The translations under genes and the position numbers were made by a program. DNA of 39,261 bases from Synechococcus sp. GreenBA-s (GTDB taxonomy: Bacteria > Cyanobacteriota > Cyanobacteriia > PCC-6307 > Cyanobiaceae): NCBI RefSeq assembly GCF_024345855.1, contig NZ_JAGQBX010000008.1:36181-75441 (forward strand), given 5' to 3'. Of this stretch, positions 1-39,261 are shown one piece after another; the first letter of the stretch is position 1, and each line of letters starts with the position of its first letter. The notes beneath the pieces were generated by a model. The model did no database searches. It was not told where the DNA came from and saw only the letters and a program-made list of their open reading frames with translations.

Positions 1-2
1 TG

Positions 3-2417
3 TATGGCCTGGCGATGCAGCTCGCCGAGCTGCTGGGCCATCCGGCCGATCTGGTGGAGCGGCTGCGGATCTTCGCCACCGACCCGCTCGAGGCCAACCT
101 GGTGCGCTGTCGCCGCGCCACCTACCCGGAGGTCGAGGCCGCCGCGCTGCCGGCCGAGGGGCGGCGGCGCTACGGCAGTGAGGTGGAGGAGCAGCTGGTG
201 ATCGGCGATCCCCTGCGGCGCTGCGTGGTGTTTGCGCGCCATGCCCTGGCGGAGGACCCCTCCTTCCCCGACCTGGATCTGATCGTCTGCCGCCACCGCC
301 TCGACGGCCTGGCGGCCCCCCTGCGGAAGCGGCTGCTGGACCAGTTCCGCTTCAGCCTGCAGCGCGGCGGGGTGCTGGTGCTGACCCCAGGGGAGGGCCA
401 CGGGGAGCCGCCGCGGGGCTTCGACGCCGTGGGGGGGAGTGGGCAGACCTATCGGGTGGCCTCCCACGGCAAGGGCCGCAGACCCTCGCCCAGGGCCCCC
501 GCCGTCAGACCAGTGCCGGAGCCGACCATCTCCCCGCCGCTGGGGCGGATCTCCGTGGCGCCGTTCCGGGGCCTGGCGGCCCTGATGGCGCGGACGCCGG
601 CCAGCCACGACGCCCCCGCAGCGGCAGGATTGCAGCGGGCCCTGCTGGAGGCCGTGGTGCGTCTGGTGGGACCACCGGCCCTGGTGGTGGGGGAGCAGCA
701 CGAGCTGGTGCAGGTGATCGGCGACGTGACCCCCTACTGCCGCCTGCCCGAAGGCCGTGCCACCGCCGCCGCCGACGCCTACCTCCACCCGGACCTGCAG
801 CCGTTGGCGCGCTCGCTGCTGCTCCAGGCCCGCGCCCGTGGCCAGGGGGTGAGCGGCCTGGCGGACTGCCGCGGGGATGGCGGGCGTGAGGCCGTGGGCG
901 CTGAGCCCGTGAGCGGTGAGCCCGTGGGCCCGCCGCCGCCCCTGCGGCTGAGCGTGCAGCCCTTGCCCGTGGGCGGGCGTCAGTGGCTGCTGCTGAGCTT
1001 CCACCACGATCCCGGTGGTGCTCCCACCGCCGTGAGCACACCCCTCGCGGACGGCGCAGAGGTGGCGCGGCTGGAGCGGCAGCTGCTCGCCAGCCAGGAC
1101 AGCCTGCGCCGCTCCCTGCTGCAGCTGGAGCAGGCCCATGAGGAGCTGCAGGCCCATGCCGAGGAGCTGCAGGCCTCCAGCGAAGAACTGCAGACTTCCT
1201 ATGGGGAACTGGAGGCCGCCAACGACCAGCTGCAGGCCGTCAATGCCGACCTGGGCAGCCTCAACGACCACCTGCAGGGCCGCAGCGAGGAACTGGAGCG
1301 GCTCAACACCGATCTGCGCGGGATCCTCCACTCCCTCAACCAGGGGATGGTGATCGTGGACGCCGAGCTGCGGGTGGTGCGCTACTCGCCCCTGGCGGTG
1401 CAGCTGTTCGGCCTGATCGAGGCGGACATCGGCCGGCCGCTGCTGGAGGTGCCCACGCGCCTGCCGCTGCCGGGGCTGCGCGAGGCGCTGGAGGCGGCGG
1501 TCGCGGGGGGGGAGCGGCGCAGCCTCGAGGCCAGCGGCGACGACGTGGTCTATCTGGTGCAGGTGCAGCGCCACCAGCAGGGCGACGGCCGCCGCCAGGG
1601 CGCCATCGTGACCCTCAGCGACATGAGCGAGCTGGCGGCCCTGCACGGAGCGGCGGAGGCCTCCCTGGCGGAATTCAGCGGCCTCACCGACACCCTGGCC
1701 GAGGGGGTTTGGAAGCGCGACCACAGCCTGCGGCGCCTGCTCTACGCGAGCCATCGGATGGCGGCGATCACCGGCTGGGCGCCGCTGGAGCTCTGCAACC
1801 ACCCCGAGCTGCTGGATGCGGCGATCCTGGAAGCCGACCGCCAGCGCGTGGCCGCCGCCCGGCAGGTCGGGCAGGGCCACTGGTCGGTGCGCTATCGGCT
1901 GCGGGGGCGCGACGGCCGCCAGCTCTGGGTGCAGGAGTCGGCCCGGGTGGTGGAGCAGGAGGGCGAGCTGGTGGTGATGGGCACCCTGGCGGATGTGACG
2001 GAGCTGGAGCAGCTCGGCCGCAGCCACGCCGAGCTGACCGGCCGGCTGGACGCGCTGCTGGCCACCCCTGGGCTGGCCGTGGCCTTTCTGGATCAGGACC
2101 TGCGGCTGCTGGCCGCCAGTGAGGGCTTCAGCGCCCTGGTGGGGTTCAGCCCAAGGGCGCTGGTCGGCATGGCCTACGGGCAGCTCACGTCCGCGGCGGA
2201 GGACCAGCAGCTGCGGGCCAGCCTCGCGGCCCCAAGCCCCAGCCACGCCGGCGCGCCACCCCCAGCGCCGCCTGCTGGCTGGAGTGCGCGGCGCCCGGTG
2301 CAGCTGCAGCCCCGCCAGGGCCCCGCGCGCACCGTCGACCTGCAGGTGCGCCCGTGCCGCCGCCACGACGGCAGCACGGGCTACACGTTGTGTGTGGAGG
2401 CCAGCCGCCGAGGCTGA
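3..2417 (+). CDS. CheR-remnant / multi-PAS sensory protein (5' partial)
   Basis: The reading frame is open to the left edge, so the true start lies outside; the first visible ATG is at 15. Numbered from that ATG, residues 1-127 resemble the C-terminal half of a CheR methyltransferase: an IFATD motif, then FARHALAEDPSF and DLIVCR, as in CheB-CheR fusion proteins. The usual CRNLLIY segment is replaced by CRHRLDG, so activity is doubtful. A proline/glycine-rich linker follows (about 130-350). Then comes a glutamine/leucine-rich heptad coiled coil (about 351-439). Three PAS-like segments follow at about 440-545, 553-670 and 675-800, the second with a PAC-like tail. The protein ends after the third PAS. 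I see no histidine kinase, GGDEF or EAL domain, so it probably signals through a partner or through an upstream CheB part outside the window. The family and domains are seen; the role is inferred. Confidence 0.75.
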   Translation, partial: YGLAMQLAELLGHPADLVERLRIFATDPLEANLVRCRRATYPEVEAAALPAEGRRRYGSEVEEQLVIGDPLRRCVVFARHALAEDPSFPDLDLIVCRHRLDGLAAPLRKRLLDQFRFSLQRGGVLVLTPGEGHGEPPRGFDAVGGSGQTYRVASHGKGRRPSPRAPAVRPVPEPTISPPLGRISVAPFRGLAALMARTPASHDAPAAAGLQRALLEAVVRLVGPPALVVGEQHELVQVIGDVTPYCRLPEGRATAAADAYLHPDLQPLARSLLLQARARGQGVSGLADCRGDGGREAVGAEPVSGEPVGPPPPLRLSVQPLPVGGRQWLLLSFHHDPGGAPTAVSTPLADGAEVARLERQLLASQDSLRRSLLQLEQAHEELQAHAEELQASSEELQTSYGELEAANDQLQAVNADLGSLNDHLQGRSEELERLNTDLRGILHSLNQGMVIVDAELRVVRYSPLAVQLFGLIEADIGRPLLEVPTRLPLPGLREALEAAVAGGERRSLEASGDDVVYLVQVQRHQQGDGRRQGAIVTLSDMSELAALHGAAEASLAEFSGLTDTLAEGVWKRDHSLRRLLYASHRMAAITGWAPLELCNHPELLDAAILEADRQRVAAARQVGQGHWSVRYRLRGRDGRQLWVQESARVVEQEGELVVMGTLADVTELEQLGRSHAELTGRLDALLATPGLAVAFLDQDLRLLAASEGFSALVGFSPRALVGMAYGQLTSAAEDQQLRASLAAPSPSHAGAPPPAPPAGWSARRPVQLQPRQGPARTVDLQVRPCRRHDGSTGYTLCVEASRRG

Positions 2418-2734
2418 ACGGCTTCGGGACCTGGCCTCGAAAACTTGCCTCGAGACCTTGCCTCGATCCTGGCCGCGGCGGCCTGCCAACCCCCCTTGCG
2501 ATCTGTGTAGCAGCCAGGCGCAATCGTGGCGCTGAGGTGCCCGATCGGCTGGAAACGCGTTCAGGCCCGGCCGCTCTTCGTACGGTGAAACAGGAAGGCG
2601 CTCAGGGCTGAACGGACCCCTGAGATCACCCTCTTTCCCCTGGTGATCCGTGCATCCAGCCGAAGGGCTGGGCGCCAGCCCCGTGGTGACGGGTGCGGAT
2701 CTTGTGCTGCCTCAGCTCCGATCAACCACGACCG
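2418..2734. other. Intergenic region with tandem 13-bp repeats and inverted repeats
   Basis: About 317 bases separate the PAS protein from the sigma factor gene. I see no convincing gene or tRNA here. Three consecutive 13-base units start at 2431, 2444 and 2457 and share the core CCTCGA. Further on, CTCAGGG at 2601-2607 pairs with CCCTGAG at 2618-2624. GATCACC at 2624-2630 pairs with GGTGATC at 2642-2648. The region probably holds the 3' end of the PAS transcript and the promoter of the sigma gene; no clear -10/-35 pair stands out. Confidence 0.6.
2431..2469. repeat. Three tandem 13-bp direct repeats
   Basis: The units CTGGCCTCGAAAA, CTTGCCTCGAGAC and CTTGCCTCGATCC lie head to tail with an exact 13-base period, starting 14 bases after the stop codon of the PAS gene. 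The first ten bases of units 2 and 3 are identical and unit 1 differs from them by one base; the last three bases vary. They could be replication slippage products or iterated protein-binding sites. Confidence 0.6.
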
Positions 2735-3643
2735 ATGGATCCCCTTGGACAGCCCAGCCCAGCCATGACACGACCCCACCGCGGTGAAGCCCTGCTCGAC
2801 TACCTCAACCAGGCCGGCACCATCCCCCTGCTCACGGCCGCGGAGGAGTTGCACCTCGGCGCCATCGTGCAGGAATGGCTGCAGCACCCAGAGCCGCCGC
2901 CGGCCCTGCGGCGCCGCGGCACCCGCGCCCGCAACCGCATGGTGTCCGCCAACCTGCGCCTGGTGGTGATGGTGTGCCGCCGTTACCAGAACCGGATCAG
3001 CAGCCTCCAGCTCGACGTACTCGACCTGATCCAGGCCGGCAACCTCGGGCTGATCCGCGCCGTGGAGCGCTACGACCCCAGCCGCGGCTACCGGCTCTCC
3101 ACCTTCGCCTTCTGGTGGATCGACCAGTCGGCGCGGCGCTGCATCAGCGAGCTGGGGCGCGCCATCCGCCTGCCCACCCAGATGATCCAGCTGGCGTTCC
3201 GGGCCCAGCGGCTGCAGGCCAGCTCGCCGCAGCGCCTGAGCCTGGGCGGTGTGGCCGAACGGCTGGGGCAGGACGAGAAGCGCGTGAGCACGGCCCTGCG
3301 CACCCTCGAGCTCTGCAGCACCGCCTCCCTCGATCGCAGCCTCGATGGGCTGGAAAACGGCGCCACCCTGCTCGACAGCATCCCGGATCCCCACAGCCCC
3401 GAGCCCAGCGACGACTACGCCTGGCTGCACGAGCAGGTGCGCGGCCTCGATCCCCTCGACCAGCGGCTGCTACACCTGCGCTTCGGCAACAGCGAGGGCC
3501 ACACCCTGGCGGAGACGGCCCAGGTCCTGGGTCTCAACAAGAACCAGGTGCAGAACGCCGAGCGGCGCAGCCTGCGGCGCCTGCGCCGGTGCCTGACCCC
3601 AATGCTCCATCCCCAGCCCAGCCCCTGCCGGGCCGCCCTGTAG
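2735..3643 (+). CDS. Divergent alternative sigma factor (sigma-70 family, group 2-like)
   Basis: An RNA polymerase sigma subunit of about 302 residues without region 1.1. Region 1.2 is at about 19-48. Region 2 is at about 65-150, with NLRLVV, DLIQAGNLGL and FAFWWIDQSARR. Region 3 is around 160-195 and region 4 around 230-285. Two DNA-contact segments depart from consensus. WWIRQA of region 2.4 is WWIDQS here. The region 4.2 recognition helix reads LNKNQVQNAE where R-E-R-V-R-Q-I-E is usual. A short insertion also sits between the first two helices of region 2. These changes suggest a small or unusual promoter set. No Shine-Dalgarno helps choose the start: GTG 2693, ATG 2735 and ATG 2765 are all possible, and region 1.2 is intact with any of them. 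The gene stands alone, 112 bases before htpG. Confidence 0.85.
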   Translation: MDPLGQPSPAMTRPHRGEALLDYLNQAGTIPLLTAAEELHLGAIVQEWLQHPEPPPALRRRGTRARNRMVSANLRLVVMVCRRYQNRISSLQLDVLDLIQAGNLGLIRAVERYDPSRGYRLSTFAFWWIDQSARRCISELGRAIRLPTQMIQLAFRAQRLQASSPQRLSLGGVAERLGQDEKRVSTALRTLELCSTASLDRSLDGLENGATLLDSIPDPHSPEPSDDYAWLHEQVRGLDPLDQRLLHLRFGNSEGHTLAETAQVLGLNKNQVQNAERRSLRRLRRCLTPMLHPQPSPCRAAL

Positions 3644-3700
3644 GCCGCAGACGGGGTCGCGACCGCCAGGGCTGGTTCGGAGACCCCTCCCTCAGCACCG

Positions 3701-3730
3701 TTGAGGCGGGTCGCCCGCGGCCCCTACGGT
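3701..3730 (+). promoter_or_regulatory. Possible htpG promoter
   Basis: TTGAGG (3701-3706) and TACGGT (3725-3730) form a plausible -35/-10 pair with an 18-base spacer, about 25 bases before the htpG start. I see no CIRCE-like inverted repeat. The match is moderate in GC-rich DNA and could be chance. Confidence 0.35.
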
Positions 3731-3755
3731 CCCCCCAGATCACGCGAGAACTGCC

Positions 3756-5675
3756 ATGGCGGTGCTGGAAGAACAGGGCCAGATCCAGATCCACACCGAG
3801 AACATCTTCCCGATCATCAAGAAGGCCGTCTATTCCGGCCACGAGGTGTTCCTGCGGGAATTGGTGAGCAACGGCGTCGACGCCATCAGCAAGCGGCGCA
3901 TGGCCGCCATGGCCGGCGACTGCATGGAGGGTCCCGAAGCCCAGATCCAGATCCGCATCGACCGCGAGGCCAAGACCCTCACTATCTCCGATAACGGCAT
4001 CGGCATGACGGCCGAGGAGGTGAAGCGCTACATCAATCAGGTGGCCTTCTCCAGCGCCGAAGACTTTCTGGAGAAGTACAAGCAGGAGAGCGACGCGATC
4101 ATCGGCCACTTCGGCCTGGGCTTCTACTCCAGCTTCATGGTGGCCAAGCAGGTGGAGCTGGTGAGCCGCTCCGCCCGGGAGGGCAGCGAGGCCGTGCGCT
4201 GGAGCTGCGACGGATCCCCTAACTTCAGCCTGGAGGGGGCCGAGCGCAGTGAGCCCGGCACCGATGTGATCCTGCACCTGATGGAGGAGGAACTCGAATA
4301 CATCGAGCCCTCCCGCATCCGCACCCTGATCACCACCTACTGCGACTTCCTGCCGCTGGAGGTGCAGCTGGAGGGTGAAACGGTGAACAGGCGCGAGGCC
4401 CCCTGGCGCCAGAGCCCGCGCGACCTCACCGACAACGACTACATCGAGCTCTACCGCTACCTCTACCCCTTCCAGGGCGACCCGCTGCTGTGGGTGCACC
4501 TCAACACCGACTACCCCTACAACCTGCAGGGCATCCTGTTCTTCCCCAAATCCACCGGCCGCGCCGACTGGGAGAAGGGCGAGATCCGTCTCTACTGCAA
4601 CAACGTGTTCGTGTCGGACTCGATCAAGGAGGTGGTGCCCCGCTATCTGCTGCCCCTGCGCGGCGTGATCGATTCGCCCGACATCCCCCTCAACGTGAGC
4701 CGCTCGGCCCTGCAGACCGACCGGCGCGTGCGCTCGATCGGCGGCTTCGTGGCCAAGAAGGTGGGCGATCGCCTCAAGCAGCTGCACCGCGAGGATCCCA
4801 AGCGCTACGCCGAGATCTGGGAATCCCTGGCGCCCTTCATCAAGATCGGCGCCATGGAGGATGAGAAGTTCGCCGACCAGGTGGCCGATCTGGTGCTGTT
4901 CGGCTCCACCGCCCCCGCCCAGGAGGGCGGCGAGGCCGAACTGGCCAACCCCGATCCCATCCCGGGCGAGGCCGGCAAGGCCTACACCACCCTGGCGGGC
5001 TACCGCAGCCGCATGGATGCCGCCAACGACAAGCGCATCCTCTACTGCACCGATGAGGCTGGCCAGGCCGGGGCCCTGGCCCTGTGGAAGGGGCAGGGGG
5101 CCGAGGTGCTCCTGGCCGACACCTTCATCGACACCCAGTTCATCCCCTGGCTGGAGTACCGCCACAACGAGCTGAAGTTCCAGCGGGTGGACAGCGAACT
5201 CGACGACTCGCTGCAGGAGCAGGAGAACGAACTCGCCGATGCCGACGGCAAGGACAGCTCCGAGAAACTGCGGGACCTGTTCAAGGGCGCCCTGGCCGAC
5301 GACAGGATCACGATCCAGGTGCAGGCCCTCAAGGGCGACAACGCCCCCGCCGCCCTGATCCTGCTGCCCGAGCAGATGCGCCGCCTCAACGACATGGGCG
5401 CCCTGATGGAGCAGCGCCTGCCCGGCCTGCCCGACCACCACGTGCTGCTGGTGAACCGCCGGCACCCCCTGGTGGAGGGCCTGCTCAAGCTCTCGGCCGG
5501 TGCGGTGATCACCGGCGGTGGCAGCTCCCCCAGTCAGCAGCTGGCGGACGACCTGGGCCGCCACGTCTACGAGATGGCGCGCCTGGCGGTGGGCGGCCTG
5601 GAGCCCAATCAGCTGGCCGGTTTCCAGCAGCGCAGTTGCGATCTGATGGGCAAGCTGATGGAGCGCGGCCTCTGA
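3756..5675 (+). CDS. htpG: Molecular chaperone HtpG (Hsp90 family)
   Basis: Cytosolic ATP-dependent dimeric chaperone, 639 residues, near the usual bacterial HtpG length. The N-terminal GHKL ATPase motifs are visible: the N-box FLRELVSN at 32-39 followed by DAI, then SDNGIGM at 78-84, and GHFGLGFYS from about 117. The catalytic glutamate and the ADP-contacting Asp-Asn are retained, although the usual SNASDA is SNGVDA here. The middle domain carries the conserved NVSRSALQ segment around 305-315, and an acidic stretch lies near 490-505. In cyanobacteria HtpG supports heat, light and oxidative stress tolerance and assembly of tetrapyrrole and phycobilisome proteins; this is family knowledge. ATG 3756 is the only sensible start. 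The gene ends 25 bases before the TTG start chosen for the next gene, though the two probably are not one operon. Confidence 0.95.
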   Translation: MAVLEEQGQIQIHTENIFPIIKKAVYSGHEVFLRELVSNGVDAISKRRMAAMAGDCMEGPEAQIQIRIDREAKTLTISDNGIGMTAEEVKRYINQVAFSSAEDFLEKYKQESDAIIGHFGLGFYSSFMVAKQVELVSRSAREGSEAVRWSCDGSPNFSLEGAERSEPGTDVILHLMEEELEYIEPSRIRTLITTYCDFLPLEVQLEGETVNRREAPWRQSPRDLTDNDYIELYRYLYPFQGDPLLWVHLNTDYPYNLQGILFFPKSTGRADWEKGEIRLYCNNVFVSDSIKEVVPRYLLPLRGVIDSPDIPLNVSRSALQTDRRVRSIGGFVAKKVGDRLKQLHREDPKRYAEIWESLAPFIKIGAMEDEKFADQVADLVLFGSTAPAQEGGEAELANPDPIPGEAGKAYTTLAGYRSRMDAANDKRILYCTDEAGQAGALALWKGQGAEVLLADTFIDTQFIPWLEYRHNELKFQRVDSELDDSLQEQENELADADGKDSSEKLRDLFKGALADDRITIQVQALKGDNAPAALILLPEQMRRLNDMGALMEQRLPGLPDHHVLLVNRRHPLVEGLLKLSAGAVITGGGSSPSQQLADDLGRHVYEMARLAVGGLEPNQLAGFQQRSCDLMGKLMERGL

Positions 5676-5700
5676 TCGCTTGCCGGCTGGCCCTCAGCCC

Positions 5701-6951
5701 TTGATCCAGCGCCCCCGCCGCCAGCGGGGGTGGATGGTGCTGGCCGCCGCCTTGGCCCTGCTGCTCTGGGCCGCTGTGGGCCTGGCCAGGCCCCGGCCGG
5801 TGGAGGTGTCGGTGCTGATGCCGGCCCCCTTCGCCGATGCCACCGCCCCGCTGGTGGCGGCCTTCAACCGCACGCACCGCGACGTTCAGATCGCCGTGAC
5901 GCGCGGGCCGCTCGACACCGAGGCCCTCTCGGATCTGGCGATCAGCAGCCTGTTGCTGGGGGACACCCCCTACGACCTGCTGCTGATGGACGTCACCTGG
6001 ACGCCCAAGTACGCGGCCGCCGGCTGGCTCGAGCCCCTGGAGCCGCTGCTCGGCGATGACGCCATGGAGGGCATGGCCGTCGGCGCGCAGCTGGGCAATG
6101 CCTTCGGTGGCCACCTCTGGCGCCTGCCACTGCTGGCGGACATGGGCCTGCTCTATTGGCGCACCGATCTGATGGACGCCCCGCCCCGCTCCCTGCAGGA
6201 GCTGGCGGCCACCGCCGCCGACCTGAAGGCCAGGGGGGAGGTGAGCTGGGGCTACGTGTGGCAGGGACGCCAGTACGAGGGCCTGAGCTGCGTGTTCCTG
6301 GAGGTGCTGCGGGCCTTCGGCGGCGAGTGGCTGCAGGCCGGCGACCGGGCCGCCCTCGACAGCCCCGCCGCCATCGCCGCCGCCCGCTGGCTGGGCGACC
6401 TGGTGCGCCAGGGGATCACGCCGGCGGCGGTGGCCAACGTGTCGGAGTCGGAGTCGCTGCAGATCTTTGCTGCCGGTGAGGCGGCCTTCATGCGCAACTG
6501 GCCCTACGCCTGGCGGGAGCTGCAGAAGCCGGGCAGCCTCGTGGCCGGCAAGGTGGGCGTGAGCAGCCTCGGCGAGGGCACCCAGGGCAGCTGGGGCTTC
6601 TCGCTGCTGCGGGGCAGCCCCCACCCCGCCGAGGCGGCGGCGGTAATGCAGTGGTTCACCGGTGAGGCCGTGGGCCGCGAGCTGGCCGAGCGCTACGGCT
6701 ACACGCCGGTGTGGAACAGCCTGCTCCAGGATGCGCAGCTCGAGGCCCGGCTGCCGCTGCTGCCGGTGCTGCGTCAGGCCCTGGAACACACGGCGTTGCG
6801 GCCGCTCACCCCCGTGTACGCCCAGCTCAGCGACACCCTGCAGCGGCAGCTCTCGGCCCTGCTCACCGGCGGCGAGGACGCCACCGAGGCCATGGCCCAG
6901 GCCCAGCGCCAGAGCAGCCTGATCCTGCGCTCCGCCGGGGAGGCGCCATGA
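5701..6951 (+). CDS. Carbohydrate ABC transporter substrate-binding protein
   Basis: Extracytoplasmic solute-binding protein of the family-1 (maltose/trehalose/glucosylglycerol) type, about 416 residues. A basic N-terminus (RPRRQRGW) precedes a hydrophobic stretch. No lipobox cysteine is present, so it is exported or anchored through its signal sequence rather than lipidated. Family features include an early VSVLMPAPF strand, a YDLLLMDVTWTPKYA segment, and the C-terminal run of small helices typical of these binding proteins. Both TTG 5701 and TTG 5680 give a basic leader; ATG 5734 would remove it. Its stop overlaps the ATG of the next permease (ATGA at 6948-6951), so the importer genes are translationally coupled. 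Order and family fit the cyanobacterial Ggt osmolyte importer, but no glucosylglycerol synthesis gene lies here. The substrate is not established. Confidence 0.85.
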   Translation: MIQRPRRQRGWMVLAAALALLLWAAVGLARPRPVEVSVLMPAPFADATAPLVAAFNRTHRDVQIAVTRGPLDTEALSDLAISSLLLGDTPYDLLLMDVTWTPKYAAAGWLEPLEPLLGDDAMEGMAVGAQLGNAFGGHLWRLPLLADMGLLYWRTDLMDAPPRSLQELAATAADLKARGEVSWGYVWQGRQYEGLSCVFLEVLRAFGGEWLQAGDRAALDSPAAIAAARWLGDLVRQGITPAAVANVSESESLQIFAAGEAAFMRNWPYAWRELQKPGSLVAGKVGVSSLGEGTQGSWGFSLLRGSPHPAEAAAVMQWFTGEAVGRELAERYGYTPVWNSLLQDAQLEARLPLLPVLRQALEHTALRPLTPVYAQLSDTLQRQLSALLTGGEDATEAMAQAQRQSSLILRSAGEAP

Positions 6952-7820
6952 CCACGGCACTGCAACCGCTGCTGCTGCTGTTGCCGGCCCTGCTGCTGGT
7001 GGCCGGGGTGTTTCTCTGGCCGCTGCTGCGCTACGGCTGGCTGAGCCTGCAGGCCAGCTCGGTGCTCACCGGCCTGGTGCCGGTGCCCAACGGCGGCGCC
7101 AACTGGCAGCGGCTGCTGGCCGATGGGCGCTTCTGGCAGGACGCGGCCCAGACCCTGCGCTTCGCCGGCGTGTCGCTGGCGCTGGAGCTGCTGCTCGGAC
7201 TCGCCCTGGCGCTGCTGCTGCACCGGCCCCTGCCACGCCGGGGCCTGCTGCGGGCGGCGGTGCTGCTGCCCTGGGCCCTGCCCACCACCGTGATGGCCCT
7301 GGGCTGGCGCTGGATCCTCAACGATCCCCACGGTCCGCTCAACCGTCTGATCCAGGGGCTGGGCGGCAACGCCTACGGCTTCCTCTCCACCCCCGCCACC
7401 ACCTGGCTGTTCACGGTGCTGGCGGACGTGTGGAAGACCACGCCCTTCGTGGCGCTGCTGCTGCTGGCGGGGCTGCAGGCGATCCCGGCCGAGCTGGAGG
7501 AGGCCCTGGTGCTGGAGGGTGCCGGCCCCCTGCAGCGGCTATGGCGCCTCACCCTGCCGCTGCTGGCCCCCTACCTGCTGCTCGCCGCCCTCTTCCGCCT
7601 GGCCCAGGCCCTGGGGGTGTTCGATCTGATCCAGGTGCTCACCGGGGGTGGGCCGGCCAGCAGCACCGAGAGCCTGGGGCTCTACGCCTACCTGAACGGC
7701 ATGCGGTTTCTCGATTTCGGCTACAGCGCCACGGTGATGCTGGGCATGTTCGTGCTGGTGCTGCTGCTGACGGCGGCCGTCCTGCTGCTCCAACACGGCT
7801 GGCAGGGGCGGCGGCGATGA
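6948..7820 (+). CDS. Carbohydrate ABC transporter permease, MalF/UgpA type
   Basis: Inner-membrane permease of 290 residues with about six hydrophobic segments. The cytoplasmic EAA loop that docks on the ATPase is seen as AELEEALVLEGAGPLQRLWR followed by LTLPLLAP. A first transmembrane helix near the N-terminus, with the conserved P..W pattern of this subfamily, and the segment DLIQVLTGGGP near the C-terminus mark it as the MalF/UgpA half rather than MalG. The start ATG 6948 overlaps the stop of the binding protein, and its own stop overlaps the ATG of the next permease at 7817-7820. The two permeases are expected to form a heterodimer. Confidence 0.92.
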   Translation: MTTALQPLLLLLPALLLVAGVFLWPLLRYGWLSLQASSVLTGLVPVPNGGANWQRLLADGRFWQDAAQTLRFAGVSLALELLLGLALALLLHRPLPRRGLLRAAVLLPWALPTTVMALGWRWILNDPHGPLNRLIQGLGGNAYGFLSTPATTWLFTVLADVWKTTPFVALLLLAGLQAIPAELEEALVLEGAGPLQRLWRLTLPLLAPYLLLAALFRLAQALGVFDLIQVLTGGGPASSTESLGLYAYLNGMRFLDFGYSATVMLGMFVLVLLLTAAVLLLQHGWQGRRR

Positions 7821-8641
7821 AACGCCCTCCCCACCTGCTGCTGCTGCTGGCGGCTCTGCTGTGGAGCCTGCTGCCGCTGCTGTGGCAGCTGATCACCTCC
7901 CTGCGCACGCCGGAAGCGCTGGTGGCCCCAACGCCGGCGGCCTGGCTGAGTGGCTGGACCCTCGCCAACTACCGGCAGGTGCTGCTGGGCGATCCGCCGT
8001 TCTGGCGCTATCTGCTCAACAGCGCCCTGGTGGGGGCCGCCAGCACGGGCCTCACCCTGGCGCTGGCCATCCCCGCAGCCTATGGGCTGCAGCAGCAGAC
8101 GCTGCGCCTGCAGCGGCTGCTCACCCTGCTGTTGCTGGCGGCGGCGATGTTCCCCTATGTGCTGCTGTTTCTGGCCCTGCTGGAGCTGGCCCGGCTGCTG
8201 GGCTGGGGCAACCAGCTGCTGGCCCTGGCGGTGCCCTATGCGGGGCTGTCCCTGCCGCTGGCGGTGCTGCTCCTGCGGGCGGCCCTGGCCGACCTGCCGC
8301 CCGAGCTGGAGGATGCGGCGCGGCTGGAGGGGCTGAACCTCTGGCAGCGGCTGCGGCGGGTGCTGCTGCCGCTGCTGGCTCCGGCCATCGCCAGCACCGC
8401 GATCCTCGTGTTCCTGTTCAGCTGGAACGAGTACCCGATCGCCCTCACCTGGATCAGCAAGGCCGAGCTGCTCACCCTGCCCACGGCGATGGCGCGGATC
8501 GGCGGGTCGTCGGTGTACGCCGTGCCCTACGGGGCCTACGCCGCCGCCACGGTGCTGGGCAGCCTGCCGCTGCTGGCCCTGGTGCTGCTGTTCCAGCGCC
8601 AGATCGTGAGCGGCCTCACCCAGGGAGCCGTGAAGGGATGA
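7817..8641 (+). CDS. Carbohydrate ABC transporter permease, MalG/UgpE type
   Basis: Second permease half, 274 residues and about six membrane segments. It starts with a short basic residue pair before a long hydrophobic helix, followed by the periplasmic segment WTLANYRQVL typical of MalG/UgpE proteins. The EAA loop is LPPELEDAARLEGLNLWQRL, and the family pattern FLFSWNEYPIAL lies near residue 200. It overlaps the upstream permease by four bases (ATGA). The ATPase gene follows after 37 bases. Together with the preceding gene it should form the membrane pore of the importer. Confidence 0.92.
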   Translation: MKRPPHLLLLLAALLWSLLPLLWQLITSLRTPEALVAPTPAAWLSGWTLANYRQVLLGDPPFWRYLLNSALVGAASTGLTLALAIPAAYGLQQQTLRLQRLLTLLLLAAAMFPYVLLFLALLELARLLGWGNQLLALAVPYAGLSLPLAVLLLRAALADLPPELEDAARLEGLNLWQRLRRVLLPLLAPAIASTAILVFLFSWNEYPIALTWISKAELLTLPTAMARIGGSSVYAVPYGAYAAATVLGSLPLLALVLLFQRQIVSGLTQGAVKG

Positions 8642-8678
8642 GAGGGGGCGGAACGGGGACGGGCAGGTGGAGGCGGCG

Positions 8679-9656
8679 ATGAGCGGATTGGGGGTGCAGC
8701 GGCTGAGCCGCCGGCTGGCTGGGCGGGTGTTGCTCGAAGACCTGAACCTGGAGGTCGCCCCGGGGGAGGTGCTGGCCCTGCTGGGCCCCAGTGGCTGCGG
8801 CAAGACCACCACCCTGCGGCTGTTGGCGGGCCTCGACCCGGTGAGCGGCGGCCAGATCCTGCTCAACGGCCGGGAGATCACGGCGGAGCCCGCGGGAACC
8901 CGCCAGGTGGCGATGGTGTTCCAGAGCTATGCCCTCTACCCCCACCTCACGGTGGTGGGCAACCTGGAGCTGGGGCTGGAGGTGCGGGGCATGCCCGCGG
9001 CCCAGCGCCGCGAGCGCATCGCCGCGGTGATCGCGCTGCTGCAACTGCAGGGGCTCGAGCAGCGCCGGCCGGCCCAGCTCTCGGGCGGGCAACGGCAGCG
9101 GGTGGCCCTGGCCCGGGCCCTGCTGCGCCAGCCGCAGCTGATGCTGCTGGATGAGCCGATGAGCAACCTCGATGCCCAGCTGCGCGATGCCCTGCGGCCC
9201 GAGCTGAGGGAGCTGCTGCGGGGCGGCGGCCATCCGGCCATCTACGTGACCCACGACCAGCAGGAGGCCCTAGGGCTGGCCGATCGGATTGCGGTGCTGC
9301 ACCAGGGGCGCCTGCAGCAGGTCGGCACCCCCCACGCGCTCTATCACGACCCCGCCAACCGCTTCGTGGCGAGCTTCCTCGGACGCCCCGCCATCAATCT
9401 TCTGGCGCCCGAGGCCGGTCGCCAGCTGGCCCTGCGGCCCGAGCACCTGCAGATGGTGAGCCAGGACGGGCTGCCGGTGCGGCTGCTGCGGCGCGAGTGG
9501 CTGGGGGCCCAGCAGCGCTTGTGGCTGGAGAGCAGTCGGGGGCCCCTCACGCTGGTCTGCGGCGCGGATGAGCCCCTGCCGGAGCCGCTGCAGGTGCGCT
9601 GGCGCGCCGATCGGGAACTGTGGTTCGAGGCCAGCTCCGGAGAGCGCTGCCGCTGA
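8679..9656 (+). CDS. Carbohydrate ABC transporter ATP-binding protein (MalK/UgpC-like)
   Basis: Cytoplasmic ATPase of 325 residues energising the importer. In order: Walker A GPSGCGKTTT, Q-loop VFQSYALYPH, signature LSGGQRQRVALARAL, Walker B LMLLDEPMSNLD, and switch histidine in YVTHDQQEA. The C-terminal regulatory part is short and keeps the LALRPEHL motif of the TOBE-like domain, so it is smaller than typical MalK. ATG 8679 is chosen because GGAGG at 8669-8673 lies five bases upstream; a GTG at 8667 is less likely. It is the last gene of the set; the next gene begins after 122 bases with its own likely promoter. Confidence 0.93.
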   Translation: MSGLGVQRLSRRLAGRVLLEDLNLEVAPGEVLALLGPSGCGKTTTLRLLAGLDPVSGGQILLNGREITAEPAGTRQVAMVFQSYALYPHLTVVGNLELGLEVRGMPAAQRRERIAAVIALLQLQGLEQRRPAQLSGGQRQRVALARALLRQPQLMLLDEPMSNLDAQLRDALRPELRELLRGGGHPAIYVTHDQQEALGLADRIAVLHQGRLQQVGTPHALYHDPANRFVASFLGRPAINLLAPEAGRQLALRPEHLQMVSQDGLPVRLLRREWLGAQQRLWLESSRGPLTLVCGADEPLPEPLQVRWRADRELWFEASSGERCR

Positions 9657-9723
9657 GGCCGCTGGGATCCCCTGGGGCCTCCCCGGGTTGGTTGAACCAT
9701 CCAAACGAGGGTGATCTCCTGTT

Positions 9724-9732
9724 TGATACGAT
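9724..9732 (+). promoter_or_regulatory. Possible extended -10 promoter of rpmB
   Basis: TGATACGAT fits the extended -10 pattern TGnTAnnnT and lies 46 bases before the rpmB start in a locally AT-richer segment. A weak TTGAAC is about 25 bases further upstream, too far for a normal -35. Confidence 0.35.
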
Positions 9733-9778
9733 CGCCCAGTAGGCCACGGCCTGCAATGTTTTTCTTCGGTTGAAGGTC

Positions 9779-10015
9779 ATGTCCCGGGTCTGCCAACTCA
9801 CCGGCAAGCGCGCCAACAACGGCATGGCCGTCAGCCACTCCCACGTGCGCACCAAGAAGCTCCAGCAGGTGAACCTGCAGGAGCGTCGCCTGTGGTGGGC
9901 CGAGGGCAACCGCTTCGTCAAGCTGCGCGTCTCCACCCGCGCCCTCAAGACCATCCAGAAGAAGGGTCTGGGCGCCTACGCCAAGGAACTCGGCGTCAAC
10001 CTGGCCAAGATCTGA
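9779..10015 (+). CDS. rpmB: 50S ribosomal protein L28
   Basis: Basic 78-residue protein of the large ribosomal subunit. The N-terminus [14 protein letters not shown] and the downstream SHSHVRTKK are diagnostic of L28. The length equals the usual bacterial and plastid form. ATG 9779 is preceded by AAGG at 9773-9776 as a ribosome-binding site; a TTG nine bases upstream is not needed. It is monocistronic or shares a transcript with the peroxiredoxin gene 49 bases downstream. Confidence 0.97.
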
Positions 10016-10064
10016 GCCAGTCGGCGCCGGCCTCCCCGGCCCCAGACCCCTCAGACGTTTTCCC

Positions 10065-10679
10065 ATGCAGCGCCGCCAGTTCCTCGGCGGCCTCACCCTG
10101 GCATCCCTGGGCCTGCTGGCGTACGCGCCGCAGGCCCTTGCCCTTGGTGGGGTCCTGCCCGATCTCGACCAGCCCGCCCCGGCCTTCGACCTCGACGGGG
10201 TGGTGCCGGAGGGCAGCCCCCTGGCCCCCCAGGCCGGTGCTGCGAAGCCCCAGACCGGCGGCGTGCGTGAGGCCCGGCTCGCCCTTGGCGATTTCGCCGG
10301 CCAGTGGCTGGTGCTCTATTTCTATCCACGCGATTTCACCGGCGGCTGCACCCTCGAGGCCCGCGGCTTCCAGAGGGATCTCGAACGCTTCCGCAGCCGC
10401 GGTGCCGCCGTGGTGGGCATCAGCGCCGACGACCCTGACTCCCACGCCTCCTTCTGCGGCAGCGAGGATCTCGCCTTCCCCCTGCTCTCGGATCCCGCTG
10501 GCGCGGTGAGCCAGCGCTACGGCTCCTGGATCGCCCCCTTCTCCCAGCGCCACACCTTCCTGATCGATCCCGACGGCGTGCTGCGGGCCCGCTGGGTGGC
10601 GGTGCGGCCCACCGGCCACAGCCAGGAGGTGCTCAGCGAACTGGAGCGGCTTCAGGCGAGCCGGGCGTCGCTCGGCTGA
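10065..10679 (+). CDS. Exported PrxQ/BCP-type peroxiredoxin
   Basis: Thiol peroxidase reducing hydrogen peroxide and organic hydroperoxides, 204 residues. The N-terminus has a twin-arginine-like signal (RRQFLGG then a hydrophobic run ending in ALA), so it is probably exported to the periplasm or thylakoid lumen. The peroxidatic cysteine is Cys95 in YPRDFTGGC. The cysteine five residues later that many PrxQ proteins use is absent (Arg100). Cys131 (SFCGSED) is 36 residues from Cys95, which fits the PrxQ subgroup whose resolving cysteine is in helix alpha-3. A proline-rich insert lies at about 47-66. The 3' end overlaps the convergent peptidase gene by 28 bases. Confidence 0.88.
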   Translation: MQRRQFLGGLTLASLGLLAYAPQALALGGVLPDLDQPAPAFDLDGVVPEGSPLAPQAGAAKPQTGGVREARLALGDFAGQWLVLYFYPRDFTGGCTLEARGFQRDLERFRSRGAAVVGISADDPDSHASFCGSEDLAFPLLSDPAGAVSQRYGSWIAPFSQRHTFLIDPDGVLRARWVAVRPTGHSQEVLSELERLQASRASLG

Positions 10680-11263
10680 GCGGGGGCAGCCCCTGCCGGT
10701 GCCGGGCGGAAGCGCATCCACCAGCCGCTGGCCGGACCCTCCACCTGCCAGCGCGGCAGCCAGTGGTGCCAGCTGTAGGCCACGGCATGGCCGCCACTGC
10801 CCACCTGCACGTAACCACCGTTGCGGTTGTCGAGTTCGCCGTAGGGATCGTTGAACACGCCGAAACCCTGCCTGTAGCCCACCGCCAGGATCCAGTGGCC
10901 GCCCCCCCGCGGCGCCGAGGAGGGGCCATGGTGTAGAAAGCCGGCCGCCGCCGGAAAGCCCCGGTCCAGCTCCTCCAGCAGCTGCTCCTGGGTGCCATCG
11001 CTGCGGAAGCTGGCGGTCACGCCGTAATCAGCGCAGGCGGCGATCTGCGCCTCGGGGGAGGTGGTGTCGCCATAGCGCTGCACGGTGCGCAGATAGGCGT
11101 CGTCGGCGTTGGGACCGCGCAGCGCCTGGGGCCGCAGGTATTTCACCGCCATGGCACAGGTGGAGGAGAAGCACATGCGCAGGGCCTGGCCCGGCAGCTG
11201 GCTGTCGGTCTGCACGTAGTACTGCCGCACCGGCAGCACCAGGCTCTGGGTGGAGAGAGTCAT
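10652..11263 (-). CDS. C39-like cysteine peptidase family protein
   Basis: A 203-residue protein resembling the peptidase C39-like (papain-fold) family. The likely catalytic cysteine is Cys31 or Cys36 in MCFSSTCAMAV. The histidine is His123 in GGGHWILAVGY, and Asp139 in FNDPYGE completes the triad pattern. I see no signal peptide, so it is probably cytosolic or exported by another route. ATG 11263 was chosen; an upstream in-frame extension to 11335 lacks conserved features. Substrate and role are unknown. Its last 28 bases overlap the 3' end of the peroxiredoxin gene on the opposite strand. It lies 91 bases downstream of the dehydrogenase gene. Confidence 0.75.
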   Translation of the reverse strand: MTLSTQSLVLPVRQYYVQTDSQLPGQALRMCFSSTCAMAVKYLRPQALRGPNADDAYLRTVQRYGDTTSPEAQIAACADYGVTASFRSDGTQEQLLEELDRGFPAAAGFLHHGPSSAPRGGGHWILAVGYRQGFGVFNDPYGELDNRNGGYVQVGSGGHAVAYSWHHWLPRWQVEGPASGWWMRFRPAPAGAAPAQPSDARLA

Positions 11264-11353
11264 GGGCACCCTGGGTTCCGCCCCTGTTAGCACCCCTGGC
11301 CCATCCGTGACAGAGGGGGGCGACACATACCGCAACTGGCGGTGACACCCCCA

Positions 11354-12379
11354 TCAGGGCCAGCCGGCTAGAACCACCTTGCCCACGCTGGTTTGGCTCT
11401 CCATCAGGGCGTGGGCCCGGCGCAGGTTGTCCGCCGTGATCGGGCCCAGCTCACGTCCAACGGTGCTGCGGATGGTCCCGCTCTCCACCAGGTCCGCCAC
11501 CCGCGCCAGCAGGGCCCCCTGTTGGGCCATGTCCGGAGTGTGAAACAGGGAGCGGGTGAACATCAGCTCCCAGTGCAGCGAGAGGCTTTTCTTCTTCAAG
11601 GCCAGCACGTTGAGGGCCTCGGGGGCCGGATCGTCGATCAGGGCCAGGGCACCCTGGGGGGCCAGCAGCTCCACCAGCTGGGGGAAGTGCTGGTCGGTGT
11701 GGGTGAGGCTGATCACCCGCTGCACCGCCGCCAGGCCGAGCGCCGCGAGCTGGGGGGCCAGGCTCTGGTGGTGGTCGATCACGTGGTCGCAGCCGAGCTC
11801 CCGCAGCCAGGCCTGGCTCTCGGGCCGTGACGCCGTGCCCACCAGGGTGAGGCCGGTGAGCCGCCGGGCCAGCTGCACCAGGATCGAGCCCACACCGCCG
11901 GCGGCCCCCACCACCAGCAGGGCCTCGCCCCGGTGTGCCTCGGGCCCCTGGGCGAGCCGCAGGCGATCGAACAGCAGTTCCCAGGCCGTGATCGCCGTGA
12001 GCGGCAGGGCCGCCGCCTCGGCCGCCGAGAGCGACGCCGGCCGCCGCGCCACCAGCCGCTCATCCACCAGCTGCAGCTCGGCATTGCAGCCCGGCCGGTC
12101 CAGGGCCCCGGCATACCAGACGCGATCGCCCACCTGGAAGCCCTGCACCGCCGGGCCCACGGCCTCCACCGTGCCGGCCGCATCCCAGCCCAGCACCTTC
12201 CACTCCCCAGGCGCAGGCGTGTCGCGGCGCCGCACCTTCGTGTCGACCGGGTTCACGGCGATCGCCTCCACCCGCACCAGCAGATCGCGGGGTCCCGGCG
12301 TGGGGTCGGGCAGCTCGATGGCGAGCAGGCAGAGGGGATCCTCCACGGACCGCGACTGCTGGTAGCCGATGGCGCGCAT
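11354..12379 (-). CDS. Zinc-type alcohol dehydrogenase / quinone oxidoreductase family protein
   Basis: A 341-residue medium-chain dehydrogenase/reductase. The GroES-like catalytic domain spans about 1-130 (VNPVDTKVRRRD, GWDAAGTVEAVG). The Rossmann domain carries the nucleotide motif VVGAAGGVGSILVQLA. The structural and catalytic zinc cysteines are missing, which points to a zinc-independent quinone/enone reductase of the kind often labelled zinc-binding alcohol dehydrogenase. The C-terminal SVGKVVL segment is typical. The gene starts three bases after the csaB stop codon, so both are probably in one transcript, with no obvious functional link. The substrate cannot be read from sequence. Confidence 0.88.
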   Translation of the reverse strand: MRAIGYQQSRSVEDPLCLLAIELPDPTPGPRDLLVRVEAIAVNPVDTKVRRRDTPAPGEWKVLGWDAAGTVEAVGPAVQGFQVGDRVWYAGALDRPGCNAELQLVDERLVARRPASLSAAEAAALPLTAITAWELLFDRLRLAQGPEAHRGEALLVVGAAGGVGSILVQLARRLTGLTLVGTASRPESQAWLRELGCDHVIDHHQSLAPQLAALGLAAVQRVISLTHTDQHFPQLVELLAPQGALALIDDPAPEALNVLALKKKSLSLHWELMFTRSLFHTPDMAQQGALLARVADLVESGTIRSTVGRELGPITADNLRRAHALMESQTSVGKVVLAGWP

Positions 12380-12382
12380 GGG

Positions 12383-13456
12383 TCAGACCGTGAGCAGGGT
12401 GAGCAGGTCGCGGTGCACCGCCGTGGCGGCCCGCTGGGCGGCCACGGCGGTGGCCGCAAGGGGGCGATCGAGGCAGGTGGCCCAGCTGGCCGCCAGCTCC
12501 TCGGCGCTGGGCGGGGGATCGGCCAGGTCGCGGCAGGGAGCATCGATCCCTGCGGCTGCGGCGCCCACCTTGGGGTCGTAGCTCAGGGCCGCCACCGGCG
12601 CCCCCGCCAGGGCCGCCAGGATCAGGCCGTGCAGCCGCATGGCCACCACCAGGCCGGCGCTCTGGAACACCGCCATGGCCTCGCTGGGCTGGTGGGCCTC
12701 CACCTGGCGGCTGTGGCGGGCCAGCGCCTCACCCACCAGGCCCTCCGCCAGCAGGCGGGCGTAGAGGCCGGTGTCCTGCTCCCGGTGGAACGGCAGCCAG
12801 ATCACCTGCCGCTGCCCCTGCTCCGCCAGCAGTTCCAGGGCCCGCAGGTAGGGCCGCCAGGCCGCGCCGGTGAGCAGGGGTGTGGGCCGCCAGCAGACCA
12901 CGATCGGTCCGCCGGCCCCCAGCCACGGCTGCGGCTCCAGCGACCACACCGGGTCACTCCCCACCGGTGCCCGCCGCCCTAAACGCTGGGCCAGCTGGGC
13001 CGACTCGGGGTCGCGCCAGGTGATGCCCTGGGCCAGGGGCAGCAGGGCCCGCACCAGGGCGCGGCTGCGGCGGCGCTTCAGGGGGCCCAGCCCCTGGCCC
13101 CAGAGCAGCACGGGCTTACCCCGCAGACGGGCCGAGGCGATCAGGGCCGCGTAATAGAGGAGGCTGCGGAAGCTGGTGGCGTCCTGGAGCAGGCTGCCGC
13201 CGCCGAACACCAGGGCCCCGCAGCCGGCCAGGACCGCCAGCACAGCCCGCGGACTGCGGCGATCCACCGTGGCTACGCCGAAGCGCTCTCGCACCTCCAC
13301 CTGGTCGTGGGCGGTCACCAGGGGCGTGAGCTGGGGCGGCAGCTGGTGCAGCAGGGCCGTAAGCAGGGCGTCATCGCCCAGGTTGTGCTCGCCGTAGTAA
13401 CCGCAGAGCAGCACGGGTCGAGGCCCGTCGTCCCGGAGGTCCCCAACCCCTGCCAA
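12383..13456 (-). CDS. csaB: Polysaccharide pyruvyl transferase CsaB
   Basis: Predicted to transfer a pyruvyl ketal from phosphoenolpyruvate to a cell-wall or S-layer-anchoring polysaccharide. The 357-residue protein shows the family hallmarks: CGYYGEHNLGDDALL at the N-terminus, ALVFGGGSLLQD near 85, PVLLWGQGLGPL near 115-125, and RLHGLILAALAGAPVAALSYDPK in the C-terminal half with the histidine of the sialyltransferase-like fold. TTG 13456 is the longest plausible start; GTG 13414 would begin directly at the conserved core. It sits between a secreted-protein gene and the dehydrogenase, all in one direction with small gaps. Its presence suggests a pyruvylated surface glycan. Confidence 0.88.
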   Translation of the reverse strand: MAGVGDLRDDGPRPVLLCGYYGEHNLGDDALLTALLHQLPPQLTPLVTAHDQVEVRERFGVATVDRRSPRAVLAVLAGCGALVFGGGSLLQDATSFRSLLYYAALIASARLRGKPVLLWGQGLGPLKRRRSRALVRALLPLAQGITWRDPESAQLAQRLGRRAPVGSDPVWSLEPQPWLGAGGPIVVCWRPTPLLTGAAWRPYLRALELLAEQGQRQVIWLPFHREQDTGLYARLLAEGLVGEALARHSRQVEAHQPSEAMAVFQSAGLVVAMRLHGLILAALAGAPVAALSYDPKVGAAAAGIDAPCRDLADPPPSAEELAASWATCLDRPLAATAVAAQRAATAVHRDLLTLLTV

Positions 13457-13481
13457 AGCGTCGCTGCCGCACCGGGCGAGC

Positions 13482-14297
13482 CTACGGCTGCTGCGGAGCG
13501 GCGCAGGGCAGGGGGTGACGCGTGGCCGGATCCTCCGACCACGCCAGGTAGGCGCTGCCGCCGACCGGACGGGTCAGCGGCCGGGCGGGCGGAACGCTGG
13601 GGTTGCTGGGATAGCGGCGGCCATCGAAGGGCAGCAGGGCGTAGAAGCCGTGGGCGGCATCCAGCCGCACGCGGCTGATCAGGTCGCTCCAGCCGTGGTG
13701 GCGACCCTCGGCCACGATCAGGGGATCCCGGAACAGGCTCATCCGGCTCACCAGCTCCAGATCCCCCTGGCGTTCGCGGAAGATCAGCAGCGGACAGCCG
13801 CCTGTGCCGCACTCCAGCGGGCCCAGCAGCGTCGCCACGACTTCCGGCCGGCCATCCCCGTTGAGGTCGACGCGGTTGTAGGCATAGCGCGTCTCCCGCC
13901 CGGGCAGACGGGCCGCGAGGCAGCCCCGCTCGATCAGGCGGCCCTGGGCCTGCCGCCATTCCAGCGAGCCCGGATCGGGGCCGTGGCCCTGGCCATCGTC
14001 CACCCGCACCGGATACAGGACCCGGCGCAGGGCCGCCTCCAAACGCCGATCGGGTCTGGCCAGCGGCGGCACGGTGCGCCGCACGATCGGGGCCGGCGTG
14101 GACTGGGGCGTGGACTGCGGCGTGGCCGTGGGAGGCGGGGGCCCAGCCAGGGCCTGCGGTCCGGCCAGGGCGGGCAGGGCCAGCAGCCCGGCGAGGAGCC
14201 CGCCAAGGGGCCGGGCTCGTCCACCCCGACGGCCCGTCCGGGCCGGGCCAGGACGGCCTGGGCCCTGGTGCAGCAAGGCGTGGTGGCAGCTGAGCAT
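13482..14297 (-). CDS. Secreted protein with FG-GAP/VCBS-like segment, function unknown
   Basis: About 271 residues. From ATG 14297 there is a basic region (RTGRRGGRARP), a hydrophobic signal helix and an ALA/AGP cleavage area. A Pro/Thr/Ser linker with a TPQS repeat follows. The mature part contains VDLNGDGRPEVV, a calcium-binding-like loop found in FG-GAP/VCBS repeat proteins, and a nearby GPLECGTGGCPLLIF with two close cysteines. Such segments usually mediate surface or periplasmic binding; here only one loop is visible, so no propeller can be claimed. It lies 25 bases upstream of csaB on the same strand and may share its transcript. Confidence 0.7.
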   Translation of the reverse strand: MLSCHHALLHQGPGRPGPARTGRRGGRARPLGGLLAGLLALPALAGPQALAGPPPPTATPQSTPQSTPAPIVRRTVPPLARPDRRLEAALRRVLYPVRVDDGQGHGPDPGSLEWRQAQGRLIERGCLAARLPGRETRYAYNRVDLNGDGRPEVVATLLGPLECGTGGCPLLIFRERQGDLELVSRMSLFRDPLIVAEGRHHGWSDLISRVRLDAAHGFYALLPFDGRRYPSNPSVPPARPLTRPVGGSAYLAWSEDPATRHPLPCAAPQQP

Positions 14298-14394
14298 GGC
14301 CCCGGCGCCAGCGAAGGCGGCGCAGATGGTGCATCCCCGTAGTAGCGCCGATTCCTGGCCGCGACCCCAGGAGCCGGTGGGCAGGGATGACGCC

Positions 14395-16092
14395 TCAGGA
14401 GAGCAACGGCATCGCCGCGGGGGCTCCGGCCAGGGCAATGCCCTCCCGCTGCAGCCGTGTGATCAGCCGGGCCAGCAGTTCCCGCTGGCAGGCCCACTGG
14501 CGGCCGGTGCGGGTGGTGAGCATCACGCTCACCTCAATGCCGAGCGGCCCCACGCCGTTGACGCCCCGCAGCAGCGGTGGGGCCATCTGTTCGAGGCTCC
14601 AGAGCGGATCACTGGCGAACAGCTCCAGCTCCGCGCCAATCACCGCAAGGGCACCGGGCAGGTCGGCGTTGGTCACCGCCAGGGGCAGCACCACATCGAT
14701 GCCGGAGCGGATCTTGGTGTGGTTCACCAGGCGCTGGCAGCTGCTGTTCTGCACCACCACAACCCGCTGGTCCGCGGCCCGCAGCACGGTCACCAGCAGG
14801 CCCACATCCACCACATCGCCCTCAAGGCGATCGATCTCCACCCAGTCGCCCACGGCGTAGTGGTCGTCGATGAGCACCACCAGCCCCGCCACGAAATCCC
14901 GCAGCAGGCCCTGGAAGGCGATCGCCAGGCCGCCCAGCAGGGCACCACCGGCGAGCACGGCGTTGAAAGAGAGCTCGCTGATGCCGGGAATGTCGGCCAG
15001 CACCAGGATCACCAGCACGGCGATGCAGCCGAGGTCGATCAGCCGCTGGCTGGCCTGCACCAGGTTGCGGTAGCGCTGGTCGCGCCGGGCCCGCTCCTCG
15101 ATCGGCACCCGCAGGCTGCTCACCCACTGCCGCAGCACGAAGGCCGCCAGCAGCCGCAGCAGGAAGGCCACCAGGCCCAACAGCAGCAGCTTGAACAACA
15201 CGGCGATGGGCTGCATCAGGAGGGCCATCCCCAGCGGGATCTGGCCGGGGACGGCCGTGACCCCCAGGGCGAGCATCATCACCAGCTGCACCAGCACCGC
15301 CAGGAACAGCAGCCGGCCGAGCAGCATCAGCAGCTGCGGCCGCAGCCCCTGCAGATCGGCGGCCGTCTGGGCGCCCCGCTGTCGGGCCCGCAGCCGGCTG
15401 CGCAGCTGCGACCAGCCCCAGAAACTGAGGCCCAGCGTTAGGGCCAGGAACAGCTCCACCGCCACCGCGGCCCGAAGACGGATCGCCAGCTGATCGGGCT
15501 GCATGGTGAGCCGGGCGTGGCGCAGCCGCCGCTGCAGCAGCACGCGCCAGCGGGCGGCCAGGGCCGACGGCGTCTGACCGTGCAGCTGGGCATCCGCGGC
15601 CGTCACGGTGAGCAGCGGCAGTGCTTCCGGGCGCCCCTTGAGGCGGGCCTCCAGCACCGGCGGCCCCTGGTCCGCCTGGGCGACGACCAGCGTGAGGTCC
15701 TGGGGCGTGCCGAGCACGTTCCAGGGATCACCCGTGCAGAGCCGATCCGGCCCCCCGAGCACAAGGGTCTCCAGCAGAGACTCGGCCACGGTCTCGCCGC
15801 CGCTGCAGAGGGTCTGGGGCCTGTAGAGCAGGCTCAGGTTGCCCTCGATCACCGTGGCCCGCCGCCGGGCATCGGGACTGTCCTGCCCGGGGCCGACCAC
15901 CGGCGAGGCCACGCTGATGGCCGGAATCCCCAGGATCCGCACCGGTGCCACGTCGTAACTGCCGGCGAGGCGTTCCGGCGGCTCCGCCTGGGCTTCGGGT
16001 ACCGACGCCGGCGCGCCCGCCCTGGCCGCCGGCAGCAGCAGGCAGCTGAGGGCAAGCAGAAGGGCCAGGAACCACGGCCTGCGCATCGGCAT
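14395..16092 (-). CDS. Mechanosensitive ion channel, MscS family, with N-terminal periplasmic domain
   Basis: About 565 residues from ATG 16092. A signal peptide (MRRPWFLALLLALSCLLLP) is followed by a periplasmic domain of roughly 175 residues with two cysteines. Four to five transmembrane helices come next, at about 210-390. The MscS pore and beta domain are clear: GGLAIAFQGLLRDFVAGLVVL, then DDHYAVGDWVEI and VVVVQNSSC. MscS proteins release solutes on hypo-osmotic shock. The large N-terminal part resembles that of extended cyanobacterial MscS paralogues. The same frame stays open upstream to 16788 inside the next gene, but the signal peptide fixes the start. Gaps to its neighbours on the same strand are 97 and 83 bases. 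Confidence 0.88.
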   Translation of the reverse strand: MPMRRPWFLALLLALSCLLLPAARAGAPASVPEAQAEPPERLAGSYDVAPVRILGIPAISVASPVVGPGQDSPDARRRATVIEGNLSLLYRPQTLCSGGETVAESLLETLVLGGPDRLCTGDPWNVLGTPQDLTLVVAQADQGPPVLEARLKGRPEALPLLTVTAADAQLHGQTPSALAARWRVLLQRRLRHARLTMQPDQLAIRLRAAVAVELFLALTLGLSFWGWSQLRSRLRARQRGAQTAADLQGLRPQLLMLLGRLLFLAVLVQLVMMLALGVTAVPGQIPLGMALLMQPIAVLFKLLLLGLVAFLLRLLAAFVLRQWVSSLRVPIEERARRDQRYRNLVQASQRLIDLGCIAVLVILVLADIPGISELSFNAVLAGGALLGGLAIAFQGLLRDFVAGLVVLIDDHYAVGDWVEIDRLEGDVVDVGLLVTVLRAADQRVVVVQNSSCQRLVNHTKIRSGIDVVLPLAVTNADLPGALAVIGAELELFASDPLWSLEQMAPPLLRGVNGVGPLGIEVSVMLTTRTGRQWACQRELLARLITRLQREGIALAGAPAAMPLLS

Positions 16093-16175
16093 CGGCGAAA
16101 CGATCAGCGGAACGGGCTGCGGGCACTCTGGTCGGCGTCGGCCCCCACCGATCGCGCCCCGGGTCCGGTCGCGGC

Positions 16176-19058
16176 TCAGAGCGGCAGGGTGATCGGCGCC
16201 ACCGGCTCGATCTGCGGGTGCAGGCCACCGCACTGGTTGCTGCGCAGGATCAGGGCGCTGGCGCCGGCCTCCAGGAAGGCCCACACCACCGTCTCGCTGG
16301 CCAGCCGCGGCAACAGCAGGCGCCAGCTGCCCAGGCCCCGCAGCAGGTTGTCGAGCGGGCGATCCTCCAGGCTGCTGCCCAGCACCGCGGCGTTGCGCTG
16401 CCAGTCGGGCCGCAGTCCGGCGAAGGGCAGCAGCTGGTGGCGCAGGCGCCGCTCCAGCCGCAGCAGCGCCCGCAGGCGCTCGGCCTGCTCCGGATCGGCC
16501 TGCTCCCAGGCCCGCAGCGCGGCCGGATCCTGGCGGGCCACCTCCTGCTGCAGGGCGCGGATGGCGGCGAACAGGGCCTGGTTGGAATCCTGGGCGCAGT
16601 TGTTGGCCGGGCCCACGAAGGTGGCACCGGTGCCATCGCCCACCCGGTAGCGGGCCATCATCGCCGTGAGCTGATGGTCGAAGCCGTCGAGCGGGGAGCG
16701 GCTGTGGTCGCCGATCCGGTAGGAGCCGGTGAAGGGCGGATAGCGCAGCAGGATGTCGGCCACGGGACGGGTGCCGAGCCAGCCCCACTGGCGATCGCCC
16801 AGGTAGCGCCAGTCGTCGTGGCGGCCGGCGATCAGGCCTTCGGAGTTGTGGGTGTACACCTGGCGGTAGGCCAGCTGGATCGCCGCTTCACCGGCCAGGG
16901 GCTCCGCCACGACCTCGGCAAGGCCATAGGCGAAATGGCCGGCGCAGAGGCCGTGCTGCAGCGCCTGCTCCCGCTGCTCGCCGCCGATGCCACCGAACAC
17001 GTGCACCACCAGCAACCGGTCGCCGAGCTGCCAGCCCGGCGGCAGGGTGGGGCGCGTTGCCGGAGCCGCTGCCGGGTCGAGCCCCGATGCTGCCGCCGGT
17101 GGGGACTGCAGCGACACCAGGGCGCTGAAGGCCGTGCCCGGTTCCAGGGCCGCCCAGATCTCCCGCTTGAGCAGGCGCCGGGCCGCCGTCCGGCCCGTCA
17201 CGATCCGGTCCGGGAGCAGGCGCCGCAGCCGGTGCGGAATCAGCGACTGCACCACGAACGCCCCGGCCCCATCCGGCACCCCGCTCACCAGCCAGCCCTC
17301 GGCATTCAGCCCCGAGCGCTCGATGCCCTCGGCGGTGGCCGGCAGGATCCCCTCGCCGTTGGCGATCGCCGCGGGGAGCCGCAGCTGCAGGTCGGGCTGC
17401 GTGCGGAAGGAACCGCGTTGCGGCTCGTAGCTGGCGGCGCTCCAGAGGTCGTCGCCCAGGGGCTGGCGGAACTGCACCAGGGCCAGCGCCAGGCCCGTGG
17501 TCTGCACCGGCTCGCTCGCGATCCGCAGCAGGGCGCCATCCTCCAGCGCCTCCACGGGCTCGGGCAGCCGCACCAGCACGTCGTCGTCGGGGCGGCTGCC
17601 GGCCAGGGATTCCAGGGGGGAGACCTGGCGCCAGTGGTCGAGCCGCAGCGGGTGCACCAGCCCCTGGCCGGCGCTCCAGCGAGCCTCCGGGCTGAGGTTG
17701 ACATCCCGCACCAGCGCCGCCAGGCGCGGGTCCTGCCACTCCAGCCGGCAGGTGCGGCCCAGCAGATGCCGCCAGGGCTCAGGGGCCGCGAACACCTCAA
17801 AGCCCACCCGGCCGCCGTCGCGCTGCTCCGGGTCCGGCAGCCGCAGGCGTCCGATCCAGCCCGCCAGGGGGCGGAAGCAGGCCGCCGGTGGAGGAGCCGT
17901 GTCGCGCCCCACGTCGAGGCGGTGCCAGCCATTGGCCTGGAAGCGATCGACGTTGCTGGTGGCCCGCCGTGGGGAGGCCTGGGCGGGATCCCGGTCCGTG
18001 AGGATCGCCGCCACCTGATCCACGGTCTGGTCCATGGCGCTGCGGCCATCGGGCAGCAGGTAGCCGGCATCCATCAGGCCGCCCGGCAGGGCATGGCCCA
18101 CCGGCCCCAGGGAGCGGATCGTCACCTGGCCCCGCCGCCGGGCCCGGTTCCAGTAGCTGAGCACCTGCCAGCGCCAGCGGCGCGGGAACAGCAGCGGCCC
18201 CAGCCGCGCCACCGGATCCCGGTCCCCCAGCAGGTGATAGAGGTGCTCGGCTTCCAGGATGGAGGTGTTGCCCGCGAACACCCCGCCCAGGGAGATCACC
18301 TCGATCGGCGCCTGCAGGCTGCGGCGCAGATGCGGCAGCGCCCCCAGGGCGATCTGGCCGCCACCGCTGAACCCCAGCAGGGTCACGGGCGTGCAGCTCT
18401 CCAGGGGGTAGCCGTGGGCCAGCAGGCTGTCGGCGATCACCTGGGCCATGCCCTGGTTGTAGATCGGCCCGTAGCGCTGGTCGGTCGACACCGCCACCAC
18501 GGTGACGTTGCGCAGGTTGATCAGGGCGCCGAGCAGGGCGCGGGGATCCCGCAGCCGCAGGCGATCCACCCAGCGCCAGAAGCCCGCCAGCCAGCTGCCC
18601 TCGGTGAGCGGCACGTTGCGCACCGAATAGGGCATCAGCCCCCGCAGGATGGCGACGTCATCCGGCAGGCGCGCCGCCAGACGCCGCAGGAAGTCCTCCC
18701 CCTCCGGCAGGGCATCGCCCGAGGCCTGGCCGATGCCGTCGAGGTACACAACGAAGCGACTGATGGGCCGATCGCGCGTCACCGGCGCCGCCAGCGCCCC
18801 GGGCGGGGTGCCGGTGTCGAGGGGCTGATCGCCCTCCCAGCCGGCCCACCAGCCCAGGGCCTCCAGCGGGGCGAAGAAGAGGGCGATCAGCACCAGCACC
18901 AGGGCGATCAGGCCCAGATCCAGGGCCAGCCCAAAGGAGCGGCGCAGGCCCGCGTAGGCCAGGTGCAGCAGCGCCCCGGTGCCGGGCACCAGCACCAGCC
19001 CCACCAGGGCCAGCAGCAGCCAGAGGCGTTGGCGCGGGGAGAGGGGCGGACGGCGCAC
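16176..19058 (-). CDS. Large membrane-anchored protein with alpha/beta-hydrolase-like domain, function unknown
   Basis: A 960-residue protein starting at GTG 19058. Two hydrophobic helices lie at about 11-36 and 43-66. A hydrolase-like domain follows (about 100-350) with nucleophile-elbow GFSGGG (Ser231), GDRDP (Asp279/Asp281) and GPVGHAL (His322), in the right order for a Ser-Asp-His triad. The middle (about 400-640) is beta-rich and unrecognised. The C-terminal part has strongly patterned segments: VVHVFGGIGGEQ (685-694), THNSEGLIAGRHDDW (736-750), QWGWLGTRPV (757-766) and FVGPANNCAQDSNQALF (814-830). Cys821 and His737/His747 could be a second active site. I vaguely recall similar C-terminal segments in large cyanobacterial proteins labelled CAAX/CPBP protease, but no CPBP glutamate motifs are visible here. 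Neighbours are an MscS channel and a YIP1-like protein, suggesting an envelope role. Confidence 0.72.
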   Translation of the reverse strand: MRRPPLSPRQRLWLLLALVGLVLVPGTGALLHLAYAGLRRSFGLALDLGLIALVLVLIALFFAPLEALGWWAGWEGDQPLDTGTPPGALAAPVTRDRPISRFVVYLDGIGQASGDALPEGEDFLRRLAARLPDDVAILRGLMPYSVRNVPLTEGSWLAGFWRWVDRLRLRDPRALLGALINLRNVTVVAVSTDQRYGPIYNQGMAQVIADSLLAHGYPLESCTPVTLLGFSGGGQIALGALPHLRRSLQAPIEVISLGGVFAGNTSILEAEHLYHLLGDRDPVARLGPLLFPRRWRWQVLSYWNRARRRGQVTIRSLGPVGHALPGGLMDAGYLLPDGRSAMDQTVDQVAAILTDRDPAQASPRRATSNVDRFQANGWHRLDVGRDTAPPPAACFRPLAGWIGRLRLPDPEQRDGGRVGFEVFAAPEPWRHLLGRTCRLEWQDPRLAALVRDVNLSPEARWSAGQGLVHPLRLDHWRQVSPLESLAGSRPDDDVLVRLPEPVEALEDGALLRIASEPVQTTGLALALVQFRQPLGDDLWSAASYEPQRGSFRTQPDLQLRLPAAIANGEGILPATAEGIERSGLNAEGWLVSGVPDGAGAFVVQSLIPHRLRRLLPDRIVTGRTAARRLLKREIWAALEPGTAFSALVSLQSPPAAASGLDPAAAPATRPTLPPGWQLGDRLLVVHVFGGIGGEQREQALQHGLCAGHFAYGLAEVVAEPLAGEAAIQLAYRQVYTHNSEGLIAGRHDDWRYLGDRQWGWLGTRPVADILLRYPPFTGSYRIGDHSRSPLDGFDHQLTAMMARYRVGDGTGATFVGPANNCAQDSNQALFAAIRALQQEVARQDPAALRAWEQADPEQAERLRALLRLERRLRHQLLPFAGLRPDWQRNAAVLGSSLEDRPLDNLLRGLGSWRLLLPRLASETVVWAFLEAGASALILRSNQCGGLHPQIEPVAPITLPL

Positions 19059-19103
19059 GGCAGCAGCGGCGTGGGGGGGCGATTCGGGGAGGTGGGCCAG
19101 CCG

Positions 19104-19736
19104 CTAGCGGCGACCGCGCGGACCAGCCCGCAGCAATTCCTGCAGCCGCTCGCCGTCGCTGACGATCGTCACGCCGGCGGCCCAGTCCTGCAGGCGGCGG
19201 CCCAGGGCCATCACCGGCTGGCCGGCGCTGCGCTGCAGGGCATGCATCGCCAGCCAGCCACTCACCAGGCACCAGAAGGCGCCCCAGGCCGAGAGGCCGG
19301 TGGCGGTCACCAGGCCGAGCACGAACAGCACGGCGGTCCAGAGGGAGAGCAGGGTGAGCCAGGGCACCCCCAGGTAGGGAAGGGCGCCGAGGAAGGCCAG
19401 CAGCTGGGGGGTGTGGGCCAGACCCAGGGCCCGCACCACCGCCGCCAGCGGCACGGCAACGCCGAACAGCAGCCGTGCGGCCAGCCAGGTGCTGAGCGCC
19501 CACACCAGGAAGCCGCAGCCGAACAGCAGCGCCTCCACCAGCAGGCTGAGGGTGAAGCGCTGGGGCCGCACCCGGTTCACGAACAGCACGAAGGCCTCGG
19601 CCACCCCCTGGGACAGGCCCGCCAGCACCGCCACCCAGATCGCCATGGCGGTGCCCGGCGCCACGGCCTCCAGCCGCTGGAAGTCCCCGGGCTGGAAGCT
19701 GAAGGCGGCGTGGATCAGCTGGGCAACGCCGGCCAT
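19104..19736 (-). CDS. YIP1-like multi-pass membrane protein
   Basis: About 210 residues with five hydrophobic helices in the pattern of the YIP1 family. A short amphipathic N-terminus (LIHAAFSFQPGDFQRLE) comes first, then helices near 27-45, 60-85, 88-105, 120-145 and 150-170, and a basic C-terminal tail. ATG 19736 fits the first residues of the domain; longer in-frame starts add only low-complexity sequence. The function of bacterial YIP1-like proteins is unknown. It is the first gene of the long minus-strand set and lies 45 bases before the 960-residue protein, so the two are probably co-transcribed. It is divergent from the DUF2499 gene, with 182 bases between them. Confidence 0.65.
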   Translation of the reverse strand: MAGVAQLIHAAFSFQPGDFQRLEAVAPGTAMAIWVAVLAGLSQGVAEAFVLFVNRVRPQRFTLSLLVEALLFGCGFLVWALSTWLAARLLFGVAVPLAAVVRALGLAHTPQLLAFLGALPYLGVPWLTLLSLWTAVLFVLGLVTATGLSAWGAFWCLVSGWLAMHALQRSAGQPVMALGRRLQDWAAGVTIVSDGERLQELLRAGPRGRR

Positions 19737-19918
19737 GGCGGGACTCCCCGGACCCCATCGTTGTAGGGGCGGCTTGGGCTGCTGCCTACGGCCCCCGTGC
19801 CGCAGGGATAGGCGCCCGCCCCCAGACCCGTGCTGCCTACATTGAGGGCCTTCGCGTTGGGGTTCAGGCCCTGCCGCACGGTCTGCGCCCAACGCTCTGG
19901 GCCAAACGCCCCGAGCCG

Positions 19919-20293
19919 ATGCACGCCCTCTCCCTGCCCACCTGGTGGATCCACATCACCTCGGTGCTCGAGTGGGCCCTGGCGATGCTGCTGGTGCAGC
20001 GCTGGGGCCAGCGCCGCGGCGAGCCGATCTGGAGCTGGCTGGCCCTGGCGATGCTGCCGGCCCTGGTGAGCGCCATGTGCGCCTGCACCTGGCACCTGTT
20101 CGACAACCCCGACGGGCTGCGGGGGCTGGTGACGATCCAGGCCGGCACCACGCTGCTCGGCAACATCGCCCTGGCGGCGGTGGCCTACGTGATCTGGCGC
20201 CAGAGCCGCAGCCCCCGCCACGGCGCACCCACGACCATCGCCGGTTCGCAGGCCGCCGCCGTGGCGCCGGCCATCGACACGGCCTCCCCATGA
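19919..20293 (+). CDS. DUF2499 family membrane protein
   Basis: A 124-residue protein with three hydrophobic segments. The sequence HALSLPTWWIHITSVLEW and the later SAMCACTWHLFDN identify DUF2499, conserved in cyanobacteria and in plant plastid-targeted proteins; its biochemical role is unknown. The C-terminal tail is alanine-rich and not conserved. ATG 19919 begins directly at the conserved MHALSLP. Its stop codon overlaps the start of the DUF3593 gene (ATGA at 20290-20293), a pairing I recognise as common in cyanobacteria. A possible -10 element TACATT is at 19838-19843. Confidence 0.88.
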   Translation: MHALSLPTWWIHITSVLEWALAMLLVQRWGQRRGEPIWSWLALAMLPALVSAMCACTWHLFDNPDGLRGLVTIQAGTTLLGNIALAAVAYVIWRQSRSPRHGAPTTIAGSQAAAVAPAIDTASP

Positions 20294-20607
20294 GCGCCGG
20301 CACCTTCCTCGACGGGCTGGCCGGCTTCGATCCGGCACCCCTGTTCGTGCTCTCGCTGGTGCCCTATCTGGCCTTCCTGTGGTGGGCCTGGCGCAGCCGC
20401 CGCTTCCCGCCGCTGGCGCTCTGGGGCTTCGCCATGACCCTGGTGTTCGTGGCGGCCACGATCGTGGCGGCGGTGCTGGCCCAGGTGAACTACGGCCGCC
20501 AGCTGGCCGATGTGGACCACCTGCACGGCGCCGCCGAATCCCTGCTCACCCTGAGCAACCTGCTGGTGCTCGCCGGCTTCAGCCAGGTCGGCAAGCCGGG
20601 GCGATGA
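20290..20607 (+). CDS. DUF3593 family membrane protein
   Basis: A 105-residue protein with three hydrophobic segments and the family pattern PLFVLSLVPYLAFLWW at the N-terminus and DVDHLHGAAESLLTLSNLLV near the C-terminus. Function unknown; plant homologues are plastid-targeted. It is coupled to the upstream DUF2499 gene and to the downstream channel gene by four-base ATGA overlaps (20290-20293 and 20604-20607). That suggests the three products are needed in fixed amounts. The HLHGAAESLLTLSN segment is the best conserved part and could line a membrane site. Confidence 0.87.
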   Translation: MSAGTFLDGLAGFDPAPLFVLSLVPYLAFLWWAWRSRRFPPLALWGFAMTLVFVAATIVAAVLAQVNYGRQLADVDHLHGAAESLLTLSNLLVLAGFSQVGKPGR

Positions 20608-21737
20608 ACCGGCACCACCGTCAGCGCAGGGGCGAGGTCCGGGGCGCTCTGGCGCTGGCGTGGCTTCTGCTGGCCGCGCTACTCGGCGGTCAGCCCGCCG
20701 CCACCGCCGCGGAGCCACCGGTGCTGCGGGTGGGGGTGCTGAGCGGGTCCGCCCCCTGCTCCGACCACACGGGCAACCGCTGGAGCGGCAGCGCGGTGGA
20801 ACTCTGGAACCGGCTGGCGATCGAGGAGGGCCTGCCCTTCGTGTTCGAGGCCCGGGCCAGCGCCAGCAGCCTGCTGGCGGCCACCGCCGCCGGCGAGCTG
20901 GATGTGGGCGTGGGCTGCCTGAACGTGACGCCGGAGCGGATCGGCCGCTACCGCTTCAGCCTGCCCTTCCAGGAGACGGGGCTGGCGGTGCTGGTGAAGC
21001 GCGACCGGCTGCAGCTGGGCCAGGCCGTGCTGCGCTCGCTGCTGGCGCCGGATCTGCTGCGCCTGCTCGGTGGTTATCTGGCGGCGATCGGCCTGGTGAG
21101 CGTGCTGCTGTGGGTGGTGGAGGGCCCGCAGCAGCTGCGGGATGGCCAGGGCCACCGGCGCGGCTTCGCCAAGGTGTTCCAGATCCTGGCCACCGGCCCC
21201 GGCACCAACACCATCGCCAGCACCACCCGGGGGCACGGCCTGGTGATCGTGAGCTACCTGGTGCGCATCGTGACCGCCTCGCTGCTGGTGACCTACATCA
21301 CGATCAACGTGGTGGAGGAGCCCCGGGCCAGCGGCGCCCGTCCGCTCCGCAGCCTGCAGGACCTGGCGGGCCAGCGCGTGGCGGCCCGTCCGGGCAGCGT
21401 GAGCAGCGCCAGCCTGGAGCGGATCAACGCCAGTGGCACGGCCGAGCCGATCACGATCGTGCCGTTGCCGCGGGTGCAGGAGTCGCTGCAGCTGCTGGCT
21501 GACGACCGCGCCGATGCCGTGCTGGCCGACGACCCACAGCTGGAGTTTCTGCTGCGCCGCTCCGGCAACCGCCAGCTGGAACTGGTGCTGCGCAACCAAC
21601 AGAGCGAATCCCAGGCCTTTGTGTTCTCGCCGCAGCTGGATCCGGCCACCGAGGCCCGCATCGATCACGCCATCAGCCGCCTGAAGCAGCAGGGCGTGGT
21701 CGCGGCCCTGCGCCGGGAGGCGATGAACAAGTCTTAA
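20604..21737 (+). CDS. GluR0-like ligand-gated ion channel (periplasmic binding domain split by pore)
   Basis: A 377-residue protein with the architecture of prokaryotic ionotropic glutamate receptors. A signal peptide (about 12-36) is followed by S1 of a family-3 solute-binding domain (40-133) with the ligand-arginine region VTPERIGRYRFSLPF. M1 is at 152-173, a re-entrant pore segment at 188-206 and M2 at 211-236. S2 (250-374) contains the acidic LADDPQLEF. The pore segment reads ILATGPGTNTIAS. The potassium-channel filter TVGYG of Synechocystis GluR0 is not present, so ion selectivity is open. Cys52 and Cys105 could form a disulphide in S1. It overlaps the DUF3593 stop by four bases and ends 56 bases before psaK. 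The alternative, a transport-only binding protein, is unlikely given the two membrane helices inside the binding domain. Confidence 0.8.
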   Translation: MNRHHRQRRGEVRGALALAWLLLAALLGGQPAATAAEPPVLRVGVLSGSAPCSDHTGNRWSGSAVELWNRLAIEEGLPFVFEARASASSLLAATAAGELDVGVGCLNVTPERIGRYRFSLPFQETGLAVLVKRDRLQLGQAVLRSLLAPDLLRLLGGYLAAIGLVSVLLWVVEGPQQLRDGQGHRRGFAKVFQILATGPGTNTIASTTRGHGLVIVSYLVRIVTASLLVTYITINVVEEPRASGARPLRSLQDLAGQRVAARPGSVSSASLERINASGTAEPITIVPLPRVQESLQLLADDRADAVLADDPQLEFLLRRSGNRQLELVLRNQQSESQAFVFSPQLDPATEARIDHAISRLKQQGVVAALRREAMNKS

Positions 21738-21793
21738 GCGGGCGGGGTAGCCGGCGGACACTGCCCGGAAGATGGGGCGTCGCCTTGAATCCG

Positions 21794-22051
21794 ATGCTCC
21801 CCACCCTGCTGGCTATCGCCCCCGCTGCGGTCACCTGGTCCCCGAAGGTGGGCCTGGTGATGATCATCTCCAACGTGATTGCCATCGCCGTCGGCAAGGC
21901 CACGATCCAACAGCCCAATGTGGGCGCCAAGCTCCCCAACGACGCCTTCTTCGGCGGCATGAGCCACGCCTCCCTGCTGGCCACCACCAGCCTGGGCCAC
22001 ATCCTCGGCATCGGCACCATCCTGGGCCTGGCTTCCCGCGGCGTGCTCTGA
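21794..22051 (+). CDS. psaK: Photosystem I reaction center subunit PsaK
   Basis: A small two-helix thylakoid membrane subunit at the edge of photosystem I, 85 residues. TWSPKVGLVMIISNVIAIAV and the C-terminal TTSLGHILGIGTILGLASRG are diagnostic. The connecting loop (QQPNVGAKLPNDAFFGG) is of usual length. ATG 21794 gives the common MLPTLLAIAP N-terminus; a TTG nine bases upstream is possible. Only 56 bases separate it from the upstream channel gene, so its promoter probably lies in that gene's 3' end or it is read from upstream. A strong terminator follows at 22081. Confidence 0.95.
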   Translation: MLPTLLAIAPAAVTWSPKVGLVMIISNVIAIAVGKATIQQPNVGAKLPNDAFFGGMSHASLLATTSLGHILGIGTILGLASRGVL

Positions 22052-22080
22052 GCCTGAGCGACAGCTCACCGCACCGCAGG

Positions 22081-22107
22081 GGCGGGGGTGCACAACCCCC
22101 GCCTTTG
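22081..22107 (+). terminator. Rho-independent terminator after psaK
   Basis: GGCGGGGGT (22081-22089) pairs perfectly with ACCCCCGCC (22095-22103), a nine-base stem with a five-base loop. TTT follows. It lies 29 bases after the psaK stop. Confidence 0.8.
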
Positions 22108-22149
22108 TCGTTGGCGGCCTTCTGGCTGCAGGCCCTGGGATGACAGCCC

Positions 22150-23370
22150 TCAGCGACGCCAGCCCAGCAGGTAGGGCAGGGCACGCAGGCCATAGCGCTC
22201 GAAGCGGTAGTCGAACAGCAGGGCGGAGAGATCCTCGGCGCTGTGCTGCCGTGCCAGCCCCGCCAGCAGGCCCTCCAGGCGGCGATCGGCCTGGGGCCCC
22301 TCCAGGCCGAGCCAGGTGCGGCGCGCCAACCGGCCACTGAGGCTCCAGCGCCAGCCCAGCTCCCGCCGGAGGCGGCGGGGATAGGCAGCCAGCCGCTCCG
22401 GCTCGTCCTCGAGGGCCTCCAGCAAGAGCGGCGCCAGCACCCGGGCGCTGGCCATGGCGTGGCGGATGCCCTCGCCCCCCAGCAGGTTGGCGGTGCTCAC
22501 CGCGTCGCCCAGGCCGATCAGGCGCCCCCGCTGGTGCGCCTCCCGGCGCCGCACCGTGCTGCGGATCAGGCCGCCGTGGCGATCCAGCACCCGCGCTCCG
22601 GCCAGGCCCGTGCGCGCCAGGGTCGCCTCCAGCCAGGGCCCCAGGGGGGCCTGGCGCCGACCAGCCTGCGGGGAAGCGCCGGTGCCGGCCGCGTCGTCCT
22701 GGAGGCGGCAGACCCCCAGCTTGAGCTGGCCGGGCTGCATCGGAAACACCCAGCCATAGCCCTGGGGCATCCAGTCGCTGCCCAGCAGGAAGGTGAGCTG
22801 ATCGCTCCACGGCTGCCAGCGCTCCAGCGGCAGCTCCAGCAGCCACTCGGCGCCCAGCCCGCTCACCAACGGATCGGCGCCGTCGGCCGGCGGATCCCCC
22901 AGCAGCCCCCGCTGCTGGCCCGTGGCATCCACCACCCAGCGGCTCGTGAGCCAGTGCTCCTCGCCTCCAGGCCCCCGCAGCCGGGTCCGGATCAGCCCGG
23001 TGGCAGCCGGCTGCTGCACCGCCAGGGCCCGCCAGCCCAGGGCGATCTGGGCCCCGAAGCCCTGGGCCTGACCCGCCAGCCAGCGGCGCAGGGCCGTGAA
23101 GTCCAGCACGGCCCCCAGGGGGCGGTCATCGCTGGCCTGCCAGTGGCGATCGGCCTCACCCGGCCCCAGCAGGCGCCAGCCGCTCCAGCGGTGCGCCACC
23201 ACCGCGGCGGGGATCTCCAGGCGCTCCAGGGCGGCCAGGGGCAGGGCCGCACTGCTGAAGGCCGCCCGGGCCAGATCGGGCAGGGCCTCCACCACGAGCA
23301 CGTGAACGCCACGGCGGGCTAGCAGCCGCGCCAGCTCAGCCCCGGCGGGGCCGCAGCCGGCGATCAGCAC
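22150..23370 (-). CDS. FAD-dependent oxidoreductase, geranylgeranyl-reductase-like
   Basis: A 406-residue flavoprotein. The dinucleotide motif LIAGCGPAGAELARLL is at the very N-terminus. A second family motif, LIGLGDAVSTANLLGGEGIRHAM at about 295-317, binds the FAD pyrophosphate in the geranylgeranyl reductase / lycopene cyclase superfamily. The middle contains GYGWVFPM, again typical. The start GTG 23370 removes the first residues of the beta strand. The frame stays open into dxs, but I find no better start codon between the dxs stop and 23370. It follows dxs after 38 bases on the same strand. That location suggests a prenyl chain or carotenoid substrate; this is inference only. Confidence 0.82.
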   Translation of the reverse strand: MLIAGCGPAGAELARLLARRGVHVLVVEALPDLARAAFSSAALPLAALERLEIPAAVVAHRWSGWRLLGPGEADRHWQASDDRPLGAVLDFTALRRWLAGQAQGFGAQIALGWRALAVQQPAATGLIRTRLRGPGGEEHWLTSRWVVDATGQQRGLLGDPPADGADPLVSGLGAEWLLELPLERWQPWSDQLTFLLGSDWMPQGYGWVFPMQPGQLKLGVCRLQDDAAGTGASPQAGRRQAPLGPWLEATLARTGLAGARVLDRHGGLIRSTVRRREAHQRGRLIGLGDAVSTANLLGGEGIRHAMASARVLAPLLLEALEDEPERLAAYPRRLRRELGWRWSLSGRLARRTWLGLEGPQADRRLEGLLAGLARQHSAEDLSALLFDYRFERYGLRALPYLLGWRR

Positions 23371-23408
23371 ATCGCAGCGCTCGGGGAGCAGGGCCGGGGT
23401 GGCCAGCC

Positions 23409-25319
23409 TCAGACGCCGACGGGGCGGCGCTTGAGCGCCGAGCCGAAGCGCTGCAGGATCCGATCCGCCATCTGGGGTGGCGTCAGGCCCAGGGCCTGCT
23501 TGCTCTGGTCGGGGCTGGCGTGGTCCACCAGCACATCGGGGATGCCGATCCGGAACACGGGCACGAGCACGTCGTGGTCGTTGAGGGCCTCCACCACGGC
23601 GGCGCCGAAGCCACCGGCCAGGGCACCCTCCTCCATGGTCACCACCCGGCCGATGCGCCGGGCCAGCGGACCGATCAGCTCCTCATCCAGGGGCCGCAGG
23701 AAGCGCGCATTCACCACGGCGGCCCGCACGCCCTGCTCCTGCAGCAGGCCCGCGGTGGCCATGGCCGGACCCACCATGGCCCCGTAGGCCACGATCAGCA
23801 GGTCGTCGCCGTCGGTGAGCAGCTCGCCCCGGCCGATCTCCAGGGGTTCCCAGCCTTCCTCCATCAGGGGCACGCCCTCGCCCTCACCGCGGGGGATGCG
23901 CAGGGCGCAGGGGCCGCTGTGGTGGATCGAGGTGACCAGCATGCGCTGCAGTTCCGCCTCGTCCTTGGGGGCCATCACCGTGAAATTGGGGATGGCGCGG
24001 AAGTAGCTGATGTCGTACTGGCCCTGGTGGGTGGGGCCATCGGCCCCCACGATGCCGGCCCGGTCCATCACGAAGGTCACGGGCAGGTTCTGGATGCCCA
24101 CGTCGTGGATCAGCTGGTCGAAGGCGCGCTGCAGGAAAGTGCTGTAGATCGCCACCACCGGACGCAGGCCCTCGCAGGCCATGCCGGCCGCCATGGTCAC
24201 CGCGTGCTGTTCGGCGATGCCCACATCGAAATACTGCTGGGGGCGCGCCTTCTCCAGCAGGTCCAGGCCGGTGCCGGTGGCCATGGCGGCGGTGATGCCC
24301 ACCACCCGCGGGTCCTGCTCGCAGATGGTCACCAGGGTCTGGCCGAAGACCTTGGAATAGCTGGGGGGCTTGGGCTTGCTGGAGGGGTAGGCCTTGCCGG
24401 TGGCCAGGTCGAAGGCGCTCTGGGCGTGGTAGCCCACCTGGTCTTCCTCGGCGAAGGCGTAGCCCTTGCCCTTGGTGGTGGCCACATGCACCAGCACCGG
24501 GCCCGGCGTGCTGTGGGCCTGCTCGAAGGTGCGCACCATCTCGGCGATGTTGTGGCCATCGACCGGGCCGATGTAGGTGAAGCCCAGCTCCTCGAACACG
24601 GCGCCCAGCTTGGGCACCGCCAGGCGCTTCATGCTCTCCTTGAGGGTCTTGAGCTCGCTCGGCAGCTCGCCGTGCAGGAAGGGGAGGTGCTTGATCGCCT
24701 CCTCGGCGTTGTCCTGCAGGAACTGCAGCGGCTTGCTGTGCCGCATGCGGTTCAGGTGGGTCGAGAGGGCCCCCACCGGCGGGCTGATCGACATGTCGTT
24801 GTCGTTCAGCACCACCAGCAGGTTGGTCTTGGGCAGGTGGCCGGCGTGGTTGATCGCCTCCAGGGCCATGCCGCCGGTGAGGGCGCCATCGCCGATCACC
24901 GCCACGCACTTGAAGTGCTCGCCGCGCTGGTCCCGGGCCAGGGCCATGCCCAGGGCCGCCGAGATCGAGGTGGAGGCGTGGCCGGCGCCGAAATGGTCGA
25001 AGCGACTCTCGCAGCGCTTCAGGTAGCCGGCGACGCCGCCCTGCTGGCGCAGGCTGTCGAAGCTGTTGAAGCGGCCGGTCACCAGCTTGTGGGGATAGGC
25101 CTGGTGGCCCACGTCCCACACCACCCGGTCCCGGTCAAGGTCGAGGGTCTGGTACAGGGCCAGGGTGAGCTCCACCACCCCCAGGCCGGGGCCCAGGTGG
25201 CCGCCGCTGGTGCTCACCACCTCCAGGTGGCGCTCGCGGATCTGCCGGGCGATGCCCTCGAGCTCGGCGGTGCTCAGGCCATGCAGCTGATTCGGATGAT
25301 TCAGCTCGCTGAGATGCAT
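23409..25319 (-). CDS. dxs: 1-deoxy-D-xylulose-5-phosphate synthase
   Basis: Condenses pyruvate and glyceraldehyde-3-phosphate, the first step of the MEP pathway to isoprenoids (carotenoids, phytol, quinones). It has 636 residues, the usual length. Thiamine diphosphate binding is seen in [11 protein letters not shown] through LNDNDMSIS. The catalytic glutamate is in [12 protein letters not shown], and the substrate-binding histidine in [12 protein letters not shown]. The C-terminal transketolase domain is intact. ATG 25319 gives the common [12 protein letters not shown] start; an ATG five codons upstream is possible. It is divergent from ilvA with about 120 bases between them, and leads a two-gene unit with the flavoprotein gene. 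Confidence 0.97.
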
Positions 25320-25439
25320 GCCCCACGCCTTCATTGAAGATCAATCTACGTGCTGTGGCCCTATGGCCGGCGACCGGCGCCCTGCCTCTCAGGCGCTTGG
25401 CACACTGGTCCCATCGGTGCGTCGGCAGGGGAGATCGGG

Positions 25440-27116
25440 ATGGGGAGCGGCGATGAGCACCGGGCGCTGGGCCAGGCCAGCCCCCAGGGCGCCGGCGAAC
25501 CCACCGGCGCGGCCAGCGCGGCCGAAGCGGATCCCGGGGCCGACATGCTGCGGCGGATCCTGCGGGCGCGGGTCTACGACGTGGCGATCGAATCGCCCCT
25601 GGACCCGGCCCCCAACCTCTCGCGCCGCCTGGGCAACACCGTGCTGCTCAAGCGGGAGGACCTGCAACCGGTGTTCAGCTTCAAGCTGCGTGGCGCCTAC
25701 AACAAGATGACGACCCTCACGCCGGCCGAGCTGGAGCGGGGCGTGATCGCCGCCAGCGCCGGCAACCACGCCCAGGGGGTGGCCCTGGGGGCCCAGAAGC
25801 TGGGCACCCGGGCGGTGATCGTGATGCCGGTCACCACCCCGGAGATGAAGGTGCGGGCCGTGGCCGCCCGAGGCGCCGAGGTGGTGCTCCACGGCGACAA
25901 CTACGACGCCGCCTGCGCCGAGGCCACCCGCCTGGCCGAAGAGCGCGGCCTCACCTTCATCCACCCCTTCGACGATCCGGACGTGATCGCCGGCCAGGGC
26001 ACCATCGGCCTGGAGATCCTGCGCCAGTGCTCCGAGCCGCCCGATGCCATCTACATCGCCGTGGGCGGTGGCGGCCTGATCGCCGGCATCGGCGCCTATG
26101 TGAAGGCGCTCTGGCCCCAGGTGGAGATCATCGGTGTGGAGCCCGTGGACGCCGACGCGATGACCCGCTCCCTGGCGGCTGGAGAGCGGGTGCGCCTGGA
26201 GCAGGTGGGCCTGTTCGCCGACGGCGTGGCCGTGCGCGAGGTGGGCGTCACCACCTTCGCCCTGGCCCGCCGCAGCGTGGACGCCATGGTGACGGTGGAC
26301 ACCGATGAGATCTGTGCCGCCATCAAGGACGTGTTCGAGGACACCCGCTCGATCCTTGAGCCGGCGGGAGCCCTGGCCGTGGCGGGCATGAAGGCCGATG
26401 TGGCCCGCCGGGGCCTCAAGGGCCGCACCCTGGTGGCGGTGGCCTGCGGGGCCAACATGAACTTCGACCGCCTGCGCTTCGTGGCCGAGCGGGCCGAGCT
26501 GGGCGAGGAGCGCGAGGCGATGCTGGCGGTGGAGATCCCCGAGCAACCCGGCAGCCTGCGGCGCTTCTGCGGCCTGCTGGGCCAGCGCAGCCTCACCGAA
26601 TTCAGCTACCGCCTGGCCGATCAGAGCCGGGCCCACATCTTCGTGGGGGTGCAGACCCAGGGGCCCAGCGACACCCGCGAGCTGATCGCCGCGCTGGAGG
26701 CCGCCGGATTCCCCTGCCTCGACCTCAGCCACAACGAGCTGGCCAAGCTGCACCTGCGCCACATGGTGGGGGGCCGCCTGCCCGCCGGCGCCGGCGCGGC
26801 CGCCGGCAAGGGCCGCGAACTGCTCTACAGCTTCGTGTTCCCGGAGCGGCCCGGGGCGCTGATGGCCTTCGTGACCAGCCTGCATCCCGACTGGAACATC
26901 AGCATCTTCCACTACCGCAACCACGGCGCCGACGTGGGCCGGATCGTGGTGGGGGTGCAGGTGCCACCGGCCGAGCTGGAGGCCTGGCAGGCCTTCCTCA
27001 AAGGCCTCGACTACGACTTCGTGAACGAGACCGACAACCCGGCCTATCGCCTGTTCCTGGGCGAGCTGGCGGAGCCCCAGCCGGCGCTGGTGGCCGGCAC
27101 TGCAAGCGTTGGGTAG
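25440..27116 (+). CDS. ilvA: Threonine ammonia-lyase, biosynthetic
   Basis: PLP enzyme converting threonine to 2-oxobutanoate, the first committed step of isoleucine synthesis; 558 residues. The PLP lysine is in FSFKLRGAYNK; SAGNHAQGVAL and the phosphate loop VGGGGLIAG are intact. Two ACT-like regulatory domains occupy about residues 360-545 (VEIPEQPGSLRRF and VFPERPGALMAF), the arrangement of isoleucine-inhibited enzymes. ATG 25440 follows a purine-rich GGGGAG sequence. It adds an alanine/glycine-rich extension of about 35 residues not found in most relatives; ATG 25545 would begin at the conserved MLRRIL. scpB starts 31 bases downstream. Confidence 0.96.
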   Translation: MGSGDEHRALGQASPQGAGEPTGAASAAEADPGADMLRRILRARVYDVAIESPLDPAPNLSRRLGNTVLLKREDLQPVFSFKLRGAYNKMTTLTPAELERGVIAASAGNHAQGVALGAQKLGTRAVIVMPVTTPEMKVRAVAARGAEVVLHGDNYDAACAEATRLAEERGLTFIHPFDDPDVIAGQGTIGLEILRQCSEPPDAIYIAVGGGGLIAGIGAYVKALWPQVEIIGVEPVDADAMTRSLAAGERVRLEQVGLFADGVAVREVGVTTFALARRSVDAMVTVDTDEICAAIKDVFEDTRSILEPAGALAVAGMKADVARRGLKGRTLVAVACGANMNFDRLRFVAERAELGEEREAMLAVEIPEQPGSLRRFCGLLGQRSLTEFSYRLADQSRAHIFVGVQTQGPSDTRELIAALEAAGFPCLDLSHNELAKLHLRHMVGGRLPAGAGAAAGKGRELLYSFVFPERPGALMAFVTSLHPDWNISIFHYRNHGADVGRIVVGVQVPPAELEAWQAFLKGLDYDFVNETDNPAYRLFLGELAEPQPALVAGTASVG

Positions 27117-27147
27117 CGTTTCCCCATCCCCGAGCTGGAGCGAGGCC

Positions 27148-27783
27148 ATGCCCAGCGACGACCAGGCCATGCCCCCCAGCCTGGAGCGGTTGTCGCTGCC
27201 GGCCCGCATGGAGGCGATCCTCTACCTCAAGGGCCGGCCCCTCTCCCTGGGCGAACTGGCCGAGATCGCCGGCGTGGAGCGTGATGCCGCCGAGCTGGGG
27301 CTGATCACCCTGATGGCCGACTACGCCCACCGCGACACGGCCCTGGAGATCCGCCAGGAGGGCCAGCGCTACAGCCTGCAGCTGCGCGACGGCCTGGCGG
27401 ATCTGGTGCAGAACCTGCTGCCGGTGGACCTCTCGACCGCCGCCCTGCGCACCCTGGCCACGATCGCCCTCAAGAAGCGGGTGCTCCAGTCGGAGCTGGT
27501 GGAGCTGCGCGGCTCCGGCGCCTACGACCACATCAAGGAGCTGCTGGCCCAGAACTTCATCGATCGCAAGCGCCAGAGCGATGGCCGCTCCTTCTGGCTG
27601 AGCCTCAGCGAGAAGTTCCACCGCACGTTCGCCGTGAGCACCGAGGAGCTGCTGGCGGCCCGGCGGCCGCCGGCCCCTGGGCCCGAGCCGCTGCGGGCCG
27701 CGCCGGAACCGGATCCCGGCCCAGGCGCCCCGACCGGGTCCGGGCCGGGACCCACGGCGGACGACTGGGAGCAGGCCGCCTAG
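27148..27783 (+). CDS. scpB: Segregation and condensation protein B
   Basis: Partner of SMC and ScpA in the chromosome-condensing complex; 211 residues. Two winged-helix domains are seen: RMEAILYLKGRPLSLGELAEIAG at about 21-43, and LRTLATIALKKRVLQSELVELRG followed by DHIKELLAQNFIDRK at about 100-145. The C-terminal tail after about 175 is rich in proline, glycine and alanine and is probably disordered. ATG 27148 has GGAG about nine bases upstream. It lies 31 bases after ilvA, so co-transcription is likely without a functional link. A YggT gene follows after 53 bases, a pairing often seen in cyanobacteria. Confidence 0.92.
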   Translation: MPSDDQAMPPSLERLSLPARMEAILYLKGRPLSLGELAEIAGVERDAAELGLITLMADYAHRDTALEIRQEGQRYSLQLRDGLADLVQNLLPVDLSTAALRTLATIALKKRVLQSELVELRGSGAYDHIKELLAQNFIDRKRQSDGRSFWLSLSEKFHRTFAVSTEELLAARRPPAPGPEPLRAAPEPDPGPGAPTGSGPGPTADDWEQAA

Positions 27784-27836
27784 GAACGGCGCTGCATAGA
27801 GTTCACAGGAATCCCCCCATCGCCGCCGATCAGCCC

Positions 27837-28124
27837 ATGGAAGCCGTGAGCCTGCTCCTTTCCGTGCTGGGCCGCACCCTGGAGATCTATTCGCTGATCC
27901 TGCTGGTGCGGGTGCTGCTGAGCTGGTTCCCCAACCTGGACTGGGGCAACCCGGTGCTCGCCACCGTGAGCTCGATCACCGATCCCTACCTGAATGCCTT
28001 CCGTGGCCTGATCCCGCCCATCGGCGGCCTGGACCTCTCCGCGATCGTGGCCTTCCTGGCCCTCAGCCTCGGCCAGCAGCTGCTGGGGGCCGCCAGCATG
28101 AGCATGCTGGCCAGCGGCTACTGA
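27837..28124 (+). CDS. YggT family membrane protein
   Basis: A 95-residue protein with two hydrophobic helices (about 5-27 and 63-85) and the family core LVRVLLSWFPNLDW, SITDPYLNAFRGLIPPIGGLDLS. YggT/Ycf19 proteins occur in bacteria and plastids. In cyanobacteria and plants they have been linked to thylakoid or nucleoid organisation and cytochrome b6f assembly; that comes from the family, not from this sequence. It is the last gene before a convergent neighbour, with a strong hairpin between them. Confidence 0.92.
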   Translation: MEAVSLLLSVLGRTLEIYSLILLVRVLLSWFPNLDWGNPVLATVSSITDPYLNAFRGLIPPIGGLDLSAIVAFLALSLGQQLLGAASMSMLASGY

Positions 28125-28130
28125 GGCGAG

Positions 28131-28157
28131 GGGCGGCCCGGCGCAGGCCGGGCGCCC
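28131..28157. terminator. Strong hairpin between convergent genes, likely bidirectional terminator
   Basis: GCCCGGC (28136-28142) pairs with GCCGGGC (28147-28153) around the loop GCAG. GGGC (28131-28134) and GCCC (28154-28157) extend the stem with one bulged base. No T-run follows on either side, so termination is inferred from position and stem strength. Confidence 0.55.
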
Positions 28158-28736
28158 TCAGTTCAGCCCCGCCACGTCCTGCTCCAGGGGCAGCAGGTCG
28201 TCGTCCACACCGGCCCGGGTGCGCACCGGTGCGTTGAAGCCGCGGGCCTTGACGTTGGAGAAGGTGAAGGGCCCAGGCGTGCCGGCCGGCACCGCCAGCC
28301 GCAGGGCAAACGTGGAGCGGCCGGGGGGCACATCGCCGATCGAGCCCACCCGCGAGCGGTTCTGCAGCACCGGCTCGCCGCTTGCATCGAGGATCTGGGC
28401 GAACACATCGGTATCCACCACCGGCTTCTTGCCGGGGTTGATCACCGCGCCGCGCAGGGCGTAGCAGCTGGCGCCGCTGGGGCGCCGCAGCTGGGGCTGG
28501 GAGCCCACGTCCTCGGCGGGGCAGGGCTCCAGGCTCACCTCGCTCACCACCAGGCTGGCCGCCCAGGCCGGGGCGGCGACCGCCAGCAGGGAGCCGCCAC
28601 CGAGCAGCAACGCCAGCGCCAGGGGCAGCAGCGCAGACACCAGGGCACCGGACCAGCGCAGCCTGGGCAGCCGCCAGCGCCGGGCCTGACGCGGCCCCCA
28701 CGACCGCTCCGCTGTCGCCGGCGCTGCCCCTGTCAT
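28158..28736 (-). CDS. Secreted protein of unknown function
   Basis: A 192-residue protein. A basic N-terminus (RRWRLPRLRW) precedes a long hydrophobic signal or anchor helix ending AAPAWAAS. The exported part contains two cysteines (near LEPCPAED and GASCYALRG) and a beta-rich fold with VINPGKKPVVDTDVFAQILD. That resembles FxLYD-type or similar immunoglobulin-like exported domains; the resemblance is weak. ATG 28736 overlaps the stop of the MazG gene by four bases (ATGA), so the two are translationally coupled although no joint role is obvious. Confidence 0.75.
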   Translation of the reverse strand: MTGAAPATAERSWGPRQARRWRLPRLRWSGALVSALLPLALALLLGGGSLLAVAAPAWAASLVVSEVSLEPCPAEDVGSQPQLRRPSGASCYALRGAVINPGKKPVVDTDVFAQILDASGEPVLQNRSRVGSIGDVPPGRSTFALRLAVPAGTPGPFTFSNVKARGFNAPVRTRAGVDDDLLPLEQDVAGLN

Positions 28737-29062
28737 CGCTGATCGCCACTGCCTGCAATCACGTTACGGGCGGCACGGCTGGCGAGCTTGGCCAGGTTGG
28801 CGGCGCCGATCTCCTCCAGCTCGAAGCCGAGCTCACTGGCCAGCTGGGCCACGTACCAGAGCACATCCCCCAGCTCCAGCTTCAGGGCCTCCCGCACCTC
28901 CGGCGAGAAGGTGCCGCCGCTGTCGCGCAGCACCTTCTTCACCTTGTCGGCCACTTCACCGGCCTCGCCGCAGAGCCCCAGGGTTGGATAGATGGGATTG
29001 CGGCCCACATCCGGATACCTGGCGGTTTCGCGGGCTCCCTGCTGATAGGCATTCAGATCCAT
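28733..29062 (-). CDS. MazG-like nucleoside triphosphate pyrophosphohydrolase
   Basis: A 109-residue all-alpha NTP pyrophosphatase domain protein. The metal-binding pattern is complete: Glu33 and Glu36 in LCGEAGEVADK, and Glu63/Asp66 in KLELGDVLWYVAQL. Such proteins hydrolyse non-canonical or excess NTPs to NMP and pyrophosphate, for house-cleaning. A single short domain of this size is like phage and cyanobacterial MazG-like enzymes rather than the duplicated E. coli MazG. The start ATG 29062 matches the conserved MDLNAYQ. It is divergent from pyruvate kinase, with 60 bases between the two starts. Confidence 0.9.
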   Translation of the reverse strand: MDLNAYQQGARETARYPDVGRNPIYPTLGLCGEAGEVADKVKKVLRDSGGTFSPEVREALKLELGDVLWYVAQLASELGFELEEIGAANLAKLASRAARNVIAGSGDQR

Positions 29063-29089
29063 TGGGGCAACAGGTTTGGTGGGCCCCGA

Positions 29090-29098
29090 TGGTAAGGT
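29090..29098 (+). promoter_or_regulatory. Possible extended -10 promoter of pyruvate kinase
   Basis: TGGTAAGGT fits the pattern TGnTAnnnT, 24 bases before the pyk start, in the only AT-richer part of the 60-base divergent spacer. No good -35 is at the normal distance. Confidence 0.3.
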
Positions 29099-29122
29099 CG
29101 GCCCTAACTTTGGCCCCGCCGA

Positions 29123-30907
29123 ATGGCCCTGCCCGATCTCACGCGTCGCACCAAGATCGTGGCCACCATCGGCCCTGCCACGGAATCTCCCGAGAAGCTG
29201 CGCGACCTGATCGAGGCCGGCGCCACCACCTTCCGCCTCAACTTCTCCCACGGCGACCACAGCGAGCACGCCGCCCGCATCGCCACCATCCGCCAGGTGG
29301 GCCACGAACTGGGCATCGATGTGGGCATCCTGCAGGACCTGCAGGGCCCCAAGATCCGCCTGGGCCGCTTCAAGGATGGCCCGATCACCCTGGCCAAGGG
29401 CGATGCCTTCACGCTCACCTCGCGGAACGTGGAGTGCACCCAGGAGATCGCCACCGTCACCTACGACAAGCTGGCCGATGAGGTGCTGCCCTGCAGCCGC
29501 ATCCTGCTGGATGACGGCCGGGTGGAGATGGTGGTCGACCGGGTCGATCAGGCCCAGCAGACCCTCTACTGCACCGTGACGGTGGGCGGGGTGCTGTCCA
29601 ACAACAAGGGGGTGAATTTCCCGGACGTGCAGCTCTCGATCCGGGCCCTCACCGACAAGGACCGCACCGACCTGGCCTTCGGCCTCAAGCAGGGCGTGGA
29701 CTGGGTGGCGCTCAGCTTCGTGCGCAACCCCTCCGACATGCAGGAGATCAGGGAGCTCATCCGCAGCCACGGCTACAACACGCCGGTGGTGGCCAAGATC
29801 GAGAAGTTCGAGGCGATCGATCAGATCGACGCGATCCTGCCCCTCTGCGACGGGGTGATGGTGGCCCGCGGCGATCTGGGCGTGGAAATGCCCGCCGAAG
29901 AGGTGCCGCTCCTGCAGAAGGAACTGATCCGCAAGGCCAACAACCTGGGCATCCCGGTGATCACCGCCACCCAGATGCTGGATTCGATGGTGAGCTGCCC
30001 CCGTCCCACCCGGGCAGAGGTGAGCGACGTGGCCAACGCCATCCTCGACGGCACCGACGCCGTGATGCTCTCCAACGAGAGCGCCGTGGGCGACTTCCCG
30101 GTGGAGGCGGTGGCCACCATGAGCCAGATCGCCCGCCGCATCGAGCGCGACTATCCGCGCCGCTCGGTGGAGAGCCACCTCGCCTCCACCATCCCCAACG
30201 CCATCAGCCAGGCCGTGAGCGCCATCGCCCGCCAGCTGGAGGCCTCGGCGATCCTCACCCTCACCAAGAGCGGCGCCACCGCGCGCAACGTGAGCAAGTT
30301 CCGCCCCTCCACCCCGATCCTGGCGATCACCAGTGAGGTGGATGTGGCCCGGCGGCTGCAGCTGGTGTGGGGCGTGAACACCCTGCTGGTGCACCAGGAG
30401 CACTCCGCCACCAGCACCTTCACCATCGCCATGGGCGTGGCCCAGGAGCTGGGGGTGCTCAGCGAGGGCGACCTGGTGGTGCAGACCGCCGGCACCCTGG
30501 CCGGGGTGAGCGGCTCCACCGACCTGGTGAAGGTGGGCATCGTGAGCGCCGTGCTGGGCCGGGGCCTGGGCATCGGCAACGGCTCGGTGAGCGGCCGGGT
30601 GCGGCTGGCCACCACGGCGGCCGAGGCCGAGGGCCTGGAGAGCGGCGAGATCCTCGTGGTGCGCGACACCGACGCCGACTACCTCGACGCGATCCGCCGG
30701 GCCAAGGGGGTGATCGCCGAGGCCGAGGGTCCCGGCAGCCACGCCGCCACCATCGCCCAGAAGCTGGGCGTGCCCGTGATCGTGGGGGTGGCCAACGCCA
30801 CCGCCGAGCTGCGCCACGGCGAGATGGTAACCCTGGAGCTGCGCGAGGGCGTGGTGCACCGCGGCGCCCGGAACCACACCGTGGCGAGCGCCGGCTCGCT
30901 GGCCTGA
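29123..30907 (+). CDS. pyk: Pyruvate kinase with C-terminal PEP-utilizer-like swivel domain
   Basis: Catalyses PEP + ADP to pyruvate + ATP at the end of glycolysis; 594 residues, longer than the roughly 470 of the E. coli enzymes. N-terminal KIVATIGPAT, the catalytic lysine in VVAKIEKFEAID, the metal site VMVARGDLGVEMP and TATQMLDSM are intact. The extra C-terminal part (about 480-594) is a phosphohistidine-swivel-like domain with EGPGSHAATIAQKLGVPVIV. It keeps a histidine (His540) where PEP-utilizing enzymes carry the phosphorylated residue. The same extension is known from Bacillus-type and cyanobacterial pyruvate kinases. ATG 29123 is the natural start. The ABC permease gene follows after 54 bases. 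Confidence 0.96.
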   Translation: MALPDLTRRTKIVATIGPATESPEKLRDLIEAGATTFRLNFSHGDHSEHAARIATIRQVGHELGIDVGILQDLQGPKIRLGRFKDGPITLAKGDAFTLTSRNVECTQEIATVTYDKLADEVLPCSRILLDDGRVEMVVDRVDQAQQTLYCTVTVGGVLSNNKGVNFPDVQLSIRALTDKDRTDLAFGLKQGVDWVALSFVRNPSDMQEIRELIRSHGYNTPVVAKIEKFEAIDQIDAILPLCDGVMVARGDLGVEMPAEEVPLLQKELIRKANNLGIPVITATQMLDSMVSCPRPTRAEVSDVANAILDGTDAVMLSNESAVGDFPVEAVATMSQIARRIERDYPRRSVESHLASTIPNAISQAVSAIARQLEASAILTLTKSGATARNVSKFRPSTPILAITSEVDVARRLQLVWGVNTLLVHQEHSATSTFTIAMGVAQELGVLSEGDLVVQTAGTLAGVSGSTDLVKVGIVSAVLGRGLGIGNGSVSGRVRLATTAAEAEGLESGEILVVRDTDADYLDAIRRAKGVIAEAEGPGSHAATIAQKLGVPVIVGVANATAELRHGEMVTLELREGVVHRGARNHTVASAGSLA

Positions 30908-30961
30908 TCCGGATCCGCCAGGATCTCCCAGCCCACCCTCGTCGAGCGGAGCCGCACCTCC

Positions 30962-32191
30962 ATGGCCGCCAAGCTGCCCCTGGGTGAAATCGTGGGGATG
31001 GCCCTGCACACCCTGCGCACCAACCGGCTGCGCAGCCTGCTCACGATGCTCGGCATCGTGATCGGCAACGCCTCGGTGATCACCCTGGTGGGTGTGGGCA
31101 AGGGCGCCCAGAACCTGGCGGAGGGCCAGCTCAACACCCTCGGCGCCAACGTGCTGTTCGTGGTGCCGGGCAACAACGACACCCGCCGCCAGGGCATCGA
31201 CTCCCCCAAGACCCTGGTGCTGCAGGACGCGGAGGCCATCGCCGAGCAGGTGCCCAGCGTGCGGCGCGTGGCGCCCCAGATCACGATCAACGCCGTGGTG
31301 CAGGCGGGATCCCGCAGCCAGAGCAGCTCGGTGTCGGGCATCACGCCCGACTTTCTGACGGTGCGGCGCTTCGAGGTGGCCCAGGGCCGCTTCTTCAACC
31401 AGCGCGATCTGGACTCGGCCCGCAACGTGGCGGTGGTGGGACCGGATCTGGCCACGAAGCTGCAGCCGGTGGGCTCGATCCTGGGCCGCAACCTGCGCAT
31501 CCGCGACCAGAGCTTCGAGGTGATCGGCGTGCTGCTGCCCAAGGGGGCCGTTTTCGGCTCCAACCAGGACGAGATCGCCTACATCCCGCTCACCACGATG
31601 GTGAGCAAGCTGAGCGGCCGCGATCCCACCTACGGGGTGAGCCTCAGCTTCATCAGCGTGGAGGCCCGCGACGAGGCCAGCACCGGGGCCGCCAAGTTCC
31701 AGATCACCAACCTGCTGCGCCAGCGCCACCGCATCCTGCGGGACGACGACTTCGCCGTGCGCTCCCAGAAGGACGCCCTCTCGATCGTGGGCACGATCAC
31801 CGGGGGCCTCACCCTGATGCTTGCCGCCATCGGCGCCATCTCCCTGCTGGTGGGCGGGATCGGCATCATGAACATCATGTTGGTGTCGGTGAGTGAGCGC
31901 ACCGAGGAGATCGGCCTGCGCAAGGCCGTGGGTGCCCGCAGCAGCGACGTGCTGGCCCAGTTCCTGGTGGAGTCGCTGGTGCTGGCCAGCCTGGGGGGGG
32001 TGATCGGCAGCGCCCTGGGGCTCTCGGCGATCACGGCGGTGGCCCGCTTCACCCCCCTGCCCGCCGCCATCGGCGCCGACAGCGTGCTGATCACGGTGGG
32101 GCTCTCAGGCTCAATCGGCCTGATCTTCGGGGTGCTGCCGGCGCGCCGGGCCGCCCGCCTGGATCCGATCGCCGCCCTGCGCAGCCTCTGA
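30962..32191 (+). CDS. ABC transporter permease, MacB/FtsX type
   Basis: A 409-residue membrane protein. The N-terminal helix (about 20-42, SLLTMLGIVIG) is preceded by basic NRLRS. A MacB-like periplasmic core domain spans about 50-240, with GITPDFLTVRRFEVAQGRFF. The FtsX domain contains three helices at about 275-405, with SLLVGGIGIMNIMLVSVSERTEEIGLRKAVGA. This is the permease of tripartite efflux or lipoprotein-release systems. No ATP-binding subunit or membrane-fusion protein is in the window, so its partners must be encoded elsewhere. It follows pyk by 54 bases on the same strand and may be read from the pyk promoter. Confidence 0.92.
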   Translation: MAAKLPLGEIVGMALHTLRTNRLRSLLTMLGIVIGNASVITLVGVGKGAQNLAEGQLNTLGANVLFVVPGNNDTRRQGIDSPKTLVLQDAEAIAEQVPSVRRVAPQITINAVVQAGSRSQSSSVSGITPDFLTVRRFEVAQGRFFNQRDLDSARNVAVVGPDLATKLQPVGSILGRNLRIRDQSFEVIGVLLPKGAVFGSNQDEIAYIPLTTMVSKLSGRDPTYGVSLSFISVEARDEASTGAAKFQITNLLRQRHRILRDDDFAVRSQKDALSIVGTITGGLTLMLAAIGAISLLVGGIGIMNIMLVSVSERTEEIGLRKAVGARSSDVLAQFLVESLVLASLGGVIGSALGLSAITAVARFTPLPAAIGADSVLITVGLSGSIGLIFGVLPARRAARLDPIAALRSL

Positions 32192-32321
32192 ACCGCCGGT
32201 CCCCCCGCCCAGGCGCCGGACCCGATGGGCCGGCCGATCCCCAAAGAAACCCTTAAGAACGCGAATCCGTGTCGAAAGCCACCAACTGCCTTGGGCGGCG
32301 GTGGCTTGATGGATCCTGAAC

Positions 32322-32720
32322 TTGAGGTATGGACTCTTGGGCCTGTTCTCCTGCGGCTACCGCAATGGCAGCGATCGGATGGTGATCGTGCGTTGCCTCG
32401 GCCCCGAGGAGTTCTTCCTCGAGCGGGTGGTGTTCCCGTTCGAGCTGCTGAGCTTCCTGGCACCGCGCGACGCGGTGGTGGAGATCTGGACCCACGGCCT
32501 CGGGGGAGCCGAGCTGGTGGAGAGCCTCAGCGCAGCGGACCTGGCCATGGATCAGGAGCTGGATCCCGAGCCTGAGGCGATCCCGGAGCCGGACGCCCAG
32601 CCGGAGGGAATCGCCAAGGCCAGGGCGGGACGCGGCGGGGAATCCGGCGGCCTCGGGCTGGCGCCGGAGCCCGCGGCCTGCCGCTCGCTGGAGCCTGTCC
32701 GCTGGCTGCACGCCGGCTGA
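32322..32720 (+). CDS. DUF1830 family protein (start uncertain)
   Basis: About 132 residues. [31 protein letters not shown] and VVEIWTHG identify DUF1830, a small cyanobacterial family of unknown function. The conserved core ends near residue 70; the rest is an acidic then glycine/alanine-rich tail. In this frame there is no ATG before the core, only TTG at 32322 and 32337 after a stop at 32307. An ATG at 32309 in another frame (MDPELEVW) runs over the same stretch, so either a TTG start is used or the sequence has a frameshift near 32330-32345. A hairpin followed by TTT lies 42 bases after the stop. Confidence 0.72.
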
Positions 32721-32761
32721 GCCCACAGACGGCCCAGAATGGGAGGGATCAAGTGATCGCG

Positions 32762-32789
32762 AGCTCCCGCCCCGGCTGACGGGAGCTTT
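32762..32789 (+). terminator. Hairpin with short T-run between DUF1830 gene and ftsH
   Basis: AGCTCCCG (32762-32769) pairs with CGGGAGCT (32780-32787) around a ten-base loop, and T bases continue to 32789. It fits a terminator for the DUF1830 gene. A possible -10 element TACACT (32789-32794) begins in the same T-run and may serve ftsH, which starts 33 bases later. Confidence 0.6.
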
Positions 32790-32826
32790 ACACTTGTTAA
32801 ACATCCCTCAGGATTCCGTCCCCGCC

Positions 32827-34779
32827 ATGAATCAGCGCTGGCGCACCATCGCCCTCTGGGTCCTCCCGATCGGCGTCGCGTTGTTCCTCGGCTGGCAGGT
32901 GCTCGGCAGCGGCCCCAACCGCATCGGCCCCAGCGGCCCCACCGTGGCACCCCGCAACACCGCCGTGGCCCGCATGAGCTACGGCCGCTTCCTCGACTAC
33001 GTCGAAGCGGGCCGCGTCACGGCGGTGGATGTGTTCGATGGCGGCCGCAGCGCCGTGATCGAGGCGGTGGATCCTGACCTCGACAACCGCGTGCAGCGCC
33101 TGCGGGTGGACCTGCCCGGCCTGGCCCCCGAGCTCGTGAACAAGCTGAAGGCCGAGGGCATCAGCTTCGACATTCACCCGCCCCGCACCAGCCCGCCGGT
33201 GCTCGGCCTGCTCGGCAATCTGCTGTTCCCGCTGCTGCTGATCGGCGCCCTGGTCTTCCTGGCCCGCCGCGGCAATGGCATGCCCGGCGGCCCCGGCCAG
33301 GCGATGGCCTTCGGCAAGACCAAGGCCCGCTTCGCCATGGAGGCCGAAACCGGCGTCAAGTTCGACGACGTGGCCGGCGTGGAGGAGGCCAAGCAGGACC
33401 TCCAGGAGGTGGTGACCTTCCTCAAGACCCCCGAGCGCTTCACCGCCGTGGGCGCCAAGATTCCCAAGGGCGTGCTGCTGGTGGGCCCCCCCGGCACCGG
33501 CAAGACGCTGCTGGCCAAGGCCATCGCCGGTGAAGCGGGCGTGCCCTTCTTCTCCCTCTCGGGTTCCGAGTTCGTGGAGATGTTCGTGGGCGTCGGCGCC
33601 AGCCGCGTGCGCGACCTGTTCAAGCGGGCCAAGGAGAACAGCCCCTGCCTGATCTTCATCGACGAGATCGACGCCGTGGGCCGTCAGCGCGGCGCCGGTG
33701 TGGGCGGCGGCAACGACGAGCGGGAGCAGACCCTCAACCAACTCCTGACGGAGATGGACGGCTTCGAGGGCAACAGCGGCATCATCATCATCGCCGCCAC
33801 CAACCGGGCCGACGTGCTCGATTCGGCGCTGCTGCGTCCCGGCCGTTTTGATCGCCAGGTGATGGTGGATGTGCCCGACATCAAGGGCCGCCTCTCGATC
33901 CTCAACGTGCACGCCCGCGACAAGAAACTGGCCACGGACGTGAGCCTGGAGGCCATCGCCCGCCGCACCCCCGGCTTCTCCGGCGCCGACCTGGCCAACC
34001 TGCTGAATGAGGCGGCGATCCTCACCGCCCGCCGCCGCAAGGAGGCCACCACCCTGGCCGAGATCGACGATGCGGTGGACCGGATCATCGCCGGCATGGA
34101 GGGCAAGCCCCTCACCGACGGCCGCAGCAAGCGCCTGATCGCGTACCACGAAGTGGGCCATGCCCTGGTGGGCACCCTGGTGAAGGCCCACGACCCGGTG
34201 CAGAAGGTGACGCTGGTGCCCCGGGGCCAGGCCCAGGGTTTGACCTGGTTCTCCCCCGATGAGGAGCAGATGCTGGTGAGCCGCGCCCAGCTGCGGGCCC
34301 GGATCATGGGCGCCCTGGGCGGCCGCGCCGCCGAGGATGTGGTGTTCGGACACGCCGAGGTGACCACGGGCGCCGGCGGCGACATCCAGCAGGTGGCCTC
34401 GATCGCCCGCCAGATGGTGACCCGCTTCGGCATGAGCGACCTGGGCCAGGTGTCGTTCGAGGCCGGCAACCAGGAGGTGTTCCTGGGCCGCGACCTGATG
34501 ACCCGCAGCGATGGCTCCGACCGCCTGGCCAGCAAGATCGATGGGGCCGTGCGCGAGATGGTGCAGAACTGCTACGCCGAGACCGTGAAGCTGGTGGCCG
34601 ACCACCGCGCCTGCATGGACCGGGTGGTGGAGCTGCTGATCGAGAAGGAGAGCCTGGATGGCGACGAGTTCCGCGCCATCGTTAGCGAATTCGCCACGAT
34701 CCCTGAGAAGGAGCGCTTCTCGCCCTTCCTGGCCGACGCCGAGCCCACGACGGCCCCCGAACCGGCGACGGCCGGCTGA
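32827..34779 (+). CDS. ftsH: ATP-dependent zinc metalloprotease FtsH (FtsH2/photosystem II repair type)
   Basis: Membrane-bound AAA+ protease of 650 residues that removes damaged D1 and other membrane proteins. Two transmembrane helices lie at about 8-25 and 126-147, flanking a lumenal domain with [22 protein letters not shown]. The AAA domain has Walker A GPPGTGKT (220-227), Walker B FIDEID (279-280 Asp-Glu) and the arginine-finger region RPGRFDRQ. The zinc site is HEVGH (441-445), with Asp519 in GAGGDIQQV as third ligand. The lumenal domain closely matches Synechocystis FtsH2 (Slr0228) as I remember it, rather than FtsH1/3/4. ATG 32827 begins the [11 protein letters not shown] anchor; a TTG at 32794 adds 11 unlikely residues. 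A Thf1/Psb29 gene, a known partner, is nearby. Confidence 0.96.
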
Positions 34780-34795
34780 GCCGGAACCACACCGC

Positions 34796-34815
34796 CAGGC
34801 GGCTGAGGCCGCCTG
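34796..34815. repeat. Small perfect hairpin after ftsH
   Basis: CAGGCGGC (34796-34803) pairs with GCCGCCTG (34808-34815) around the loop TGAG. It lies 17 bases after the ftsH stop and directly before a larger hairpin; it may protect the ftsH mRNA end. Confidence 0.5.
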
Positions 34816-34821
34816 ACGCCA

Positions 34822-34856
34822 AAGCCCCCTGGACCCGCGATGGGTTCAGGGGGCTT
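34822..34856. terminator. Bidirectional terminator between ftsH and the DUF2256 gene
   Basis: AAGCCCCCTG (34822-34831) pairs perfectly with CAGGGGGCTT (34847-34856). Inner ACCC and GGGT extend the stem after one mismatch around the loop GCGA-T. On the minus strand it is followed by TTT, so it is best as the terminator of the DUF2256 gene. Its position also suits ftsH. Its last base is the first base of the DUF2256 stop codon. Confidence 0.7.
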
Positions 34857-35032
34857 CAGCGTTGATGGCGGCAGCGATCGGAGCAGTAGATCACCTCCTC
34901 CCACACCGCCTTCCACTTCCGGCGCCACACAAAAGGCCTGCCGCAGACCGGGCAGACCTTGGAGGGGCGCTGGCTGGGGGGCAGGCCCTTGCCGCCGGGA
35001 CGGGCATCCGGCTTGCCGCGACCGCGTGCCAC
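34856..35032 (-). CDS. DUF2256 small zinc-finger protein
   Basis: A 58-residue basic protein from GTG 35032. The N-terminal half is glycine/lysine/arginine-rich ([16 protein letters not shown]). The core is [19 protein letters not shown], then [12 protein letters not shown]. Four cysteines in the C-x2-C / C-x3-C arrangement identify the DUF2256 family, a probable zinc ribbon, and the conserved W-R-R-K-W is present. Function unknown; similar proteins are often found near photolyase/cryptochrome genes in bacteria, as I recall. It is easily missed because of its size and GTG start. It begins 25 bases before the opposite-numbered end of clpP on the same strand (clpP stop at 35057), so it is probably the second gene of a clpP transcript. 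Confidence 0.88.
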
Positions 35033-35056
35033 GGGAGCCGGCTCAGACGGGGTGGC

Positions 35057-35647
35057 TCAGACGGGGCGGACGGGGCGCTTGTCGATCACCTTGTCGATCA
35101 GGCCATACTCCACGGCTTCGGCCGGCGACATGAAGAAGTCGCGGTCGGTGTCCTCCTCGATGCGGGTCAGGGGCTGGCCGGTGCGGTCGGACAGTTCCTG
35201 GTTGAGCTTCTTCTTGAGGTAGAGGATCTCGTCGGCCTGGATGCGGATGTCGCTGGCCTGGCCCCGGGCGCCGCCCAGGGGCTGGTGGATCATGATCCGC
35301 GAGTGGGTGAGGCTGCTGCGCTTGCCCTTGGTGCCGGCGGCGAGCAGGAAGGCGCCCATGGAGGCGGCCAGTCCCAGGCACACGGTCTGCACATCGGGCT
35401 TGATGTGCTGCATCGTGTCGAAGATGCCGAGGCCGTCGTAGACGGAACCGCCGGGAGAGTTGATGTAGAGGAAGATGTCCTTCTCAGGGTCTTCCGCTTC
35501 CAGGAACAGCAGCTGCGCCACCACCCGGTTGGCGGATTCGGAGGTCACCGGCTCCCCAAGAAAGATGATGCGTTCGCGCAGCAGCCGCGAATAGATGTCG
35601 AACGCGCGCTCTCCCCGGCCCGACTCTTCGATCACGATCGGGATCAC
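35057..35647 (-). CDS. clpP: ATP-dependent Clp protease proteolytic subunit
   Basis: Serine protease subunit of the Clp complex, 196 residues. The catalytic serine is in [11 protein letters not shown], the histidine in [10 protein letters not shown], and the aspartate in the [15 protein letters not shown] region. The N-terminus [25 protein letters not shown] is typical for cyanobacterial ClpP. The start is GTG 35647. It is complete and active-looking, unlike ClpR. It is divergent from thf1, with 108 bases between the two starts, and is followed by the small DUF2256 gene on the same strand. Confidence 0.96.
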
Positions 35648-35755
35648 GGACACAGACGGGACAGCAGCTGAAGCCGATCCTACTGAGCCCGGCCGCGGCA
35701 CGAGCGGTGCCAGCGGCTGCAGCGCTAAGGTCCGAGGACCCTTGGATCCTTCAGC

Positions 35756-36499
35756 GTGGGCGCCTGTCTCACCGTCGCCGACAGCAAGCGCGCCTTCCAC
35801 CAGGCCTTTCCGCATGTGATCGCGCCGCTCTACCGCCGGCTCGTGGATGAGCTGCTGGTGGAGCTGCACCTGCTCAGCCACCAGAAGGGCTTCCGCGCCG
35901 ATGGCCTGTTCGCCGTGGGACTCACCCAGGTGTTCGACAGCCTCTCGCGCGGCTACCGCCCGGAGGACCAGAAGGAGCCCCTGTTCCAGGCCCTCTGCAG
36001 CGCCACCGGCTACGAGGCAGGTGAGCTGCGTCGCCAGGCGGCCCAGGCGATCGAGGCCGTGGGCCACCACAGCTTCGACGAGGTGAGCGGCTGGCTGACC
36101 AACCGGGGCGAGGGTGCTCCGGCCCCGATCGCCGAGCTGCTCGGCCAGGTGCAGCGCAGCGACTTCCACTACTCCCGTCTCGTGGCCGTGGGGCTGCTGA
36201 GCCTGCTGCAGCGGGCCCAGGGGGCCGATGGGCTCGAGCCCCAGGCCCTGCGGGAAGCCGCCCACGGCATCGGCGAGGCGATGGGCCTGCTCAAGGAGCG
36301 GGTCGACAAGGACCTGGCCCTCTACGCCGCCAACATCGAGAAGCTGGCCCAGGCCGTGGAGCTGATGGAGGAAACCCTGGCGGCCGAGCGCCGCCGCCGC
36401 CAGCGCCAGGAGGAGGGCGCCAGCGCCACCCCGCCCGCCGCCGAAGCCACCGCTCCCGAGCCCGCTCCGGCCGGCGACACCTCCGCCCAGGCCGGCTGA
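35756..36499 (+). CDS. thf1: Thylakoid formation protein Thf1 / Psb29
   Basis: Helical protein of 247 residues needed for thylakoid biogenesis and photosystem II repair; in Synechocystis Psb29 associates with the FtsH2/FtsH3 protease. [34 protein letters not shown] at the N-terminus is the family signature; a coiled coil lies at about 180-225, and the tail is alanine/proline-rich. The start is GTG 35756, four codons before the usual beginning of homologues (which read MTVADSK-like). It is divergent from clpP. The grouping with clpP and ftsH makes functional sense. The next gene is convergent, with 44 bases between them. Confidence 0.95.
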
Positions 36500-36543
36500 G
36501 CCCTAGGCCGGCCCCCAGAGCGGGCCAGCTCCAGTTGGGGCGC

Positions 36544-37992
36544 CTAGCGGCCCAGCTCCAGGCGCCCCGCCAGACCGAGCTGCGGGCCCTGGGAGCCACG
36601 TCGATCGGCCGGGGCACTGAGGCCCAGCAGCTCCACCTGGGAGGCCCGCCGCACCAGGGGGGGCAGCGCCTCAGGCAGCAGCCCCAGCCGCGCCAGGGCG
36701 GCGGGCCGGAGCCGCAGCGTCAGGTCCGCCGAGGATCCCCCTGGCGCCACCACCGCGGATCCGGGATCAGCCCCCTGGGCTGCCTGCCCGGCCGATGCGC
36801 CCGACACGGCCGGGGCCGGACCCAGGGAGAGCAGCAGCCGCGGAACCTGGGCGGAGCCGCCGCCGCGGGGGAGGCTCCAGCGCCAGCCGCCCACCACCGT
36901 GCCGTCCTCCCGCTGCCAGGTGCTCAACGGCAGGCTGGTGGCCGGGCCGGGCCGCTGCAGCTGCTGACCCGACCCCCCGGACTCCTGCTCCATCAGGCCC
37001 TGGTCGAGCAGGGCCTTGCGGGTGCGGGCCAGCACCTCCAGCCAGGGGCCACGGTCGGGACCAACGGCCAGCTCGAGCTCCAGGCCCGCCTGGAAGGGGC
37101 CGGTGGGCTGCTCCCGCAGCCGCAGACGGAAGGGGGTGCGCTGCAGCAGCGGCAGCTCGGCCGGGCCGAGGCCATAGCGCTGGGCCAGGGGCTGGCGCAG
37201 CAGCTGGCTGGCGAGCAGGCCCTGGATGAGCAGTCCGAGGCGACGGCCCTCCAGCTCCAGCACCACGGGGCCCGCCAGCGCCTGGCCCGGCCCCAGGGCG
37301 GGCACGGGAGGCGCGGCGCTGAGCAGGCCGGCGGTGCCGCTGGCCTCGCCCTGCCAGATCAGGGAGCCGCCGCGGCTGTCGAGGCCGAGGCAGCCCTGCT
37401 GCAGCGCCAGCGCCAGGGGCGCCAGGGGGCCGAGCATCTGGCCCAGGGCCGCCCCGTTCCAGAGCACGGACTCCCGCTGGCCCAGCAGGGCGATACAGCG
37501 CTGCTCCAGACCCTGGGGCGCCCGCTGGCGCACCCGCAGCTGCTGCTGCAGCAACTGCAGGGCCAAGGGGTCGGGGGCCACGACCACCAGGTCGTCGAGG
37601 CGCAGGGCCTGGGCCGGCAGGGGCGATGTGGGCCGGGGCGCCACGAGCTCGGCCGGCAGCACCAGGTAGGCCCCCGCATCGGCATGGGCGCCCCAGAACT
37701 GCCACCAGAGCCGCGGCTGGCGCTGCCAGAGCTGCTGGGCCCGCGCCGCCCCCAGCCGCTGGCTCCACAGCTCCGGCAGGGGCTGGCCGCTGGCGGTTCC
37801 GAAGCTCTGCAGCAGGGCGGCCGAGCTCAGCAGGCGCTGCAGGCCGGCGGCGTTGCTGCGGGGCTGGCGGCGTAGGCCGATCAGGGGCAGCAGCAGCAGC
37901 AGGGCCAGGGCCAGGCCGGTGACGGGCAGCGGCAGCCGCAGCAGGGCCGCCCGCAGCTGGGGGCCGAGGGGCCTGGGCAGAGCAAGGCTCAC
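36544..37992 (-). CDS. Membrane-anchored protein of unknown function
   Basis: A 482-residue protein starting at GTG 37992, which overlaps the cofH stop (GTGA). One hydrophobic anchor lies at about 22-42, preceded by arginines. The rest is leucine/glutamine/proline-rich with alternating strands and helices and no motif I recognise; a periplasmic location is likely. It resembles in style the large exported DUF3352-type proteins of cyanobacteria but I cannot confirm that. The same frame stays open upstream through cofH to 38505, but that part is out-of-frame cofH sequence. Expression is likely coupled to cofH. Confidence 0.65.
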   Translation of the reverse strand: MSLALPRPLGPQLRAALLRLPLPVTGLALALLLLLPLIGLRRQPRSNAAGLQRLLSSAALLQSFGTASGQPLPELWSQRLGAARAQQLWQRQPRLWWQFWGAHADAGAYLVLPAELVAPRPTSPLPAQALRLDDLVVVAPDPLALQLLQQQLRVRQRAPQGLEQRCIALLGQRESVLWNGAALGQMLGPLAPLALALQQGCLGLDSRGGSLIWQGEASGTAGLLSAAPPVPALGPGQALAGPVVLELEGRRLGLLIQGLLASQLLRQPLAQRYGLGPAELPLLQRTPFRLRLREQPTGPFQAGLELELAVGPDRGPWLEVLARTRKALLDQGLMEQESGGSGQQLQRPGPATSLPLSTWQREDGTVVGGWRWSLPRGGGSAQVPRLLLSLGPAPAVSGASAGQAAQGADPGSAVVAPGGSSADLTLRLRPAALARLGLLPEALPPLVRRASQVELLGLSAPADRRGSQGPQLGLAGRLELGR

Positions 37993-39245
37993 GCCGGGGC
38001 TCCGTAGAGGGTGGTGCGGCGGCGCACCGGACGGCCCAGCTGGTGGGCGGCGGCCTCCAGCTGCTCCGCAGTCTGGGCGGTGCCGCCACGGGCTCCGGCC
38101 ATGCTGGTGATCGACTCCTCCATCAGGGTGCCACCCAGGTCGTTGCAGCCCCAGCGCAGGGCCTCGCGGGCGCCGGCGAGGGTGAGCTTGACCCAGCTGG
38201 GCTGATGGTTCACGAACCAGCTGCCGAGCAACAGCCGCGCCTGGGCCGTGAGCTGCAACATCGCCTGCAGGTCGGGCTGGTCGCGCCCCACCCGCTGCCG
38301 CAGCGGCGCGGGGGCCTGGGCGCCCACAAAGGGAAGCAGCACGAACTCGGAGAAGCCACGGCGGGAATGCTGCCAGGCGTGCTGCTGCAGGGCCACCAGG
38401 GTGAGCAGGTGGGCCGCCAGATCGGCCGGCTGCTCGATGTGGCCGGCCATCAGCGTGGCGGTGCTGGCCACACCGGCGCGGTGCAGCTCGAGCACCACGG
38501 CGCACCAGGCCCGGGCGCTGAGCTTTTCGGGGCAGAGCCGCTGCCGCACCCGCTCACTCAGCACCTCGGCCGCGGTGCCCGGCACCGACCCCAGCCCGGC
38601 GGCCTGCAGCTCGGCGATCACCCGCTGCAGGGGCAGGCCGTCCTGCTCGGCGATGAACAGCAGCTCCTGGGGGGAGAAGGCGTGCAGGTGGATGCCGGGG
38701 GCGGCCTCCAGGCAGGCCTCCAGCAGCTGGCGGTAGTAGGCCAGGGCGCTGCCGCCCAGCCGGGCCTCGGGGTTGAGACCACCCTGCAGACACAGCTCGG
38801 TGGCGCCGATGGCCTGGGCCTGGCGGGCGCGCTCCTGGAGCAGCTCCAGGGGGTGCCAGTAGGCGCCGGCTTCACCGGCGTCGCGGCGGAAGGCGCAAAA
38901 GCCGCAGTGCTTCTGGCAGTGGTTGGTGAAGTTGAGGTTGCGGTTCACCACGTAGGTGACCGTGTCACCGACCAGGGCCTGGCGACGGCGATCGGCCAGC
39001 TGGCGCAGGCTGGACGCGGCGGCGGGCTGGGCGCCGGGAGCGCCCGTGGGCTCGACGCCGGCCTCAGCGGAGGCGTGGACCGGCCAGGTCAGCAGCTCGA
39101 GGGCCAACGGTGCTGCCTGACTGGGGTCTGCCGGTTCGGCACGCCGCGGATCCAGCCGCTGATCCAACCGCTCCACCAGGCTCTGCAGCCCAGCCTGAGC
39201 GTGTGCATCGGCGTCAGCATCGCCGGGATCCTGCGGCCCCTGCAC
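37989..39245 (-). CDS. cofH: 7,8-didemethyl-8-hydroxy-5-deazariboflavin (Fo) synthase subunit CofH
   Basis: Radical SAM enzyme that, with CofG, joins tyrosine-derived and flavin-precursor parts into the deazaflavin Fo. In cyanobacteria Fo serves as antenna cofactor of photolyase. The iron-sulfur cysteines are Cys110, Cys114 and Cys117 in CQKHCGFCAF, preceded by TYVVNRNLNFTN. LQGGLNPEARL and the C-terminal WVKLTLAGAREALRWGCNDLGGTLMEE are family signatures. The first about 80 residues are variable and alanine/aspartate-rich. GTG 39245 is the last visible start; the frame is open to the right edge, so the true start may lie outside. Its stop overlaps the start of the next gene (GTGA). Confidence 0.93.
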   Translation of the reverse strand: MQGPQDPGDADADAHAQAGLQSLVERLDQRLDPRRAEPADPSQAAPLALELLTWPVHASAEAGVEPTGAPGAQPAAASSLRQLADRRRQALVGDTVTYVVNRNLNFTNHCQKHCGFCAFRRDAGEAGAYWHPLELLQERARQAQAIGATELCLQGGLNPEARLGGSALAYYRQLLEACLEAAPGIHLHAFSPQELLFIAEQDGLPLQRVIAELQAAGLGSVPGTAAEVLSERVRQRLCPEKLSARAWCAVVLELHRAGVASTATLMAGHIEQPADLAAHLLTLVALQQHAWQHSRRGFSEFVLLPFVGAQAPAPLRQRVGRDQPDLQAMLQLTAQARLLLGSWFVNHQPSWVKLTLAGAREALRWGCNDLGGTLMEESITSMAGARGGTAQTAEQLEAAAHQLGRPVRRRTTLYGAPA

Positions 39246-39261
39246 CGGCCTGGCCCCCCGC

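Follow-up and report, generated by a model that had tools for sequence, protein, structure and literature searches.

A picocyanobacterial GluR0-like receptor with a conserved Gly-Pro-Gly motif in place of the K+ filter

Prokaryotic glutamate receptors serve as the common model for an inverted K+-channel pore joining a binding protein, according to the accessible text of PMC6385376. The Synechocystis member, GluR0, is described in the accessible text of PMC13099474 as having periplasmic termini and a pore loop that is entered from the cytoplasm, and it behaves as a K+ channel and supports K+-limited growth of E. coli. In prokaryotic glutamate receptors the ligand is held through an Arg in S1 and an Asp in S2, which bind the carboxylate and the amino group, and of the 22 prokaryotic receptors treated by Ger et al. 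2010, 12 have a K+ filter and 10 have unrecognised P regions, so that, as far as the accessible text of that study goes, non-canonical filters are already known as a class (PMC2950845). Outside the receptors, the channel NaKTs is reported to be non-selective and to carry an unusual filter on a K+-channel scaffold (accessible text of PMC5052707). No text on a GPG-type filter was found in the literature searched, which was mostly without subscription papers and supplements. Here we describe a gene through which a freshwater-type picocyanobacterium has a bacterial cousin of the glutamate-gated ion channels of the brain, with the K+ filter replaced by a Gly-Pro-Gly motif.

The gene lies in a 39,261-nucleotide stretch of Synechococcus sp. 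GreenBA-s DNA (the window), and its features are collected in Table 1. The open frame ends in a stop codon and contains ATGPGTNTIAS, with Thr197, Gly198, Pro199, Gly200 and Asn202 at the numbers given in the original prediction, which had read a GluR0-like S1-M1-pore-M2-S2 order and a non-canonical filter from the letters alone. The filter reads ATGPGTN and carries no K+ signature, and the domain order is borne out by an interrupted SBP_bac_3 domain, by predicted helices between the lobes and by a fold match to the GluR0 core. In particular, Pfam returned a single SBP_bac_3 domain (E 5.8e-14) whose match is stretched over residues 41–371, which places an insert between the two lobes; the best Pfam and NCBIfam names for the protein are SBP_bac_3 and GlnH. 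Among PDB sequences, the ligand core of GluR0 in entry 2pyy matches best (E 2.7e-15), and the Synechocystis GluR0 core 1ii5 matches at E 2.7e-6. The AlphaFold2 model, computed with the window protein and 50 relatives, has a mean pLDDT of 86.9 and a pTM of 0.75, and it predicts helices at 149–180, 184–197, 201–204 and 208–238 between the lobes, residues 198–200 being non-helical. The amino-acid-binding domain is present in two segments around M1-P-M2. The host genome (2.85 Mb) holds one full-length copy of the receptor gene and one weak partial match.

Table 1 Features of the receptor locus (window coordinates)
Feature	Position	Strand	Evidence
GluR0-like receptor gene, 377 aa	20604..21737	+	open frame; SBP_bac_3; best PDB sequence match 2pyy
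Candidate signal peptide, residues 1–36, basic-hydrophobic N-terminus	20604..20711	+	sequence; AF2 helix 14–25, low pLDDT
S1 lobe, residues 37–134; C52, C105, T109-x-x-R112	20712..21005	+	PDB sequence match, AF2, alignment
M1, residues 149–175 (AF2 helix 149–180)	21048..21128	+	AF2
Pore helix, residues 184–197	21153..21194	+	AF2, full chain and pore alone
Filter T197-G-P-G-T-N202	21192..21209	+	conservation in 65/73 loci; lowest entropy among segments
M2 inner helix, residues 208–238; R221 codon 21264–21266	21225..21317	+	AF2, alignment
S2 lobe, residues 248–375; D309 codon 21528–21530; Q337	21345..21728	+	PDB sequence match, AF2, alignment
DUF3593 frame, stop overlaps receptor start by 4 bases	19945..20607	+	Pfam PF12159 E 2.8e-35

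Structural alignment of the ligand domain with VIA-align placed 1ii5 at the top (Z 27.9; 219 residues at rmsd 2.2), level with the GlnH-type glutamine-binding protein 8hnj_A (Z 27.6), and gave Z 26.9 for 2pyy; because 8hnj_A ties with 1ii5, the fold of the ligand domain alone fits an ABC binding protein as well as a receptor. A Foldseek comparison of the full chain with LBD-TMD chains of AMPA receptors gave 7qhb_A at E 5.0e-17 over 378 columns, but with an rmsd of 8.6. The T-x-x-R region and the acidic S2 site, which had been noted as kept, are indeed so. Arg112 is Arg in all 51 rows of the alignment of named loci and in all 114 rows of a wider one, while the first residue of the motif is Thr in 9 and Ser in 37 of the 51. 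At position 309 there is Asp in 48 and Glu in 3 of the 51 rows, and Asp in 57 and Glu in 3 of the 60 GPGxN rows of the wider alignment. The two residues by which the known receptors hold their ligand, Arg in S1 and Asp in S2, are therefore represented by R112 and D309.

Predicted alone, the pore module had a mean pLDDT of 76.8. In a structure search with this module, all 50 matches listed were pores of tetrameric channels (MloK1, Kv, KcsA and others), with MloK1 2zd9 at the top (TM 0.75) and every listed match at E > 0.1. Alignments to TRPV, KCNQ, Kv, KcsA and NaK pores reached Z 9.1–9.9 (NaK 2q68: Z 9.3, rmsd 2.6, 93 residues), a range to be read with the aligner's own warning that for helical folds a Z below about 13 may reflect merely a common arrangement. 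With tetrameric channels in every listed match, a matching ligand domain and an insert between its lobes, the pore reading is the natural one. The original prediction had named homologues lacking M1 and M2, or a modelled central segment that forms no re-entrant loop, as evidence against a channel; the homologues keep M1 and M2, and between these helices the model predicts a short pore helix (184–197) followed by a loop. PF07885, which we take to be the Pfam model of the Ion transport 2 domain, did not match the receptor protein even at E 1. With its ATGPGTN filter and no PF07885 match, the protein falls outside group 1 of Ger et al. 2010, which combines a K+ signature filter with Ion transport 2. 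In a full-length MAFFT alignment Thr197 falls on the filter Thr and the sequences run gap-free to Gly210, an ungapped and shifted register, while hhalign of the pores alone sets GPG on GYG, a glycine-anchored register, at a probability of 30%. The mean BLOSUM62 sums of the two are near-equal (−5.0 shifted, −3.6 glycine-anchored). Judged from these alignments, GPG may replace GYG either residue for residue or shifted by one.

The conservation of the motif among homologues, proposed at the outset as a check, proved strong. A whole-protein search of 400 genomes of the family matched 157, and counts were made on 73 of the 74 listed loci with at least 37% identity (that of G152, E 5.7e-96, was left out). 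GPG[T/S/G]N is kept in 65 of the 73 (GPGTN 34, GPGSN 26, GPGGN 5), which excludes a motif that arose by chance. The other eight comprise GEGDA (4), GSGDD (1), GGGDN (1), GPDTN (1; L189, with a broken frame) and one locus with an S2 match and no pore (L190). The GPG type occurs in at least 64 of the 400 genomes by a count made by hand, the window's own included; the 65 loci fall in 64 genomes because G007 carries two. A plasmid search gave one match, at 23% coverage.

A contig scan for named loci with the single receptor protein as query returned none, and the patterns FQ[IV]LATGPG and PFQExG[LQ][AG]V[ML] then retrieved them. Since these patterns selected the loci, we rejected the named set on its own as proof that GPG is kept. 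In the alignment of the 51 named loci, a set biased by the motif query, the mean entropy is lowest in the filter (0.46), followed by M2 (0.93), the pore helix (0.94), S1 (1.20), M1 (1.38) and S2 (1.51). In the same 51 rows Gly198 is written with four codons (21, 19, 6 and 5 times), Pro199 with four and Gly200 with three, and this silent variety indicates that the protein sequence is preserved as the codons change. The nearest named relative among the matches is that of Vulcanococcus limneticus (L085), 87% identical; the remaining named loci belong to Cyanobium, Synechococcus, Aphanothece, Microcystis elabens and other cyanobacteria, and one partial match comes from a metagenome-assembled genome labelled Acidobacteria (L136). 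This last match (6001–6517, at a contig end) is 47% identical and belongs to a GPG-clade relative; it covers S1, with both cysteines kept, and the first part of M1, after which the sequence runs into an unrelated frame and a stop; it is a misbinned, chimeric or broken copy. L135 and L189 contain a frame change or an in-frame stop and are broken genes or assembly errors, and the matches in G259, G347, G269, G363 and G366 each contain one TGA.

Among the aligned relatives the filters are of the GPGxN, GYGD, QADEM, GGADN, GTGIYK and GEG/GSG types, with a few singles. Of the 24 loci from outside the family, which are among the best matches in the 160 of 292 genomes that matched, 16 have a GYGD and 8 a QADEM-type filter. 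A tree of 84 rows was calculated by a quick method with the filter columns removed; the 60 GPGxN rows were thinned to 30, exact duplicates were dropped, and L002, L014, L018, L019, L020, L022, L135 and L136 were left out as fragments or partial matches. The tree holds long rows, two of which (L013 and L017) meet. One group unites the 30 GPGxN and the five GEG/GSG rows (SH-aLRT 99), another the GYGD, QADEM and GGADN rows (SH-aLRT 96), and a third the GTGIYK rows with five of the six singles (SH-aLRT 97). Because the five GEG/GSG rows sit inside the GPG group, GPGxN alone needs two changes on the tree. Genome G094 holds both a GPG locus (L038) and a GYGD locus (L078), and G099 a GPG (L042) and a GTGIYK locus (L071). 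Since GPG genomes can thus hold other filter types as well, the GPG gene represents a paralogue rather than a GluR0 in decay. L011, L061–L064 and L188 have acidic or small filters (GEGDA, GSGDD, GGGDN), and L011 and L061–L064 keep the M2 arginine and nest among the GPG rows, where they form a natural charge contrast. L012, L065–L068, L070, L071 and L073 form a paralogue group of their own, in which filters read, for example, MGTGIYKMG or MGSGTYKMS; these GTGIYK-type proteins share the cysteine pair and the M2 arginine with the GPG clade.

Three marks set the GPG clade apart from the GYGD relatives, in counts for which 12 of the 60 GPGxN rows come from the motif-biased named set. Cys52 and Cys105 occur together in 60/60 GPGxN, 5/5 GEG/GSG and 8/8 GTGIYK rows and in all of the six others except L021, but not in any of the GYGD (0/24), QADEM (0/8) or GGADN (0/3) rows, which have Phe, Leu or Tyr at position 52 and Pro, Gly, Ala or Asn at 105. 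Arg221 in M2 shows nearly the same distribution (GPGxN 60/60, GEG/GSG 5/5, GTGIYK 8/8, others 4/6; absent from GYGD, QADEM and GGADN rows); counted from Gly210, it presumably falls at KcsA Gly99. At the position of Gln337, Tyr is found in every QADEM and GGADN row and in 23 of the 24 GYGD rows. Position 107 was also considered as a mark and was rejected, being Asn 39, Thr 18 and Ser 3 in GPGxN rows and Ser 17, Thr 6 and Gly 1 in GYGD rows. Position 105 lies four residues before T-x-x-R and its equivalent in the Synechocystis S1 segment, as given in the accessible text of PMC2950845, is Pro, which places it at the ligand pocket. From the sequences we can fairly infer a C52–C105 disulfide. For the original prediction that an amino acid ligand is likely, the kept Arg and Asp anchors speak in favor, but C52, C105 and Q337, all on the side of the pocket, form a set unlike that of the GYGD, QADEM and GGADN proteins, and the claim stands in weakened form.

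The chemistry of the pore differs as well. From the pore helix to the end of M2 (residues 187–236) the window protein has no acidic residue, and neither Asp nor Glu is present over this span in 43/60 GPGxN and 4/8 GTGIYK rows; acid-free pores were found in 0/24 GYGD, 0/8 QADEM, 0/3 GGADN and 0/5 GEG/GSG rows. A 2025 study describes, in its accessible text, an acidic residue four places past the Q/R/N site in animal and plant receptors, with an equivalent in GluR0 (PMC12226733). At this post-filter position the ungapped register puts Asn202 in the GPG clade. The GEG/GSG group, which keeps R221 yet has acids in its filter, counts against a simple charge story.

Next to the receptor gene, the start codon overlaps the stop of the DUF3593 frame (ATGA), and the same overlap is found in Vulcanococcus limneticus. 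By tblastn, DUF3593 lies upstream in 21 of the 51 named loci, and in many of these Dxs, IlvA and ScpB follow on the downstream side, as they do in the window; the other 30, some of them on short contigs, gave no match beside the gene, and DUF3593 is not supported as a fixed operon partner. No ABC permease or ATPase was detected by Pfam among 20 picked nearby ORFs. About 4 kb from the receptor gene, a large ORF on the reverse strand (14395–16788) contains an MscS-type mechanosensitive-channel domain (PF00924). PF07885 matches four loci in the host genome, all of them distinct from the receptor gene; L167 reads TTTGYGD, and a motif scan of the other three gave no clear filter.

We hold with middling confidence that the protein is an amino-acid-gated channel on the inverted K+-channel scaffold, which would not be K+-selective and would probably be weakly selective for monovalent cations. 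It would form a tetramer of the GluR0 kind in the plasma membrane, with two helices per subunit and the binding lobes in the periplasm. By analogy to Synechocystis GluR0, a small amino-acid-like ligand would be held by Arg112 and Asp309, and closure of the lobes on the ligand would pull on M2 and open the tetrameric pore. The pore itself departs from the K+ design by the change of TVGYGD to a neutral T-G-P-G-[T/S/G]-N, by the exchange of the post-filter acid for Asn (in the ungapped register) and by the Arg in the inner helix; monovalent cations would pass with weak selectivity, or the channel would at least not be K+-selective. We place weak cation selectivity first because the filter has lost the K+ signature, there is no match to PF07885, and the filter-altered channels NaKTs and NirBac are non-selective. 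The acid-free pores and the invariant R221, unusual for a cation pore, speak against this cation channel, and the weak E values and the Z of 9–10 of the pore alone, together with the equal match of glutamine-binding proteins to the ligand domain, speak against the channel and receptor reading in general.

A somewhat unlikely alternative is a receptor that does not conduct, in which the pore would act as membrane anchor and oligomer core and the protein would signal to another membrane protein, perhaps the DUF3593 product. The neutral filter, the inner-helix Arg and the start-stop overlap with DUF3593 in the window and in L085 would suit it, but the filter is the most constrained segment of the protein, unlike a mere anchor, the 377 residues include no cytoplasmic output domain, and DUF3593 adjoins the gene in just the 21 named loci. 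That the protein is simply a binding protein of the ABC type into which a membrane segment is inserted appears very improbable: the SBP_bac_3 and GlnH names and the equal match of GlnH-type structures to the ligand domain point that way, but the insert sits between the lobes and not at an end, the model has pore-type helices, and in place of an uninterrupted binding protein beside permease and ATPase genes there is one interrupted by M1-P-M2, with neither gene among the 20 nearby ORFs picked for Pfam.

Two further readings concern what passes through the pore, and we regard each as improbable. Conduction of anions or small neutral solutes instead of cations would agree with the acid-free span, which separates the GPG rows from the GYGD and QADEM rows, and with R221 in all GPGxN and GEG/GSG rows; against it, the nested GEG/GSG group combines R221 with filter acids, and the inverted K+ fold, in which the carboxyl ends of the pore helices point at the cavity, favors cations. 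The glutamate receptor family is also not known to include an anion-selective channel. Equally doubtful is retained K+ selectivity, with glycines at the GYG sites and backbone carbonyls doing the work as in GluR0. The glycine-anchored hhalign alignment and the GxG spacing common to the GPG, GEG/GSG and GTGIYK groups argue for it, but neither register keeps more than two of the five TVGYG letters, the ungapped full-length alignment prefers the shifted register with the two scoring nearly alike, and PF07885 misses the receptor while the same genome encodes a separate TTTGYGD channel. A broader proposal, which we put forward as speculative, is that the picocyanobacterial proteins are a separate branch of glutamate receptors in which the K+ filter has been rebuilt several times (GPGxN, GEGD/GSGD, GTGIYK and others), and that the GPG pores, mostly acid-free and all with the inner-helix Arg, would belong to an amino-acid-gated channel with changed permeability, possibly for anions or without selectivity, whose origin in bacteria was independent of that of the animal receptors.

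With the GPG type, dozens of small genomes hold a conserved natural filter without the K+ signature on the same scaffold, and GPG together with the other filters of its close relatives offers a ready set of variants for finding which letters set selectivity in the family. It also bears on which substances cross the membrane of freshwater-type picocyanobacteria in response to an amino-acid signal. The window protein shares with Synechocystis GluR0 (slr1257) the split domain around M1-P-M2, the S1 Arg, the S2 Asp and the fold of the ligand-binding domain, and differs from it in the GPGTN filter and, in the ungapped register, in Asn for the post-filter Asp; from the GYGD relatives it also differs in the C52/C105 pair, the M2 Arg and Q337. 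The non-K+ filters found outside the family are of the QADEM type and group with the GYGD rows, not with the GPG clade. By description, in the accessible text of PMC2950845, the protein would fit group 2 of Ger et al. 2010, which has the receptor topology and a P region of no recognised selectivity. NaKTs, from Tsukamurella paurometabola, shares the K+-channel scaffold and an uncommon proline-containing filter; it differs in being a plain 2-TM, Ca2+-dependent channel with the filter LPMGNGPLSP, for which the accessible text mentions no split binding domain (PMC5052707), and because NaKTs needs Ca2+ to open, behavior is not to be read from a proline-bearing motif. The NirBac proteins likewise are members of a K+-channel family with replaced filters and, in the accessible text of PMC4607889, are non-selective in flux assays, but they are Kir-type channels, whereas the GPG protein combines its replaced filter with the architecture of a receptor.
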